From NCBI RefSeq assembly GCF_040712075.1, contig NZ_JBFCVL010000002.1, positions 310,001 through 374,000 on the forward strand: a stretch of 64,000 bases of DNA, given 5' to 3'. The translations under genes were made by a program, and so were the position numbers. This document shows, one piece after another, positions 1-64,000 of the stretch. The stretch's first letter is position 1; each line of letters begins with the position of its first letter. This stretch comes from Fodinicurvata sp. EGI_FJ10296 (GTDB lineage Bacteria; Pseudomonadota; Alphaproteobacteria; DSM-16000; Inquilinaceae). Under the pieces are notes generated by a model. It saw only the letters and a program-made list of their open reading frames with translations, did no database searches and was not told the origin of the DNA.

Positions 1-586
1 CGGCGCGGACCGAATTCAGATCGCGATCAAGCACGGCAACGCGATGGCTGGCTTCGCTCTCTGCCCGCAGCGCCTCACTCAGCCGGGTTTCGAGCTGCAC
101 GACCTCGGCTGCGCGCTCGTCCAGCCGCTCATCGAGACCGGCAAGCTGCGCCTCAAGGTGACGCTTCTCGGATCGGACGGCCTGAAGCGCGTCGCGAAGA
201 TGGGCGTTATCGGTCAGCACGCGATCTGCAACAGAATTTGGCTGTGATAGCCCCCCCGCCCCTGTGCCGGCGTCGGCTTCGGCGTCGGCCAGAGCAACGT
301 CGGTGTCGATGCCGCTGCCAGCCGCCCCGGCCGCGAATGCAGTACGGCTTTCTGCGGCCCGGGCAATCACCTGGGCATATTCCACACGCATCTCTGACAG
401 ACGGGCTTCACGGTTGCCGACTTTGGTGACGCCGACAACCGTGCCCACTGTTCCAGCAAGGGCCAATATCAGCAGAGCCGCACATGCGGAAACCGCAAGG
501 ACCTGATGGCGGGCGCGAAGATGGAGATGGCGCACCCCTTGTTCCGAGCGGACCAGGATCTGTCGGTCGCGAAATGGCAAAATCAT
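1..586 (-). CDS. Membrane-anchored coiled-coil protein, N-terminal part of a likely M23-type peptidoglycan metallopeptidase (partial)
   Basis: The reading frame is open from an ATG at 586 to the window edge (about 195 codons), so the C-terminus is missing. It begins MILPFRDRQILVRSEQG, then has a basic stretch, one hydrophobic segment (about residues 35-58, rich in A, L, V, G) and an Ala/Glu/Arg-rich heptad region interrupted by a Gly/Ala-rich linker. This layout (ERQI-type start, one transmembrane helix, long periplasmic coiled coil) is that of alphaproteobacterial M23/LytM-type factors, whose catalytic domain would lie beyond the window. GGGGAA sits about 12 nt upstream of the ATG. A GTG at 661 is a less likely earlier start. 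The coding assignment is firm; the family is inferred from the N-terminus alone. Confidence 0.6.
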   Translation of the reverse strand, partial: MILPFRDRQILVRSEQGVRHLHLRARHQVLAVSACAALLILALAGTVGTVVGVTKVGNREARLSEMRVEYAQVIARAAESRTAFAAGAAGSGIDTDVALADAEADAGTGAGGLSQPNSVADRVLTDNAHLRDALQAVRSEKRHLEAQLAGLDERLDERAAEVVQLETRLSEALRAESEASHRVAVLDRDLNSVRA

Positions 587-721
587 CGAAATATGGGGTT
601 CCCCGATCTTCGAGTGGCCTACAGCCGGCCCGTCGCACCTGCCTGGACCAGGCTGGCGCACCACTGCCTGTAGGCGTTATCATGGGGCAGCGCAGCTAAT
701 TTTTAGTAAATTCTTTGATGC

Positions 722-748
722 ATGATTGCAATTACTAATTGCAATCAT
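722..748. promoter_or_regulatory. 27-bp perfect palindrome, operator-like
   Basis: Two 13-nt arms (left arm ATGATTGCAATTA at 722-734) flank a single C at 735. The palindrome is AT-rich in GC-rich surroundings and lies about 135 bp upstream of the M23-type gene, with weaker outer symmetry (cTTTGATG / CATCAAG). It has no T-tract, so a binding site is likelier than a terminator. The factor is unknown. Confidence 0.45.
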
Positions 749-773
749 TCGATCATCAAGCACGTTTTAAGGG

Positions 774-948
774 CCGCGCGAGGAACCCCCTGGCGCGGAT
801 GCTGGACAGCACAACGAGACGTGCAGCTGGTCCGAGACGCACGCTCTCACCCTGCTACCGCGGCGCAGGTGGACCCCGGACGACGCCTCGCGCCTACGGG
901 GCAGTGGTTGGGGCCAGCGCAGCAGAAATGCCCTGCCCCGGCTTCGGG
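774..948. other. Gene-free GC-rich block with overlapping hairpins (possible structured RNA)
   Basis: No credible reading frame covers the gap between the gene starting at 586 and msrB. The sequence holds several strong inverted repeats: 774-798 (6+3 bp, loop of 5), 848-871, CCCCG 874-878 with CGGGG 897-901, CGGGGCAG 897-904 with CTGCCCCG 933-940, and CCCG 937-940 with CGGG 945-948. The last three compete for the same bases. It does not match tmRNA, RNase P, SRP or 6S motifs that I can recognise. The strand of any transcript is unknown. Confidence 0.3.
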
Positions 949-967
949 ATGAAAGTGGGCGCCAGAG

Positions 968-1372
968 CTAGCCGTCGTCGGGCTCGAATCCCATGGCGGC
1001 AGAATTCATGCAATAGCGAAGCCCGGTCGGCTCCGGGCCGTCTGGGAAGACGTGGCCGAGATGGCCGTCACAGCGGGCGCAGACGACCTCGGTTCTCGGA
1101 CGGCGAAACAGGGACTTGTCCTCGCGCTCCTCGACCGCGGTGTCGGAGACCGGCGCATAAAAACTCGGCCAGCCGGTTCCGCTTTCGTATTTCGTCGCCG
1201 ATGAAAACAAGGGCGCGCCGCAGCAGACGCAGGTATAGACGCCCTTTCGGCTTTCCTTATAGAGCTCGCCGGTAAAGGCCCGCTCGGTACCACCCTTGCG
1301 GGCGACCTTGTACTGTTCCGGCGAGAGTTGTGCCTTCCAGTCGTCATCTGTCTTTTTGATCTTCTCGGCCAT
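968..1372 (-). CDS. msrB: Peptide-methionine (R)-S-oxide reductase MsrB
   Basis: Reduces methionine-R-sulfoxide in oxidised proteins, normally using thioredoxin. The 134-residue protein is a single full-length SelR domain. Two CxxC pairs (C48/C51 and C98/C101) form the zinc site, GTGWPSF at 65-71 and GHVFPDG at 106-112 are the conserved substrate-site loops, and C121 in RYCMNS is the catalytic cysteine. There is no signal peptide, so it is cytoplasmic. It stands alone on the minus strand, divergent from the aldolase gene that starts at 1590, with about 217 bp between them. Confidence 0.95.
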
Positions 1373-1546
1373 AGCTGATCCACCATTCTTTGCTCGGGCC
1401 CGGCAGACGATTCGGAGCCGTCGCGACTCCCGTCAACCGGACGGTCATTCAATCTCGCGGCAATCATATCGTTTTCCGGAACGGAAATGCCATGGGTTCC
1501 GGCAATGCTTGCGACGACGATCCTCAGAGGCTACCAATGCACTATG

Positions 1547-1564
1547 GTATACGTGCGGCATACG
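1547..1564. promoter_or_regulatory. Direct repeats GTATACG/GCATACG upstream of the aldolase gene
   Basis: GTATACG (1547-1553) and GCATACG (1558-1564) start 11 bp apart, one helical turn, and lie 26-43 bp before the ATG at 1590. That position fits a transcription-factor site in the promoter of the downstream gene. The factor cannot be named. Confidence 0.3.
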
Positions 1565-1589
1565 AGTTTCAAAAAGGGGACCTGAGGCA

Positions 1590-2495
1590 ATGAACACGAA
1601 GCCGGCTTATGGCGGCGTCCTGGTTCCGGCGATCACGCCGGTAACGTCGGACCTTGCACCCGATCGCGACGCGTTTGTCGACCACTGCAAATGGCTGCTG
1701 AGCGAGGGCGCGACCGGTCTGGCGATTTTCGGTACGACAAGCGAGGCCAATTCATTTTCCGGCGAAGAACGGCGCGCTTTGCTCGATCATCTGGTCGACA
1801 GCGGCGTACCGGCCGATGTCCTTATGCCCGGTACCGGGGCCTGTTCGATCACGGAAAGCGTGGAACTGACGCGTCACGCGCTGTCCCGCGGTGTCACCCG
1901 GACATTGATGCTGCCGCCGTTCTACTACAAGGGCGTCAGCGACGACGGCCTTTTCCGGTTCTATTCCGAGGTGATCCAGCGCGTTGGCGACGATCGTCTG
2001 AACCTGTATCTCTACCACATCCCGCCGATGTCGCAGGTTCCGCTCTCGCTGGACCTGGTGGAGCGCCTGATCAACGCGTTCCCGAAGACCGTGGTCGGGC
2101 TGAAAGACAGCTCCGGCGACTGGTCGAACACCAAGGCGCTGATCGAACGCTTCCCCGGCTTCCAGGTATTCCCCGGCAGCGAAGTCTTCATGCTGGACGC
2201 CCTGCGCATCGGCGGTGTCGGCTGTATCACCGCGACCGGCAACGTGAATATCAAGGGCATCTCGGCGCTCTATCGCGCCTGGGAAACCGATCAGGCCGAT
2301 GCCATGAACGAGACCATGGTTACCGTGCGCAAGACCATCCAGGCCTATCCGATGGTCCCTGCCCTCAAATTCATCCTGTCCCGGTTCCACCGCAAGGAAT
2401 CGCTGGCGACAGTTCGCCCGCCGCTGGTGCCGTTGGCAGATGACAAGGGCAGCGCCTTGCTCGCCGACCTGGAAAAGCTGAACTTCAAGCTCTGA
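1590..2495 (+). CDS. Dihydrodipicolinate synthase / N-acetylneuraminate lyase family aldolase
   Basis: A class I pyruvate-type aldolase (TIM barrel) of 301 residues, the usual length for the family. GTTSE at 48-52 is the substrate-carboxylate motif, Y142 in LYHIP is the catalytic tyrosine, and K172 in VGLKDSSG is the Schiff-base lysine. Family members make dihydrodipicolinate or cleave or form sugar acids and hydroxy-keto acids. With no lysine-pathway neighbours, a catabolic aldolase or lyase is as likely as DapA. The start is the ATG at 1590, preceded by AAAGGGG and TGAGG; the frame is open further upstream but does not look like protein. Its 3' end overlaps the convergent MocR-type gene by 11 bp. 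Confidence 0.85.
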   Translation: MNTKPAYGGVLVPAITPVTSDLAPDRDAFVDHCKWLLSEGATGLAIFGTTSEANSFSGEERRALLDHLVDSGVPADVLMPGTGACSITESVELTRHALSRGVTRTLMLPPFYYKGVSDDGLFRFYSEVIQRVGDDRLNLYLYHIPPMSQVPLSLDLVERLINAFPKTVVGLKDSSGDWSNTKALIERFPGFQVFPGSEVFMLDALRIGGVGCITATGNVNIKGISALYRAWETDQADAMNETMVTVRKTIQAYPMVPALKFILSRFHRKESLATVRPPLVPLADDKGSALLADLEKLNFKL

Positions 2496-3918
2496 CGGTC
2501 GGGGAAATCCTGTCGAGGACGGTGCGCAGCGTCTCCATGGGCGCCGCCATCCGTCCCGTTTCGAACGCCGCAAAGCCCATGAGAAGCCCCGATACCGGCG
2601 GCATCTCGGCATAGTGGCCGGACAGCGGCGGGCAGTCGATGCCCGCCGCCTCGGCCGCCGCCGAAACCGCGCGATCATCAACGCCGGGCGCCAGCCGTGC
2701 CACCAGTTGCATGCCGACCGGATGGTCATCGAAACTGATCCGCGCGCCCAATATCTCGCGCAGCAGCGCGACGAAATGCGCGCGTCTGACGCCATAGACG
2801 CGACGCATGCGGCGGACATGCCGCTGCAGTTCTCCGGATTCTATGAATGCCGCTAACGCCCGCTGAGGGACAAGGGATGCCCCCGCTCCGAACGGCGGCA
2901 CAGCTTGACGAAATCGATCGACGAGCGATGACGGCAGAATGACATAGCCGATCCGCAACGACTGGGAGAACAGTTTGGCGAAGGTTCCGACATAGATCAC
3001 CCGGCCCTGGTCATCGAGACTGGAAAGCGCCGGGATCGGACGACCCGCATAACGGAAATCACTGTCGAAATCGTCTTCGATCAGCCATGCGCCTGTCTGG
3101 CCGGCATAGTTCAGAAACTCCGTCCGCCGGGCCATCGGCATGGTTCCGCCCAGCGGATATTCATGCGAGGGCGTCAACATGGCGGCGACAGGATCGAGCC
3201 CGCCGCCGGATGCCGGAACGACGGCGCCGTCGCGGTCCACGGGCAGCCACAACGGCTCCAGCCCTCTGGTGCGTGCCATGGCACGCACGGCCTGATAGCC
3301 GGGATCCTCCAGCGCCAGTCGATCACCAGGCTTCATGATGGTGCGCAAAATGAAATCGAGTCCACCGATCGCACCGGCCGTGATGACAATTCGATCGGCA
3401 TCGGCCTCGATGCCCCGCGCGGATCTTACATGGCCGGCGATCGCCTGGCGCAGCACCGGGTCACCGAACGGATCCGTCGCAAGCACCATGGCCTCGGGGG
3501 CCTGCCGGGCGGCCCGCGCGACGGCACGAGCCCAGGCCCTGAACGGAAACCGCGACATATCGGGAATGCCGGGCCGAAATGGGGGCGGATCCAGCGGTGC
3601 CGAGCCGACTGCAAACGGCCGCTCCGGAGCCTTTGCGCCGCCGGGCGAACTGCCGCCGAAGTCGCCAGCTGCTTCCGGCAATGCGTTGACGAATATGCCG
3701 GCGCCACGCCGGCTCTCGACATAGCCCTCGGCGACCAGCTGGTCATAAGCGGCGATGGCTGTCGATCGCGACACGCCCAGATCGACCGCCAACCGCCGCG
3801 ATGGCGGCAGGATCCCGCCGGCCGGCACCCTGCCGGAGATGATGCGATGGCGAAGGATCTCGTAGATCTGAAGAAATAGCGGCTGACCGCCAGTCCGGTC
3901 CAGGGCAAACGGCGCCAT
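2485..3918 (-). CDS. MocR/PdxR-type regulator (GntR winged helix fused to aminotransferase fold)
   Basis: A 477-residue transcription factor with an N-terminal GntR winged helix (about residues 4-77, including VSRSTAIAAYDQL) joined by a Pro/Gly-rich linker to a fold-type I PLP aminotransferase domain. The PLP lysine is about K315 in YVGTFAKLFSQ, and LIEDDFDSDFRY is the PLP-ring aspartate region. MocR proteins use the second domain to sense PLP or amino-compound ligands. The gene is divergent from an FMN-binding split-barrel gene, a typical MocR arrangement. I prefer the ATG at 3918 (AGAGG upstream) to the one at 3966, because the longer form would run into the inverted repeat at 3954-3985 and adds 16 unconserved residues. 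Confidence 0.85.
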   Translation of the reverse strand: MAPFALDRTGGQPLFLQIYEILRHRIISGRVPAGGILPPSRRLAVDLGVSRSTAIAAYDQLVAEGYVESRRGAGIFVNALPEAAGDFGGSSPGGAKAPERPFAVGSAPLDPPPFRPGIPDMSRFPFRAWARAVARAARQAPEAMVLATDPFGDPVLRQAIAGHVRSARGIEADADRIVITAGAIGGLDFILRTIMKPGDRLALEDPGYQAVRAMARTRGLEPLWLPVDRDGAVVPASGGGLDPVAAMLTPSHEYPLGGTMPMARRTEFLNYAGQTGAWLIEDDFDSDFRYAGRPIPALSSLDDQGRVIYVGTFAKLFSQSLRIGYVILPSSLVDRFRQAVPPFGAGASLVPQRALAAFIESGELQRHVRRMRRVYGVRRAHFVALLREILGARISFDDHPVGMQLVARLAPGVDDRAVSAAAEAAGIDCPPLSGHYAEMPPVSGLLMGFAAFETGRMAAPMETLRTVLDRISPTVRA

Positions 3919-3953
3919 GATTGCGGCCTCTGAATTGGTCTGGTGAGAAAGCG

Positions 3954-3985
3954 CAGAATTGGACATTTTCGACGACCCAATTCTG
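3954..3985. promoter_or_regulatory. Inverted repeat in the MocR/split-barrel divergent promoter
   Basis: CAGAATTGG (3954-3962) is repeated as its exact reverse complement, CCAATTCTG (3977-3985), with 14 nt between. It lies between the MocR-type start (3918) and the oxidase-like start (4038), where an autoregulated MocR protein would be expected to bind. Confidence 0.5.
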
Positions 3986-4037
3986 TCCTACTCGATGGTG
4001 GAGAAACGATCCACTTTCTAGTGTCGGAGATTCAGCC

Positions 4038-4703
4038 ATGACATCAGAAACCCTGCCCATCACCGAACGGACCCGTCTTCGGCGGAACCATCTGCGCGGA
4101 ACCCACGAACGGGCCACCATCGATGCCATTCTCGACGCAACCCCGATGTGCCATGTCGGATATCTGCTCGACGGCAAGCCGGCGGTCACGCCGACGCTTC
4201 AGTGGCGCGACGGCGATCGGGTATACTGGCATGGTTCCGCCGCCAGCAGGGCGCTGCGCAATGCGACCGAAGCCCCGGTCTGCCTGACCGTGACGCTGTT
4301 CGACGGTCTGGTCATGGCCCGGTCGGGGTTTCATCACTCCGCCAATTACCGCTCGGTCGTGATCTACGGCACAGCGACCAAACTGGACGACCCGGCTGAA
4401 AAGGCGGCGGCGCTGGAATACTTCATCGACCACCTGTTTCCCGGCCGCTCATCGACGCTGCGGCCGATGACCGATCAGGAGGTCAAGGCGACGACGGTCC
4501 TGTCGATGCCGATCGAGGAAGCGTCGGCGAAGGTCAGGACCGGACCGCCGGTCGACGACGAGGAAGACTATGAACTTCCGATCTGGGCCGGTGTGATACC
4601 GCTGTCCACGGTCGTCGGTGAGCCACAAGCCGATCCGCGCAACCTGGATGGTCTGGAACCGCCACCGGACGTGACAGCGTTCACGCTGGGCGGCAACCGC
4701 TAG
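4038..4703 (+). CDS. Pyridoxamine 5'-phosphate oxidase-related FMN-binding split-barrel protein
   Basis: A 221-residue cytoplasmic protein with the flavin split-barrel fold (residues about 20-150; TPMCHVGYLLDGKPAVTPT and the VVIYGTATKL strand are typical of the Pyridox_ox_2/NimA-like group). Members bind FMN, F420 or heme; the substrate cannot be read from sequence. It is divergent from a MocR-type regulator, which suggests control by PLP or an amino compound. The stop codon TAG is the first part of the inverted-repeat element at 4700-4775, so the gene ends inside the repeat. Confidence 0.8.
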   Translation: MTSETLPITERTRLRRNHLRGTHERATIDAILDATPMCHVGYLLDGKPAVTPTLQWRDGDRVYWHGSAASRALRNATEAPVCLTVTLFDGLVMARSGFHHSANYRSVVIYGTATKLDDPAEKAAALEYFIDHLFPGRSSTLRPMTDQEVKATTVLSMPIEEASAKVRTGPPVDDEEDYELPIWAGVIPLSTVVGEPQADPRNLDGLEPPPDVTAFTLGGNR

Positions 4704-4775
4704 TGGTTCGATTCCGACATTTGCATCCCATTTCCGCACGCTCCGTAGCAAATGTCGGAATCTATGAACCACTAG
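4700..4775. repeat. Inverted-repeat element A (76 bp)
   Basis: Outer arms CTAGTGGTTC (4700-4709) and GAACCACTAG (4766-4775) are exact complements, as are inner arms of 14 bp (ATTCCGACATTTGC at 4711-4724 with 4748-4761). The loop is 23 nt; the bulges are 1 and 4 nt. It includes the stop codon of the preceding gene and lies between convergent genes. No T-tract follows it. Confidence 0.85.
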
Positions 4776-4789
4776 TAAAACATTGTTAT

Positions 4790-4867
4790 CTAGTGGAATT
4801 TCGAATTTGACATTTGATCGAGCGCCTACCGCGGATTGGGTATCAAATGTCAAATTCATTCCACTAG
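4790..4867. repeat. Inverted-repeat element B (78 bp), sister of element A
   Basis: Outer arms CTAGTGGAAT (4790-4799) and ATTCCACTAG (4858-4867) are exact complements, as are inner arms of 16 bp (GAATTTGACATTTGAT at 4803-4818 with 4842-4857). The loop is again 23 nt. It shares CTAGTGG and GACATTTG with element A but differs elsewhere, with the arms co-varying, so both arms of each element have been kept complementary. Confidence 0.85.
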
Positions 4868-4879
4868 CACCGGGGTCCG

Positions 4880-6655
4880 TCAAAGAGGCCAGAAATACAG
4901 GATCAGGGGGACTCCGGTGGCCGTGATCACCATCTCCAACGGCAGGCCCATTCGCCAATAGTCGGTAAAGCGATATCCGCCCGGCCCCATGACCAGAGTG
5001 TTGGACTGGTGGCCGATCGGCGTCAGAAAGGCGCATGACGCGCTGACGGCGATCGCCATCAGAAACGGGTCCGTGTTGACGCCGAGCGCGTCTGCCACAT
5101 TGACCGCGATCGGCGCCATGATGACGGCGGCGGCATTGTTGTTGATGACGTCCGTCAGCACCATCGTCATCACAAACAGCACCAGCAGGATCACGCCCGG
5201 CGGCAGAGCCTCGATCTGCCCCACCAGTCCCATCGCGATCGCCGAGGCAGCACCGGAACTGTCCAGCGCCTGCCCAACCGGCAGCATCGCCCCAAGCAGA
5301 ATGACGATCGGCCATTCGACGTTGGAATATACCTCTCTCAGCGTGATGGACGACGTGAGTACCAGAGCGACCACGGCCGTCATGAACGCCGCATGCACCG
5401 GCAGCAGTCCGACTGCTGTCACGCCGATCGCCGCGCCGAATATCGCCGCCGGCAGCCAGCTTCTGCCGGTCGAGGCCTCGTTCAGGCCCCGATCGGCAAG
5501 GGGAAAGCAGCCCAGTTCGCGAAGGCTTTCGATCAGCGTGGCACTGTCGCCCTGAACGAGTATGACGTCGCCCACTTCCAGCCTTTTGCGGCCCAGCGGC
5601 GTCTGAATTGTCCGGCCATGGCGCGCCAGCCCGATCAGATTGATCCCGAAACGGCCATGCAGATGCAGTTCCGATGGCGTCCGTCCGATCATGGCCGAGG
5701 CCGGCGGGATCATCGCCTCCATGATCACCACCTTTTCCGATTCCAGGTCGCTCCGGTTGAACGATTTGCCGCCGCGCAGCTCCACCTGACCGGAGCGAAC
5801 GAGCTGGCGCAGGCTCGTGGGATCAGTTTCGACCACCAGAACATCGCCTGCCTGCAAGGTTTCGATCGGCGACGGCGCCAGTATCTTTCGCAATCCCCGG
5901 ATCAGGCTCATGACCGCCAGATTGCCGTCCATCCGCCGGCGCAGATCAAGGACCGTCCGACCGACAAGCTCCGATTCCTCAAGAATACGCAATTCCGATA
6001 TGTAGTCCTCGATCCTGAACAATTCGGTGTGCGACTGCCCCTTGCGGTTTTTCGGCAGCAGCCGCCAGCCGACCAGCGTGACAAACAGGATACCCACGAC
6101 GGCGATGCCCAGCCCGACCGGCGTGAAGTCGAACATGCCGAACGGCTCGCCGGTTTCGGTCTCGCGGTATGCGGAAATGATCAGGTTCGGCGGCGTCCCG
6201 ATCATCGTTATCAGCCCGCCGAGCAGGGTAGCGAACGACAACGGCATCAGGACAAGCGCCACGGGACGTTTTGCTTTCAGCGCACTCTGTATGGCGACCG
6301 GCAGAAGCAGTGCCAGCGAGCCGACATTGTTCATGAACGCGGAAAAGGACGCGCCTGCGACGGTCAGCGCACCGACATGGCCGGTCGTGGTCCCGGACGC
6401 CCGTGAAACCTGGCGGATCACGCCCTGCAGCGCGCCGGATTTGGCGATCGCCCGGCTGATGATGAGGACCGCGATCACGGTCACTACCGCCGGATGACCG
6501 AACCCCCTGAACGCATCGTTCGGCGGAATGGCGCCGACGATGACGCTGGCGGTCAGCGCAATCATGGCCACCACGTCGTAGCGGTACCGCCCCCATATGA
6601 ACAAGCCGAGGGCGGCGGCGATGATCGCGACGATCGTCCACTGATCGAATGTCAT
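4880..6655 (-). CDS. SLC13-family (anion:Na+ symporter type) permease with two RCK/TrkA-C domains
   Basis: A 591-residue inner-membrane transporter. About five to six hydrophobic helices (residues 1-205, with SAFMNNVGS and GTPPNLI, the signature loops of the DASS/CitMHS fold) are followed by two cytoplasmic TrkA-C modules (about 215-290 and 300-375) and a second helical half (about 395-591, with DVINNNAAAVIMAPIA and PIGHQSNTLVMGPGGY). Proteins of this build move sulfate, dicarboxylates or related anions; the substrate cannot be assigned. It is transcribed alone and convergent with the split-barrel gene across the two inverted repeats. Confidence 0.85.
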   Translation of the reverse strand: MTFDQWTIVAIIAAALGLFIWGRYRYDVVAMIALTASVIVGAIPPNDAFRGFGHPAVVTVIAVLIISRAIAKSGALQGVIRQVSRASGTTTGHVGALTVAGASFSAFMNNVGSLALLLPVAIQSALKAKRPVALVLMPLSFATLLGGLITMIGTPPNLIISAYRETETGEPFGMFDFTPVGLGIAVVGILFVTLVGWRLLPKNRKGQSHTELFRIEDYISELRILEESELVGRTVLDLRRRMDGNLAVMSLIRGLRKILAPSPIETLQAGDVLVVETDPTSLRQLVRSGQVELRGGKSFNRSDLESEKVVIMEAMIPPASAMIGRTPSELHLHGRFGINLIGLARHGRTIQTPLGRKRLEVGDVILVQGDSATLIESLRELGCFPLADRGLNEASTGRSWLPAAIFGAAIGVTAVGLLPVHAAFMTAVVALVLTSSITLREVYSNVEWPIVILLGAMLPVGQALDSSGAASAIAMGLVGQIEALPPGVILLVLFVMTMVLTDVINNNAAAVIMAPIAVNVADALGVNTDPFLMAIAVSASCAFLTPIGHQSNTLVMGPGGYRFTDYWRMGLPLEMVITATGVPLILYFWPL

Positions 6656-6824
6656 GCGTCGAATACTCGTGGTGAAAGCGAGGTGCCGGCTGGCGGCCCG
6701 GGAATTCCCGGCAATGCGGGGCGAAGCCGCTTCCGTCGCCGACCGTCAGCCAGAATGTCGGAGCATCCAGTTTCGGTGCCGTGGCATTTGATTGATTGGA
6801 TCATCGTGATGTATCCCGGCACCC

Positions 6825-7361
6825 ATGATGACCCCGTTCGAAATCCGCCCCGCGACCGACGCCGACGGCAACTGCGTAGGTCGTATCATAGCCGCCGCCT
6901 TCTCGGAATATGAAGGATGCCACTACGACCGCGCGCTGGAGTTTCCGGAACTGGACCGGCTTGCCGCCCACTTCGCCGCGCTGAGCGGAATGTGCTGGGT
7001 CGCCTGCATCGATTCAAGCGTTGTGGGGTGTGCCGCTGTCAAACCGATGGAGCGCCCGTTGGGACCATGGGTCCCGGCGATGGAATTGAGCAAGGTCTAT
7101 CTCGACCGGCAATGCCGGGGACGCGGCATCGCGGATCGGCTGGTCACGACAGCAGTGGATTTCGCGGCACAGAATGGCGCTGCCGGCGTCGAGCTATGGA
7201 CCGACACGCGCTTCACGGCCGCGCATCGGTTCTATGCGCGTCTCGGCTTTGTATTCACCGGCTGGACCAGGGCCATCGATGACATCAGCGACACCGTGGA
7301 GTTCCATTTTCGCCGGCCATGCGCATTTCCGGGCGACTCCGAACCCGGCGGATCGGTCTGA
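6825..7361 (+). CDS. GNAT-family N-acetyltransferase
   Basis: A 178-residue single GNAT domain. The acetyl-CoA loop (motif A) is QCRGRGIADRLV at about 96-107, followed by the motif B segment AAHRFYARLGFVFTG. The acceptor is unknown; amines, amino acids or protein N-termini are all possible in this family. The start may be the ATG at 6825 or the next codon. It is monocistronic and convergent with the gene at 7386-8513, with 24 bp between them. Confidence 0.85.
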   Translation: MMTPFEIRPATDADGNCVGRIIAAAFSEYEGCHYDRALEFPELDRLAAHFAALSGMCWVACIDSSVVGCAAVKPMERPLGPWVPAMELSKVYLDRQCRGRGIADRLVTTAVDFAAQNGAAGVELWTDTRFTAAHRFYARLGFVFTGWTRAIDDISDTVEFHFRRPCAFPGDSEPGGSV

Positions 7362-7385
7362 CCAATGCGGCATAGCCGGCGCTGC

Positions 7386-8513
7386 TCACTCCAGCACCAG
7401 ATTCCGCCAGATCAATATGACGGCCCCGTTCGCCGGATCGGGACCGGCCCAGGCAACTGTCGGACCGGCCGCCGCGGCCCACGCGCCACGCGCCACGCCG
7501 TCCATCGTCGGCGCCGAATCGCCATTGGGCATAGCGGAGATTTCTCCCGTCGCCAGATCCAGCACGGAACCGTTCTGGAAATCGCCGACGGCATATCTGC
7601 CCTCCGGCAGCACGACCAGCGGGCCGGCATCATCACGCAGTGCCACATCGTGGATGACCGAGATGCCGTCAGTCGACAGTTCGGCCACCGAACCGTCAGC
7701 CAGCGTCGCCACCGCACCATCCGGCGCCGGCGCGAGATAACGGATATTGGCATCCAGCACCATCTCGCCATAGGCAGCCGGCGGATCGACCGGCCAATCG
7801 GCGGCAACGTCGAGAAAGAGCGCCGTCGCCGGATCTCCCGCTATCGATTCGGGGGCAATCGATTCACCTGCTGCCAACCCGGCCACGTCGCGGTGGGCGG
7901 CGATGACCATCGAACCATCGGGCGTGATCGCGATGTCCTGGAAAAAGCCCAGTCCGCCATAGGCAACGACCGAGCCCGCGCCGTCCTCGACGCCGACCAG
8001 CACCAGGCCGTCGCCGCAGGCCGCGGCCGCAAGGCTGCCTGCGGCCGACACCGCCGTGCAGGGCGCCGAGGAAAGCCGGCTCGGCGGCTGATAGACGCCG
8101 GGCCGATAAAGGTCGAGGCCCGGCCCTGCCGCGTCCGCACCGGTCCCGCTGTCACGGGCGATCAGCACGTCCTGTTCACCCACCCACGCCATGCCGCTGA
8201 TGCAGCAATCTCCCGCCAGGCTGTCCACTGCGTCGCCCGTTTGCAGATCAACGACAGCAACATTGCCGGCGTCGGCAACCGCCAGCCGACCGGCATCGGG
8301 ACTGAGGGCGAGGAGTTCAGGACTGTCGATCGGGCTGGCCAGCCTTTCCGGTCCCGCATTTCGGGCCCCTGCACCCTCTTGTCCATACGCCGGCAGCGCC
8401 GTTGCGGCCACGATGGCGAAGGCCGCCAGAGACCCTGCGACATTTTCGGGAGACCTGAAGCGGATGACGCCCGCCTGATAGCAGTTGCCCCGTTCTTCGG
8501 CAGGTTTACGCAT
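7386..8513 (-). CDS. Predicted periplasmic beta-propeller-like protein of unknown function
   Basis: A 375-residue protein with a basic N-terminus and a hydrophobic stretch ending ALPAYGQ (about residues 27-45), a probable signal peptide with a long n-region. The rest has recurrent blocks such as LALSPDAGRLAVAD, IAITPDGSMVIAAH and LAPAPDGAVATLAD, spaced as the strand-turn-strand units of WD40/YVTN-like propellers. No catalytic motif is visible. GAGGGG precedes the ATG. It stands alone; I cannot name the family. Confidence 0.65.
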   Translation of the reverse strand: MRKPAEERGNCYQAGVIRFRSPENVAGSLAAFAIVAATALPAYGQEGAGARNAGPERLASPIDSPELLALSPDAGRLAVADAGNVAVVDLQTGDAVDSLAGDCCISGMAWVGEQDVLIARDSGTGADAAGPGLDLYRPGVYQPPSRLSSAPCTAVSAAGSLAAAACGDGLVLVGVEDGAGSVVAYGGLGFFQDIAITPDGSMVIAAHRDVAGLAAGESIAPESIAGDPATALFLDVAADWPVDPPAAYGEMVLDANIRYLAPAPDGAVATLADGSVAELSTDGISVIHDVALRDDAGPLVVLPEGRYAVGDFQNGSVLDLATGEISAMPNGDSAPTMDGVARGAWAAAAGPTVAWAGPDPANGAVILIWRNLVLE

Positions 8514-8653
8514 GCCAACCCCTCGTCTTTATTGATCTTGTTGCCCCGCACCTCGTACGGGGGCCTGACGACTTCTACTGGTAACGGAACCACAATGAAA
8601 CCTTGGTTAAGCCGCTGGTGCGACATTCAAAACGCCCTGCGACCAATGAACGG

Positions 8654-8678
8654 GTTGACTAAATGGATTGATATCAAC
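8654..8678. promoter_or_regulatory. Operator-like inverted repeat just upstream of the MarR gene
   Basis: GTTGA (8654-8658) pairs with TCAAC (8674-8678), and the inner 10-bp palindrome TTGATATCAA (8668-8677) is a classic MarR-type half-site pair. It ends 2 bp before the ATG, so binding would block the gene's own translation-start region; autoregulation is likely. Confidence 0.5.
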
Positions 8679-8680
8679 AT

Positions 8681-9142
8681 ATGAATGACATGGAACAGAC
8701 GCAAAAGGTATCCCGTGAGACGACCCTTCATGTTCGCGACACTTGCCTTTGTCTTCATGCTCAAAGGGCAGCCCGAGCGCTGGCGCGACGGTTCGATGCC
8801 GCGCTGCGGCCGTTCGACCTGACCAACGGCCAGTTTTCACTGATGATGTCGCTGAATCGCCCCGACCCACCGACGATAGGGGCCGTCGCCACCTTTCTGG
8901 CAATGGACCGCACCACCCTGACCGCCGCACTGAAGCCGCTGGAACGCCGGGGGCTGGTCGAGATCAAGCCGGACCCGGACGACCGGCGCAACCGCCGGCT
9001 GTCTCTGACGGCCGACGGCTGCAAGCTGCTGGCACGAGCGGTACCCGTTTGGCAGGAAACCCATGACGAAGTCGATCGCCTGCTGCCCGAGGGTAGCCCC
9101 GGTCGGCTCAGAAGCGATCTCGAAGCAGTTTCCTCGACATGA
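8681..9142 (+). CDS. MarR-family transcriptional regulator
   Basis: A 153-residue dimeric winged-helix regulator. The helix-turn-helix lies in TIGAVATFLAMDRTTLTAALKPLERRG-type sequence (about residues 67-93), and the wing is the conserved DPDDRRNRRLSLT. Ligands for this family are usually small phenolic or oxidative compounds. The palindrome directly upstream suggests autoregulation. The nearest other gene is a convergent SDR, so no target can be assigned from context. Confidence 0.85.
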   Translation: MNDMEQTQKVSRETTLHVRDTCLCLHAQRAARALARRFDAALRPFDLTNGQFSLMMSLNRPDPPTIGAVATFLAMDRTTLTAALKPLERRGLVEIKPDPDDRRNRRLSLTADGCKLLARAVPVWQETHDEVDRLLPEGSPGRLRSDLEAVSST

Positions 9143-9160
9143 TCGGGAATTGCGGAAAGG

Positions 9161-9910
9161 TCAGTAGGTCGCCCGACCGCCGCTAAGATCGAAGACCCCG
9201 CCGGTCGTAAAGCTGTTCTCGCGTGAGGCCATCCAGACGATCATCGCCGATGCCTCGTTGAGTTCCAGAAACCGGCCGCGCGGAATCTTCGAGAGCATGT
9301 AATCGATATGCTCCTGCTTCATCTGGTCGAAGATTCGGGTTCGCGCCGCCGCCGGCGTAACGCAGTTCACGCCGATATCCATGTCGGCCAGTTCCTTGCC
9401 GAGCGATTTGGTCAACCCGATCACACCCGCCTTTGACGCGCTGTAGGCCGGTGCGTTGGGGTTGCCTTCCTTGCCGGCGATCGATGCAATATTGACGATG
9501 CGGCCATAGCCCTTTTCGCGCATGTGCGGCACGATGGCCCGGCAAGTCAGGAACGTACCGTTCAGGTTGACCGCCATGACCGTCTGCCAGGCATCGACCG
9601 GATATTCCCAGGTCGTTGCATTCGGCCCCGTAATGCCGGCACTGTTGATCAGCACATCAATCCGGCTCGATTGGTCGACAACGGCGCGGGTTGCCGCATC
9701 GACGGCTTTGTGATCGCTGATATCCAGTCCATGGGCAGCGGCTTTGTCAGTGCCAAGTTCGGTGGCCGCGCTTTTGGCCAGTTCCTCGTCCTGGTCCCAC
9801 AAATGAACAAACCCGCCGGCATCCGCGATGCGCTCTGCCACCGCAAAGCCGATCCCCTGGGCGCCACCAGTTATGACCGCAATCTGTCCGGAAAAATCGG
9901 TGCCCGGCAT
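9161..9910 (-). CDS. Short-chain dehydrogenase/reductase (FabG-like)
   Basis: A 249-residue classical SDR. TGGAQGIG (about 14-21) is the NAD(P) glycine motif, NSAG is the structural motif, and the serine of NIASIAG with YSASK forms the Ser-Tyr-Lys catalytic set. The start is the ATG at 9910, six bases after a strong AGGAGGAA; the frame continues upstream without meaning. The substrate is unknown; family members reduce 3-oxoacyl thioesters, sugars or sterols. It may share a transcript with the MFS gene upstream (about 100 bp gap). Confidence 0.85.
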   Translation of the reverse strand: MPGTDFSGQIAVITGGAQGIGFAVAERIADAGGFVHLWDQDEELAKSAATELGTDKAAAHGLDISDHKAVDAATRAVVDQSSRIDVLINSAGITGPNATTWEYPVDAWQTVMAVNLNGTFLTCRAIVPHMREKGYGRIVNIASIAGKEGNPNAPAYSASKAGVIGLTKSLGKELADMDIGVNCVTPAAARTRIFDQMKQEHIDYMLSKIPRGRFLELNEASAMIVWMASRENSFTTGGVFDLSGGRATY

Positions 9911-10009
9911 GCATTTCCTCCTGATCATTCGGTTTCGTATTGCGCACAGCCTACACGATGACACCACATACTTCAGTCACCTTATGACGGGTCGAGGCCA
10001 TCGCCGGAC

Positions 10010-11185
10010 TCAGGCCGCCCGACCGCCCGACCGGGGTCCGATCAGGCCACTGGCAGCGGCAACGACGCACATGCCGAACGCGATCAGCACCAGTGCCATC
10101 GACAGACCGAAGGCTTCGGAAATGGCACCGATCAGGGGCGGTCCGGCCAGCCAGCCGCTGTAGCCGATGGATGCGACAGCAGCGATGCTCGTCCCGCTCG
10201 ACATTCCCGGCGTCCGCCCCGCCATGCCGAACAGGATCGGCACCAGTGCCGACAGGCCCAGGCCGGTGACACCGAATCCGACGATCGCAAGCGGTACCGA
10301 CGCCGGCACGGCCGCCACCAGCAGCCCCCCGAATGCCATCAAGGCGCCGAATCTCATGATCGTGAGCGCACCGAAACGGTCGATGGCGGCATCGCCGAAA
10401 ACACGGCCGACCATCATCCCGGTCGAAAACGCCATGAACCCGAGCGGTGCCATGGCCGGTGCCGCACCCAGGTGGTTGGCGATGAACACGGCGCTCCAAT
10501 CCGCAACCACCGACTCGCCCATGAAAATCAGAAAAGCCATCCCGGCCAGAACCAGCAGCGGGCGCGACGGTAAAGCAAAGACCGGCCCAAGCCGTACCGC
10601 CGGCTGAAATCGACGCCAGCCGGCGATGCAGGCTATCAGCAGTGCTGCCGTTGCCAGCGCCACCAGAGCCAGATGCCCCCCGGGCGCAAGGCCTGCCATG
10701 ATGGCGAGCGTGCCGATCACGGCCCCGACGATGCCGCCGACGCTGAACATCGCGTGAAACGTGGTCATGATCGAACGCCCCGAAAGCCGCTCGTACGACG
10801 AAGCGGCGGCGTTCATGGAAACGTCCATGGTGCCGTTTCCAAGGCCGAGCACGACGAGAACCAGAAAAAGGGACGGCGCGCCCGGGGCGAAGGCAGGCAA
10901 CACGAGGGCCGCGCAGCAGGTAAAACCGGCAATCAATGTCGACCGGCCCTCGCCCACAGCGCCAATAATGGCGCTGGCGATCGGCAGCGCGATTATTGAC
11001 CCCACGGGCAGTCCGAGCATGACCAGACCAAGGACGCCATCGCTGAGGCCGAGCGCGACCTGGACGTCGGCAATCCGGGTGTACCAGGCGGAAAACAGGA
11101 CGGCATTCAAGGCGAAAGCCAGCCCTATGGCACGGGCGACCGGGTCGTATATCAAGTCATCGATATTCTTCAGGACGGCTGACAT
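10010..11185 (-). CDS. Major facilitator superfamily transporter (YbjJ-like)
   Basis: A 391-residue, 12-helix inner-membrane protein. The N-terminal half carries the Gly-rich helix LGLSDGVLGLVMLGLPVG and a conserved GNGTMDVSMNAAA segment seen in YbjJ-type putative sugar or drug porters; the second half starts near residue 205. The substrate is unknown. Its start overlaps the end of the DUF1127 gene by 16 bp, so the two are probably co-transcribed. Confidence 0.85.
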   Translation of the reverse strand: MSAVLKNIDDLIYDPVARAIGLAFALNAVLFSAWYTRIADVQVALGLSDGVLGLVMLGLPVGSIIALPIASAIIGAVGEGRSTLIAGFTCCAALVLPAFAPGAPSLFLVLVVLGLGNGTMDVSMNAAASSYERLSGRSIMTTFHAMFSVGGIVGAVIGTLAIMAGLAPGGHLALVALATAALLIACIAGWRRFQPAVRLGPVFALPSRPLLVLAGMAFLIFMGESVVADWSAVFIANHLGAAPAMAPLGFMAFSTGMMVGRVFGDAAIDRFGALTIMRFGALMAFGGLLVAAVPASVPLAIVGFGVTGLGLSALVPILFGMAGRTPGMSSGTSIAAVASIGYSGWLAGPPLIGAISEAFGLSMALVLIAFGMCVVAAASGLIGPRSGGRAA

Positions 11186-11505
11186 TGCATTACCGATTCG
11201 TGCCCTCGCTTCCGGTCACCGGTCTGAAGCGGTGCCAACTCTGATTCCACCATGTCGACCACTCCCTCGTCGTGGAGATCGATCGGTCGGGAGACAAGAT
11301 GCGTCTCGCCGATGATCAGGCCGAGCGGCCGGCTGGCCGGCTGGCGACGTTCATCCTCGACCGTTTGCCGCTCCAGGCCGATATCGTGCAACAACCGATC
11401 GTCGAGCATGGCCAGCCTTGCACGGGCTTCACTGCGGATGCGGCGCCGGGCACGTTCCTGCCCGATACGACGGACCGCCGCCGCCAGAATTCCAATAATT
11501 GTCAT
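11170..11505 (-). CDS. DUF1127-containing small protein
   Basis: A 111-residue protein with a short hydrophobic N-terminus followed by the DUF1127 core RLAMLDDRLLHDIGL (about 35-50), then a polar tail of about 60 residues that is longer than in most members. DUF1127 proteins are small, basic and often RNA-linked or stress-induced in Alphaproteobacteria. The ATG at 11505 has GGAG nine bases upstream; a TTG at 11520 is less likely. It overlaps the MFS gene and is divergent from the LacI-type gene. Confidence 0.75.
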   Translation of the reverse strand: MTIIGILAAAVRRIGQERARRRIRSEARARLAMLDDRLLHDIGLERQTVEDERRQPASRPLGLIIGETHLVSRPIDLHDEGVVDMVESELAPLQTGDRKRGHESVMQCQPS

Positions 11506-11599
11506 GGCTGCAATCTCCAACCTGTTTCGCGCCCGGACTGACAGAGCCGGTGCACTGTCCGCAGCCCCAAAAGCGGAACCACAGCATCAAAAGGCGCCA

Positions 11600-11615
11600 A
11601 CTGAATGCATTCAGT
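11600..11615. promoter_or_regulatory. 16-bp perfect palindrome between divergent DUF1127 and LacI genes
   Basis: ACTGAATGCATTCAGT is fully self-complementary and sits about 95 bp from the DUF1127 start and 108 bp from the LacI-type start. AATGCAT recurs at 11631-11637, and TGCAT occurs twice more before 11690. This is a plausible operator for the LacI-family protein. Confidence 0.45.
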
Positions 11616-11722
11616 AGGACAGATCGGCAGAATGCATCGTGTTTCTGGATCGTTCAAGTGCATTTTTTGTTGTTAGTGCATGAAGGGGCGCCAACGGCTA
11701 ATCTGGGCGTCGGCGAAGGCCG

Positions 11723-12850
11723 GTGACACCGCCAATCCAATGCGGGCAACGACAGCAAGGATCCATCCCAATCGCACCCTCACGCCGCCAGATAACGCTG
11801 ATGGACGTCGCCCGTGCGGCCGGCGTTTCGCGCACCACCGTCTCGAACGCCTTCAATCGCCCGGATCAGCTTTCGCAGACCCTGCGCGACCGCGTTCTGT
11901 CGACGGCCGCTTCGATCGGGTATGCCGGACCGAACCCCATGGCCCGGATGCTGCGGACGGGGCGTGCAGGCGCAATCGGCATGGTCTTTCCCGGCCCTCT
12001 TGCCCACGCCTTCACCGACCCGGCATCGGTCGCATTTCTGACCGGCGTCGCCGACGGGTGCGACCGAAACGATGTCGGCTTGCTGTTTCTGCCGGCGGAA
12101 AACGACTCCGCACTAGGGTCGGTCGGCCAGGCGGCGGTCGACGGCTTCATCGTCCACTGCATGGCGGCCGGCGCCGGAATGCTCACGGCCGTGCTCGAAC
12201 GCAACCTTCCCATTCTCGCCGTCGATGTTCCCAACGCCGAACTGCCGGCCCATGTATCTTCCGTCTCGATCGACGACCGCGGCGGCGCCGCCCTTGCAGC
12301 AAAGCATGTGCTGGCCCTCGGCCATCGGAACATCGGCATCCTGTCGCTGGAATTGCTGGCCGACGGGCGGACCGGACCGGTCGATATCGCCAGACAGCGG
12401 GGCGCCACCTATGGCGTTTCAGCGGCGCGACTCGACGGCTATCTGACGACGATCGAACGCGACGGCGCGGCCGTAACCGGCATTGAAGAGACCGATGTCA
12501 CCGACCCGGCGGAAACGAAGGCATCCATCGAACGCCTGATCACCGCCGACCCCCGCCCCACCGCAATCCTTGCCATGAGCGATGTTCTGGCGCTCATGAC
12601 GCTGGATATGGCCAGAACGCACGGGATTCGAGTGCCTGAAGATCTGTCGATCGTCGGTTTCGACGATATCCCGGCAGCCCAACACGCCACACCGGCGATG
12701 ACCACCGTCCATCAACCACTTCGCGAAAAAGGCGTAATCGCTGTTGAAAACCTGCTGACCACGGCGGGCGTGCCCAGCCGGAGCACGCTGGATATCGAGT
12801 TGCGCGCGCGCGCAAGCTCAGGTCCACCCTCGTCCAGTCAGACGCTTTGA
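11723..12850 (+). CDS. LacI-family transcriptional regulator
   Basis: A 375-residue repressor-type protein. After a polar leader of about 25 residues comes the LacI HTH (TLMDVARAAGVSRTTVSNAF, about 25-44) with its hinge, then a periplasmic-binding-protein-like sensor domain (about 85-365) containing the typical ILAMSDVLALM and SIVGFDDIPAA strands. The ligand is probably a sugar or nucleoside-type molecule by family. The start is GTG at 11723; a shorter start is possible, but the ATG at 11801 would cut into the HTH. It precedes a CoA-ester catabolic operon, but nothing shows that it controls it. Confidence 0.85.
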   Translation: MTPPIQCGQRQQGSIPIAPSRRQITLMDVARAAGVSRTTVSNAFNRPDQLSQTLRDRVLSTAASIGYAGPNPMARMLRTGRAGAIGMVFPGPLAHAFTDPASVAFLTGVADGCDRNDVGLLFLPAENDSALGSVGQAAVDGFIVHCMAAGAGMLTAVLERNLPILAVDVPNAELPAHVSSVSIDDRGGAALAAKHVLALGHRNIGILSLELLADGRTGPVDIARQRGATYGVSAARLDGYLTTIERDGAAVTGIEETDVTDPAETKASIERLITADPRPTAILAMSDVLALMTLDMARTHGIRVPEDLSIVGFDDIPAAQHATPAMTTVHQPLREKGVIAVENLLTTAGVPSRSTLDIELRARASSGPPSSSQTL

Positions 12851-12866
12851 CATCCTGCTCAGGGAT

Positions 12867-12882
12867 GTGACGAATAAGTCAC
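12867..12882. promoter_or_regulatory. Short inverted repeat downstream of a TTGACA box
   Basis: GTGAC (12867-12871) and GTCAC (12878-12882) flank six bases. TTGACA lies at 12847-12852, overlapping the LacI stop codon, so the repeat falls where a -10 region would be expected. Weak evidence for a regulated promoter of the candidate RNA downstream. Confidence 0.25.
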
Positions 12883-12884
12883 GC

Positions 12885-13023
12885 TCGACGAAAAAATATC
12901 GTGCTTCTGGAGATTGAATACCGTACAGTTTGAGTCGAGGGTTTTTTCCCCTCATCTCCGAATGCCTCTCCCCGATCGAGGCTTGAGGGCCGGCCGGTTG
13001 CCCTACCGACCGGCCCTTTTTTT
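12885..13023 (+). ncRNA. Candidate small RNA or structured 3' UTR ending in a strong terminator
   Basis: Between the LacI gene and the terminator at 12987-13023 there is no reading frame, but GGAGAT near 12910 can pair with ATCTCC near 12955, and an AGGG-T6-CCCCT hairpin sits inside. Pyrimidine-rich CCCCTCATCTCC and CCTCTCCCC stretches could base-pair with ribosome-binding sites. A separate promoter is only suggested, so this could equally be the LacI mRNA 3' UTR. Confidence 0.3.
12987..13023 (+). terminator. Rho-independent terminator
   Basis: GGGCCGG-C-CGG pairs with CCG-A-CCGGCCC around a short loop (12987-13016) and is followed by seven T residues (13017-13023). It ends transcription from the LacI gene or a small RNA before the acyl-CoA dehydrogenase operon. 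Confidence 0.85.
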
Positions 13024-13084
13024 GTCCAAATTTCCAGATTCCGCCAATACCCGCCATGCTTGACATACTGTAGTGGGTCGGGCA

Positions 13085-13109
13085 CTTGTTATGACAACAT
13101 ATCAACAAG
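13085..13109. promoter_or_regulatory. Inverted repeat CTTGTT...AACAAG upstream of the acyl-CoA dehydrogenase operon
   Basis: Arms at 13085-13090 and 13104-13109 enclose GTTATGAC, which fits the GT-N-TA-N-AC pattern of HutC-type GntR sites. A HutC-type regulator is the third gene of the operon, so autoregulation here is plausible. TTGACA at 13060-13065 is a possible -35 box. Confidence 0.4.
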
Positions 13110-13175
13110 GCCTCAAGACACGGGCTGTAAAGCACCCGCATCACCACCCACCGACAAATGCTGAAGGATTCGCAC

Positions 13176-14357
13176 ATGAGCGACGCGACAGATGGATTGA
13201 TCGATCCCGGCAAGGATTTCGAAGACATTAGGGATGCCGTTTCCCGTATCTGCGAGTCGTTCGGCAACGAATACTGGCGCAAGCTGGAGTCCGATGAGGG
13301 ATATCCGACGGAATTCGTCGACGCCCTGACCGAGGCCGGCTTTCTCGGCGCCCTGATACCGGAGGAATACGGCGGATCGGGCCTGCCGATCCGTGCAGCC
13401 GCGGTCATTCTGGAAACCATCCATGCGACCGGTGCCAGCGCCGCAGCCTGCCACGCCCAGATGTACATCATGGGGACGTTGCTGCGTCACGGCAGCGAAG
13501 AGCAAAAGCAGCAGTACCTGCCAGGCATCGCCAGTGGCGAACTGCGATTGCAGGCATTTGGCGTCACCGAGCCGACGACGGGCTCTGACACCACGCAGAT
13601 CAAGACACGTGCCGAACGCAAGGGCGACGTTTACGTCGTCAACGGCCAGAAGGTCTGGACCAGCCGCGCGCTGCACAGCGACCTCATGCTGCTGCTGGCC
13701 CGAACCACCCCCAAGGAAGAGTGCAAGAAGCGCACCGACGGCCTTTCGACCTTCCTGATCGACATCAAGGAAGCCCGGGGCAAGGGCCTCGACATCCAGC
13801 CGATCGAGGCGATGATCAACCACAACACCACCGAAGTGTTCTTTACCGATGTCGAGATCCCGGCCAGCAGCCTGATTGGCGAAGAAGGCAAGGGCTTCCG
13901 CTATGTGCTGGACGGCATGAACGCGGAGCGCATTCTGCTTTCGGGCGAGGCACTGGGCGATGCGCGCTTCTTCATCCAGAAGGCGCGCGACTATGCCAAC
14001 GAACGTCAGGTATTCGGCCGTCCCATCGGCCAGAACCAGGGCATTCAGTTCCCGATCGCCCGCGCCTATGCCGATGTCGAGGCCGCCGACATGATGGCAC
14101 GCAAAGCCGCCGCGCTGTTCGATGCCGGCAAGGACTGCGGCGCCGCCGCCAATATGTCCAAGCTGCTGACGTCAGAAGCGTCATGGAAAGCGGCCGAAGC
14201 CTGCTTCCAGACCTTCGGCGGGTTCGCCTTCGCCCGCGAATACGATATCGAACGGAAATGGCGCGAAACGCGTCTCTATCAGACAGCGCCGATTTCCACG
14301 AACATGGTGCTGGCCTATATCGGACAGCATGTTCTGGGAATGCCGCGATCCTATTGA
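13176..14357 (+). CDS. Acyl-CoA dehydrogenase
   Basis: A 393-residue FAD enzyme of the acyl-CoA dehydrogenase family, expected to pass electrons to ETF. The N-terminal helical domain is followed by the FAD-binding middle domain (LQAFGVTEPTTGSDT, then KVWTSRALHSD) and the C-terminal helical domain (ERKWRETRLYQTAPISTNMVL). The specific acyl group is unknown. I chose the ATG at 13176 because AAGGA lies seven bases ahead; an in-frame ATG at 13158 has no such site. First gene of an operon with MmgE/PrpD, GntR and a MaoC-like hydratase, so a branched or dicarboxylic CoA thioester is a reasonable guess. Confidence 0.9.
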   Translation: MSDATDGLIDPGKDFEDIRDAVSRICESFGNEYWRKLESDEGYPTEFVDALTEAGFLGALIPEEYGGSGLPIRAAAVILETIHATGASAAACHAQMYIMGTLLRHGSEEQKQQYLPGIASGELRLQAFGVTEPTTGSDTTQIKTRAERKGDVYVVNGQKVWTSRALHSDLMLLLARTTPKEECKKRTDGLSTFLIDIKEARGKGLDIQPIEAMINHNTTEVFFTDVEIPASSLIGEEGKGFRYVLDGMNAERILLSGEALGDARFFIQKARDYANERQVFGRPIGQNQGIQFPIARAYADVEAADMMARKAAALFDAGKDCGAAANMSKLLTSEASWKAAEACFQTFGGFAFAREYDIERKWRETRLYQTAPISTNMVLAYIGQHVLGMPRSY

Positions 14358-14423
14358 ACCCGGCTTCGGGTCGATGACCGCTGATACCAACTGCAAGGCC
14401 ATCAGACAGAAGGAACCGCAAGA

Positions 14424-15839
14424 ATGGCGGACGAAACCAAAAAGCTGGCGGCCTTCGGCGCCGGCATCGATCTGAAATCCGTACCCGAGACCGTCGTCGC
14501 CCACGCCCGGCTGCTGGTGCTCGACAGTCTGGCCATCGCCATCCGTGCCCGTCACGAAGTCGACAGCACGGCGCCACTTATGGCGGCATTGGCCGATGGC
14601 GGTCTCGATCAGGGCAATTCAACGGTTCCGGGCGATTCGGAACGATACGGCGTTCTTGGTGCCGCACTCGCTGGCGGAACACTCATCCACAGCCTCGACT
14701 TCGATGACACCCATGCCGCCTCGTCGCTGCACCCCAGCGCGCCGGTCATCCCGGCCGCGCTTGCGGTCGGCGAGGCCGCCGGGGCATCCGGCGCCGATGT
14801 TCTTGCCGGTATCATTGCCGGGTATGAGGCAATCTGCCGGCTGGGCCTGGCAGTCGATCCGGCCGACCACTATGCCCGTGGATTTCACCCCAGCGCCACC
14901 TGCGGCGCATTCGGCGCTGCGCTGGCCGCCGGCCGCGTGCTGGCGCTGACGCCGGACCAGATGGAACATGCGCTGGGCATTGCGCTCAGTCAGGCGTCCG
15001 GCTCCATGCAGTATCTGGCCAACGGCGCCTGGACCAAGCGCTTCCAGGTCGGGCACGCCGCCATGGCCGGGGCTCAGGCTGCGCTCCTTGCCCGGCGCGG
15101 CTTTACCGGGGCGAGCGACGCAATCGAAGGCCGCCACGGATTCTTCAAGGGATATGCCCCCGATGCCGATGCCAAGCGCGCCGCCGATCGGCTTGGCAGC
15201 CATTGGGAAACGGCGGCGATCGCCGTCAAGCCCTATCCGTCGTGCCGCTATACCCATGCCTGCGTCGATGCCGCCCAGGCGCTGATGGCGGAGAACGGAC
15301 TTTCGGTCGACGATATCGAGTCCGTCACGGCCGGGTTGCCGCAATCGGGCATGGAACTGACCGGTATCCCCGAGGAGCGCAAACGCGCGCCGAAGAACAT
15401 CGTCGACGGACAGTTCTCGGTGCATTTTTGCGTCGCGGTGATGCTGCGCCAGGGCCGGTTCGGTTGGGACGACTATGCAGTGCACCTCGCCGACCCGGAT
15501 ACCCTCGCCCTGACCGCACGGATCAAGGCGGTTCAGGACCCGCGCGCTCAGGAGGCCGCACCGGAATATATGGCCGGATCGCTGACGCTCGGCCTTCGCG
15601 ACGGGCGGACTTTCGACAAATTCGTCAAGATCTGTCGGGGCGAGCCCGAAGCCCCGCTGACGCCGGACGAGATCCGCGAGAAGACGGCATCGCTGGTTAT
15701 GCCCATTCTGGGCGAGGATCGCGAGGCCGCGTTTTTTCATGCCATAATGCGGTTCGAAAAGTCGGACCTGCCGGCGATCATGGCCGCCGTCCGGCCGGAA
15801 AAGACGGCATCGGACTCCCCGTCCGGAGCGCAGGACTAG
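14424..15839 (+). CDS. MmgE/PrpD family protein
   Basis: A 471-residue protein matching the two-domain MmgE/PrpD fold over its full length: an all-helical N-terminal domain with HSLDFDDTHAASSLHPSAPV (about 90-109) and a smaller C-terminal alpha/beta domain. PrpD itself dehydrates 2-methylcitrate; other members isomerise or decarboxylate tricarboxylic acids or itaconate-like compounds. There is no prpB/prpC nearby, so 2-methylcitrate is not indicated. It is five bases from the GntR gene and 66 bp after the dehydrogenase. Confidence 0.85.
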   Translation: MADETKKLAAFGAGIDLKSVPETVVAHARLLVLDSLAIAIRARHEVDSTAPLMAALADGGLDQGNSTVPGDSERYGVLGAALAGGTLIHSLDFDDTHAASSLHPSAPVIPAALAVGEAAGASGADVLAGIIAGYEAICRLGLAVDPADHYARGFHPSATCGAFGAALAAGRVLALTPDQMEHALGIALSQASGSMQYLANGAWTKRFQVGHAAMAGAQAALLARRGFTGASDAIEGRHGFFKGYAPDADAKRAADRLGSHWETAAIAVKPYPSCRYTHACVDAAQALMAENGLSVDDIESVTAGLPQSGMELTGIPEERKRAPKNIVDGQFSVHFCVAVMLRQGRFGWDDYAVHLADPDTLALTARIKAVQDPRAQEAAPEYMAGSLTLGLRDGRTFDKFVKICRGEPEAPLTPDEIREKTASLVMPILGEDREAAFFHAIMRFEKSDLPAIMAAVRPEKTASDSPSGAQD

Positions 15840-15844
15840 CGCCA

Positions 15845-16618
15845 ATGGTCGCGGGAACCGGAACGGGCAAGCCCCGATACCTGAAGGTCGCCGACCGGCT
15901 GGTCGAAGACATCGTGGCCGGCACCTATCCGGTGGATTCGCTGCTGCCGACAGAAGCCCGCCTGTGCCGCCTCTACGATGTCAGCAGAATCACGGCGCGC
16001 GAGGCCCTGCGCCATGTTCAGTCGCTGGGCCTCATCTCACGGCGTCAGGGGGTAGGAAGCCGGGTCGTCACCGACACGCTGGACAGATCCTATGCGCAAT
16101 CCTGGGGTTCCATTGAAGACATAATGCAGTATGCGCGGCTGACCCGACTCGACCCGGTCACCATGGAGACGGTCGAAGCCGATGCCGCACTGGCCGCTGC
16201 ACTCAAATGCCAACCGGGCCAGCGCTTTCTCCATATCGAAGGCCCGCGCATGGCGCCCGCCAGCCAACGGCAGGGGGGAAGTCAGGCAACCGGCGCGGAA
16301 GAGGCGATCTGCTGGACCGACATCTATGTCGCCCATGCCTATGCCGGCGTGCAGGACCATCTCGGCACCTATCGCGGCGCCATCGCCTCGCTGGTCGAGG
16401 AACTCTACGACGAGCGGATCAGCGACATCGCCCAGGAGATCCGGCCCGAACAGCTTCCGGACCCGATCGCCGACGCGCTGGAAGCCCCGCGCGGAGGGTT
16501 GGCGCTCCGGATCGACCGGCGCTACACCGGCCAGGACGGGCGGGCGTTCGAAATCTCCAGCAGTCGCCACCCGGCCGACCGCTTTACCTATGCGATGCGC
16601 CTAAGTCGAACAAGCTAA
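15845..16618 (+). CDS. GntR-family regulator, HutC subfamily (UTRA sensor domain)
   Basis: A 257-residue regulator with an N-terminal GntR winged helix (about 10-77, with LPTEARLCRLYDVSRITAREALRHV) and a C-terminal UTRA ligand-binding domain with the family pattern of R(R)Y...G and a C-terminal SSRHPADRFTY strand. A polar insert near residue 140 (ASQRQGGSQATGAEE) is unusual for UTRA. It sits inside the operon, five bases after mmgE/prpD, so it likely senses a pathway acyl or carboxylic acid and controls the inverted repeat at 13085-13109. Confidence 0.85.
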   Translation: MVAGTGTGKPRYLKVADRLVEDIVAGTYPVDSLLPTEARLCRLYDVSRITAREALRHVQSLGLISRRQGVGSRVVTDTLDRSYAQSWGSIEDIMQYARLTRLDPVTMETVEADAALAAALKCQPGQRFLHIEGPRMAPASQRQGGSQATGAEEAICWTDIYVAHAYAGVQDHLGTYRGAIASLVEELYDERISDIAQEIRPEQLPDPIADALEAPRGGLALRIDRRYTGQDGRAFEISSSRHPADRFTYAMRLSRTS

Positions 16619-16650
16619 TGTGCCGGACAGCCACCACAAGGAACCGATCC

Positions 16651-17553
16651 ATGACCCGGAGCGAAAACGGCACGCCCGACGACGCCGCAAAGGCATCGGC
16701 AGAAAAGCCGTGGATGGCGTGGCTGGGCCGCAGCCAATCCATGACCGACGTCTTCGTCGCCGACCGGGCGGCCGCCCTGCACGCCGCGCTCGATCTGGAT
16801 GGCCCGCCACCGCAGATCGGCGACGCGCTGCCGCCGCTCTGGCACTGGATGTATTTCTGGGAACCGGTCGCCGCACATAAACTCGGGCGCGACGGTCACC
16901 CGGCGCTGGGCGGATTTTTGCCGCCGGTGCCACTCGACCGACGGATGTGGGCCGGCAGCCGGATCAGTTTCCATCGGCCGCTGAGGGTCGGCGCCGAAGT
17001 CGAACGCCGTTCCACGATCACCGCAATTAATGAAAAGACCGGACGCACGGGGCGCTTGGCATTCGTCACGGTCAAACATGAATTCTTCGCGGACGGAGAA
17101 CCGGTTCTGACCGACGAACACGACATCGTCTATCGCGAACCGGCACAGCCGGGGGAATCGAGACCTGCCGGCGTGACCAGCGATCTGACACCGGAAGCCG
17201 TTCGCCGCGAGAACGTGTTCACGCCCGACCCCGTCCTGCTGTTCCGCTATTCCGCCCTGACCCTGAACGGGCACCGCATTCACTACGACCACCCCTATGC
17301 CACCGGTGTCGAAGGCTATGCCGGTCTGGTCGTTCACGGCCCGCTACTGGCGACACTGATGGCTGCCGCTGCCGCTGAAGACGGGCCGCTGAGCCATTTC
17401 GAGTTCCGCGGCCGACGGCCGGTGATTTGTGGAACGCCGATCCGTGTTGCCGTTGCCGACGATCCGGACGATGCCGGCCGCCGCCAACTTCGCGTCATCG
17501 ATCACGAGGGATTTGTCGCTTCATCCGCCGTGGCCACCATAACCCCCGCGTGA
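16651..17553 (+). CDS. MaoC/FAS1-like hydratase, similar to mesaconyl-C4-CoA or methylfumaryl-CoA hydratases
   Basis: A 300-residue double hot-dog protein. The N-terminal FAS1-type domain contains PPLWHWMYFWEP and GGFLPPVPLDRRMWAGS, sequences typical of the Meh/Mct-type hydratases; the C-terminal domain holds the catalytic-site segment HYDHPYATGVEGYAGLVVHGP (Asp/His). It should add water to an enoyl-CoA produced by the dehydrogenase of this operon. The ATG at 16651 has AAGGA eight bases upstream; the ATG at 16618, overlapping the previous stop, lacks a site. Confidence 0.8.
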   Translation: MTRSENGTPDDAAKASAEKPWMAWLGRSQSMTDVFVADRAAALHAALDLDGPPPQIGDALPPLWHWMYFWEPVAAHKLGRDGHPALGGFLPPVPLDRRMWAGSRISFHRPLRVGAEVERRSTITAINEKTGRTGRLAFVTVKHEFFADGEPVLTDEHDIVYREPAQPGESRPAGVTSDLTPEAVRRENVFTPDPVLLFRYSALTLNGHRIHYDHPYATGVEGYAGLVVHGPLLATLMAAAAAEDGPLSHFEFRGRRPVICGTPIRVAVADDPDDAGRRQLRVIDHEGFVASSAVATITPA

Positions 17554-17580
17554 TCGCGCCCCGTTCCTGATCGTCGCCGC

Positions 17581-17716
17581 CCTTATCGTACCGGGGCACC
17601 GATCGGGGACCCTGAGCCGGATGCAGCCGGTTCGTGTATCACGATCGAGCATTGCTGCACGAGGTCCCGGGTCAAGCAACGCGTCACTTCCGTGCCGCGC
17701 TCCGCCCGGGACGATC
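17581..17716 (-). repeat. Interspersed repeat, copy 1 (minus orientation)
   Basis: Read on the minus strand this stretch runs CCCGGGCG-AGCGCGGCACG, AAGTGACGCGTTGC, GACCCGGGA, CTCGATCGTGA, ACACGAACC, GCATCCGGC, GTCCCCGATCGGTG, the same blocks in the same order as at 56042-56170, with scattered substitutions and small indels. Reading frames over it (17521-17736) are translations of the repeat and not genes. It fills the gap between the MaoC-like gene and the gene ending at 17783. Confidence 0.8.
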
Positions 17717-17782
17717 AGGGTGTGGGAGATCACCATTTTCGCTATCGCCGACGATCCGCGGCAGATCGGCGACCGGAAAGCG

Positions 17783-18286
17783 TCAGGGCCGGAACAGCGT
17801 ATCGATCAGGGCCGACAGCCGTCCGTGACCGTTGATATACCGGACCTCGAACAGCGGCGCCTTGCGGAACGTGGCGGCCGTTGCGGCCTCGCAGGTCGGC
17901 ATGAAGCCCATATAGACGATGAAATCGTTCAGCGCATCGGCGCTCATCGTCAGATCGACATCGTCGCCGTCTCCGCGCCGGACACCGATGGTCGGAAATG
18001 TGGGATCGGGCTCCGTCGATGTATGTCCGAATACGAACAGCCGGCCGTTACTGTCGACGCACGAACTGTCGAATACATCGACCCGCCCCGTTTCCCCTTC
18101 ATCCAGGCCAGCGACGACGGGTTTGTCCATGCTCGTCATGGCATCCGACAACGAACGATCGAGTTCGAATGCCGATACGGTGGCCGGCACGGCCAGGAGG
18201 GCCGACGCCCCCGTTAGCCAGGAAACAGCCCTGTTCAATGATTTGCTCCCCTTGCGCCTCTTAGGGAACGAGTGCCTGTTCGCCAA
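17783..18286 (-). CDS. Small exported protein of unknown function
   Basis: A 167-residue protein with a basic start (MANRHSFPKRRKGSK) and a hydrophobic segment ending ATVSAFE (about 20-40), a probable signal peptide. The mature part has two cysteines that could form a disulfide and a C-terminal VRYINGHGRLSALID motif. I do not recognise the family. It lies seven bases downstream of the histidine phosphatase gene and may be co-transcribed with it. Confidence 0.6.
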   Translation of the reverse strand: MANRHSFPKRRKGSKSLNRAVSWLTGASALLAVPATVSAFELDRSLSDAMTSMDKPVVAGLDEGETGRVDVFDSSCVDSNGRLFVFGHTSTEPDPTFPTIGVRRGDGDDVDLTMSADALNDFIVYMGFMPTCEAATAATFRKAPLFEVRYINGHGRLSALIDTLFRP

Positions 18287-18293
18287 CCGGCTT

Positions 18294-18887
18294 TCAAGCG
18301 GAAATCGCTTCCAGATCGGCGGAGAGGTGCCTGAACTGCCATTGGCCCGCGGCGCCGGGCTGTACGATCACCGGCTGGGCATTGCCGATCCCGGCCGTCA
18401 GCCTGATGTCCAGAGCCTCGCTAATGGCTCGGAAGACACCGCCATGCGCGATGATCAACAATCCGGAATCGTTGCCCGGCCCAACATCGGGATCCATGGC
18501 AATCTGCCGTAAGGTGGCAATGACCCGATCATTGAACTGCCGCCGGGTTTCGCCGCCTTCGGGTGCGCCCGAGCCGTCGGTTTCAGCGTGGGTTTTCCCC
18601 TCCCATGCACCATAACGGCGTTCGGCCAGACCTTCGTGGATCTCGGGAACAAGGCTCCATCGGTTCAGCAGCGGGTCCGCGGTCTGCCGGACCCGTGTCA
18701 GGTGGCTCATCAGAACCCGCCTGATCGGCAATTCGGCCAGAATGCCGGCCGCGCGGGCGGCTTGTTGAACACCCAGACCGTTCAGGGGAATATCACTGGA
18801 GCCCTGCAGTCGGCCTGCGCGATTCCAGTCCGTTTCACCATGGCGAAGAAAGTAGAATGCCTTTGTCGGCGGCCAAATCATGTTCAT
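18294..18887 (-). CDS. Histidine phosphatase family protein (phosphoglycerate-mutase-like)
   Basis: A 197-residue branch-1 histidine phosphatase. FYFLRHGETDWN (about 12-23) carries the phosphorylated histidine H16, the arginine of SHLTRVRQTA is the second phosphate ligand, and IAHGGVFRAI holds the second catalytic histidine. The acid/base glutamate is in EGLAERRYGAWEG. Substrates vary widely (phosphosugars, cobalamin precursors, proteins); there is no cobalamin or glycolytic context. It is followed directly by the small exported-protein gene. Confidence 0.9.
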   Translation of the reverse strand: MNMIWPPTKAFYFLRHGETDWNRAGRLQGSSDIPLNGLGVQQAARAAGILAELPIRRVLMSHLTRVRQTADPLLNRWSLVPEIHEGLAERRYGAWEGKTHAETDGSGAPEGGETRRQFNDRVIATLRQIAMDPDVGPGNDSGLLIIAHGGVFRAISEALDIRLTAGIGNAQPVIVQPGAAGQWQFRHLSADLEAISA

Positions 18888-19755
18888 CGATAATTCTGCT
18901 TGTTCAGGAGTTATGAATTGTGCCGGGCATCGACGCGATCAACCGGCAGTGTGATGATTTTCCTTTACAACACCCTATACCGTTAAGTCGGCTGAGCCAA
19001 CATTGCATCGATGACACTTTTGTCAATGAAGCTGGTTGAGCAGAGTCTGCGCGGGGCGCAAACCGGGCATCCGCCTCGTCATGGCTGGTGACACTGAACG
19101 GCGATGTGCACACATAACTGACCCCGGATCGGAGTACCCTCCGAACCGGGGTCATTGCCGTATCGGCAATCCGGCATTCGAGCCAGAATACTCAAACCAG
19201 AAGGTCATCCTGGTTCTGTCATTCGAAGTTCAATTGTATGAATCAGCGGCCGCTCACCGGGATCCCGACTAGTGGCGCGGCCGAGCCCTGATGTTCAGAC
19301 AGGGCACCTAAAGGCGAATAGGTGGTTCTTCCATGCGCAAACGCACCTCCCCTCTGGTGAAGACGATCAGCCAAACGCGGGTCCTCGTACTGACTCGGGC
19401 CCTACGGCGACCTTCCCCGACATGAGTATTCATCACAAATACTCAGTGGCGGCAAGGGTATCTGCAATACGAGCCATCAACCACGTAGGCCTTATTAATA
19501 TAGTCCACTTCATCGCCGACTTCAAACGGATTTCGATACCAGAATGCACCGAAGATTGCGGATCAATGACGAAGTTTTATTTCGTTCTGGGATCTTTATC
19601 TATACCCGGCCGTCGTCGGAAAATTTACGCTACATGTTTGTGAATACCAGGGTTTCGCGCCGCAAATCCGTGTTTCGGCTTGACGGCTGACGGAGCGGGA
19701 GGCAATGTCGTCGCTCGTTCGCAAACGAACGGAATGGTTTGGGCCGAACCTGTCG
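18888..19755. other. Gene-free stretch of about 870 bp, hairpin-rich
   Basis: The longest frames here (for example 19272-19643) lack recognisable protein character and a good start site. Base composition is lower in GC than the neighbouring genes. A 30-codon frame at 19333-19425 has an AGGTGG upstream but no other support. The middle part holds five perfect inverted repeats, listed separately. Confidence 0.6.
19119..19444. repeat. Cluster of five short perfect inverted repeats
   Basis: TGACCCCGG/CCGGGGTCA (19119-19127/19146-19154, with an inner CGGAG/CTCCG), ATTGCCG/CGGCAAT (19154-19160/19164-19170), AACCAG/CTGGTT (about 19195-19215), GCCCTG/CAGGGC (19285-19290/19300-19305) and GAGTATT/AATACTC (19424-19430/19438-19444). 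None has a T-tract. The first two share a base and stand side by side. Confidence 0.7.
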
Positions 19756-19756
19756 G

Positions 19757-19807
19757 TCCCGCGGATCTTTGAGGGGCAGCTTGCACCGCGTCAACAATGC
19801 TAAAGCG
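19757..19807 (+). promoter_or_regulatory. SAM-II (metA-type) riboswitch upstream of metNIQ
   Basis: The H-type pseudoknot elements are in order: stem CGCGG (19760-19764) with CCGCG (19786-19790), the internal CUUUGAG and conserved GCUUGCA (19779-19785), then AAUGCUAAAGCG (19796-19807) as the second pseudoknot strand. SAM-II aptamers are known mainly from Alphaproteobacteria and repress methionine genes when SAM is high. Two hairpins follow (19808-19824 and 19830-19846), before the metN start. The loop AUCUUUG deviates slightly from the usual GAUUUG. Confidence 0.75.
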
Positions 19808-19931
19808 CCACGAGTCATTCGTGGTTGGTCCCTCGTGGTATGAGGGCAAGACGATGACGCATCTCCAACGACATTCCGGGCAAACAGGCAAGGTTGTTCC
19901 TCCGACCGCAACGCGGACGGACTGATTGGTC

Positions 19932-21008
19932 ATGCCCGCGATGATTACTCTCAACAATGTGTCCAAGCGATACCCCGAGCGCGGCAAATCGGCCGAGGTA
20001 TCGGCTCTGGAAGCGATCGATCTGGAAATCGGACGTGGCGAGATATTCGGCGTCATCGGTCGGTCGGGCGCTGGCAAATCAACACTGGTGCGTCTGATCA
20101 ATCTGCTGGAAAAGCCGACCGAAGGAACGGTGACCGTCGACGGTATGGATATGACCGCGCTGTCGCCAGCGGCCTTACGCGCAGCGCGCCGACAGATCGG
20201 CATGATTTTCCAGCATTTCAACCTTCTCTCGTCCCGCACCGTTTTTGACAATGTCGCGCTGCCCCTCGAACTGGCAGGCATGAACCGCCGCGAGATTGCG
20301 GCCAGGGTCGCACCCCTGCTCGACCGTGTCGGGCTGACCGACAAGGCCAACCGCTATCCGGCCGAACTGTCTGGCGGACAAAAGCAGCGGGTGGGCATCG
20401 CGCGCGCTCTGGCGACGGAACCCAAGGTCCTGTTGTGCGACGAGGCGACTTCGGCCCTCGATCCCGAAACGACGCGGGCCATTCTCGACCTGCTGGCCGA
20501 CATCAACGCCGAACTGGGGATCACGATCGTGCTGATTACCCACGAAATGCACGTCATCCGGCAAATTTGTCAGCAGGTTGCGGTACTGGACGGCGGCCGC
20601 CTCGCCGAACTGGCCTCTGTCGAACAAATTTTGTCGCGCCCGGAGGCCGAGATAACGGAACGGCTTCTGGCGGCGACCGGACGCGATGCGCTGCCGCCCG
20701 CGATCGGCCGGCGCCTGTCGCCCGAACCCGTGGGCAGTGGTAGCCGCGCCGTCCTTCGTCTGAGACTGGCCGGCGCCGGCGCCGACGGCAACGCGGCGCT
20801 GTCGCTGCTGTCGCGCAGCCACGGTCTCGACGTTTCAATTCTGCAGGCGCAGGTCGATGTCGTCCGGGAGACGGCGATCGGAACGCTGCTCGTCGGTGTG
20901 CCGGCGACTGGCGAGCGGCTTGCGTCTGCCATTACGCTACTGGAGACCAATAATGTCACTGTTGAGCCTCTTGGGTATATCGCCGCAGATCTCCGGGCTG
21001 CTGGTTGA
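19932..21008 (+). CDS. metN: Methionine ABC transporter ATP-binding protein MetN
   Basis: The ATPase of the D/L-methionine importer. Walker A is GRSGAGKST, the Q-loop FQHFNLL, the signature LSGGQKQRVGIARAL, Walker B VLLCDEATSALD, the switch histidine in ITHEMH. A C-terminal NIL domain of about 80 residues (about 275-355), which binds methionine and inhibits transport, is present and distinguishes MetN from other ABC ATPases. The start is the ATG at 19932 or the one at 19941. It is followed by metI, which starts inside it, and lies under the SAM-II element. Confidence 0.93.
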   Translation: MPAMITLNNVSKRYPERGKSAEVSALEAIDLEIGRGEIFGVIGRSGAGKSTLVRLINLLEKPTEGTVTVDGMDMTALSPAALRAARRQIGMIFQHFNLLSSRTVFDNVALPLELAGMNRREIAARVAPLLDRVGLTDKANRYPAELSGGQKQRVGIARALATEPKVLLCDEATSALDPETTRAILDLLADINAELGITIVLITHEMHVIRQICQQVAVLDGGRLAELASVEQILSRPEAEITERLLAATGRDALPPAIGRRLSPEPVGSGSRAVLRLRLAGAGADGNAALSLLSRSHGLDVSILQAQVDVVRETAIGTLLVGVPATGERLASAITLLETNNVTVEPLGYIAADLRAAG

Positions 21009-21639
21009 GGCGACGCTCGAAACCCTCCACATGACGGCGGTCTCCGGCGGGATCGGCACGTTGCTGGGTCTCCCGCTGGGCGTTGTTCTGGCGACCAGCG
21101 GCCGCGGCGAATTGTTGCAATGGGTCGGCTTCAACCGCGTCGCCGGCCTCGTCGTCAACGCAACCCGGTCGACGCCATTCATCATTCTGGTGGTGGCGAT
21201 CATTCCGTTCACCCGCATGATTGCGGGCACGTCGATCGGCACCACCGCCGCCATCGTGCCGCTGACCGTTGCCGCTGCGCCCTTTATTGCCCGCGTCGTG
21301 GAAAACGCGATCCGCGAAGTCGACCAGGGACTGATCGAAGCGGCCAAGGCCATGGGCGCGACGCCGCTCCAGATCGTCCGCAAAGTCCTGATCCCGGAGG
21401 CCATGCCCGGTATCGTTGCCGGCCTCACCCTCGCCCTTGTCAGCCTGATCGGCTATTCGGCCATGGTCGGCGCGGTGGGCGGCGGCGGCCTGGGCGATCT
21501 GGGGATCCGCTATGGCTATCAGCGCTTCATGCCGGATGTAATGGCGCTCGTCGTCCTGGTCCTCATCATTCTGGTCCAGTCGGTCCAGACGATCGGCGAC
21601 TATCTGGCCCGGCGGGTGAACAAGCGGCTGATGTCCTGA
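20953..21639 (+). CDS. metI: Methionine ABC transporter permease MetI
   Basis: A 228-residue inner-membrane protein with five to six helices and the EAA loop EAAKAMGATPLQIVRKVLIPEAMPG that contacts MetN. The segment ATRSTPFIILVVAIIPFTRMIAGTSIG is characteristic of MetI. The ATG at 20953 has GGAG eight bases upstream and lies 56 bp inside the metN frame, an unusually long overlap that suggests translational coupling. Confidence 0.93.
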   Translation: MSLLSLLGISPQISGLLVEATLETLHMTAVSGGIGTLLGLPLGVVLATSGRGELLQWVGFNRVAGLVVNATRSTPFIILVVAIIPFTRMIAGTSIGTTAAIVPLTVAAAPFIARVVENAIREVDQGLIEAAKAMGATPLQIVRKVLIPEAMPGIVAGLTLALVSLIGYSAMVGAVGGGGLGDLGIRYGYQRFMPDVMALVVLVLIILVQSVQTIGDYLARRVNKRLMS

Positions 21640-21692
21640 TCCGCCAATTCCATTCCCCTCCCCATCCAACCAGAACGAAGGAAACACCTCTC

Positions 21693-22499
21693 ATGAAGGC
21701 ATCAACTACCAGTCTTGCGGCGCTCGCCGGTCTGCTGACCGCGACGACCGCATTCGTCTCCGGCCATGCCAGCGCCGATACCGAAACGCTTCGGGTCGGC
21801 GTCACACCCGGCCCCCACGCCGAGATCATGGAAGTCGTCGCCGAGGTCGCGGCCGAGAACGGACTGACCCTCGATATCACCGAATTTTCCGATTATGTCG
21901 TGCCGAACACGGCGCTGGCCGATGGCGACCTGGACCTGAACTCGTTCCAGCATCAGCCCTATCTTGACAATCAGGTTCGCGACCGCGGATTCGATCTGGT
22001 GTCGGTCGCCCCGACCGTCGTCTTCCCGATGGGCTTCTACTCCGAGACATACGAGTCGATCGAAGACGTGCCCGACGGCGCGACCTTTGCGATCCAGAAC
22101 GACCCGACCAACGGCGGCCGTTCCCTGCTGCTGCTGCAGTCGGCCGGGCTTCTCACACTGGGCGAGGATACGGGGCTGACACCGTCGATCCTGGATATCA
22201 CCGAAAATCCGCACGGCTTTGAATTCATCGAACTGGACGCCGCGCAGCTGCCGCGCTCGCTGAGCGATGTCGACGTGGCCTCGGTGAACACGAATTACGC
22301 CGTCGAAGCGGGTCTCGACCCGAACGAGGACGCGATCCTGCGCGAAGGTCCGGAAAGCCCGTACATGAACATCATCGCCGTCCGCGCCGAAGATGCCGAC
22401 GCCCCGTGGGTCGAGCGGTTCATCGCCGCCTATCACAGCGATGAAGTGCGCGCATTCGTTGACGAACGTTTCGAAGGTGCTGTCGTCGCCGGATTCTGA
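21693..22499 (+). CDS. metQ: Methionine-binding protein MetQ (NlpA family)
   Basis: A 268-residue periplasmic substrate-binding protein. The signal peptide (about 1-29) ends SGHASA and lacks a lipobox cysteine, so this MetQ is soluble and not a lipoprotein as in E. coli. Typical NlpA motifs are present: RVGVTPGPHAEIME, LNSFQHQPYLD and AIQNDPTNGGRSL. It closes the metNIQ operon, 53 bp after metI. AAGGAAA precedes the start. Confidence 0.93.
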   Translation: MKASTTSLAALAGLLTATTAFVSGHASADTETLRVGVTPGPHAEIMEVVAEVAAENGLTLDITEFSDYVVPNTALADGDLDLNSFQHQPYLDNQVRDRGFDLVSVAPTVVFPMGFYSETYESIEDVPDGATFAIQNDPTNGGRSLLLLQSAGLLTLGEDTGLTPSILDITENPHGFEFIELDAAQLPRSLSDVDVASVNTNYAVEAGLDPNEDAILREGPESPYMNIIAVRAEDADAPWVERFIAAYHSDEVRAFVDERFEGAVVAGF

Positions 22500-22522
22500 T
22501 CCGGCGTATCAAAGCAACGGAA

Positions 22523-22545
22523 AATGCGGCATCCGTTGCCGCATT
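22523..22545. terminator. Hairpin between convergent metQ and SDR genes
   Basis: AATGCGGC (22523-22530) pairs exactly with GCCGCATT (22538-22545) over a 7-nt loop; an overlapping CAACGG/CCGTTG pair is an alternative. No T-run follows, so terminator function is inferred from its position between two converging genes. Confidence 0.45.
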
Positions 22546-22571
22546 GCCCGTTCCCCGATCGCCCTTTCAGC

Positions 22572-23354
22572 TCACATCGTGTTGATGAGGCCGCCGTCGA
22601 TCCGCATCATCATGCCCGTGACATAGGACGCGCGCTCGCTGGCCAGGAATGCCGCCACATCGGCGAATTCCCTGGGTTGACCATAGCGGCCGACCGGCAC
22701 CGCCGACTGGGACCGTTTGCGGACATCGGCAACATCCATTCCCTCGCGCTCCGCCGTCTTCTGATCGAGCGACAGCAAACGGTCGGTTTCGATCCGGCCG
22801 GGCAGCAGGACATTGCTGGTAATGCCGTGCGGCGCGACCTCTTTCGCCAGTGTCTTGGAAAAGCTCGCGACGCTGGAGCGCAGAACGTTGGAAATGCCGA
22901 GCGTCGGGATCGGCTGAATGACACCTGACGACAGAATGAACTGGATGCGCCCCCAGCCCCGTTCACGCATGCCGGGAACGACCGCTTCGGTCAGAGTAAT
23001 GGAACTGATCACCATGGCATCGAACTGCCGGCGCCATTCGTCGGCGGCAACGCCCAGCGCGCCCGATGGCGGCGGTCCGCCGCAATTGTTGACCAGTATA
23101 TCCACGGGGCCCGCTGCCAACACGGACTCAGCCAGCGCCGAAACGCTGGAAATATCAGAGAGATCGACCGTGTGCACCGACGCACTGCCGCCGGCGGACG
23201 CAATACCGTCGGCGACGGTTTTCAGTTTCTCCGCCGAGCGGGAGGCGATGGCGACGTTACACCCCTCCGACGCCAGCCCCTCTGCGATGGCGCGGCCGAT
23301 ACCCTGTGATGCGCCGATAACCAGCGCCCGCTTGCCTGACAAACCCAAGTCCAT
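22572..23354 (-). CDS. Atypical short-chain dehydrogenase/reductase
   Basis: A 260-residue Rossmann protein with the cofactor motif GASQGIG (14-20) and NNCGG (89-93). The catalytic serines S142/S143 are present, but the usual YxxxK is replaced: S155 stands at the tyrosine position and R159 at the lysine position (GISNVLRSS). This pattern recurs in a subgroup of SDRs whose chemistry is not established. It is monocistronic, convergent with metQ. The fold is certain; activity as a dehydrogenase is doubtful. Confidence 0.8.
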   Translation of the reverse strand: MDLGLSGKRALVIGASQGIGRAIAEGLASEGCNVAIASRSAEKLKTVADGIASAGGSASVHTVDLSDISSVSALAESVLAAGPVDILVNNCGGPPPSGALGVAADEWRRQFDAMVISSITLTEAVVPGMRERGWGRIQFILSSGVIQPIPTLGISNVLRSSVASFSKTLAKEVAPHGITSNVLLPGRIETDRLLSLDQKTAEREGMDVADVRKRSQSAVPVGRYGQPREFADVAAFLASERASYVTGMMMRIDGGLINTM

Positions 23355-23537
23355 TGTTCCGCTCCGTCCCTGAAATTCCGTATCGTATGCATTCCGGGGT
23401 AGCGGAATTGGTGATCCGGTTCAAGTTGGCTGACACCCTGCGCCCGGTCCCGCGGTAGCTGCGCATTGGTTTCGATAAAGGGGCCAGGATCGGGTTGTTT
23501 CGATAAGGGATGGCAGAGACCTGCGGCAGAATACGGG

Positions 23538-24218
23538 TCAATAGCCCAGAGACAGTCCGTCGAAGAGGCCGACAAGTTCCTCCGGCGACCTCGATCGGTC
23601 GCAATACCGGAATTCGATGAACAGGCCATCCACGTCGCGGGGGAGGCGCTGGGCGTTTGCGTCCTGCCACGCGAAGATGCAGGCGGCGCGTCCGCCGGCT
23701 TCGCCAATCGCGTGATTGTATATGCCAAACCCGTTGCGCCGCAGGTCGCCGCTTATCGCCATGCGAATGCCGGGAAAATCCTCTCGAAGCCGGGTTGCGA
23801 TTTCCGTCTGCGTCGGCGCCTCCCAGCGATCGGACGGATCGGTCGCCCAGACCGGGCCGGTCCGAAGCCTCACCGACGCCTCAAGATAGTTTTCACCCGG
23901 CAGACTGGTCGGATTCTCATAAATCGTTCTCTGGACATATGTATCGGGATACCGGTTCTCGCGAACGTCGAGCACTTCGATGTCGTCGACGGCGAAACGG
24001 CCGATGCTTCGGGCAATTGGCGCCGACACGCCGCCGAACACATCGTAGTTGGGCGTCCCCAGCGGGTCGTACAGCCGCTGCGACGGATCGAGGGGATTGG
24101 CACAGGCCGACAGCAGCAGGCAGGCCGATCCCATGAGGGACAGCCCGACTGCCCTGCGGCCACGGGACGACCGGCGCCCTGAAGCTGGCCGCGACGCGCC
24201 GTTCAACTTTCTGGTCAT
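23538..24218 (-). CDS. bcsN: Probable cellulose biosynthesis lipoprotein BcsN
   Basis: A 226-residue protein with a basic N-terminus and a lipobox LLLSAC (about residues 29-34), so it should be a lipoprotein. The core contains YVQRTIYENPTSLPGENYL and a C-terminal GGRAACIFAWQ strand, which resemble the BcsN family found in alphaproteobacterial cellulose operons. The ATG at 24218 follows the TPR gene's stop by 14 bp; the longer frame from 24356 would overlap that gene. The role of BcsN is unknown. The name is by recollection of the family and by position, not by search. Confidence 0.6.
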   Translation of the reverse strand: MTRKLNGASRPASGRRSSRGRRAVGLSLMGSACLLLSACANPLDPSQRLYDPLGTPNYDVFGGVSAPIARSIGRFAVDDIEVLDVRENRYPDTYVQRTIYENPTSLPGENYLEASVRLRTGPVWATDPSDRWEAPTQTEIATRLREDFPGIRMAISGDLRRNGFGIYNHAIGEAGGRAACIFAWQDANAQRLPRDVDGLFIEFRYCDRSRSPEELVGLFDGLSLGY

Positions 24219-24232
24219 CCGAATTCCCGCTC

Positions 24233-26287
24233 CTAGTTGAGGGCCGACCGAACGATCCGGATAGCATTCTGGGACTCGGTTGTACTCATCTGTCGGTCCA
24301 ATGCGCTGAAAAGTTCCAGTGCATCGGTTCGGCGATTGAGATTGTGCAAGGCCCATCCTTTCAGCATCAACAGATCGCGCCGAGCCGGTGCGATGAGCGA
24401 CCGCTCATCGATCAGAGCGATCGCCGTCCGGTAGTCCTGGGCACTATAGGCGTTGGTGGCGCGCCGCGCGAGGATCTCTGCCCTGACCTCGGCGCGCTTG
24501 TCGGCCGCGAGATTTCCGCGCTGCAGCACGCGTTCGGCGTCTCCGGCCATACCCCTGCTGAGATAGGACAGCGCCAGTCCGAGATCGAGATCGGCAGCAT
24601 CGCCGACGCCGGCGCTGATCGCCGTGGCAAAAGCCCGTTCGGCTTCGGTCGGTCGGTTCAATTCGATCAGACACCAACCCCGGACTTCCGCAAGGTCCGG
24701 ATTTCCGGCCGACAGGTCGAGGCATTGCGAATAGCGGCCCGCCTCGAACGCCGTGACCGCCGCTGGCGGCCCGGATGGTGCTGCCGGCGCCGCCGCCCGT
24801 ACCCGTGTCTCGGACTCCAGCCTGCGGATCGCGCTGGACCGGGCCCGCCATTCTTCGACTACGGCGTTGAAGCCGCTGCGATCTCCGGACCTGAGCAGGC
24901 TGAGCGCCAGACCTTCGGCCGCCTCTTCCTCTTCTTCCCATTCAAGCGCCCGCTCGAACCAGATCGCTGCCTGGCTGAAGCGGTTGCCGCGATAGTCGAA
25001 CCATCCGATCGCCTTGGCCGACGCGGCGTCCTCGCGCGCGATCACCAATTCCTTGAATCGTTCGATGTGCTCCTCCAGCGGTGCCGTCTCGGCATCTTCG
25101 GCGAGCATCCGCAGCATGATGCCGGCAAAGAGGTCGGGGGCTTCGGGGTCCTCCTCAAGTATCCGCATGGCAAATCGCACGGCTTCCAGGAAATTGCCTT
25201 CGCGCTCGTATGTCAACGCGATGCCACGCAGCGCCACATAGCGCTCGCTCCATTCGTCGGCGCTCTCGCCCCAATCCCAGGCGGTCTGGAACCACTCGCG
25301 TGAGCGTTCGTACTGCTGAAGCGTCAAATATTCCCAACCGAGATACAGCGCGCGTTCGATGTCGCGCTCCTCCAGAATCTCGGCCTCCAATGCCGCGATT
25401 TCCTCGTCGGTCATTTCGGCGAGTTCCGAGACGCCGATCCCTTCGCCGATGATCTCGGCCCGGATCCGGCGCCACTCGGCGTCCTCGGAAACGGTCCGCC
25501 GATAACCCTGAGCATCCTCGATCTCGATCAATGGCAAGGCGTAATCGAGGCCCAGGTGCTCGTTGGCCTTCTGAACGGACGCAAAACGCGGCCCGCCCGG
25601 ATCGCAGTTTATAACGACATACTCGTACAGGCCGAAACTGGTATTAACCTCAGCCAGCTCAGCTGCGGAATGGGCCGTTTCCCAGATTTCGTTGACCGTT
25701 TCGCACGCCAGAAGGTCCGTGTTCCCGCGTGCAACGGCCAGTACCGTTTCCCACTGCTCGATACCATAGGCTGCATTCAGACGAATGCGCTTCAGATCCA
25801 TCCTGATGATGGTTGCCAGATCTTCCGAGGGCGTCCAGGAGGGATTTTCGACCCTCAGTCGCGTGATCATTCCCTCTGCGTCGTGAAGCCGGCCCGCAGC
25901 ATGCAGATCCCAGATCGGCGTTTCGTCGACCTGCTCCTGGAGTGCAAGCGGGTCGAAGAGATCGTCCGGCGGAACCCAGTTCGGATCGATCGACCGGAGC
26001 CGCCGTACCTCCGACTCGACATAGTCCATGCGATTGGCCACCGCATAGAGACGCAGCGCCGTCAAATCGAGAAGCGGATTCTCGGCCGGGCCGGGGTCGC
26101 CATAAATCACCCTGACGGCGGCATCCTGCGCTACCATTGTCACCGCTTCGGGATCCGTCTGCCGGTTTGCCGCGCGTTCCTGGCCCCCGGCTTCCTGACC
26201 GTAAACAGCGGCGGACGCCAGCGCCATCGACAAGGCGCCGACACAGGCCAAGGCAGCTCTGGCGCCAATTCCACGAACCGTCAACAT
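24233..26287 (-). CDS. bcsK: Periplasmic TPR protein of the cellulose operon (BcsK-like)
   Basis: A 684-residue protein with a cleavable signal peptide (ending about ASAAVYGQ, residue 31) and many helix-turn-helix repeats of TPR type across about 300-680, for example the unit around GNRFSQAAIWFERALEWEEEEEAAEGLAL-type sequence. It is acidic. Unlike BcsC it has no C-terminal beta-barrel, so it cannot form the outer-membrane pore by itself. TPR proteins in this position of alphaproteobacterial operons have been called BcsK. It overlaps bcsZ by seven bases. Confidence 0.7.
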   Translation of the reverse strand: MLTVRGIGARAALACVGALSMALASAAVYGQEAGGQERAANRQTDPEAVTMVAQDAAVRVIYGDPGPAENPLLDLTALRLYAVANRMDYVESEVRRLRSIDPNWVPPDDLFDPLALQEQVDETPIWDLHAAGRLHDAEGMITRLRVENPSWTPSEDLATIIRMDLKRIRLNAAYGIEQWETVLAVARGNTDLLACETVNEIWETAHSAAELAEVNTSFGLYEYVVINCDPGGPRFASVQKANEHLGLDYALPLIEIEDAQGYRRTVSEDAEWRRIRAEIIGEGIGVSELAEMTDEEIAALEAEILEERDIERALYLGWEYLTLQQYERSREWFQTAWDWGESADEWSERYVALRGIALTYEREGNFLEAVRFAMRILEEDPEAPDLFAGIMLRMLAEDAETAPLEEHIERFKELVIAREDAASAKAIGWFDYRGNRFSQAAIWFERALEWEEEEEAAEGLALSLLRSGDRSGFNAVVEEWRARSSAIRRLESETRVRAAAPAAPSGPPAAVTAFEAGRYSQCLDLSAGNPDLAEVRGWCLIELNRPTEAERAFATAISAGVGDAADLDLGLALSYLSRGMAGDAERVLQRGNLAADKRAEVRAEILARRATNAYSAQDYRTAIALIDERSLIAPARRDLLMLKGWALHNLNRRTDALELFSALDRQMSTTESQNAIRIVRSALN

Positions 26288-27354
26288 GCCAGGTCCCTTT
26301 CGGCCATCGCAACCCTGGTCAGCAAATACAGACTGGCGGAATAGTAATCCTGACCCTCGTTCAGCGACTGCAGGCCTGACGGCATCGCCTCGTCGGCAAC
26401 GACACAGTTCACAAGCGCCCGCACAGCCCGGTATCCCTGGCCGTCGGAGCGGTGCAGCAGTCGGTCGCTTCCCAGATCGACTTCAATCGCGACCGGCCCA
26501 TCGCCCTGATGGTCCCAGAGGTCCGCAATCGGCTGAATATCGTCGCCGGCGGACGGCTCATCCCACAGCAGGTAGAGCGGTACCCGCACGGCGTTGTAGC
26601 CGAAGCCGCGGAACAGATCGTCCATATCGTCGGGCAATGTTGTCAGGCGACCGTTGCTGCTGTCGATCACGACCCAGTCGGGGACCAGATTCAATCGGCC
26701 GAACCGCGCATTGCGAACAAGCCGGCGACCGGTTTCATGCACCGCGTCCCAAAGCGGATCGTTGTCGAAACGGCGGATGTCCGTCAATGCCGGAAAGATC
26801 CAGTAGGACGGATTGACGATGAAACCGCCTTCAACGTCGAACCCGCTGATCCCGGCACTGATGACCGGAACGGTGCCGACCCGGCGAATGAGGTTTTCCT
26901 TTATCCCGTCCAGTATGGCGCGCGCCGCCTCGGCGTGCTCGTCGATTCCCCAGGTCTGATGGGCTCTGATCAGCGCCCATGCGACCAGGATGTCGCCGTC
27001 GGGCGCCGGATTGGCGTCGGTGATCGGCGGCCTTTCGTCCTCTTCCCACCGCCAGGCGATCGATCTGTCGTCGCGCACCCAGATCCGGTGGCTCGTCCAG
27101 GACCAGATCGACCCGAAGGTTTCCAGGTCGTTGAAAGCGACCGCAAGCACCATGCCATAGCCCTGCCCTTCACTATGGCTGATATCGTCATTGCCGGTGT
27201 CGATGACGCGGCCATCCTCGACGAAAGAGTCGGTATAGAGTTGCCAGTCCCGATCGTCCGACTCGAACTCCTGTGCGTCGGCGCCCCTGTCCTGCATGAC
27301 AAAAGCAACGCAAACGGCCATTACCGCGATCCTGAATAGTGTGGATGCGATCAT
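26281..27354 (-). CDS. bcsZ: Cellulase / endo-1,4-glucanase BcsZ (GH8)
   Basis: A periplasmic endoglucanase of glycoside hydrolase family 8, 357 residues with a signal peptide ending about GADAQ (residue 28). E62 in HSEGQGYGM is the predicted general acid, and D119/D121 in APDGDILVAWAL belong to the active site. BcsZ trims nascent cellulose and is required for normal fibre export. The start (27354) overlaps the bcsB stop in an ATGA junction; frames extending upstream are not coding. Confidence 0.92.
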   Translation of the reverse strand: MIASTLFRIAVMAVCVAFVMQDRGADAQEFESDDRDWQLYTDSFVEDGRVIDTGNDDISHSEGQGYGMVLAVAFNDLETFGSIWSWTSHRIWVRDDRSIAWRWEEDERPPITDANPAPDGDILVAWALIRAHQTWGIDEHAEAARAILDGIKENLIRRVGTVPVISAGISGFDVEGGFIVNPSYWIFPALTDIRRFDNDPLWDAVHETGRRLVRNARFGRLNLVPDWVVIDSSNGRLTTLPDDMDDLFRGFGYNAVRVPLYLLWDEPSAGDDIQPIADLWDHQGDGPVAIEVDLGSDRLLHRSDGQGYRAVRALVNCVVADEAMPSGLQSLNEGQDYYSASLYLLTRVAMAERDLAC

Positions 27355-30300
27355 CGGATATCCTCGCGTTGGCCAACCGATTTGAGCAGAGCGTTGGTGA
27401 TCAGCCCGACAACAACGACGATACCGATCACGAAGGCGAGCCAGACCCCGACATTGATCGAGAACCACTGCCCCAGCACGGAGCGGAACAACGACAGGCT
27501 GAAGCCCTGGTGACCGGTGAAGACGTAGTCGCCGGTCGTCTTCCGGACGACGATCTCTCCATCGGGCAGGTCGAACAGCGCGGTGTCACCCGCAACCCCG
27601 TTAATGCTGTCGATCCGTTGCAATCGTTCCACGCCAGCCCAGAGACCGCTGGTCGTCGGGGCCGCAATGACGGTCCAGGTCGACGGACTGACGCCCGGCA
27701 GCGTTTCTATCCAGCTTCTCGGCGAAAACTGCGAGATGACGAAATCGGCATTCCGGCGACTATCGGCGTCACGACGATCGGTCTCGGACCACACCGGCAT
27801 GCGATAATCCGTCGAACTCGTATAGGCCTCGCTGACCAGTGTGTTCGATGCCCTCTCCAGCCATCCCAGGAAGAAACCGGATTCCTCGCCTTCTGTCGAC
27901 AGCCTGTTGCGCCAGTCCGCCCGCTCCAGCGCCGTCTCATCGATCGCGCGGATGGGTTCCGATCCGTTGACGCCCAGAACCGAACGGTCACCGTTCGTGA
28001 AGTATCGGTTGGCGGAGGCATTCCCATCGACACGCGCCAGCGACATACCGCCGGTGAAGTCAGAGGTGGTCGCACCGGGGTTGGGGCCACTATCGGAAAC
28101 CTGCAGCCGACGGAGCGACCGGACGACGGAATCGGTATCCTCTCCGGGCGAAGTCTGTGGCATGGGAACGGGGCGGGGTCGGCGGTCCGGCGGCAGCCAA
28201 TCGACATCAGGGGTCTCGGGACGCGTCTCCCAGTCGGTCATCACCGCCTGCAGATCTTCGGTCCCCCGCTCGCGGACGATTGCCGGCAATTCCCGGGATA
28301 TGCCGAATACGACGGCATCGTTTCGGGGCGACGGTTCCCCGCCGATCTGAAGATCGACGGGCAGAACGCGACCGGATCGGGCCGAAAGCGCGCCCATGAA
28401 CGACCAGGCCGCCGATACCGTGTCGTGATCGCCGCTGGTAAGCATCATCGGCATACGGCCGGAACTGGCATAGGGAAGCATCTCTTCGGTGAACAGCCGC
28501 AGATCCGGAAGCAGCGTCGTGTCACCGAATCCAGGGAACTCGATCCGTGTATCCTCGAAAAATGTCAGCCGGGGCCGGCCTTCCGTCGGCGGGCCGCCAC
28601 GCCAGAAGCAATCCTGACCCTCGTCGACATAGGGCAACCGGGCCTGCAACTCGATCAGATTGGCGCCCGGTCGAAAATACCGCATCGGAAGATCGATCGG
28701 CGTATTTTCGAGCAGATCGCCTTCCCGCTCAGACAGCGGGTAGGCCGAGGCCGTCCGACCGTTCACGAGTATCAGCAGTTCCGCCCCTTCGGCAAGTCCC
28801 GGTCCATAGGCAAGGTTGAGGGAGAGTCTGGCCGACTGTTCGTGCGTCGTTGACACATCGACGGGCAGATTGACAGCAACGCGAGATCGATAAAGAGGGC
28901 CGTATGCGGATTCGGTATGTCCGCCGAGCGTTGCCCAGTCACGGGACATATTCTGGCGGATCGTCGAGAAGTAGCGCCAGGGGGGTTGATCCTGCGCCAC
29001 TTCTTCCGCGAAACCATGCGCGGCATAGGCAATGTCCGACCCATTGAGGCCTGACACAAGGATGATGATGCGGTCGCCGATCTGGTGCGTCGAAAGATGG
29101 GGACCGTCGACCCGGTCGAGCAGCCCCGCGCCGACAACGCCACGGAGATCCTGGGCGGTTCCCATGACGACGGCGATAGGCCCGTTTATGCGTCGCAGGT
29201 CGATCCCGGGGAACTCCGGACCGCGTTGAGATGGACTATCGGTCTGCAAATCGCTGATCGGATGGGAAACGATCGGATGGGCCTCGATGCCCGTCGATAC
29301 CGATACACCCTGCGCAAAACTGAAACCGGCCCGAATGACCGTATCCTGAGGCTGCCGGCCCGGCGAGTAGACTGGCAACGGCCTGCCCTGCATCGCCTGA
29401 CCGATCCATCCCAGCACGGCCGTATGATCCAGGCCGCCTTCGAGGTCATACCCGATATAGGCTTCGTCCGCCGGGATCTGGACCCAGGTATCGTAGCCGC
29501 TTTCGATGGTGCAGGCCACGCGATGGAAGAGACTGGACCGGAACTCGATGGTGTTATAGCCATCGTTCAGGAACCGCTCCGGAAGCGAAATCGCCAGCCG
29601 GCGACCCCTGCCGTCGGCTGTCGTCCCGATATCGCCCAGATGCTCGCCGTTCACGAAGACGGCAACCTCTGAACTTCCCGGCAACACATCAGCACTGTTC
29701 ACCATAGTGAAAACCAGAGTCGCCGAGCCACCACGACGGTTCGGCGGAAGCCAGGCGGCGAAGCTGGCCGCATCACGGCTGGAATACATATGGCCGGCAA
29801 CGGTCGTTGACGGCGTCGGCATGATACGGCTTCTGTACGCGCTCTCGACTTCCGGGCCGTCGTTGAACCGGGATGCGACCGATCGATCGACAGCCCCTTC
29901 TGCTGGCGCCGGTCCAGGGAGTGCAGATCCCGGCCGGCCGAACAGCGACCGGAACCCGGTATCGGTCAGAATCGGCCGGCCGGCGCGCGGCGAATTCCCG
30001 GCAAAGGGATCGGCCGATTCCGTCCCTGCATCGTCGTCATTCGCCAACCGCGGCAGTTCGCGCATCACCGGCGCCGGCGCCGATCCGCGTGCCCCTGCTT
30101 CCCCGTCGGCGATGTCACCGTCGTCAGCCACGTCCCGGGGCGAAGCCGCTTCGGGCGCACTGTCATCGGCCGGAATCGGTCCCGGCGCTATCCGACGCGG
30201 CTGGGCACGATCGCCACTCGTTCCGTCGCCGTCGAGCACCCCGCCGCGAACGATTGACTGGATATCTGTCTGACGACCTGTCGTCGCATCCGAAGCGCCG

Positions 30301-30665
30301 CTGCCCGACGTCCGGCCCGGGGCAAGGATCGACCGATTTTCGGACCCCGTCCCGGCAGAATCGCCGAACACATCCGGCGACTGCAGGATCAGGGAAGGCC
30401 CCGACCGTGTGCCCTCAGGCCGCTGAGTTCGGGGTTCCAGCACTTGAGCAATTCTCGAAGTTGATCCCGCAGCCGGACCCGTGTCCGAAGACCGATCCGC
30501 AGGCACAGGTTCCGCCGGGGTCGGCTGCTGCTCAAAGGGATAAAGCGGAATGGGAGCAGAAGTCGCTGCAGGTGCCGCCGCTGGCAAACCAACGCCGATG
30601 GCGACCGACAGACCCAGCGCGCCCATGGCCAGGCTGACCGACAGAAGCTTGGCGTATCGTTTCAT
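27351..30665 (-). CDS. bcsB: Cellulose synthase regulatory subunit BcsB (extended form)
   Basis: The periplasmic partner that guides the glucan and anchors BcsA with a C-terminal helix (here LAFVIGIVVVVGLITNAL, near residue 1080). At 1104 residues it is about 300 longer than usual. After the signal peptide (about 1-34) comes a stretch of about 250 residues rich in Pro, Ala, Ser, Gly and Asp and without predicted fold, then the two repeated carbohydrate-binding/flavodoxin-like halves (from about 290). Its start overlaps the bcsA stop (ATGA). Confidence 0.9.
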   Translation of the reverse strand: MKRYAKLLSVSLAMGALGLSVAIGVGLPAAAPAATSAPIPLYPFEQQPTPAEPVPADRSSDTGPAAGSTSRIAQVLEPRTQRPEGTRSGPSLILQSPDVFGDSAGTGSENRSILAPGRTSGSGASDATTGRQTDIQSIVRGGVLDGDGTSGDRAQPRRIAPGPIPADDSAPEAASPRDVADDGDIADGEAGARGSAPAPVMRELPRLANDDDAGTESADPFAGNSPRAGRPILTDTGFRSLFGRPGSALPGPAPAEGAVDRSVASRFNDGPEVESAYRSRIMPTPSTTVAGHMYSSRDAASFAAWLPPNRRGGSATLVFTMVNSADVLPGSSEVAVFVNGEHLGDIGTTADGRGRRLAISLPERFLNDGYNTIEFRSSLFHRVACTIESGYDTWVQIPADEAYIGYDLEGGLDHTAVLGWIGQAMQGRPLPVYSPGRQPQDTVIRAGFSFAQGVSVSTGIEAHPIVSHPISDLQTDSPSQRGPEFPGIDLRRINGPIAVVMGTAQDLRGVVGAGLLDRVDGPHLSTHQIGDRIIILVSGLNGSDIAYAAHGFAEEVAQDQPPWRYFSTIRQNMSRDWATLGGHTESAYGPLYRSRVAVNLPVDVSTTHEQSARLSLNLAYGPGLAEGAELLILVNGRTASAYPLSEREGDLLENTPIDLPMRYFRPGANLIELQARLPYVDEGQDCFWRGGPPTEGRPRLTFFEDTRIEFPGFGDTTLLPDLRLFTEEMLPYASSGRMPMMLTSGDHDTVSAAWSFMGALSARSGRVLPVDLQIGGEPSPRNDAVVFGISRELPAIVRERGTEDLQAVMTDWETRPETPDVDWLPPDRRPRPVPMPQTSPGEDTDSVVRSLRRLQVSDSGPNPGATTSDFTGGMSLARVDGNASANRYFTNGDRSVLGVNGSEPIRAIDETALERADWRNRLSTEGEESGFFLGWLERASNTLVSEAYTSSTDYRMPVWSETDRRDADSRRNADFVISQFSPRSWIETLPGVSPSTWTVIAAPTTSGLWAGVERLQRIDSINGVAGDTALFDLPDGEIVVRKTTGDYVFTGHQGFSLSLFRSVLGQWFSINVGVWLAFVIGIVVVVGLITNALLKSVGQREDIR

Positions 30666-32890
30666 GTGCGCTGCGCCCCCGCAGTCTGGGCAGTTCCGGC
30701 CGTGTCAGCCTGGCGCTTGTTCCAGTGTGTGAAGATGAATTTGGTTCCCAGGACCGAATAGCGCAAGCTGAGACGAACGAACATCCCAATGCCCTTCAGG
30801 ACCCCCGGCGAGGTTTGACGATCCGCAAGCATCTTTGCCCACCGCCTGGAGTCGCCATAGGTCAATCTGATGATGTTGGCCTTGCTGTCCGTTGCCGTCG
30901 CCATGAAATTCGCACCGAATACCTGGCGGCCACCTTCTGCCCGCCCCTGGAGCAGGCGTATGGGAATGGATAGAGGGCGGTCGTCGCCATTGTCTTCGAG
31001 GTACAGCACAGCCTGGGTTCCCGGCTTGATCGGGTCTCCTTCCAGGGCGCCCTGATCGATGGAGATTTTGACACCCCCCATCGACGCGTCCTGGATATCG
31101 GCATCGATCATGCGCTGGTCGCCGTCTTCAAACAGTGCAATTGTCGCAGCCCGGTTTACCGGCACGCGCGGATTATTGCGCCGCTGCTGCAGCTCGCAGA
31201 CGACACCGAGGCCCGCCGACGCCAACATGAAGTTGAAGACGTTCCACAGCGAGACGACCGCAAGGATTCCGCTCGTTTCGGGGGCGAGAAGATACCGGAC
31301 GATCGTCGCCACGATACCGGCCAGCGTTAGCACGAAAACGACGATAAAGGGCCGAGCCAGGGGTGACAGCGTATCCTCAGCCAGCGTTTCGCCCTTGGCC
31401 GTCACCCGGAATGATGGCGAGCGTGGGTTGAGCAGCACGCCCAGGATGGCGCGCGACGTAAACATCGATTGCACATACTCGTACAACTCGGAAATGAGCG
31501 GCCATCGCGAGGTCCGGAACAGCGTATTCTGGATGAGGAGCGTGGCAATGATGTACGGCAGCACATAGGCCAGGAAGTCGACCCAGGTGGCAACATAGAT
31601 TTCCAGGCCGAAGAACAGATAGAACAACGGCGCTATAAGAAAGGCCAGACGCGCAAACGGGAAGAACCAGAACATCGAAGAATTGGCGTATCCGATACGC
31701 TGCGTCACGGTCAGCCCGCGCTTAAATATCGGACTATGCAGCAGAAATATCTGGGTCATGCCCTGCGCCCAACGCGACCGCTGGGCGATAAACTCGGTAA
31801 AGGATTCAGGCTGAAGGCCTGCAATCAATGGTGTAGACACGTACAGGCTCTTGTACCCTTTGGCGTGAAGCATTAACGCGCTTTCCGCATCCTCAGTAAC
31901 GCTGCTACCGGAGAAGCCGTTTACTTCATCGAGATGGGTACGCCGAAGAACAGCCGCCGAGCCGCAAAAGAACGATGCGTTCCATTTGTCCAATCCTTGC
32001 TGGATGGTGCCATAGAACATTTCGTTCTCAGCCGGCATCTTGCCGAAGGTTCTGAGATTTCTCTCCAGCGGGTCGGGCGTAATGAAGAAATGCGGCGTCT
32101 GCACCAGGAACAGGTCATTCTGATAGGCGAAATACCCCGTTGTCTGTGCCAGAAAATCCCGCGCGGGAACGTGGTCTGCGTCGAAAATGGCGACGAGTTC
32201 GCCGGTCGTTTTCGCCATCGCCGCGTTCAGATTGCCGGCCTTTGCCGACTTGTTGTCCTCGCGCGACAGATAGATCGCGCCGACCCGCCGACATAGCGCC
32301 ATCATTGTTTGTTGCCGCCGAAAAGCTGCCCGGGCCTTGTCAGGATCGGGATCGTTCAGTTTGGCCGTCGTCGCGCCATCGTCGCAAAGATAGACGCGGA
32401 ATTTGTCGGCCGGATAATTCTGATCGCACGCAGCAAGGAGCGTCGCCTCGACAATTTCCTCGTCTTCGTTATACGAGGGGACGAAGACGTCGACGGTCGG
32501 GATCCGTGGCCATTCCGCAATCTTCGGCAGCGATTTGCGCTTGATCGGATTGGCAACCACGATCAGGCCCATGAACAGGATCGAGATTGCGTACAATTCC
32601 GCGATCATCAGCAGCACGGCGGGAACGAAATCGAGCAGTTGCTCCGCCGGGGGCAAAGTATTCGCGACGCGCCAGAACAGATATCTCAGCACCACGAACC
32701 CGCCGAGCGCCACCAGGATTGCGCGAAGCATGTCCCGCGGATCGAGCAGCTTGATGATGATCATCATGGCCAGCATGGCGGTCGCCAGCCACATCTGGGC
32801 TGGAATGGTCGTCGGTACCGATGCCATGATGGTGACGCCCACCAGGAGGACGATCCAGCCGAGGACCATCAGATATTTGGTCAGTGCCAT
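30662..32890 (-). CDS. bcsA: Cellulose synthase catalytic subunit BcsA (UDP-forming)
   Basis: An inner-membrane GT2 synthase that polymerises glucose from UDP-glucose and extrudes it. In 742 residues the motifs appear in order: DDG 170-172, DAD 237-239, FFCGS 308-312, TED 332-334 and QRSRW 370-374. N-terminal helices (about 5-115) and C-terminal helices surround the catalytic domain, and a PilZ domain near residue 580 has RNNPR and DASMGG, the c-di-GMP-binding arginines and the (D/N)xSxxG motif. Activity should therefore depend on c-di-GMP. First gene of the bcs operon. Confidence 0.96.
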   Translation of the reverse strand: MALTKYLMVLGWIVLLVGVTIMASVPTTIPAQMWLATAMLAMMIIIKLLDPRDMLRAILVALGGFVVLRYLFWRVANTLPPAEQLLDFVPAVLLMIAELYAISILFMGLIVVANPIKRKSLPKIAEWPRIPTVDVFVPSYNEDEEIVEATLLAACDQNYPADKFRVYLCDDGATTAKLNDPDPDKARAAFRRQQTMMALCRRVGAIYLSREDNKSAKAGNLNAAMAKTTGELVAIFDADHVPARDFLAQTTGYFAYQNDLFLVQTPHFFITPDPLERNLRTFGKMPAENEMFYGTIQQGLDKWNASFFCGSAAVLRRTHLDEVNGFSGSSVTEDAESALMLHAKGYKSLYVSTPLIAGLQPESFTEFIAQRSRWAQGMTQIFLLHSPIFKRGLTVTQRIGYANSSMFWFFPFARLAFLIAPLFYLFFGLEIYVATWVDFLAYVLPYIIATLLIQNTLFRTSRWPLISELYEYVQSMFTSRAILGVLLNPRSPSFRVTAKGETLAEDTLSPLARPFIVVFVLTLAGIVATIVRYLLAPETSGILAVVSLWNVFNFMLASAGLGVVCELQQRRNNPRVPVNRAATIALFEDGDQRMIDADIQDASMGGVKISIDQGALEGDPIKPGTQAVLYLEDNGDDRPLSIPIRLLQGRAEGGRQVFGANFMATATDSKANIIRLTYGDSRRWAKMLADRQTSPGVLKGIGMFVRLSLRYSVLGTKFIFTHWNKRQADTAGTAQTAGAQRT

Positions 32891-32978
32891 GACATCTTTC
32901 CCAACGCGCGGACAGCCGATGATCGGCCAACCGGACCCCGACGCCAGATCTTATCCAGCCAAACGTAAATCAATCATT

Positions 32979-32991
32979 AGATTTCAAATCT
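32979..32991. promoter_or_regulatory. 13-bp palindrome in the bcsA leader
   Basis: AGATTT-C-AAATCT lies about 90 bp upstream of the bcsA ATG and downstream of the putative promoter. It may be an operator or a short leader hairpin. Confidence 0.3.
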
Positions 32992-33106
32992 TGCAGACTC
33001 TAGCGGAACCTTGCCAAACCGGCGTTCGCTCTCCCGAAACTTCCGGAAAACCGCGCAACGCCTTGATCTGTGCAAGCTTTCACCCATTGCTAAGCTCTCT
33101 TACCAA

Positions 33107-33135
33107 CTTTTATTCTCGTTTCGTCACGCGATCAA
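33107..33135 (-). promoter_or_regulatory. Putative sigma70-type promoter of the bcs operon
   Basis: On the minus strand TTGATC (33135-33130) and TAAAAG (33112-33107) are 17 bp apart. It lies in the AT-richer part of the 391-bp gap between the amidotransferase gene and bcsA, giving a leader of about 210 nt. No gene is seen in this gap. Confidence 0.4.
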
Positions 33136-33281
33136 GAGATTTTTAACTAAATTAATGTCGCGAGGACCCGAATTCAACGGATGACAGTGACGGCACTATC
33201 GAAACAGCCAAAAGCTGCGGTCGAAAGGCAGGAATTGAAGGGAGTTCCGAGAATTCGCGATAATAACGGCCGACAACAAGC

Positions 33282-34085
33282 TCAGCCGTGCCTCCCGGGG
33301 TGCGCCGATCGGTCATGGCACCGGGCCACCAGGTCACGGAACAATGCCTGCTGGCGGGTGTCGAAGACAAGAAATTCGGGATGCCATTGAACACCGATCC
33401 AATGGCCCGGCGCTTTGGCCTCGACGGCTTGAACGATGCCGAAGCTATCGCAGGCGACGACCGTCAACCCGCTGGCGACCCTGTCCACGGACTGATGATG
33501 AAGCGCGTTTACCCGGCATTTTTCCGTGCCCAGGAGTGTGCTCAGGCGGCTGCCCGCCGTGACCGTAACGGTCTTTCGCGGCAAGGGCGTCCGCATTCGC
33601 GGAAGATTCGGAAACGCGCTGTAGATGTCTTCGTGGAGCGTGCCGCCAAGCACGACATTCATCATCTGCGCGCCCCGGCATATCCCGAGCACCGGCTGAT
33701 CACGATCGATCGAGCGCTCCAACGCCTTCTGCTCGAAGGCGTCGCGATCAGGGTCGATGCGGATCGTCGGGTTTAGCGTCCCGCCGTACAGCGTCGCCGA
33801 GATATCATCGCCACCCCCGATTATCAACGCATCGACACGGTCGATATCGCGGGCGTTCCCGGGTGTGATCTTGACCGGAATGCCGCCAGCACGTCGGACC
33901 GCGAGATGATTGAAGGCTGCCATCCAACGGCCACCGCGCATCGACGCGGTTATGCCGATCAGGGGGCGGCGCGTGTCGCCTGATCGTCGCAGGGGCCGAT
34001 CCCCGCCCGAGCCCACATCGACCCGATCCGTACGCCGAGGGTTGTCGGAGTCGTTGCCGACATAATTATGCACGCTCAATGTCAA
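33282..34085 (-). CDS. Class I glutamine amidotransferase-like peptidase (C26, gamma-glutamyl hydrolase type)
   Basis: A 267-residue protein of the PuuD-like C26 family. GGGDDISATLYGG is the conserved strand-loop, GICRGAQ holds the nucleophilic cysteine, and WHPE carries the catalytic histidine and glutamate. Such enzymes hydrolyse gamma-glutamyl amides or supply ammonia. The start overlaps the amidoligase by 20 bp, so the two are translationally coupled, the pairing described for PF12224 amidoligases. The first 40 residues are polar and not part of the domain. Confidence 0.85.
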   Translation of the reverse strand: MTLSVHNYVGNDSDNPRRTDRVDVGSGGDRPLRRSGDTRRPLIGITASMRGGRWMAAFNHLAVRRAGGIPVKITPGNARDIDRVDALIIGGGDDISATLYGGTLNPTIRIDPDRDAFEQKALERSIDRDQPVLGICRGAQMMNVVLGGTLHEDIYSAFPNLPRMRTPLPRKTVTVTAGSRLSTLLGTEKCRVNALHHQSVDRVASGLTVVACDSFGIVQAVEAKAPGHWIGVQWHPEFLVFDTRQQALFRDLVARCHDRSAHPGRHG

Positions 34086-35145
34086 CGGCGCTCCGGGTGC
34101 CGCAGGGCTCGACCAGCCAGCTCGCGACTTCGTGTTTCCACTCGCTTACCCGGCCCCGATCATACAGTGCGGCCCAACGACGCCCGGCGGCCGCAAGCGC
34201 ATCGGCGTCTGAAGCAAGCCATTCGACATGGACCCAGTTGTTCCATTCCGCCACGATACCACCCCAGTCGGTCCGATCGACGCGTGAGTCCGGCAATCGG
34301 TAGTGGAAGGTAGGCCGCGCCGAAACCGATTTGCCCGACGACAGCATACGCACCCGGCGCGGGTCGATAAAGCCAAAGATGGGAAGCATATCGAATTCGC
34401 GGTTCCTTGTCGGGTTGAACCGGAAATAATCGACCATGAGGTCCGGGAGCGAGGGGTCGTAGTCAGGGTCGACAACCATGCGCGTATATGAATTCGGCAG
34501 CGGCGCCACGAACCGCATTAGCCGGCGCGTCACGTCCATATCGATGCGTTCGTGCAGCCAATCGCTGCATAGAAGATAGGCCTTGAGGTGAGCCAGTATT
34601 GTTTCGCGCGAGGTATCGGGCACTTCCGGATTCAGATGAATGCCGAATCCATAGATCGGGCTGGCACTGGTTCCAAGTGCCCCCCGTTTCCGAAGGGCGG
34701 CAACCAGATCGTCGATTATGTAAAGGCGGCTGAAGGGGATTGGCGGGGCCGCAATCTCCTGTGGCATCCAGTACCGCCCGATCGCACCAACCGCTGATGA
34801 TACATAAGTGTCCATCTCGTCCAGCAGCGCCGGCTTGCCAGGCTTCTTGTCCGGGTGCGCCCTGCTCATATCCAGTTCCACGGCAAAGGCACCGATATCG
34901 GTCTCGACGCGTCGTGCGTATTTGTCGACATAGGTGATGGTGCCACCGAAGGCGTCCTGTACGGCAAGCGCCGCTTCTTCGGTCTCCATGCCAGCGAATT
35001 CGATTTCGACACCGACACGGCGTTCGCTGCCCGTTGCAGTGGTCTTCCGCGGCGGCGGCAGAATGCCGACAGCGGAACGGTCACCGGCAGTGCCGCGGAT
35101 CATTGTGCTGGCTGAAGGCTGCTCGGGTGTGTGGCTGCGCGGCAA
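34066..35145 (-). CDS. Putative amidoligase (PF12224, glutamine-synthetase-like fold)
   Basis: An ATP-dependent COOH-NH2 ligase of the amidoligase family, predicted to join an amine to a carboxylate through an acyl phosphate. RRVGVEIEFAGME gives the metal-binding E-x-E strand, TDIGAFAVELDMS the second acidic strand and GFGIHLNPEV the conserved His/Asn strand; an arginine-rich C-terminal region (NPTRNREFDMLPI) follows. I place the start at TTG 35145, because GAGGGAG lies about nine bases upstream; ATG 35103 has no site. The physiological substrate is unknown. It is paired with the C26 peptidase. Confidence 0.75.
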   Translation of the reverse strand: MPRSHTPEQPSASTMIRGTAGDRSAVGILPPPRKTTATGSERRVGVEIEFAGMETEEAALAVQDAFGGTITYVDKYARRVETDIGAFAVELDMSRAHPDKKPGKPALLDEMDTYVSSAVGAIGRYWMPQEIAAPPIPFSRLYIIDDLVAALRKRGALGTSASPIYGFGIHLNPEVPDTSRETILAHLKAYLLCSDWLHERIDMDVTRRLMRFVAPLPNSYTRMVVDPDYDPSLPDLMVDYFRFNPTRNREFDMLPIFGFIDPRRVRMLSSGKSVSARPTFHYRLPDSRVDRTDWGGIVAEWNNWVHVEWLASDADALAAAGRRWAALYDRGRVSEWKHEVASWLVEPCGTRSAVDIERA

Positions 35146-35192
35146 GACGATGACTCCCTCTATATGACTATCGACACATTCGGGAGCGGATT

Positions 35193-36104
35193 CTATCCAG
35201 CATTCGAGCACGATTTTTCCTGAGTAGCCCCGGAGCCTTCGGATTGCTCGGCAGCAGCCGCGTTCTGCATCCGGCCGCGGCGCCACCGAATGATCGCCGG
35301 AGTGATGGCCAGCAGTGCCAGTCCGACGAATGGCAGCAAAATCCGGGGTTCCAGGAAGATCATCAGACTGGGGACCTGGCCCTTGTCGATCACCTGCCCC
35401 AGCCCGTCGCCGACGGTCGCAAAAACGAAGGTGCAGGGGATGACGCCAATTACGGTGCCGAGCAAGAAGACCCGCGCTGAAACACCGAGCAGACCGGGAA
35501 CAAGATTGACGAGCCAGGCCGGAAACATCGGCATGAAACGTACGGTCAACATATAGCTGAAGGCGTTGCGCCGAAAGCCGGCCTCCATTCGCCTCACCAT
35601 CGTACCGGCCCGTCTCGCCAGTACATCACGAAAGGCATAGCGGGCGGCCAGGAAAACCACGAAGCCGCCGATGGTCTGTCCAACAGTGGCGATGGCCGTC
35701 CCCGAAACGGGGCCGAAAAGGAAACCGGCGGAAATGTTCATCACCGACATGGCCGGAATGGAGAAAGCCGCCACTGCAGTAACCAGCCCAGCATATACGG
35801 CGGCGGCGGCCAGGCCGTTGCGATCGACCCACGCAATGAGCGTTTCACGATGATCGGCAAGCGTCGTCAGTGATATCTGATCGACCCAGCCCATCCAGAT
35901 CGCCGTGAGCAACCCGGCCAGCAGCACCACGACGGGAAGGAACTGCTTGGCGGTCGACCATTTCAGTCGCCTATCGGGCAGCGCTACCGGATCGCGCGCC
36001 GCATCGGGAACCAGCCAGTCCTCGCCCTCGACCGATGCCGATCGGGCAGCTTCTCGACCATCCGGGTTCGGATGGTCCGTATTCTGCGATTTATCGTCAG
36101 CCAT
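35193..36104 (-). CDS. TVP38/TMEM64 family membrane protein (VTT domain)
   Basis: A 303-residue inner-membrane protein. A soluble acidic N-terminal tail (about 1-50) is followed by six or so helices with the VTT/DedA hallmarks: SIPAMSVMNISAGFLFGPVSGTAIATVG and the re-entrant RFMPMFPAWLVNLVPGLLGV. Family members are lipid scramblases or transport-related; the bacterial substrate is not known. It is followed by the amidoligase gene about 50 bp downstream and preceded by the DUF1284 gene about 40 bp upstream, so one operon is possible. Confidence 0.85.
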   Translation of the reverse strand: MADDKSQNTDHPNPDGREAARSASVEGEDWLVPDAARDPVALPDRRLKWSTAKQFLPVVVLLAGLLTAIWMGWVDQISLTTLADHRETLIAWVDRNGLAAAAVYAGLVTAVAAFSIPAMSVMNISAGFLFGPVSGTAIATVGQTIGGFVVFLAARYAFRDVLARRAGTMVRRMEAGFRRNAFSYMLTVRFMPMFPAWLVNLVPGLLGVSARVFLLGTVIGVIPCTFVFATVGDGLGQVIDKGQVPSLMIFLEPRILLPFVGLALLAITPAIIRWRRGRMQNAAAAEQSEGSGATQEKSCSNAG

Positions 36105-36147
36105 ACCCCATCAGATGGAGGCCAAATCGCGGATTGCCATCGATGGA

Positions 36148-36648
36148 TCAGCGTCCCGGACAGAATCTGGTCCCGTCGAAGCCGCTATCGGCGACATCGG
36201 AACAGATCCGGTGCCACTGGCATCCCTGGCAGGCCGACCGGGCAGACCCCTCGGCGAAGGCGGCACGAAGGCGGGCGATCCGGTCGCGGTCCAATTCAAT
36301 GTCGGCGCCTGGAAGAAGGTCACAGCCGAGGATGCGACCGATATCAACAAGCGCCGCCGCATCGCGGCGCTTCACCCTCGGCTCGTGACAATGGCTGTCG
36401 GGACAGTTTTCGACTGGACGGCAGATGTCGTCAGGGCCGTCTACAATCCGAATACGACGGACACCGTCGGACAGCGCCGTTGCCAGCAAATCAAAATTGG
36501 CGACAAACTCTGCCGTATAGCCGCGCCCGACATAAGTCAGGAGACAAAGCAGATGGTGCCCACGCAGCCGGACGATCTGGTCCGCCGGCGCCGGCTCTGC
36601 CCCGGCCGCCGGCGCCCAATCAGGTCGTCCGGACGATCGTCTCACCAT
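36148..36648 (-). CDS. DUF1284 protein with a cysteine-rich, possibly Fe-S-binding core
   Basis: A 166-residue protein with the DUF1284 start RLRGHHLLCLLTYVGRGY (about 28-45) and spaced cysteines in DGPDDICRPVENCPDSHC (about 70-87) and SACQGCQWHRIC (about 138-149), suggesting a metal or iron-sulfur site. Function is unknown. It lies 12 bp after bioY in the same direction. The gene starts at the ATG at 36648 with no clear ribosome-binding site. Confidence 0.8.
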   Translation of the reverse strand: MVRRSSGRPDWAPAAGAEPAPADQIVRLRGHHLLCLLTYVGRGYTAEFVANFDLLATALSDGVRRIRIVDGPDDICRPVENCPDSHCHEPRVKRRDAAALVDIGRILGCDLLPGADIELDRDRIARLRAAFAEGSARSACQGCQWHRICSDVADSGFDGTRFCPGR

Positions 36649-36660
36649 CCGCGCGTCGGT

Positions 36661-37266
36661 CTACTCTTTGCGGCGCAGCAGATCGCGAAGGCTGGCCACA
36701 CCCAGTATGGCGGCAGCGCCAAGCGCGGATTTCAGCACCATTCCCGGCAGGAACGGCGTCAGGCCATGGGCGACCGCCCCGGCCGGTCCGATCATCGCTG
36801 CCAACCATGTGACGCCGAAAGCCAGAATGACGACATGAGCAACGACGCTGGTCGCGAGCAATCGCAGCAGGCCGTTCGCCGTCCAGCCCTTTTCGGCCAT
36901 CCAGCCGACGATCGCCGCCGAAACGACGAATCCGAGCAGGTATCCGGCGGTCGGCCCGACGAACGGCGCCGGTCCACCGGTCGCATTTGCAAGGAACGGC
37001 ATGCCGGCAAGGGCCTGACCGAGAAACGCCAGCACGGTAATCGCGCCGAGACGCCACCCATAAAGGGCACCAACCATGAATACGGCGAATGTCTGCATGG
37101 TCATCGGCACCGGATACATGGGCACCGAGAGCTGCGACGAGGCCGCCAGGAACCAGGACCCGGCCAGCACGGCCAGGATCTTGTGCGTCAGTGACCCTTG
37201 CGACAAAAGAAAGGGAACGAAGGGCTGATTGCCAAGGCTCTGCACGCCGGATGCGCTCTGGGACAT
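36661..37266 (-). CDS. bioY: Biotin transporter BioY
   Basis: The 201-residue, six-helix substrate-binding (S) component of an ECF-type biotin transporter. Typical BioY features are SVPMYPVPMTMQTFAVFM, GQALAGMPFLA and GPTAGYLLGFV. No bioM/bioN ATPase or T-component gene is adjacent, so it acts alone or with a shared ECF module. I set the start at the ATG at 37266; the very long open frame upstream, opposite dctP, is not real. No BioR-type palindrome is obvious upstream. Confidence 0.9.
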   Translation of the reverse strand: MSQSASGVQSLGNQPFVPFLLSQGSLTHKILAVLAGSWFLAASSQLSVPMYPVPMTMQTFAVFMVGALYGWRLGAITVLAFLGQALAGMPFLANATGGPAPFVGPTAGYLLGFVVSAAIVGWMAEKGWTANGLLRLLATSVVAHVVILAFGVTWLAAMIGPAGAVAHGLTPFLPGMVLKSALGAAAILGVASLRDLLRRKE

Positions 37267-37563
37267 CGCTGTATCACACTCCGAATTTTTGAATGCCGAA
37301 GGCACATGGGCCGAGTATAGAGCAATCACGACAAGCAGGTGGCGCGCAACGAAAATCGACTTCATCGGCGCCGCGTCGGTGCAATCGTCCGCCCCGGCCA
37401 CACATGTGCCTTCATGCGGACGATCCTTCGTGGCAACATTAATGCTTGACCCGGTCGTGCCAGCCCGCAAACCATGCGTTCGATCGGCACCGCACAGACC
37501 GGGCAACCAGCCATGCCTCCGCCGGGCCTGGACGAATGAAGAAAATCGGGAGGATATCCAATC
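37267..37563. other. Divergent intergenic region between bioY and dctP
   Basis: It must carry both promoters. I see no reading frame, terminator or long inverted repeat; GGGAGGATATCC before 37564 is the dctP ribosome-binding site. Confidence 0.5.
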
Positions 37564-38583
37564 ATGAAGAAATTGATGCTGGCCGCCATGGCCGCAACCG
37601 CTGCGATCGCGTTCACGGCCCACGCGACGGCACAGAATTACAAGGACGAATACACGGTTTCGACCGTCCTGCCGGACAGCTTTCCGTGGGGTGCGGCGGC
37701 TCAGCGCTGGGCGGATCTGGTCGACGAGCGCACGGACGGCCGCATCAACATGCGCATCTATCCGGGCACCCAATTGGTTCAGGGCGAACAGACCCGCGAA
37801 TTCACGGCCATGCGTCAGGGCATCATCGACATGGCCGTTGGTTCTACCATCAACTGGTCGCCGCAGATTCAGGAACTCAATATCTTCGCCCTGCCCTTCC
37901 TGATGCCGGACTATGACGCTCTCGATGCCCTGACCGGCGGCGAAGTCGGCAATCGTCTGTTCGAGCGGATCGAAGAGGCCGGCGTCGTTCCCCTCGCCTG
38001 GGCCGAGAACGGATTCCGGGAGATCACCAATTCGATCGGTCCCATCCGGACGCCGGAAGACCTGGATGGCATGAAAATCCGCGTCGTCGGGTCGCCGCTG
38101 TTCAGCGACATCTTTTCCGCACTCGGCGCCAATCCGACGCAGATGAGCTGGGCCGATGCCCAGCCGGCCCTGACCACCGGCGCGGTCGACGGGCAGGAAA
38201 ACCCGCTGACCATCTATAGCGGCCTGCAAATGCAGAATGTCGATCAGAACTACATCACGCTTTGGGGCTATGTGGCCGATCCGCTGATTTTTGGCGTCAG
38301 CGCCCAGGTATGGGACACGTTTACCGAGGAAGATCAGCAGATCCTGCGCGAAGCCGCCGTCGAAGCCGGCGATTATGGTATCGAACTGGCCCGCGAGGGG
38401 TTGGTCGAGCCGGATCTTTCACTGATCGAAGAGATCGAATCCGAAGGCGTGGAGATCACCCGCCTGACCGAGGATGAGCGCCAGGCCTTCGTCGACGCAA
38501 CGCGCGGTGTCTATGACGAATGGAGCGAGACCATCGGCCAGGATCTGGTCACCGCGGCCGAAGAGGCGATCGCCAACCGCTGA
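37564..38583 (+). CDS. TRAP transporter substrate-binding protein (DctP family)
   Basis: A 339-residue periplasmic binding protein with a signal peptide ending ATAHATAQ (about residue 24). The DctP pattern is clear: PWGAAAQRWADLVDERTDGRINMRIYPG, the substrate arginine region MKIRVVGSPLF, and TTGAVDGQENPLTIY. By family the ligand is a carboxylate-bearing organic acid; it cannot be specified. First gene of a dctP-dctQ-dctM operon and divergent from bioY. Confidence 0.92.
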   Translation: MKKLMLAAMAATAAIAFTAHATAQNYKDEYTVSTVLPDSFPWGAAAQRWADLVDERTDGRINMRIYPGTQLVQGEQTREFTAMRQGIIDMAVGSTINWSPQIQELNIFALPFLMPDYDALDALTGGEVGNRLFERIEEAGVVPLAWAENGFREITNSIGPIRTPEDLDGMKIRVVGSPLFSDIFSALGANPTQMSWADAQPALTTGAVDGQENPLTIYSGLQMQNVDQNYITLWGYVADPLIFGVSAQVWDTFTEEDQQILREAAVEAGDYGIELAREGLVEPDLSLIEEIESEGVEITRLTEDERQAFVDATRGVYDEWSETIGQDLVTAAEEAIANR

Positions 38584-38694
38584 TCTCGGCGTTGGCCCCG
38601 GCCCCATCCGGAACCGGCAATCCAGGGAGCGCGGCGACGCGCTTCCCGTTTTGCCGTTTCAAATCGGCTCCAGGAATTGATAGCGGAAATTCAT

Positions 38695-39243
38695 ATGGTG
38701 GATCATGTCGAGGCAGGGGAGCGCGACCCGGTCGAGGATGCGCACGAACCGCGGGTCCCGCTCAAGCTGGAAGAAGCGATTTGCGCCGGGGCCATGGGGC
38801 TGATCTGTCTGATCAGCTTTGGCAATGTCGTCGTCCGCTACCTGTCCGACTATTCCTTCGCCTTTACCGAAGAATACTCGATATTCCTGCTTGTCGTGAT
38901 GACGTTCGCCGGATCGGCACTCGCCTTTGCCAAGGGCGGCCACATACGGATCACCTATCTGGTCGGCAAGATGCCGCTGCCGTTGCGCCTGATGTGCGAG
39001 GCCGTCGCGATCTTGGCGACGACCATCATGTTCGCGCTGATCGTCTATTACGGCGGATTGCTGGCCTGGGACGAGTATGCGTTCGGCGAACGGTCGCCCG
39101 GCCTGGGATATCCCCGCTGGATCTATACAGTATGGCTGCCGATCCTGTCCGTCGCCATTCTGCTTCGCGTCGCCGGTTACGCCTGGCGGACCTTCAGAAC
39201 GGGCTATAGCCAGATAAGAACGCCCGGCATCGAAAATGACTAG
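38695..39243 (+). CDS. TRAP transporter small permease (DctQ family)
   Basis: The 182-residue four-helix membrane subunit that bridges DctP and the large permease. Visible hallmarks are GNVVVRY, FTEEYSIFLLVVMTFAGSALAF and KGGHIRI. The start is the ATG at 38695; a TTG at 38677 is possible but its purine stretch is too close. It is 14 bp from dctM. Confidence 0.9.
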   Translation: MVDHVEAGERDPVEDAHEPRVPLKLEEAICAGAMGLICLISFGNVVVRYLSDYSFAFTEEYSIFLLVVMTFAGSALAFAKGGHIRITYLVGKMPLPLRLMCEAVAILATTIMFALIVYYGGLLAWDEYAFGERSPGLGYPRWIYTVWLPILSVAILLRVAGYAWRTFRTGYSQIRTPGIEND

Positions 39244-39257
39244 AGACAGGACGGCTC

Positions 39258-40574
39258 ATGCTCGCGGCCATCGGCGCTGACACGTTACTGCTGCTTACTT
39301 TTGTCGTCCTGATGATCATCGGCACCCCGATCGCCGTTTCATTGGGCATGGCCGGGGTCGTCGGTATCTGGGCCGGACTGCCGCCGGCCATGCTCGGCAC
39401 CGTCGGCACCAATGTCTACAGCGGTATTGCCAAGTATCCTCTCATCGCCATCCCGTTGTTCGTCCTGACGGGCCTGGCGTTCGAACGATCGGGCGTTGCG
39501 CAACGTCTGGTCGATTTCGCCTCGGCCTGCGTCGGCCCCCGGCGCGGCGGTCTTGCCGTCGTTGCCATCATGACCTGCCTGATCATGGGCGGAATGTCGG
39601 GGTCGGGCCCGGCCGACGCCGCCGCCGTCGCGACGGTCATGATCCCCAGCATGATGCGTGCGGGCTATCCCAAGGCGTTTTCTGCCAGCGTCATCGCGGC
39701 CGCCTCGTCAACCGCCATTCTGATACCGCCGTCGATCGCCCTGATCATCTATGCGGTGCAGGTGCCCGGCGCCGACATCCGGGCGCTGTTCGCCGGCGGC
39801 GTGGTCCCGGGGCTGCTGTGCGGCGCCGCCGTTCTCGTCCCTGCGATCCTGCTCAGCCGGAAATACGATTTCGGCGCCAAGGAGGGTCTGGACGCCGCAA
39901 ACAGCCCGTCAATCCGGACCGCCTTCGTACGGGCTCTTCCGGGTCTGTTGGCGCCGGTGATCATTCTGGGCGGTCTACGGACCGGATTGTTCACGCCGAC
40001 CGAAGCCGCCGCAGTCGCGGCAAGCTACGGTCTGCTCGTCGGGACGGTCATATACCGGAATCTGGGATTCGGCGATGTCTACCGTCTGCTGGCGGAGGCC
40101 GGCGCGATGACGGCCGTAATCATGTTGATCGTTTCGCTCGCCGGAATCTTCGCCTGGGCCGGCAGTACGCTGGGCGCCTTTTCCCGGACAGCGGAATGGC
40201 TGCTGACCCTATCCGACCAGGAAATGGTGATTCTGGCTCTGATCATGGTCTTCCTTCTGATCGCGGGCATGTTGCTGGACGGCATCTCGATCTATCTCAT
40301 CACCTTGCCGTTGCTTATGCCCGTCGTGGCCGTCTTCGACTGGAATATCGTGTGGTTCGGCATTCTCATGGCCATGAACATCGCCATCGGTCAGTTCACG
40401 CCGCCGATCGCGGTCAACCTTATGGTGACGACACGGATCGCCGGCATTCCCATCGAGTGGACGTTCGGCTGGATCGCGTGGATGGTGCTGTCGATGGGGA
40501 CGGCACTGGTTCTGGTCGCCGTATTCCCGGAACTGGCGCTGTGGCTTCCGCGCTATCTGGGCTTCGTTGTCTGA
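39258..40574 (+). CDS. TRAP transporter large permease (DctM family)
   Basis: The 438-residue Na+-coupled transport subunit with about 12 helices. GMSGSGPADAAAVATVMIPSM, STAILIPPSIALIIYA, GLFTPTEAAAVAASYG and GQFTPPIAVNLMV are the conserved DctM stretches, repeated in the two halves. It closes the TRAP operon. The gene 3' of it is convergent, with the candidate sRNA terminator in between. Confidence 0.92.
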   Translation: MLAAIGADTLLLLTFVVLMIIGTPIAVSLGMAGVVGIWAGLPPAMLGTVGTNVYSGIAKYPLIAIPLFVLTGLAFERSGVAQRLVDFASACVGPRRGGLAVVAIMTCLIMGGMSGSGPADAAAVATVMIPSMMRAGYPKAFSASVIAAASSTAILIPPSIALIIYAVQVPGADIRALFAGGVVPGLLCGAAVLVPAILLSRKYDFGAKEGLDAANSPSIRTAFVRALPGLLAPVIILGGLRTGLFTPTEAAAVAASYGLLVGTVIYRNLGFGDVYRLLAEAGAMTAVIMLIVSLAGIFAWAGSTLGAFSRTAEWLLTLSDQEMVILALIMVFLLIAGMLLDGISIYLITLPLLMPVVAVFDWNIVWFGILMAMNIAIGQFTPPIAVNLMVTTRIAGIPIEWTFGWIAWMVLSMGTALVLVAVFPELALWLPRYLGFVV

Positions 40575-40659
40575 TCATTGGAGCGCCAGGATCCTGCAGA
40601 CGACCCTTTAGATACTAATGAAACATACGATCAGACGATCGCCAGCCCAATCACCGGAC

Positions 40660-40686
40660 AAAAAAAGAGCCGCGCAAATGCGCGGC
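40660..40686 (-). terminator. Rho-independent terminator, minus strand
   Basis: A seven-base-pair GC stem with an ATTT loop followed by CT and a run of seven T on the minus strand. It ends the sRNA and/or the aromatic-degradation operon. Confidence 0.85.
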
Positions 40687-40740
40687 CCGAGTTTAGGGAG
40701 GAAACGCCCAAGATGGACGCGCAGGACCCCGAAGGATCAC
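40660..40740 (-). ncRNA. Candidate trans-acting sRNA with a CCUCCC loop and terminator
   Basis: Read on the minus strand: a small stem GTTT/AAAC (40705-40691) exposes CCTCCCT, an anti-Shine-Dalgarno sequence, then a GCCGCGC-ATTT-GCGCGGC hairpin (40686-40669) and seven T residues (40666-40660). This is the architecture of alphaproteobacterial CCUCC-loop sRNAs (CcsR/cuckoo-like). The 5' end is unknown and may lie nearer 40780; it could also be processed from the 3' end of the transcript starting at 43158. Confidence 0.55.
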
Positions 40741-40860
40741 TGCACCGCAACAATACCCCAAGCGGCATTGGTAAGCGAACATTAGATGAGCTTCTGGAGC
40801 CACAATCGCCCAAAAAGCCCACACCTGTGATAAATTAGCAACAGCGGGTGACTGCTACCG

Positions 40861-43158
40861 TCATACCGATGATGCGCTCTCCATCTCGCGCTGAAGGTTG
40901 CGGGTGTACTGCGCCCGTCCCGTCAGGTACGGCGCCGGCCAGGGTTGCTGCTCGTAGCCCAGTTTTGCCGCCGCATGCAGGGTGAAGAACGGGTCCGACA
41001 AGTGTGGTCGGGCCAACGCGACAAGGTCGGCACGCCCCGCAGCCAGAATCGAGTTTATCTGATCTGAATCCGAGATATTGCCGACGGCAATGGTGGCAAC
41101 GCCGACTTCGTTACGAATCATGTCCGCATATGGAGTCTGGAACATCCGCCCGTAGACGGGCTTTGCTTCCGGCGTCGTCTGGCCGGCCGAGACGTCGACG
41201 ATGTCCACACCGTGGTCGCGGAAAGCCTTGGCAATGGCCACCGCCTCTTCCAGCGTGATGCCGCCGTCGTGCCAATCCGTTGCAGAAATACGCACCGACA
41301 TCGGCCGTTCTTCAGGCCAGATCGCCCGCACGGCGTCGAACACCTGTAGCGGAAACCGCAACCGGTTGTGAAGCGCCCCTCCGTATTCATCCTCGCGCTT
41401 ATTGGTTACCGGCGTGATGAAGGCCGACAGTAGATAGCCATGAGCACAGTGAAGCTCCAGCATGTCGAAACCGGCTTCGATCGCGCGCCGCGTGGCGGCT
41501 TCGAAATCGGCAATCACCCTGTCCATATCGGCGCGCGTACACGGCGTCGGCACCTGATTGCCAGGCTGCCAGGCGACGGCAGACGCACTGATCAGTGGCC
41601 AGTTGCCGTCATCGAGCGGCTCGTCCATACCCTCCCAGCCAAGCTTGGTTGACCCCTTCGGACCCGCATGGCCAAGCTGAAGGCAGACCCTGGCCTCGCC
41701 ATTCGCATGTACGAAATCGACGATCCGCTTGTACTGGGCGGTGTGTTCGTCGGTCCAGAGCCCGCAGCAGCCCGGCGTGATGCGGGCATCGGGCGACACA
41801 CAGGTCATCTCGGTATAGATCAGGCCGGCACCGCCCAACGCCCGGCTGCCGAAGTGAACCAGATGGAAATCGTTGGGCGTTCCGTCCTTGGCGCTATACA
41901 TCGCCATGGGCGACATGACGACGCGATTGGCCAGATCCATTGATCGCAAGCGATACGGCGTGAACATCGGCGGAATGGGCTGTTGCACGGGATGTCCGGT
42001 GGCCCTTTCCGCGAACCAGGTTTCCATGCCCTCAAGATAGTCCCGGTCGCGCAGGCGCAGATTTTCGTGGCTGACCCGCTGACTTCGGGTCAGCAACGAA
42101 TAGGCGAACTGTTCGGCCTCCAAACCGGTATAGCGCCGGACGTTCTCGAACCATTCGGTTGAATTGCGCGCGGCTGACTGAAGCTTCAGCACCTCGACCC
42201 GGCGCTCGTCTTCGTATTCCCGAAGCGCGGTGGCGAGGTCCGTAACAGGATTTTTCAGCTTCTGTGCCAGGCCGATGGCGTCTTCCAGCGCCAGCTTGGT
42301 GCCCGACCCGATCGAGAAATGGGCGGAATGGGCGGCATCGCCCATAAGCACCACGTTATCCTTGATCCACGTCTTGTTGGTGATGCGCGGAAAGTTGATC
42401 CACGCCGCCGAGCCACGAAGATGCGCAGCGTTGGATTCCAGGTGATGCCCGTCCAGATACTTGCTGAAAAGGCTCTCGCAGAACGCGATGCCTTCTTCCT
42501 TCTCCATCCGGTCGATGCCGGCCTTGCGCCAGGTATCCTCGTGGGTCTCGACGATGAATGTCGACATCTCGTCGTTGAATCGATAGGCGTGCGCCTGGAA
42601 CCAGCCCCATTCGGTTTCTTCGAAGATGAAGGTGAACGCTTCGAACAGCTTCTTCGTACCGAGCCAGATGAACCGGCATTTCCGCTGATCGATATCGGGC
42701 TGAAAATGGTCGGCGTATTGCGTCCGGATACGGCTGTTCAGACCGTCGCTGGCGACGATCAGGTCAGCGTCGGGAAATTCGCCGATATCCTCGACATTGC
42801 GCTCGAATTCCAGCGTCACGCCCAGTTCTTCGGCCCGCTCCTGGAGGATGTTCAGGAGCTTTTTGCGATGGATGCCGCAGAAACCATGGCCCGTTGAACG
42901 GATCACCCGTCCCTTGAAGTGAACGTCGATATCGTCCCAATGGGCGAAACTGTCGATGATCCGGCCCTGGCTGACATCGTCGCCATTTGCGAGATTGCGC
43001 AGCGTCTCGTCCGAAAAGACCACGCCCCACCCGAAGGTGTCATAAGGCCTGTTGCGCTCGATCACGGTGATATCGTGAGCGGGGTTTGCCTTCTTCATCA
43101 GAATCGCGAAGTACAGCCCCGAAGGCCCTCCGCCGATGCAGACGATCTTCATTGCCAT
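40861..43158 (-). CDS. 2-aminobenzoyl-CoA monooxygenase/reductase-like (bifunctional salicylyl-CoA 5-hydroxylase/oxidoreductase family)
   Basis: A 765-residue two-domain flavoenzyme. Residues 1-385 are a class A FAD monooxygenase ([11 protein letters not shown] at 8-18, the DG motif VASDGLNS, and the GD motif [18 protein letters not shown]). Residues about 395-750 are an Old Yellow Enzyme-type FMN reductase ([38 protein letters not shown]). The fusion is that of Azoarcus 2-aminobenzoyl-CoA monooxygenase/reductase, which hydroxylates and reduces the ring of the CoA thioester. The CoA ligase and beta-oxidation genes around it support this. A palindrome lies 30-40 bp upstream. Confidence 0.87.
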
Positions 43159-43187
43159 GACCGTGCCTCCGTTTCGACTGCTATTAG

Positions 43188-43211
43188 TTTAGGCCTAAAA
43201 TATTGGCGCGC
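43188..43211. promoter_or_regulatory. Operator-like palindrome TTTAGGCCTAAA plus TTGGCGCGC
   Basis: A perfect 12-bp palindrome (43188-43199) is followed by TTGGCGCGC (43203-43211) in front of the monooxygenase/reductase gene. The SDR gene at the other end of the locus has TTTAAGTCTAAA and TTGGCGCGC in the same order (54117-54143). A common regulator, probably the locus-encoded MarR protein, is implied. Confidence 0.6.
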
Positions 43212-43238
43212 AAGCGGCCACCGGTCGCAGGTTCGACG

Positions 43239-43655
43239 TTACCCGGCAGCAGGAAGCACGGCGGTGGCCTCGATCTCGACTTTCGCAAGCGATTCCGCCA
43301 GTGCCGATACCTGCACCAGGGTCATCGCCGGAAAATGCTTGCCCAGAACGTCGCGATAGACAGCGCCAAGTTCCTTCTGGCCTGCGCGATACTCGGTGAC
43401 GTCGGTCACATACCAGGTCAGCCGGACGATGTGCTCGGGACCACCGCCAGCCTCTTCAAGGATCGTCACGATATTCTCCAGCGCCTGACGCGTCTGACCC
43501 AGGAAATCGCGCGCAACGAATTCCTGATCGGCCGTCCAGCCGATCTGGCCGCCGAGATACAGCACTTGCCCGCTGGCCATCACGGCATTCGAATAGCCTC
43601 TTGGCCGCGGCCAGGACGACGGATTGACGATAGTGTGATCGTTCGAATTTGACAT
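43239..43655 (-). CDS. RidA/YjgF family protein
   Basis: A 138-residue trimeric RidA-fold protein (PRGYSNAVMASGQVLYLGGQIGW; the LTWYVTDVTEY strand; a C-terminal KVEIEATAVLP). Canonical RidA hydrolyses enamine/imine intermediates; it would be suited to an aminated cyclohexene-CoA intermediate, but this is inference. The arginine typical of deaminating RidA proteins is not clearly placed. The start is the ATG at 43655, 20 bp after the thioesterase stop. Confidence 0.85.
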   Translation of the reverse strand: MSNSNDHTIVNPSSWPRPRGYSNAVMASGQVLYLGGQIGWTADQEFVARDFLGQTRQALENIVTILEEAGGGPEHIVRLTWYVTDVTEYRAGQKELGAVYRDVLGKHFPAMTLVQVSALAESLAKVEIEATAVLPAAG

Positions 43656-43675
43656 CGTTAAACGTGCTCCGGGTG

Positions 43676-44167
43676 TTAGGGACGGTCGATCGCGATCGGA
43701 CCGCATGCCGTCAAATAGGTCTCCAACGCGTCGCGCAGAAAATCGGGGATGGCGATCGACCGGCCGCTGTCCAGATCGGTTGTGACCAGGACAATGCGGC
43801 CTTCAAGGCGGCGTTCGCCATCGATATGCCCGACAATGGCAAGATCGACCGACGACCCGCCGATCCGCCGGATCAGCGGGGTCATGCCCATCATCTCGCC
43901 CATCCGGGTCGGGCGATGATAGGTGCATTCCGCCCGCACCGTCGGCAGTCCAAAACGGCGTTCGAGAAGGAATCCCGCATAGGGAATGCCCAGCCGGTCG
44001 CAGAACCAGTCCTCGACCACGCCGTTGAACATGTCGAAATACCGCGGATAGTATACGATCCCCGCCGGGTCGCAGTGCGAAAACCGGATACGGAACCGTG
44101 CGGTAAACGCTTCGGCCGGGATGATGATCGTCCCGTTATCGGAGCCGCCTCTACCTTCAGCCATCAT
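43676..44167 (-). CDS. Acyl-CoA thioesterase, 4HBT hot-dog family
   Basis: A 163-residue 4-hydroxybenzoyl-CoA thioesterase-type hot-dog. The active-site signature HCDPAGIVYYPRYFDMFN (about 31-48) has the catalytic aspartate D33 in the Pseudomonas-type 4HBT context. It presumably releases dead-end aromatic acyl-CoA and saves CoA. The start (44167) overlaps the livF stop in an ATGA junction. Confidence 0.88.
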   Translation of the reverse strand: MMAEGRGGSDNGTIIIPAEAFTARFRIRFSHCDPAGIVYYPRYFDMFNGVVEDWFCDRLGIPYAGFLLERRFGLPTVRAECTYHRPTRMGEMMGMTPLIRRIGGSSVDLAIVGHIDGERRLEGRIVLVTTDLDSGRSIAIPDFLRDALETYLTACGPIAIDRP

Positions 44168-44865
44168 ATCCCCAGATACCGCTGTTTCAGACTGGCGTCG
44201 GCTCTGAAGGCGCCGCTGTCGCCGGACCACACCGGCCGGCCACGCTCGATGATCACATGGTGATCGGCAATCTTCAGCAGGGCCTCGACATTCTTGTCGA
44301 CGACCAGAATTGACTGCCCCTCGGCCTTGAGCGCGGTCAGACAGCCCCAGATCTCCTGGCGGATGAGCGGGGCAAGCCCCTCGGTCGCTTCGTCCAGAAT
44401 CAGCAGCCTGGGGTTCGTCATCAGCGCGCGGCCGATCGCCAGCATCTGCTGCTCGCCGCCGGAAAGCTGCCCGCCCATGTTCCGGCGCCGCTCGGCCAGA
44501 CGCGGGAAGAAGCCGAACACGCGATCCAGGGTCCAGGGGTCGGCGCGGCCATGGCGGTTGGCGGCTGTCGCGACAAGGTTTTCGGTCACGTCGAGATTGC
44601 CGAAGATCTGCCGGCCTTCCGGCACGATGCCGATGCCCTGCTGTGCAATCCGATAGGCCGGCAGCCCGGTAACGTCGCGGCCATCGAAATGGACGGTGCC
44701 AGACAGGGGGCGCACCAGCCCCAGGATCGAACGGATGGTCGTCGTCTTGCCCATGCCGTTGCGGCCCAGCAGCGTGACCACCTGGCCCTCGTCCACCGAC
44801 AGCGTCATGCCGAACAGGACCCTGGAATCACCATAGGCAGTATGGATGTCTCGTATATCGAGCAT
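44164..44865 (-). CDS. livF: Branched-chain/aromatic ABC transporter ATP-binding protein LivF
   Basis: A 233-residue ABC ATPase of the LivF type: Walker A GRNGMGKTT (34-42), signature LSGGEQQMLAIGRAL (134-148), Walker B LLILDEATEGL (154-164). In the usual enzyme the switch residue is His; here ILVVDKNVEAL has Asn at that place, as is common in LivF. It works with LivG, LivH, LivM and the binding protein to import a pathway substrate. It starts 2 bp after the livG stop. Confidence 0.92.
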   Translation of the reverse strand: MLDIRDIHTAYGDSRVLFGMTLSVDEGQVVTLLGRNGMGKTTTIRSILGLVRPLSGTVHFDGRDVTGLPAYRIAQQGIGIVPEGRQIFGNLDVTENLVATAANRHGRADPWTLDRVFGFFPRLAERRRNMGGQLSGGEQQMLAIGRALMTNPRLLILDEATEGLAPLIRQEIWGCLTALKAEGQSILVVDKNVEALLKIADHHVIIERGRPVWSGDSGAFRADASLKQRYLGI

Positions 44866-44867
44866 CG

Positions 44868-45626
44868 TCAAAGCGCGCCCTCCCCGCCGAGATAGGCTTC
44901 CTGAACCGCCTTGTCGTTGCGGATTTCCGATGGCGGACCGCTGGCGATCGCCCGGCCGTAAACCAGCACAGTGACGTCGTCGGCGAGTGCCCATATGGTG
45001 TCCATGTCGTGTTCGATCAGCAGAATCGAGACACTGCCCCGAAGTCTTTTCAGCAACGAGACGATGCGGGCGGACTCCGTTGTGCCCATGCCGGCCATCG
45101 GCTCGTCCAGCAGCAGCAGGCGCGGGCGCGTGGCCAGCGCCATGGCGATCTCCAATTGACGCTTTTCGCCATGGGCCAGATTGGCCGCCAGCGTCTCCGC
45201 CCGATGATCCAGGCCGACCTGTACCAACCGGTCCATAGCCGGCATCGTCAGAAGCGGATCGATCGCTGCATTGCGCCAGAAACGAAAGCTGTGCCCCTGA
45301 TGCGCCTGGACGGCCAGCGACACGTTGTCGATCACGGAAAAGGACGGAAAGATGCTGGTGATCTGGAATGAACGGGCGACGCCGAGATGCGGGCGCTTGT
45401 GGGCCGGGACGCCGACGATGTCGTTGCCTTCGAACAGGATGCGCCCGGAATCCGGTTTGATCTCGCCGGTCAACTGGCCGATCAACGTCGTCTTTCCTGC
45501 GCCATTCGGGCCAATCACGGCGTGGGTCCGCCCCTTGCCGACCGTCAGCGACAGATGATCGGTCGCGGTAATACCACCGAAGCGTTTCACCAGATCCTGA
45601 ACTTCGAGGATGGGCTCCTCCGTCAT
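44868..45626 (-). CDS. livG: Branched-chain/aromatic ABC transporter ATP-binding protein LivG
   Basis: A 252-residue ATPase of LivG type. Walker A GPNGAGKTT, the long insert with FQITSIFPSFSVIDNV, signature ANLAHGEKRQLEIAMAL, Walker B LLLLDEPMAGMG and the switch histidine in LIEHDMDTI are all present. Start overlaps the livM stop by four bases. Confidence 0.93.
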   Translation of the reverse strand: MTEEPILEVQDLVKRFGGITATDHLSLTVGKGRTHAVIGPNGAGKTTLIGQLTGEIKPDSGRILFEGNDIVGVPAHKRPHLGVARSFQITSIFPSFSVIDNVSLAVQAHQGHSFRFWRNAAIDPLLTMPAMDRLVQVGLDHRAETLAANLAHGEKRQLEIAMALATRPRLLLLDEPMAGMGTTESARIVSLLKRLRGSVSILLIEHDMDTIWALADDVTVLVYGRAIASGPPSEIRNDKAVQEAYLGGEGAL

Positions 45627-46726
45627 ACCGGCCTCCCCGTATCGGTCGCCGGTTCGACGGATACATCGGCATCCTTCGGCCGGTCAGGTTCGGTCAGGTC
45701 TGCTCCGGTCAGATCGGGGGCCAGCATCGGGCCGCCCGTCTGGCCACGCAGCGCCCCGTACAAACCGTTGCGGGCGAACAGAACGATGAACAAAAGGATC
45801 GGGCCAAGCAGTATCTGCCAGTGCTCCCCCCACCCGTCGCGGACATGGTTCAGGATCTCCGGGATGAATTCTTCAAGCAGAACGAATGCGGCCGCACCGA
45901 AAACCGGGCCGAACAGCGTGCCGATGCCGCCCAGAACGACCATGACGATCAGCTCGCCCGATTGGGTCCAGGACAGATAGGACGGCCCCACGAACATCGT
46001 ATAGTTCGCCAGCAGGGCGCCAGAGACACCGGCGGCCGCCCCGGCAATGACGAATGCGGCCAGGCGATAACGATAGACGGGGAAGCCCAGCGCCGTCATT
46101 CGCCGCTCGTTATCCTTGGCACCCCGGAGCACACGCCCAAACCGGGAATGGACGACCCGATAGCCGATGAAGAGAAACGCCAGCAGCAGGCCCAGACACA
46201 CGAAATAGAAGACGGCATGATCGTGCAGGTCGACGACACCGCCCGGCATCTCGTTGCGGTTCCATAGCGCCAACCCGTCCTCGCCGCCGTACTTTCGCGC
46301 CGCCACCATCAGGAAGTACAGCATCTGCGCAAACGCCAGCGTGATCATGATGAACGATATGCCCCGCGTCCTGAGACAGATCGCACCGATGACCAGCGCG
46401 AACATGGCCGACACCACAGCCGCCATCGCAAGTATGGCAAGGAAGCTCTGCGTGGCGTCGAGGCCCAGGATCGGTTCGGCGTTGAAATCGTGATAGAACA
46501 TGATGCCGACGACATAGCCGCCAAGCCCCACGAAGGCGGCGTGACCAAAGCTGACCATCCCACCGAAGCCGAGGATCAGGTCGAGGCTGACAGCCGCCAG
46601 CGCCAGGATAAGGATGCGCGCGGCCAGCCGGATGTAAAACGAGTTCCCGGTGGCTTCCGCCACCATCGGCAACAACAGCAGCACGGCCAGCGTGATCAGC
46701 AGGACGATCTTTTCACGTGTGCGCAT
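45623..46726 (-). CDS. livM: Branched-chain/aromatic ABC transporter permease LivM
   Basis: A 367-residue permease with about eight to ten helices. SLDLILGFGGMVSFGHAAFVGLGGYVVGI near the N-terminus and the EAA-like NERRMTALGFPVYRYRLAAFVIAGAAAG loop are LivM signatures. A hydrophilic C-terminal tail of about 45 residues, rich in Asp, Thr and Pro, is longer than usual. It lies three bases downstream of livH. Confidence 0.92.
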   Translation of the reverse strand: MRTREKIVLLITLAVLLLLPMVAEATGNSFYIRLAARILILALAAVSLDLILGFGGMVSFGHAAFVGLGGYVVGIMFYHDFNAEPILGLDATQSFLAILAMAAVVSAMFALVIGAICLRTRGISFIMITLAFAQMLYFLMVAARKYGGEDGLALWNRNEMPGGVVDLHDHAVFYFVCLGLLLAFLFIGYRVVHSRFGRVLRGAKDNERRMTALGFPVYRYRLAAFVIAGAAAGVSGALLANYTMFVGPSYLSWTQSGELIVMVVLGGIGTLFGPVFGAAAFVLLEEFIPEILNHVRDGWGEHWQILLGPILLFIVLFARNGLYGALRGQTGGPMLAPDLTGADLTEPDRPKDADVSVEPATDTGRPV

Positions 46727-46729
46727 CGA

Positions 46730-47647
46730 TCAGACCTTAACCGGGAACAGGCCGCGCGGCCTGAAGAACAGAACCGCTGCCATCAGAATGTAGATCGACA
46801 TCGACGCGATGGCCGATCCGACCCCCTGGGCCGCCGTTGAGCCGGTCAACGCAAACATCGCGCCAGGAAGCAGCACGCGGCCGAAGGTGTCGACCAGCCC
46901 GACCAGAATGGCGCCGACCATGGCCCCGCGGATCGACCCGATGCCGCCGATCACGATCACGACGAATGTCAGGATCAGGATCTGCTCGCCCATCCCCACC
47001 TGCACCGAGTATATCGGCCCGGCCATCGCACCGGCCAGCGCCGCCAGTCCTGCCCCCAGGGCAAAGACCAGCGAATACAGCAGCTTGATGTTGACGCCCA
47101 GTGCGGTGACCATCTCGCGATTGCTGGCGCCGGCGCGGATCAGCATGCCGAGACGGGTTCGGGAGATCATCAGCCACAGGCCGATCGCGACCAGGAAGCC
47201 GACGACGATGATGGCCAGGCGGTAGGCGGGGTATTCCAGGTCGGGGCCGAACATGATCCGGCCGGAAAGAAATTCCGGCACGCCCATGAAGATCGGCACC
47301 GGGCCCCAGATGATCTTGACCAACTCGTTGAAGAACAGGATCAAGCCGAAGGTCGCCAGCACCTGATCCAGATGATCGCGCTGATAGAGCGTCCTCAGCG
47401 CAACCATTTCGACCAGCAGGCCGACCAGCGCCGCCAGCGGCAGTGCGAACAGAACCGCCAGCAGGAAGCTGTCGAACACGCCGACGAAGGTCGCGGTCAG
47501 ATAGGCGCCGATCATATAGAACGAGCCGTGGGCGAGATTGATCATGTCCATGATGCCGAAGACGAGCGTCAGCCCGGCGGCCATCAGGAACAGGGTCACG
47601 CCCAGTTGAAACCCGTTCAGCGTCTGCACGATGGCAAGAGCCGTCAT
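46730..47647 (-). CDS. livH: Branched-chain/aromatic ABC transporter permease LivH
   Basis: A 305-residue permease with LTLVFGIMDMINLAHGSFYMIGAY, the LivH N-terminal signature, and an EAA-like loop (RAGASNREMVTALGVNIKLLYSLVFALGA). It pairs with LivM in the membrane. A strong hairpin (47700-47723) separates it from the binding-protein gene upstream. Confidence 0.93.
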   Translation of the reverse strand: MTALAIVQTLNGFQLGVTLFLMAAGLTLVFGIMDMINLAHGSFYMIGAYLTATFVGVFDSFLLAVLFALPLAALVGLLVEMVALRTLYQRDHLDQVLATFGLILFFNELVKIIWGPVPIFMGVPEFLSGRIMFGPDLEYPAYRLAIIVVGFLVAIGLWLMISRTRLGMLIRAGASNREMVTALGVNIKLLYSLVFALGAGLAALAGAMAGPIYSVQVGMGEQILILTFVVIVIGGIGSIRGAMVGAILVGLVDTFGRVLLPGAMFALTGSTAAQGVGSAIASMSIYILMAAVLFFRPRGLFPVKV

Positions 47648-47699
47648 TGTCGCGCTCAGCCTTTTCGATTGTGCCGGTGGTAAAAATGAACCGATGGTC

Positions 47700-47723
47700 G
47701 GGGCGGTGCCGTGACGCCGCCCC
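47700..47723 (-). terminator. Intercistronic hairpin between the binding-protein gene and livH
   Basis: GGGGCGG (47700-47706) pairs with CCGCCCC (47717-47723) over a 10-nt loop. There is no T-run. In such operons an intercistronic stem often raises binding-protein mRNA over permease mRNA; attenuation or 3'-end protection is inferred. Confidence 0.4.
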
Positions 47724-47733
47724 GCCGCCGCCG

Positions 47734-48918
47734 CTACATCGCGCAGTCCTGATGATACGCGTCAGCATGGTCTTCGAAGATCGTGCTGACGAGCCGGTTG
47801 GTGATCCGCCCTTCGTCATCCATGACGACCTCGCGCAGGTAATAATCCTGGATCGGATAGTGGTTATTGTTGAACTCGAAATCGCCACGGACGCTGTCGA
47901 AATCGGCCTGACGCAACGCCTCGCGGAAGGCGTCCTTGTCCGAAACGTCGCCGCCGGTGATGTTGAGGGCGCTGTCGATCAGAAGCGCGGCGTCGTAACC
48001 CTGCGATGCGTAGAGCGACGGCAGACGATCGTATCGCTCCTCGAATCCCTCGACGAAGCGGGCATTGACTTCGTTGTCCAGATCCGGGCTCCACTGCGAC
48101 GTGTTGCGCACACCCATCGCCGCCTCGCCCACGGCCGGCAGCAAATCCTGCGAGAACGAGAACGCCGGTCCGAACAGTGGCGTCGTTTCCTTCAGGCCCG
48201 CCTGTTCGTACTGGCGGATAAAGTTGATGCCCATACCGCCCGGATAGAAGATATAGACGGCGTCCGGGTCTTCGGACTGCAACTGTGAGAGTTCAGCGGC
48301 ATAGTCGAGCTGCCCCAGCGGCGTGTAAACCTCGTCGACGACGTCATCGCCATAGAACCGCTTGAAGCCCGCCAGCGCATCGCGCCCGGCCGGATAGTTC
48401 GGTGCCATGATGTAAACGCGCTCGTAGCCCTCGTCGCGGACGTGCTGGCCCATGGCTTCGTGGTTGTTGTCGTTCTGCCAGGCGACATTGAAGAAGAACG
48501 GATTGCACTGCGCGCCGGCCAGTTCCGACGGTCCGGCGTTGACGCTGACGAAGAACGTCTCGCTGCGGGCCAGCGTCGGCATCACTGCCAGCGCAAGATT
48601 GGACCAGATCACCCCGGTGACGATGTCGACCTCGTCGCGCTCGACCATGCGCCCGGCCAGTTCCACAGCAACGCTTGGTTCCTGCTGGTCGTCACCTTCG
48701 AAGATCACGGGCTCCAGCCCGCCCAGCGTACCACCCAGATGCTCGATACCGAGTTGGAATCCGTCGCGGGCGTCGATGCCCAGCCCCGAACCCGGTCCGG
48801 ACAAGGTTGTGATCATGCCGATCCGGACTTCACCGGACTGGTCGGCGACGGCGGCGCCGCTGCCGGCCGCGAGCAACGCTGCGGCTGCAACTGTGGTAAG
48901 GGATGCGAATTTCATCAT
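47734..48918 (-). CDS. Liv-type ABC transporter substrate-binding protein (likely aromatic acid)
   Basis: A 394-residue type I periplasmic binding protein with a signal peptide ending about GAAVA (residue 25). GMITTLSGPGSGLGIDARDGFQLGIEHLGG is the typical first lobe; a disulfide pair is likely (C137 region AQCNPFFFN and the C-terminal DCAM). Homologues beside aromatic-CoA genes bind benzoate-like acids, so 2-aminobenzoate or a related acid is the likely ligand here. It follows the CoA ligase by about 66 bp. Confidence 0.9.
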   Translation of the reverse strand: MMKFASLTTVAAAALLAAGSGAAVADQSGEVRIGMITTLSGPGSGLGIDARDGFQLGIEHLGGTLGGLEPVIFEGDDQQEPSVAVELAGRMVERDEVDIVTGVIWSNLALAVMPTLARSETFFVSVNAGPSELAGAQCNPFFFNVAWQNDNNHEAMGQHVRDEGYERVYIMAPNYPAGRDALAGFKRFYGDDVVDEVYTPLGQLDYAAELSQLQSEDPDAVYIFYPGGMGINFIRQYEQAGLKETTPLFGPAFSFSQDLLPAVGEAAMGVRNTSQWSPDLDNEVNARFVEGFEERYDRLPSLYASQGYDAALLIDSALNITGGDVSDKDAFREALRQADFDSVRGDFEFNNNHYPIQDYYLREVVMDDEGRITNRLVSTIFEDHADAYHQDCAM

Positions 48919-48984
48919 CGGGTGCCTCCTGATATCATTGATTGTTGGTTCGCAATCGCCCGGTTCGCCACCGGCCGGTTGCCA

Positions 48985-50637
48985 CTAGAGTGCCTTGCCT
49001 GTGGCTTCCGCTTCAAGTTGGCGCAGCCGGAACCGCTGAAGTTTTCCGGTTTCGGTCCGGGGCAAATCGGCAACGAAGTCAATGATGCGCGGGTATTTGT
49101 AAGGCGCGATCTCGTCCTTGACGAAATCCTGGAGCGTTTTCGCCAGAACGTCGCTGGGGCTATACCCCTCGCGCAGAATCACGAATGCCTTGGGAACGGC
49201 GCCACGATTCGCATCCGGCGCGCCGACGACCGCGCATTCGCTAACGGATGGATGGGCGAGCAGCGCCTCTTCGACCTCTGGCCCGGCAATGTTGTACCCC
49301 GAGCAGATGATCATGTCGTCGGTGCGCGCCTGGTACCAGAAATAGCCGTCCTCATCCATCAGATAGGCATCACCGGTGACGTTCCATCCGTCCTGCACAT
49401 AGCGCGACTGGCGGTCGTCGGCCAGATACCGGCATCCGGTCGGCCCCCTTACGGCCAATCGGCCGACCGTACCCGGCGGCACTTCGACGTTGTTCTCGTC
49501 GACCACGCGCGCGGTGAACCCCGGCACCGGCTTGCCGGTCGCGCCCGGACGGATATCATCGTCGGCGGCGGAAATGAAGATGTGGAGCATCTCGGTCGCG
49601 CCGATGCCGTCGATGATCCGGATGCCGGTGACCTCCAGGAAGCGCTCCCAGGTCGGCAGCGGCAGCGCCTCGCCGGCGGAAACGCACCGCCGCAGGCTGG
49701 AAAGATCGAACTCCCCTGTCATGTCGATCAATGCCCGCCAGGCTGTCGGCGCGGTAAAACAGACGGTCGTCTTTTCGGCATCGATCAGCGCTGCCAGGCT
49801 TTTCGGCGGCGCGGCCTCCAGCAGATAGGTCGACGCCCCGACGGACATCGGAAACAGCACCAGACCGCCGAGGCCGAAGGTGAACGCCAGCGGCGGACTG
49901 CCGCAGAAGACATCGTCGGCGGTCGGCTTCAGCACATGGCGCGCGAACGTATCGCAGATCGCCAGCAGATCGCGGTGGAAATGCATGGTGCCCTTGGGCT
50001 GCCCGGTCGTGCCCGAGGTAAAGGCGATCAGGCAGACATCGTCAGCGACCGTATCCAGCGGCGCGAAATCCGTCGGCTTGCCGGCCATCATCCCGTCCAG
50101 CGACCCATCGCCCCCGGTTTCGCCGGTCGCGGAGAACCGTACCACGCGGCGCAGATCGCTCCGGCCCACCGCCGCAGCGTCCATCGCATCGGCAAGCCGT
50201 TCATCGGTCAGTGCAATATTGACCCGCGCCGCATCCAGGATATAGCCGAGTTCGCGAGCCCGCAGCAGCGGCATGGTCGGTACGGCAACGCCGCCGGCCT
50301 TGATCACCGCCATGAACGCCGCCACCATCATCGGCGTGTTCGCCGCCCGCAGCATCACCCGTTCGCCCGGCTGCATGGCCAGATCTTCGGTCAACACCCG
50401 GGCCATGCGGTTCGTCCGGGCCAGTAGATCGGAATATGTCCAGCGCGCATCCGGCGACAGGATGCACGGACGGTCGCCGTCGCCGGCCGCGACCCGCTTG
50501 TCCAGAAACTCGTTCACCGCGTTCAGCCGCTCTGGATACTGAAGCTCCGGCAGATCGAAAGTCATCACCGGCCACAGATCCTTCGGCGGCAGGTTATCGC
50601 GCGCAAAAGTATCCCTGTGTGCAGTTGGTTCCGTCAT
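48985..50637 (-). CDS. Benzoate-CoA ligase family protein, likely 2-aminobenzoate-CoA ligase
   Basis: A 550-residue ANL-superfamily adenylate-forming ligase. The AMP-binding P-loop is [18 protein letters not shown] (about 188-205), then the A5 motif [14 protein letters not shown]7 [24 protein letters not shown] and the A10 lysine in [24 protein letters not shown] is characteristic of the benzoate/2-aminobenzoate-CoA ligase group. It would make the CoA thioester that the monooxygenase/reductase uses. The substrate call rests on context. Confidence 0.87.
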
Positions 50638-50705
50638 TCATCCAATCCCCGTTCCCGGACCCCGGACAAACCGGCAAGGTCGCAAATCCATCGTCGCCGC
50701 GATCG

Positions 50706-51899
50706 TTATTGTTTTGCGTACTCGGCCAGCGTCTGCCGCGCGATGATCAGTTTCTGAACCTCGGTCGCCCCCTCGTAGATTCTCAGCGCCCTGACGTCGC
50801 GATAAAGTTCCTCGACCTTGACGCCGGTCGTGACGCCGGCGCCGCCATGCAGCTGCACGGCATCGTCGACGACTTTCTGCGCGGTTTCGGTTGCCATCAT
50901 CTTGGCCATCGACGCCTCGCGGGTGACGCGGTCCTGATGGCAGTCCTTGGCCCAGGCCGCGCGATAGACCATCAGCGCCGCCGCATCGACGCCGGTCGCC
51001 ATGTCCGCGATCCGCGCCTGGGTCATTTGCAGATCGGCCAGCGGGGCGCCGAACAGGTGACGTGCCGACGTATGGGACAGGGTTTCGTCCAGCGCCCGCC
51101 GCGCCAGACCCAGCGCCGCCGCACCGACCGTCGACCGAAAGACATCCAGCGTCGCCATGGCGATCCTGAAACCGTCGCCCGGCTTGCCGATCAGGGCATC
51201 GCCGTCGACGCGGCAGTGGTCGAACTGCAGCGTGGCCAGCGGATGCGGGGCGATCACGTCGATCCGCCCGGCGATCGACAGGCCGGGATTGCCGGCCTCG
51301 ACCACGAACGCGCTCAGCCCCTTGGCGCCGGGCGCCTCGCCTGTCCGGGCGAAGACGACATAATGATCGGCGATGCCGCCGTTGGATATCCAGGTTTTCG
51401 ACCCGTCGATGACATAGCCGTCGCCGTCGCGTCGCGCCGTTGTCGCCAGCGCCGCGACGTCGGAACCGGCTTCCTGCTCCGACAGGGCAAAGGCGGCGAT
51501 TTTCTCGCCCGCCGCGACCGGCGCCAGATAGCGGTCCTGCTGGGCTTTCGTTCCGGCGAGCGAAATCGGGCCCGTCCCAAGCCCCTGCATCGCCAGGGCG
51601 AAATCAGCCAGACCCGAGTGCCGGGCCAGAATGTCCCGCGCCAGACACAGGCTACGCACGTCGAGCCTGTCGCGCAGGCCGCCATGGCTGCCCGGAATGC
51701 AGGCTTTCAGCCACCCGGCACGGCCCAGCGCGGCGACCAGCGACCGGCATGTCGCGTCGAGTGCGTCACGGTCGTGGTGATCCAGATTGGCCGCCAATAT
51801 CGCCGGCACCGAGTCCGCCGCCCAGGCGTCGAGACCGGCGGCGAAGCGCCGGTGGTCATCGTCGAAGAACGGCCAGTGCAGATAGCTGGTGTCGGCCAT
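50706..51899 (-). CDS. Acyl-CoA dehydrogenase (aromatic-CoA locus)
   Basis: A 397-residue FAD acyl-CoA dehydrogenase. [15 protein letters not shown] and [18 protein letters not shown] form the flavin site; the C-terminal [43 protein letters not shown] holds the typical end motif, in which the base region reads RIYEGATEV. Co-encoded with hydratase and SDR genes, it should oxidise the alicyclic CoA product after ring reduction. Five bases after the hydratase gene. Confidence 0.9.
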
Positions 51900-51904
51900 G
51901 AGCG

Positions 51905-52732
51905 TCAGTCGCCTTTGAACTCGGGTTTTCGCTTTTCGGCAAAGGCCTCGTATGCCCGCTGGAAGTCCTTCGTCGCCATGCAGATCGCCTGCGCCTGCGC
52001 CTCGGCATCGATCGCTTCATCGACACCCATGGACCATTCCTGGTGCAGCATCTTCTTGGTTACACCGTGGGCGAAGGTCGGCCCCTCGGCCAGCCGGCGC
52101 GCCATTGTGCTCGCCGTGTCCAGCACCTCGTCCGGCGTGGCGAGAGCGTTGTAGAAACCCCAGCGTTCGGCTTCGGCGCCGTCCATCGAGCGGCCGGTAT
52201 AAAGCAGCTCCGACGCCCGTCCCTGGCCGATGATCCGGGGCAGGATCGAGCAGGCGCCCATGTCGCATCCGGCCAATCCGACGCGGGTGAACAGGAACGC
52301 CACCTTCGACTCCGGCGTGCCGTAGCGCAGGTCGGACGCCATGGCGATGATCGCCCCGGCGCCGACGCAGACGCCATCGACGGCGGCGATGATCGGCTGC
52401 GGGCAGGCGCGCATCGCCTTGACCAGATCGCCCGTCATGGTCGTGAACCGCAGCAGATCCGGCATGGTCATTTTGGTAAGCGGGCCGATGATCTCCATCA
52501 CATCGCCGCCGGACGAGAAATTCCCCCCCGCCCCGGTCACGACCACGACCTTGATCTCGTCGTCCTCGGCCAGAGTGCGGAACAGGTCGCGCAGTTCGGC
52601 ATAACTGTCGAAAGTCAGCGGGTTCTTGCGATCCGGGCGGTTCAGGGTGATCGTCGCCACCGCCCCGCCCGGCCTCGCCTCATCCACGGACCATAGGAAA
52701 TGCTGTGCCTGATAGGACCCGAGCGACATCAC
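51905..52732 (-). CDS. Enoyl-CoA hydratase/isomerase family protein
   Basis: A 275-residue crotonase-fold protein: [14 protein letters not shown] at the start, the oxyanion-hole segment [16 protein letters not shown], and [24 protein letters not shown] with [25 protein letters not shown]. The second canonical glutamate is replaced by the CDMGA context, as in the aminobenzoyl-CoA and several ring-cleaving crotonases, so it might hydrolyse a ring C-C bond instead of hydrating; this is inference. It starts in a four-base overlap with the MarR stop. Confidence 0.85.
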
Positions 52733-53265
52733 GCTTCTCCGTTTTCGGTGGCCGTCCGGATCGACGCCTTTGCCCGGCCGAGCAGTGCGAACAGGTCCCG
52801 CCCCTCGTCCGGGGTCAGGCCCGAGAACAGGTCGTCGATCCAGCCCTGGTGAATGGCGGCCATGTCAAGGAACACCCTGCGTCCCCGGGCCGTCAGCCGG
52901 ACGAACTGGGTGCGCCGGTCATGGGGATTGGGCGTTCGGGTGATCAGGGATTCCGCGACCAGCCGATCGACGATACCGGTTATGTTGCCGTTGGAGACCA
53001 TGAGCCGGCGGCTCAGCTCGCTCATGGTCAGGCCATCCGGCGCCTTTTCCAACTGTGCCATCAGATCGAAGCGGGGCAATGTCACGTCGAAATCGCTGCG
53101 CAGGCGTGACCGCACCTCCGTCTCGATCATGTTCGCGCAGGTCAGCAGGCGCAGCCACAGACGCAGATTGGGCTTGTCGCCGCTGGCAGCGGTTTCGTAG
53201 TCGACGCCCCCAATGTCCACGCTGGCGACATCGGGTGTGTGGTCGTCCGGCTGATCCGTGCTCAC
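52729..53265 (-). CDS. MarR-family regulator of the aromatic-CoA locus
   Basis: A 178-residue winged-helix regulator. The HTH is in [25 protein letters not shown] (about 79-103), the wing in [14 protein letters not shown]. Many MarR proteins in aromatic-CoA clusters respond to the aryl-CoA. It lies inside the operon, and the most likely targets are the similar palindromic sites at 43188-43211 and 54117-54143. The start is GTG at 53265, overlapping the SDR stop (GTGA). Confidence 0.88.
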
Positions 53266-54083
53266 ATCACTTCTCCGCCAGCGACGGCAACGGATTGTCC
53301 GGTCATCGAGCCGGCGCGCGGGTCGCACAACCACAATGTGGCTTCGGCGACCTCTTCCGGCTGAATCAGGCGCTTCTGGGGGTTTCCGGACGAGATATCG
53401 ACCTTTGCCTGCTCTTCGGTGCGGCCGGTTTTTTCGGCGATGGTACGAGCGGCGGCGTCGACGATGTCGGAGTCGGTATAGCCCGGACAGACGCAATTGA
53501 CCGTCACACCGGTTCGCGCGGTTTCCAGCGCCAGCGACCGCGTCATGCCGATCACCCCGTGCTTCGAGGCGCAATACGGCGCGACATAGGCATAGCCCTT
53601 GAGCCCGGCGGTGCTCGCCACCGACACGATACGCCCGAACCCGCGTTCCGTCATCGCGGGCAGCACTGCGCGGGTGCAAAGGAAGACCCCGGTCAGGTTG
53701 ACCGCCATGATGGCATTCCACTGTGCCAAAGTCGTCCGCTTCAGCGGCGCGCTGTCCGCTATACCGGCGTTGTTGATCAGTATATCGATCGGGGCAAATT
53801 CACCGGCGGCGCCGAATGCACGGGCGACGCTGTCTTCATCGGCGACATCGACCCCCAGATGCTGCGCCGGGCCGGCACCGTTGCGGTCGCCAATTTCAGC
53901 GACAACGGCGGCCAGTTGATCCACCGACCGTCCCATGACCGTGATCCGGGCCCCGGCATCGGCGAGCCTCAGCGCGATCGCCCGGCCAATCCCGCGCCCG
54001 CCACCGGTGACGACGGCATGACGACCGGCCAGGGGCCGGGCATTATCGATCGAATGCGCGCTGTCGGGTCTCGCCTCGCTCAA
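53262..54083 (-). CDS. Short-chain dehydrogenase/reductase (aromatic-CoA locus)
   Basis: A 273-residue classical SDR with TGGGRGIGRA (26-35), NNAG, the serine of SVASTAG and YCASK as catalytic residues. In the proposed pathway it would oxidise a 3-hydroxyacyl-CoA intermediate, like FadB's dehydrogenase step. It is the first gene of the left-going operon; the shared operator lies about 35 bp upstream. Confidence 0.88.
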   Translation of the reverse strand: MSEARPDSAHSIDNARPLAGRHAVVTGGGRGIGRAIALRLADAGARITVMGRSVDQLAAVVAEIGDRNGAGPAQHLGVDVADEDSVARAFGAAGEFAPIDILINNAGIADSAPLKRTTLAQWNAIMAVNLTGVFLCTRAVLPAMTERGFGRIVSVASTAGLKGYAYVAPYCASKHGVIGMTRSLALETARTGVTVNCVCPGYTDSDIVDAAARTIAEKTGRTEEQAKVDISSGNPQKRLIQPEEVAEATLWLCDPRAGSMTGQSVAVAGGEVM

Positions 54084-54116
54084 GGCAGTTCACTCCGGCC
54101 ATTTCGCCCTTAATGT

Positions 54117-54143
54117 TTTAAGTCTAAAGCGATTTTGGCGCGC
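54117..54143. promoter_or_regulatory. Operator-like TTTAAGTCTAAA plus TTGGCGCGC upstream of the SDR gene
   Basis: TTTAAGTCTAAA (54117-54128) is an imperfect palindrome that differs at two bases from the site at 43188-43199, and TTGGCGCGC (54135-54143) follows in the same orientation. Spacing differs by three bases between the two loci. Confidence 0.55.
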
Positions 54144-54188
54144 GAGCAAGGCCGCAATGAAGCGGGCACTGAAACGACGAATTGACGG

Positions 54189-54839
54189 CTACTTGGTGCC
54201 GAAGATCCGGTCGCCCGCGTCGCCGAGACCCGGCAAAATATAAGCGTGCTCGTTCAATTCACGGTCGAGGCCGGCGGTGAACACCTGCACCGACGGATGA
54301 TCGGCCGCCAGCCGGCGCACGCCTTCCGGTGCGGCGACCAGGGCCACGAAACGGATATTTGCGTCGCTGACACCGTGTGCGTTCAGAACATCGACCGCAT
54401 GAGCAGCCGAATTTCCCGTCGCCAGCATCGGGTCGACGAGAATGAACATCCGCTCCTCCGGTGCCGGCAGTTTAACCAGGTATTCCACCGGCTCGTGGGT
54501 CTTCGGATCGCGATACAGGCCGATATGACCGCAACGGGCGGAGGGAATCAGCTCCTGCAACCCCTCGGTCATGCCGAGACCGGCGCGCAGAATTGCCACG
54601 ATCGCCACCTTTTTGCCGGCAAGGATCGGGGCATCCATGGGTTCCAGCGGCGTCTCGATGCGCTTGGTCGTCAACTTCAGGTCGCGCGTGACCTCGTACC
54701 CCATCAGGAGCGAAATCTCGCGAAGCAACCGCCGGAATCCGTTGGTCGAGCGATCGATCTGGCGCAACAGGGTAAGTTTGTGCTGGATCAGCGGGTGATC
54801 AAGGACGACGAGGCTCGGGAAGTCCGGATGTGTCTGCAT
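54189..54839 (-). CDS. upp: Uracil phosphoribosyltransferase
   Basis: Converts uracil and PRPP to UMP in pyrimidine salvage. The 216 residues match the family's full length. The N-terminal [13 protein letters not shown], the flexible-loop region [14 protein letters not shown] and the PRPP motif [13 protein letters not shown] (about 133-145) are all present, as is the C-terminal uracil-site [12 protein letters not shown]. It is monocistronic. Confidence 0.95.
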
Positions 54840-54941
54840 TGTCGGTCGATACGGTCCGCGATTGCCGGAAGGATGGGCTCGGGCGCCACGATACAGTTCC
54901 CGACGCCCAACTTCCAGCGCTCAACGTACCCATCGCCTCTG

Positions 54942-55550
54942 TCAGGCGGCCCAGCTTCCGCTTGCCGACTGGCGGCGGAGGCGACCGCGCCATCCGGCAA
55001 CCTTCATCAATCCCCGCGCCAGTCGGCTCGGCCCGATGACGCCGAGACGATGCCCCCGCTGCAGCAGAACAGTGGCCGCATCCAACGCGACATTGGTCGC
55101 CCAGCCGGATACGCCGTAGCCGTCGCGCCGACGTGGCCGTGCCGGTTGACCGCGTATGCCGCGTCCGGACTCGCGCGCCGCTGACCGCTCCTGGCGTCGC
55201 GCGAGGCGATCGGATCTGGTGGCCAGATGCTCTCGCAAACGGGCCGGCAGATGATCCGATATGGCGCTGCGGGTGGCCGTGTCGAAGTAAACGATGATTG
55301 CTGCGCGCTGCCGCGGCGGCAGCGCAGTCAGGATGCGGGCCGCATCGGCCGCATCGAACCCGCCGAGGATATTGGCGATGTCGGCGGGCCGCCAGTCGGC
55401 GAACAGATCCGCCGGCCGAATATCCGATGCACCATTGGCCAGGAAGCGCCGAAGGCGCCCTGTGACGGTGTGCCCTTTGGCCGGACACCCCTTGGTGATG
55501 CCGCCCTTGGTGATGCCGCCCTTGGTGATGTCTGTGTCGATTGCTGTCAT
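54942..55550 (-). CDS. Hypothetical protein with an MgtE-N/FliG-like helical domain
   Basis: A 202-residue protein. Residues about 5-22 are a threefold ITKGG/ITKG tandem encoded by 15-bp repeats. The following helical block DWRPADIANILGGFDAADAARILTALPPRQRAAIIVYFD resembles the N-terminal helical superfamily of MgtE transporters (shared with FliG), but there is no channel part, so it is not a transporter. An Arg-rich linker follows (about 100-140), and the C-terminus is basic. The start is the ATG at 55550, five bases after GGAGG; the longer frame from 55613 is not preferred. Confidence 0.55.
   Translation of the reverse strand: MTAIDTDITKGGITKGGITKGCPAKGHTVTGRLRRFLANGASDIRPADLFADWRPADIANILGGFDAADAARILTALPPRQRAAIIVYFDTATRSAISDHLPARLREHLATRSDRLARRQERSAARESGRGIRGQPARPRRRDGYGVSGWATNVALDAATVLLQRGHRLGVIGPSRLARGLMKVAGWRGRLRRQSASGSWAA
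55491..55530. repeat. 15-bp in-frame tandem repeat (2.7 units)
   Basis: CTTGGTGATGCCGCC occurs at 55491-55505 and 55506-55520, with a partial unit at 55521-55530. On the coding (minus) strand it gives ITKGG repeats. The unit length of 15 keeps the frame, so copy number could vary without disrupting the gene. Confidence 0.85.
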
Positions 55551-55567
55551 CACACCCTCCAGCACAT

Positions 55568-55586
55568 CGCGTTCCCATGGAACGCG
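55568..55586. promoter_or_regulatory. 19-bp palindrome upstream of the hypothetical gene
   Basis: CGCGTTCC-CAT-GGAACGCG, perfect 8-bp arms around three bases, 18 bp upstream of the ATG at 55550. It would overlap the promoter or leader. It lacks the GTTC-N7-GTTC direct repeat of an alphaproteobacterial LexA box. Confidence 0.4.
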
Positions 55587-55613
55587 TGTGACAAGTTCAT
55601 GCCGTTTAAACAC

Positions 55614-55925
55614 GTCTATCGGACGGGACCGTTTGCCGGTGCCGCCGATCGTCGTTTTCGCGGATGATAAGAGGAGGGTCGAAACGAATTGAAATTCGAT
55701 TCTTGCCCTATCGGCCCGGTCTCACCGAGCCGACGGGTGTCAGCCGATGATCCCGATAGAACCCGCTTTGGCGGTATTCTGGGCCTGTTCGCTTAACATC
55801 CGCGACAGACTATTCGGGTCGTCCATGATGCTCATAGGCCTCATGCTGTTGGCGATGCGTGGTTTATAAGTCCTTCCGGCCCCGTCGTCAACGCCGGATC
55901 GCCTCCTTGACGCTGACACGTGAAC
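55614..55925. other. Intergenic stretch without a supported gene
   Basis: It contains a 14-bp palindrome CGAATT-GA-AATTCG (55685-55698). A short minus-strand frame (about 55741-55835) ends SIGIIG, but it has no similarity I recognise. Frames that continue into 55926 and beyond translate the interspersed repeat. Confidence 0.5.
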
Positions 55926-56170
55926 TCTCCGCAGAAACTTTCGATCGTGACACACGAACCTGGTGCATCCGGCGCGGGGTCCCCGATCGGTGTCGGGGAC
56001 GATCAGGGAATGGTTGCGCGCGATTCCACTCCAACCGTATTCCCGGGCGCAGCGCGGCACGAAGTGACGCGTTGCCGACCCGGGATCTCGCGCAGCAACT
56101 CTCGATCGTGACACACAAGCCGGGTGCATCCGGCGCGGCGTCCCCGATCGGTGTCGGGACGATCAGGGTG
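55926..56170 (+). repeat. Interspersed repeat, copies 2a (partial) and 2b (full), in tandem
   Basis: Copy 2b (56042-56170) has all blocks of the repeat at 17581-17716. Copy 2a (55926-56008) starts inside the unit at CTCCGCAG and continues to ACGATCAGGG. The shared part of 2a and 2b (TCGATCGTGACACAC, GTGCATCCGGCGCGG, GTCCCCGATCGGTGTCGGG) is nearly identical. A stem CCCCGA/TCGGGG (55981-55998) is intact in 2a. Confidence 0.85.
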
Positions 56171-56207
56171 GCGGCGGGACTGCACAAAAATCTGTAATAC
56201 CAACCCG

Positions 56208-56483
56208 CTACTGCATCTGAAGTTCGACGTCACAACGACGCAGTTCGCCGGCAGTGACAATGCCCTGGGAGGCCACCGTCACGGTGTGGATCTTCGCCTC
56301 GATTTCCCGATCCCAGAAATCCAGGAAGCGTCGCAGGGTCGGATATCGTGGCGCCAGATCCAGCTCCTGCCAGATGAATGTTTGAAGAAACGCGGGATGG
56401 TCGGGCAGACGATAGAGAATTTCCGCAGTCGTCAGCCGATATCCCTTCAACTGGTGCTCCAGGTCCAATCCCGACTTTTCCAT
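56208..56483 (-). CDS. usg: Usg family protein
   Basis: A 91-residue protein matching the Usg family end to end: GYRLTTAEILYRLPDHPAFLQTFIWQELDLAPRYPTL and a C-terminal FLDFWDREIEAKIHTV. Usg genes are found near tryptophan genes in some Alphaproteobacteria, but the function is unknown. The ATG at 56483 has GAGG eight bases upstream; the frame from 56579 is longer without support. It is divergent from groES. Confidence 0.8.
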   Translation of the reverse strand: MEKSGLDLEHQLKGYRLTTAEILYRLPDHPAFLQTFIWQELDLAPRYPTLRRFLDFWDREIEAKIHTVTVASQGIVTAGELRRCDVELQMQ

Positions 56484-56681
56484 GTCTCGACCTCTTCTTG
56501 TTTTGCCGGTACTTGATTCGGGGTTCGGGATTTGGGGAACGCAGCAGGTGCGGACCCCCATATTTTCCATAAGCCCCATGATAATGCTGGCACATCTGGA
56601 AGAAAAGTCAATTAATTCAATCTATTAGCAGCCATGACGCTGGGCTGCTGCCAAAAAATTGGAGCGGCATCATCAAGAGGC

Positions 56682-56710
56682 TTGTATTGGCGCCGGCCAC
56701 TCCGTACATC
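56682..56710 (+). promoter_or_regulatory. Promoter of groESL
   Basis: TTGTAT (56682-56687) and TACATC (56705-56710) are 17 bp apart, just upstream of the CIRCE element. The preceding C makes CTTG, so overlap with a heat-shock sigma (RpoH-like) promoter is possible. Confidence 0.5.
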
Positions 56711-56712
56711 AG

Positions 56713-56738
56713 TAGCACTCGCGGGGCTGGAGTGCTAA
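56713..56738 (+). promoter_or_regulatory. CIRCE element (HrcA operator) of groESL
   Basis: TAGCACTC (56713-56720), nine bases, GAGTGCTAA (56730-56738): the CIRCE consensus with one end base missing on the left. HrcA should repress groESL until heat shock. Confidence 0.92.
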
Positions 56739-56880
56739 CACACGCGGCCCACGGTTGCGGCGCCTCAAAGGCTTCGGCACCGACGAGCAGGCTGCACAAC
56801 AGCTTTGGCTAATTCCGCGTCCGAGGACGCTACGACCGGCTCGCCTCGATGAGGGGGCCGCATTACAGGAGCAAGACATC

Positions 56881-57192
56881 ATGAGTTTTCGTCCATTGCA
56901 TGATCGCGTGCTGGTCCGCCGCATCGAAGCAGACGCCAAGACCAAGGGCGGAATCATCATTCCCGATACGGCCAAGGAAAAGCCGATGGAAGGCGAAGTC
57001 GTCTCCGTCGGACCCGGCGTCCGCGACGAGAGCGGCAAGATCCAGGCACTCGACGTCAAATCCGGCGACCGCATTCTTTTCGGCAAGTGGTCGGGAACTG
57101 AAATCAAATTGGACGGCGAAGATCTGCTGATCATGAAAGAGTCTGACGTACTCGGCATCATCGAGCCGTCGGCTGCTGCCAAGGCCGCATAA
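56881..57192 (+). CDS. groES: Co-chaperonin GroES
   Basis: The 103-residue heptameric lid of the GroEL chamber. [24 protein letters not shown] includes the mobile loop, and [10 protein letters not shown] and [24 protein letters not shown] are the conserved strands. Slightly longer than the usual 95-97 because of the Ala/Lys tail. The leader contains CIRCE; groEL follows 84 bp downstream. GGAG lies upstream of the ATG. Confidence 0.97.
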
Positions 57193-57270
57193 CGCGGCTC
57201 ATGATCATGTGTCTGCGACCCCCTTGTCGGGGCACATTATTGAACGGCTGGTATTTTTCTGAAGGATTGA

Positions 57271-58920
<1,650 letters not shown>

Positions 58921-58955
58921 TCGCGCCCTGCGCTCAGAACAAAGACCGTTGGCCG

Positions 58956-58990
58956 GGGCGGGGAGAGCAATCTCCCCGCCCTTTCCTTTT
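58956..58990 (+). terminator. Rho-independent terminator of groESL
   Basis: GGGCGGGGAGA (58956-58966) pairs perfectly with TCTCCCCGCCC (58971-58981) over the loop GCAA, and TTTCCTTTT follows. Confidence 0.88.
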
Positions 58991-59028
58991 GTGCGATTAA
59001 CTCACCGTTCGGCGGTCGGCGGGACCGG

Positions 59029-60741
59029 CTATTTCACGACATGCGAAAGCAGCCTGTTGGTAATCGGGTAACGCCGGTCACGGCCGAAGCTGCGCGAGGT
59101 GATCTTGACGCCGGGCGGTGCCTGGCGGCGCTTGTATTCGGCACGGTCGAGCAAGGTCCACACTCTCACCACCGTCTCCCGGTCGTGACCGCGCGCCATG
59201 ATCTGCTCGATCCCCATCTCGCTTTCGATCAGACAGGCCAGGATGTCGTCGAGGATCGGATAAGGCGGCAGGCTGTCCTCGTCCTTCTGATCGGGCCTCA
59301 GTTCCGCCGATGGCGGCTTGTCGATGACGCGTTTGGGCGTCACTTCGCCCGAAGGCCCCAGCCATCCCGGCCGATGATGGGCATTGCGCCACCGCGCCAG
59401 ATCGAACACCGTCGTCTTGTAGAGATCCTTCAACGCGTTGAAGCCGCCATTCATGTCGCCGTACAAGGTCGCATAGCCGACCGACATTTCCGACTTGTTG
59501 CCGGTCGACAGCACCATGGGGCCGAGCTTGTTGGAAACGCCCATCAGGATCAGGCCACGAATGCGACTTTGAATGTTTTCTTCGGTCAGATCGGCCGGGC
59601 GATCGCCGAATATCGGCGCCAGCATTTCGGTGAAGGCTTCAACGGCCGGCTCTATGGGTATCGTGTCTGTCGCCACACCAAGACGTCGGGCAGACTCTGC
59701 CGCATCCTCGTTACTGGCGGATACCGTATAGCGCGACGGCATCAATACGCACCGGACCCGATCCGGACCCAGAGCGTCCGTTGCGATCGTTGCGGAAAAG
59801 GCGCTGTCTATCCCGCCCGACAATCCGATAACGACGCCTGGGAACCCGTTCTTGCCGACATAGTCCCTGAGGCCGAGCACGACGGCCTGATAGATGGCCT
59901 CCAGCGGCTCTGGCGGTGGCACCGTCTGGCCACTGTGGCAGGACCACCGTCCCCCCTTGCCCCGCGCCCACTGGGTCACCGATACGGCGGCCTCGAACGC
60001 CGGCAGCTGCGATTTCAGTGTAAAGTCGCCGTCGATCACGAATGACGCGCCGTCGAAGACCAGTTCGTCCTGGCCGCCGACCTGGTTCAGATAGATCAAC
60101 GGCAGCCCGGTTTCGCGGACGCGCGTGACGACCAACGACACCCGCGTATCCATCTTCCCGCGTTCGAACGGACTGCCGTTGATACTGATCAGCAGTTCGG
60201 CCCCGGACTCCTCAAGGCATTCAACGACATCGGGGATCCAGATATCCTCGCAAACCGGCAAGCCGACCCGAACACCCCTGATTTCGACCGGACCGGGCAT
60301 GCCACCCCTGAGAAAAACGCGCTGCTCGTCAAAAACGCCATAGTTCGGCAACTCCACCTTTGCCCGAACGGCGGTGATCGCACCGCCATCGAGGACGATC
60401 GCTGCGTTGCAGGCGATCCGTCGCTGATCGCCTTCGTCCGGCAAGACGAGATGTTGATCCGGACGCCACGGCGCTCCGACGATCAGCGCGGGACCGCCAT
60501 CGGCCGTCGCCGCCGCCAGTTTATCGACGGCCGAACGGATGGCATCCAGAAAGAACGGTTTCATCACCAGATCTTCCGGCGGATACCCGCTGACCGAGAG
60601 TTCCGGTGTCACGACCACATCGGCCCCTTGCCGCGCGGCTTCGGCGCGGGCATTCAATATGCGCTCGATATTGCCGTCGATGTCGCCGACAGTGGGATTG
60701 ATTTGTGCCAGCGCGATGGCGAGCCGATCGGTCATGGTCAT
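59029..60741 (-). CDS. nadE: Glutamine-dependent NAD+ synthetase
   Basis: A 570-residue two-domain enzyme that amidates deamido-NAD+. The N-terminal nitrilase-type glutaminase (about 1-270) has the catalytic E in VVTPELSVSGYPPEDL and C in VGLPVCEDIW. The C-terminal synthetase has the P-loop GLSGGIDSAF and GNKSEMSVGYATLYGD. The start is 60741 or the ATG two codons later. It lies downstream of a nicotinate phosphoribosyltransferase gene, giving two NAD-salvage steps in a row. Confidence 0.95.
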   Translation of the reverse strand: MTMTDRLAIALAQINPTVGDIDGNIERILNARAEAARQGADVVVTPELSVSGYPPEDLVMKPFFLDAIRSAVDKLAAATADGGPALIVGAPWRPDQHLVLPDEGDQRRIACNAAIVLDGGAITAVRAKVELPNYGVFDEQRVFLRGGMPGPVEIRGVRVGLPVCEDIWIPDVVECLEESGAELLISINGSPFERGKMDTRVSLVVTRVRETGLPLIYLNQVGGQDELVFDGASFVIDGDFTLKSQLPAFEAAVSVTQWARGKGGRWSCHSGQTVPPPEPLEAIYQAVVLGLRDYVGKNGFPGVVIGLSGGIDSAFSATIATDALGPDRVRCVLMPSRYTVSASNEDAAESARRLGVATDTIPIEPAVEAFTEMLAPIFGDRPADLTEENIQSRIRGLILMGVSNKLGPMVLSTGNKSEMSVGYATLYGDMNGGFNALKDLYKTTVFDLARWRNAHHRPGWLGPSGEVTPKRVIDKPPSAELRPDQKDEDSLPPYPILDDILACLIESEMGIEQIMARGHDRETVVRVWTLLDRAEYKRRQAPPGVKITSRSFGRDRRYPITNRLLSHVVK

Positions 60742-60860
60742 TCCGTTCCGGTGATATCCGCAAGACAGCGGCGTGCTTCGCAGGCGACGATAATGGGCCG
60801 CTCGGACCTGTCAATCAAACGAAGCGCCAACATTATTCCGCCCCGGTTCCGGCGTGACGG

Positions 60861-61991
60861 CTATCGCCGCAGAAGGAACTCGCGCCCGACCTTAACCCGG
60901 GGCTGGCCGTCATAGTCGACGATGTCGGCTGTGGCATAGGTTTCGGACCATTTTTCCGGCAGATAGCTGCCCGTCCCGATGATATTCACCGGCGCTTTTG
61001 CCAGTGCCATAATCCGGCACTTCACGGGCGAAAAGCCCGAACTGGCCACGATACCGACCTTGCTGAAGCCGGCTTTGTCGAGCTGTTCGCGAAGATGGTG
61101 GATCGCCGCCGCCGAAACGCCGGTGCCGATCAGATAGCGAAGCTCCGACTCGTCGCGATATCCGCGGATCGCCGCCGGAACATAACGTTCGAGAACGGCA
61201 TAGGACGATGGGGGGTCCAGGCCTTCCAGATAACGTCCGCCCGAGGTATCGATGCGAACGGCCAGACGGCCGTCTGCCGCCAGGCCCGAAAACCGTTCAC
61301 AAACGGCGAGGCTGTCGGAAACCTCCTTACCGAAATAATCGACAAGAACGGTCAGTTTGGCATCGGGATGGACCTCGTGAAACATCTCGGCCGCACGGAC
61401 GGTCGAACCGGCATAGCCGATCAGGGCATGGGGCATGGTTCCGAAGCCGCGCTCCTGCCCGAAATAATGGGCGGTGGCGTTCGTCGCATTCCCGATAAAG
61501 CCGACGGCACCGTGTTTGCGCTTGGCACGATCAGAGCCGACCGACGCAGCATAAGCCATCATGTCCGCCATTTCGGTTCCGGCGCAATGGCGCGCATCCA
61601 TCGCCAGAAAGGAAACGTTGGGCAGATCAGCGGCCATCGAATAGGCGTTGTAAGCCGCCACACAGGCGGGCCCGAGTTTCTGTAGAAGGATGGTTTCCAG
61701 ATCGACCAGCGCGACCAGCGATCCGGTGATATAAGCGATCGGCTCACCGGCGCCGACCCATTTGCCCTCCGGATAGCGCAGGTCGATATTCACCGCCGTG
61801 CCGCGCGCTGCCATGACCGCTTCCAGCCAATCGAACGCGAGCCTGGGGGCCGAGATGCAGGGCCGTCTCAGAAACAGCGCATAGGTAACAGTCGCGTCAC
61901 CCCATTTTGCCACTGTCTCTTTGGTTCGATTGAAATATGCATCCGTCCATGCGCCGATTTCTTCGATCGGAGGATAGGCTGACTTCGTCAT
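60861..61991 (-). CDS. Nicotinate phosphoribosyltransferase family protein
   Basis: A 376-residue type II phosphoribosyltransferase fold enzyme. FLAMDARHCAGTEMADMMAYAASVGSDRAKRKHGAVGFIG and TMPHALIGYAGSTVRAAEMF match the nicotinate phosphoribosyltransferase group, with the conserved LDPPSSYAV, GTGVS and NIIGTGSYLP loops. It should make nicotinate mononucleotide for NAD synthesis, consistent with nadE next to it (about 120 bp away). It is shorter than the classic PncB. Confidence 0.87.
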   Translation of the reverse strand: MTKSAYPPIEEIGAWTDAYFNRTKETVAKWGDATVTYALFLRRPCISAPRLAFDWLEAVMAARGTAVNIDLRYPEGKWVGAGEPIAYITGSLVALVDLETILLQKLGPACVAAYNAYSMAADLPNVSFLAMDARHCAGTEMADMMAYAASVGSDRAKRKHGAVGFIGNATNATAHYFGQERGFGTMPHALIGYAGSTVRAAEMFHEVHPDAKLTVLVDYFGKEVSDSLAVCERFSGLAADGRLAVRIDTSGGRYLEGLDPPSSYAVLERYVPAAIRGYRDESELRYLIGTGVSAAAIHHLREQLDKAGFSKVGIVASSGFSPVKCRIMALAKAPVNIIGTGSYLPEKWSETYATADIVDYDGQPRVKVGREFLLRR

Positions 61992-62064
61992 ACAAGAAGC
62001 TCTCGGCGACGTGGAGCGGCCGCCCGACCGGCGGCCGCCATGAAGCTGGAAATCGCCAGCGTGT

Positions 62065-63477
62065 TTACTCCGCGGCGGCGATGCGTCGCGCCCGATCCTT
62101 CTCCGCGCGCTCCTCTTTCAGTTTCTCGGCGATCAGAAACGCCAGTTCAAGCGCCTGATTGGCATTCAATCGCGGGTCGCAAGCCGTATGATAACGCTCG
62201 GACAATGCGTCGTCGGTGACTTCGTGGGCACCGCCTGTGCACTCGGTCACATCCTGCCCGGTCATCTCGAAATGCACACCGCCGGGATGAATTCCTTCAC
62301 CGTGGCAGACACCGAAAAAGGCGCGCACTTCTTCCAGAATGGCATCGAACCGGCGGGTCTTGTAGCCCGACGTCGACTTGACGGTATTGCCATGCATCGG
62401 GTCGGATGCCCAGACGACCGTGCGTCCCTCCTTCTTGACCCGTCGTGCGAGCGGCGCGAAGCCCTTGTCGAGATTTTCCGCGCCCATGCGGACGATCAGC
62501 GTAAGCCGTCCGGCCTCATCCTCGGGGTTCAGCAGATCGATCAGACGCATCAGTTCGTCCGGATCGAGGCTGGGTCCGCATTTGATGCCGATCGGATTGC
62601 GCACGCCGCGCAGGAACTCGACATGCGCATGATCGACCTGACGGGTACGGTCGCCGATCCACAGCAGATGGCTCGACACGTCGTACCATTCGCCGGTCGT
62701 GCTATCGATGCGGGTCAGCGCTTCTTCGTATGGCAACAACAGGGCTTCGTGAGACGTGAAAAATGCCGCCTCGCGAATGGCCGGCGTCGTTTCCGCCGTC
62801 ACCCCGCAAGCCGCCATGAACTGCAGGGCTTCGTCGATACGTGACGCGAATTCCTCGTAGCGCTGAACCTCTGGCCCCCGGCCGACAAAGCCCAGGATCC
62901 ACTGGTGAACCTGATGCAGATCCGCGTAACCACCCTGTGCGAAGGCACGCAACAGGTTCAGCGTCGATGCCGACTGGTTGTACGCATTGAGCATGCGGTT
63001 CGGGTCGGGAATACGGGATTCTTCGTTGAAGTCGAAGCCGTTAATGATATCGCCGCGATAGCTGGGCAATTCCACGCCGCCGACTGTCTCCATGTCGGCC
63101 GACCGCGGCTTGGCGAACTGACCGGCCATGCGGCCGACCTTGACCACTGGCACGGCGCTGCCGAATGTCATGACCACGGCCATCTGCAGCAGGACGCGGA
63201 AGGTGTCGCGAATCTTGTCCGGGTGGAATTCCTGGAAACTTTCGGCGCAATCACCACCCTGAAGCAGGAAAGCTTCACCCCGGGCGACCTTGGCCAACTG
63301 CGACTTCAGCTCCCGCGCTTCACCGGCAAAAACCAATGGAGGAAATCGCGAAAGCTGCGCCCCGACCTGCGCCAGATGGTCGGCATCGGGATAGGCCGGC
63401 ATCTGTTTCGCCGGAAGGGCCCGCCAGGATTGCGGCGTCCAGTTCCCAGTCGGGCGGTTTCCCGTCAGCGTCGGCAT
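62065..63477 (-). CDS. aroG: 3-deoxy-7-phosphoheptulonate synthase, class II (DAHP synthase)
   Basis: The first shikimate-pathway enzyme, joining PEP and erythrose 4-phosphate. The 470 residues match the class II (plant/Mycobacterium-like) type: [15 protein letters not shown] has the metal cysteine, [13 protein letters not shown] the PEP-site arginine, [11 protein letters not shown] and [20 protein letters not shown] the other active-site strands, and [15 protein letters not shown] the metal glutamate. It stands alone, with a 12-bp palindrome about 90 bp upstream. Confidence 0.96.
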
Positions 63478-63567
63478 TTCAGCTCTCCTAGCTCGGTCTT
63501 CGGCCGTTCGCGTCGCGATTCCCCGGCAATCACCCGATCAGCGATTCCTCCGCGGCCCCATGACGAT

Positions 63568-63579
63568 CGGATATATCCG
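63568..63579. promoter_or_regulatory. 12-bp perfect palindrome upstream of the DAHP synthase gene
   Basis: CGGATATATCCG is fully self-complementary, about 90 bp before the start of the gene. A second short inverted repeat, CCGTT-TTCCG-AACGG, follows near 63620. Either could be an operator. Confidence 0.35.
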
Positions 63580-63679
63580 CTTTCAGGCTATACGATGTTT
63601 GCCGCCACAATTCCACCCGTTTTCCGAACGGTTTGCGTACCTTTAGGCAGTTCCACCGGTCCCTCGATCGACCGCGCTC

Positions 63680-64000
63680 TCAATCGGTTACAGGGCTGCG
63701 CATGGTGACGAATTCCTCGGCCGCCGTCGGATGAACGGGAATCGTGCTGTCGAAGTCGGCTTTCGTCGCACCGGCGCTCATCGCCACCCCCAGGGCCTGG
63801 ATGATCTCAGGCGCGTCGGGCCCGATCATGTGGCAGCCCAGTACGCGGTCACTCGCCCGGTCTACGATCAGCTTCATCATGATCTTGTCCTGGCGTCCCG
63901 ACAGCGTGTGCCGCATCGGCCGGAAACGCGTGCGATAGATACCGACGTCGAACTGCAGGCGGGCCTCTTCCTCGGTCAGACCGACGGTCCCGATCGGCGG
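63680..64000 (-). CDS. gor: Glutathione-disulfide reductase-like, C-terminal part (partial)
   Basis: The frame is open to the window edge and ends at 63680, so the 5' part is outside. The visible 106 residues include [14 protein letters not shown] (the start of the dimerisation domain), [26 protein letters not shown] and the catalytic [11 protein letters not shown] with the His/Glu pair at the partner subunit's active site. This pattern fits glutathione reductase better than lipoamide dehydrogenase. NADPH-dependent reduction of glutathione disulfide is the expected activity. Confidence 0.85.

Follow-up and report, generated by a model that had tools for sequence, protein, structure and literature searches.

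Repeats of the REP/BIME type are palindromes of about 20–40 nt that carry a GTAG-type tetranucleotide and have a RAYT as their partner. The Rhizobium-specific intergenic mosaic elements (RIME), reportedly described by Osteras et al. in 1995, are said to be about 108 bp long and to consist of two large palindromes. The Bru-RS1 and Bru-RS2 repeats of Brucella are intergenic and palindromic, with a length of 103–105 bp, and form a favoured insertion site for IS711, an insertion sequence of the IS5 group that targets YTAR and duplicates TA. Finally, the Caulobacter CcrM-associated intergenic repeats (CIR; Chen and Shapiro 2003), of about 110 bp, are intergenic and combine two long inverted repeats with a linker and TA ends; GANTC is said to be located at their terminal loop, and the review in which they are covered reports no data on their mobility (PMC2229807).

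The window analyzed here, by which we mean the whole 64,000-nt stretch of DNA from Fodinicurvata sp. EGI_FJ10296, contains a twin-hairpin element that invites comparison with each of these families (Table 1). Like CIR, the element is intergenic, occurs in Alphaproteobacteria, has two inverted repeats with a linker and TA ends, and carries GANTC within the repeat; it is set apart from the CIR description by its length (167–170 bp instead of about 110 bp) and by the position of GANTC, which lies in the stem of one hairpin. On pSymB of S. meliloti, we found RIME-like twin palindromes of 104–106 bp with a linker and YTAG-AGC ends (L254, around 615–725; L252, around 26608–26714), which are probably RIME elements. 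These have the same two-palindrome plan with YTAG ends as our element, but are shorter and different in sequence, and across 200 kb of pSymB nothing matched our hairpin model strongly. Compared by description, Bru-RS and our element are both intergenic palindromic repeats, of which ours is the longer. As for REP/BIME, to which the original prediction had likened the locus, the hairpins of our element are mostly 75–80 nt long and bounded by CTAG, which speaks against that reading. The feature in the window is very probably a single mobile element of 168 bp, MITE-like and non-autonomous, and we consider it to represent a new twin-palindrome repeat of Alphaproteobacteria that is neither CIR, RIME nor Bru-RS, with the distinction from CIR and Bru-RS being drawn by description. 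Considering that our literature search covered open-licence papers, an earlier description of the family elsewhere is possible.

Two hairpins form a single unit

The original prediction, made from the sequence of the window, had described two adjacent inverted-repeat elements at this locus. The palindromes are real: each is bounded by CTAG at both of its termini, and each has a predicted RNA fold that none of the shuffled sequences equalled in stability (−37.1 kcal/mol, z −10.0 for hairpin A; −35.9 kcal/mol, z −6.9 for hairpin B). The loops of 23 nt and the outer arms of 10 bp were described correctly, whereas the inner arms, given as 14 and 16 bp, needed revision: the inner stem of hairpin A measures 15 bp and its right arm bears a bulge of 3 nt (TAT), while that of hairpin B has the predicted 16 bp and bears its bulge, also of 3 nt (TTC), on the left arm. 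Both bulges are therefore directed towards the spacer, from which it follows that B is inverted relative to A. This inverted layout, together with the recurrence of the whole A-spacer-B block in other places, makes A and B the two halves of one 168-bp non-coding unit and not two separate elements, as had been supposed.

The immediate surroundings of the unit were also anticipated correctly. Hairpin A supplies the stop codon of the upstream open reading frame, which terminates at the TAG within the first CTAG of the element, and the downstream neighbour is convergent. No T-tract accompanies the hairpins, and a scan of window positions 4500–5100 for terminator-like sites (a G+C-rich, short-loop stem followed by a T-tract) yielded none. 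The search pattern that had been proposed, CTAGTGG-N(3-5)-GACATTTG, gave 0 matches because the true gap between CTAGTGG and GACATTTG is 9–12 nt; with a wider gap, the pattern identified 7 half-sites in the genome of the window, and its reversed control 0.

Table 1. Features of the twin-hairpin element and its flanking genes, in window coordinates.
Feature	Position	Strand	Description and basis
Whole twin-hairpin element	4700–4867	.	168 bp, CTAG at each end; recurs elsewhere
Hairpin A (S type)	4700–4775	.	76 bp; sequence, fold, family alignment
Parts of hairpin A	stems 4700–4709/4766–4775 and 4710–4724/4748–4762; loop 4725–4747; bulge 4763–4765		
Spacer between A and B	4776–4789	.	14 nt
Hairpin B (W type)	4790–4867	.	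78 bp, inverted relative to A; sequence, fold, family alignment
Parts of hairpin B	stems 4790–4799/4858–4867 and 4803–4818/4842–4857; bulge 4800–4802; loop 4819–4841		
Left CTAG	4700–4703	.	Target copy; TAG at 4701–4703 terminates the upstream gene; empty site of a relative with a single CTAG
Right CTAG	4864–4867	.	Second target copy; sequence and comparison with the empty site of a relative
GANTC in left arm of hairpin A (GATTC)	4710–4714	.	Sequence
Second GANTC, right arm of hairpin A (GAATC)	4758–4762		Sequence
Upstream gene, pyridoxamine 5'-phosphate oxidase-like (Pyridox_ox_2)	3921–4703	+	ORF; Pfam PF12900, E 1.2e-43; start codon uncertain
Downstream convergent gene, CitMHS/sodium-sulfate-type transporter with TrkA_C domains	4880–6655	−	ORF; Pfam PF03600, E 1.1e-83

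A family of paired S and W hairpins in Alphaproteobacteria

A search of the whole genome and of related genomes had been suggested. Copies do occur in the genome itself, in a different genus and widely among related genomes, and we charted the distribution with a covariance model built on one hairpin and with the arm pattern CTAGTGGNNNGANTYYGACRTTTG. On another contig (C3) of the same genome, a copy that is 98% identical is truncated inside the loop of B and adjoins an IS5-type transposase remnant. Another genus of the same family holds the full block at 68% identity, next to an unrelated zinc-finger gene to which it supplies the TAG stop. In the GTDB collection, at least 118 stretches match CTAGTGGNNNGANTYYGACRTTTG, and among the matches listed every record that could be placed by its title belongs to Alphaproteobacteria, the genera including Brucella/Ochrobactrum, Rhizobium, Mesorhizobium, Agrobacterium, Chelatococcus, Pleomorphomonas, Novosphingobium, Sphingobium, Nitrobacter, Methylocystis, Rhodomicrobium and others. 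Several genomes contain dozens of dispersed copies each, with counts of the half-site pattern reaching 92 forward and 94 reverse in a genome, and the reversed pattern was found 0 times in 20 genomes. When an even sample of the class was searched with the covariance model under stricter filters, a match was obtained in 10 of 289 genomes. A few copies are present on plasmids and eight viral contigs have arm matches; no relative was found in phage records. What had been a puzzling double palindrome is in this way tied to a class-wide mobile family.

We extracted at least 89 full copies, and 73 of 89 units have a length of 167–170 bp. The arm sequence CTAGTGG...GACATTTG is repeated four times per element, and terminal inverted repeats are present, as the outer arms of the S and W hairpins are inverted copies of each other (CTAGTGG...GA.T..GACATTTG). 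The two hairpins, homologous to each other yet of distinct types, are inverted relative to each other and stand head to head across a short spacer (12–14 nt in 84 of 86 units). Where the two loops were both readable (70 units), exactly one S and one W hairpin were found in 64. The arm facing the spacer exceeds its partner by 3–5 nt in 151 of 172 hairpins. S arms usually carry GANTC at the stem position where W arms carry GANTT. Within a unit, the S and W loops resemble each other slightly more than permuted pairs do (0 of 5000 permutations), perhaps because of common ancestry.

The observation that the arms of the two hairpins differ, yet are each self-complementary, turned out to be true throughout the family. 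A variable triplet at stem positions 8–10 is matched by its complement in the opposite arm of 142 of 172 hairpins, and is identical between the two hairpins of a unit in 0 of 86 cases. In an alignment of 78 sequences, 98.1% of the stem cells hold standard pairs, and of the 25 pairs 14 have changed on both sides. Covariation scored 0.348, compared to 0.129 in shuffles, and slid pairings did not exceed 0.098; all of these figures are inflated by relatedness, which the slid-pairing controls nonetheless retain.

Shorter relatives of the same plan, about 132–140 bp in length and with other arm sequences, were detected by the covariance model in genomes of the window's family. Their arms read CTAGTGTC in one genome (G009; 14 model matches) and CTAGTGGTTCGAATCTGACAG in another. 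In the former, the twin family measures 132 bp (loci L020, L025, L029 and others), and several copies adjoin a further palindromic repeat (ATCAAGATCGCTTC...). We also observed single CTAG-bounded hairpins in which an S arm is joined to a W arm (L080, 5365–5437; L123, 7102–7173; L146, around 7310), which are fusions by internal deletion.

Insertion at CTAG and the search for a mobiliser

A clean empty site could be read once, in Brucella, at a locus other than that of the window; the orthologous sites of the first loci examined were too diverged for this purpose. A 967-bp query containing the B. tritici copy, with the element at 400–566, aligns to B. cytisi in two segments that join at one CTAG (query 1–401 to 352281–352681; query 563–966 to 352680–353083). 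The empty site therefore contains CTAG once, and the filled site contains it twice. In other words, the target site was duplicated at this locus, with duplication of TA and of CTAG being indistinguishable. For a plan related to that of CIR, this supplies points that the review had left open for CIR, namely an empty site, a CTAG target and an exact unit.

Further traces of insertion were found in B. daejeonensis, where tandem copies have a common CTAG between neighbours. Several of the tandem members are closer to distant copies than to the adjacent one, and these sequence relationships would suit independent insertion into a terminal CTAG. The arrays comprise 2 or 3 elements with the CTAG shared (L216, L217, L218, L219 and L220), and are arranged head to tail, never head to head. 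We rejected this strict order as proof of directional insertion, because the reverse order would yield a perfect palindrome about 330 bp long; instability is to be expected of such palindromes, and their loss may explain the arrays equally well. A second twin-palindrome family, with CTAGTGTGG ends, is nested at the inner CTAG of one copy (L223, around 320–490). The element is shorter than about 200 bp, has no coding capacity and is dispersed in multiple copies, as is the case for MITEs; the further copies, the empty site, the tandem and nested insertions and the CTAG duplication all speak for the MITE-like reading, one of several that had been offered.

We propose that a transposase acting in trans would recognise the arm sequence, and that insertion at CTAG would duplicate either CTAG or its inner TA. 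Insertion at a ...C-TAG stop would leave the gene intact, allowing the insertion to survive. The paired arms with their spacer-facing bulge are probably kept as a DNA substrate for movement, rather than for the sake of the transcript. A bolder and rather unlikely extension of this scheme is that the bulged hairpins themselves, either as an extruded cruciform or as folds of single-stranded DNA, might be read by an undescribed enzyme. This enzyme would require an S hairpin together with a W hairpin and would insert at CTAG, in which case the CTAGTGTC, CTAGTGTGG and RIME-like YTAG-AGC twin palindromes would constitute one superfamily moved in this manner.

Among the loci examined, none held a longer element that combines a transposase with matching ends. 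IS630 was considered as mobiliser and rejected: DDE_3 (Pfam) hits in five genomes of the window's family have no matching ends, and the ends of 12 IS630 plasmid elements differ from those of the twin-hairpin element. Inverted half-sites 0.6–4 kb apart, considered as candidate autonomous elements, proved to be MITE pairs or degenerate copies. The CTAG of our element fits the targets of IS870 (CTAG) and of the IS5 group with IS711 (YTAR). According to the title of the paper describing it, IS870 requires CTAG; it likewise draws on CTAG for a stop codon, in this case that of its own gene. No element of these CTAG- and YTAR-targeting groups was found to have matching ends, and IS870 is likened to our element by its target and its stop codon. 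In two genomes, IS5-type remnants or ends abut truncated twin elements (L002, 1291–1545, on contig C3 of the window's own genome; L021, around 1630), with YTAG-like junctions as for IS711 in Bru-RS repeats. The strict pairing of S with W and the conserved bulge turn the mobilising enzyme into a well-defined search target.

Stop codons and the level at which the structure is maintained

With genes called by a simple codon-usage heuristic, not a validated tool, an end CTAG coincides with the TAG stop of a gene in 36 of 91 units (about 40%), two of which serve two convergent genes simultaneously; in an annotated Agrobacterium plasmid copy, the CTAG supplies the stop of an RraA-family gene. As background, we considered the CTAG sites of the same loci. 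Stop codons are overlapped by 30 of 123 non-genic sites (odds ratio for the units 2.1, p 0.015), and only 5 units overlap predicted genes, as opposed to 71 of 194 background sites that are intragenic. Stop-codon placement is thus mostly a matter of random CTAG insertion and loss of harmful insertions, where insertions at ...C-TAG stops survive because CTAG contains TAG and the gene is left intact. A modest extra preference for stops remains, which may reflect some target preference or function there. The siting of such repeats at stop codons is hereby explained, as the duplication keeps both adjoining reading frames intact, also where two convergent genes have one CTAG in common. The genes flanking the units are convergent in 15 cases, tandem in 50 and divergent in 13 (n = 78), which is no different from background CTAG sites (18, 75 and 27, respectively; n = 120), and the convergent setting in the window is therefore not typical.

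These figures bear on another reading contained in the original prediction, namely that the hairpins act in the flanking transcripts as a bidirectional terminator or protect mRNA 3' ends. Such a role would be in line with the very stable RNA folds, with the position of the window unit between convergent genes, where it overlaps a stop codon, and with the contact to a stop codon in about 40% of the units. However, T-tracts are absent, convergent pairs are not enriched (13 units even lie between divergent genes), and Rfam contains no family corresponding to the twin-hairpin element. Were pairing important in RNA, G-U mispairs would be expected to be tolerated more than A-C mispairs on the transcribed strand. 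In the stems of our family, we counted 32 G-U versus 26 A-C mispairs on that strand (p 0.51, with limited power). The lack of a G-U preference and the missing T-tract favour maintenance of the structure at the DNA level over maintenance as a terminator or RNA-stability element. Since gene context, terminator scan, Rfam and mispair counts all failed to support a function in RNA, we regard this reading as improbable, while a side effect of the element on individual transcripts is possible.

We give still less credence to the idea that the palindromes are homogenised by template-switch correction during replication, with no selection on the structure. Perfectly matched S hairpins that lack the bulge do occur in B. 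daejeonensis, and look like products of such correction. Nevertheless, the bulge persists on the same side in the great majority of hairpins, as counted above (151 of 172), where correction would have erased it, and this retention disfavours simple homogenisation; moreover, neither dispersal nor CTAG duplication would be accounted for. There is next to no chance, finally, that the locus is a local palindrome duplication without wider meaning or function, the counter-case raised in the original prediction: A and B do lie side by side with arm motifs in common, but the presence of the A-spacer-B unit in other genera and orders refutes it. Movement of a single unit as a MITE-like element remains our preferred reading for the locus. 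Elsewhere in the window, the minus strand at 40653–40725 has an Rfam match to the alphaproteobacterial sRNA mmgR (RF00519, 53.7 bits).
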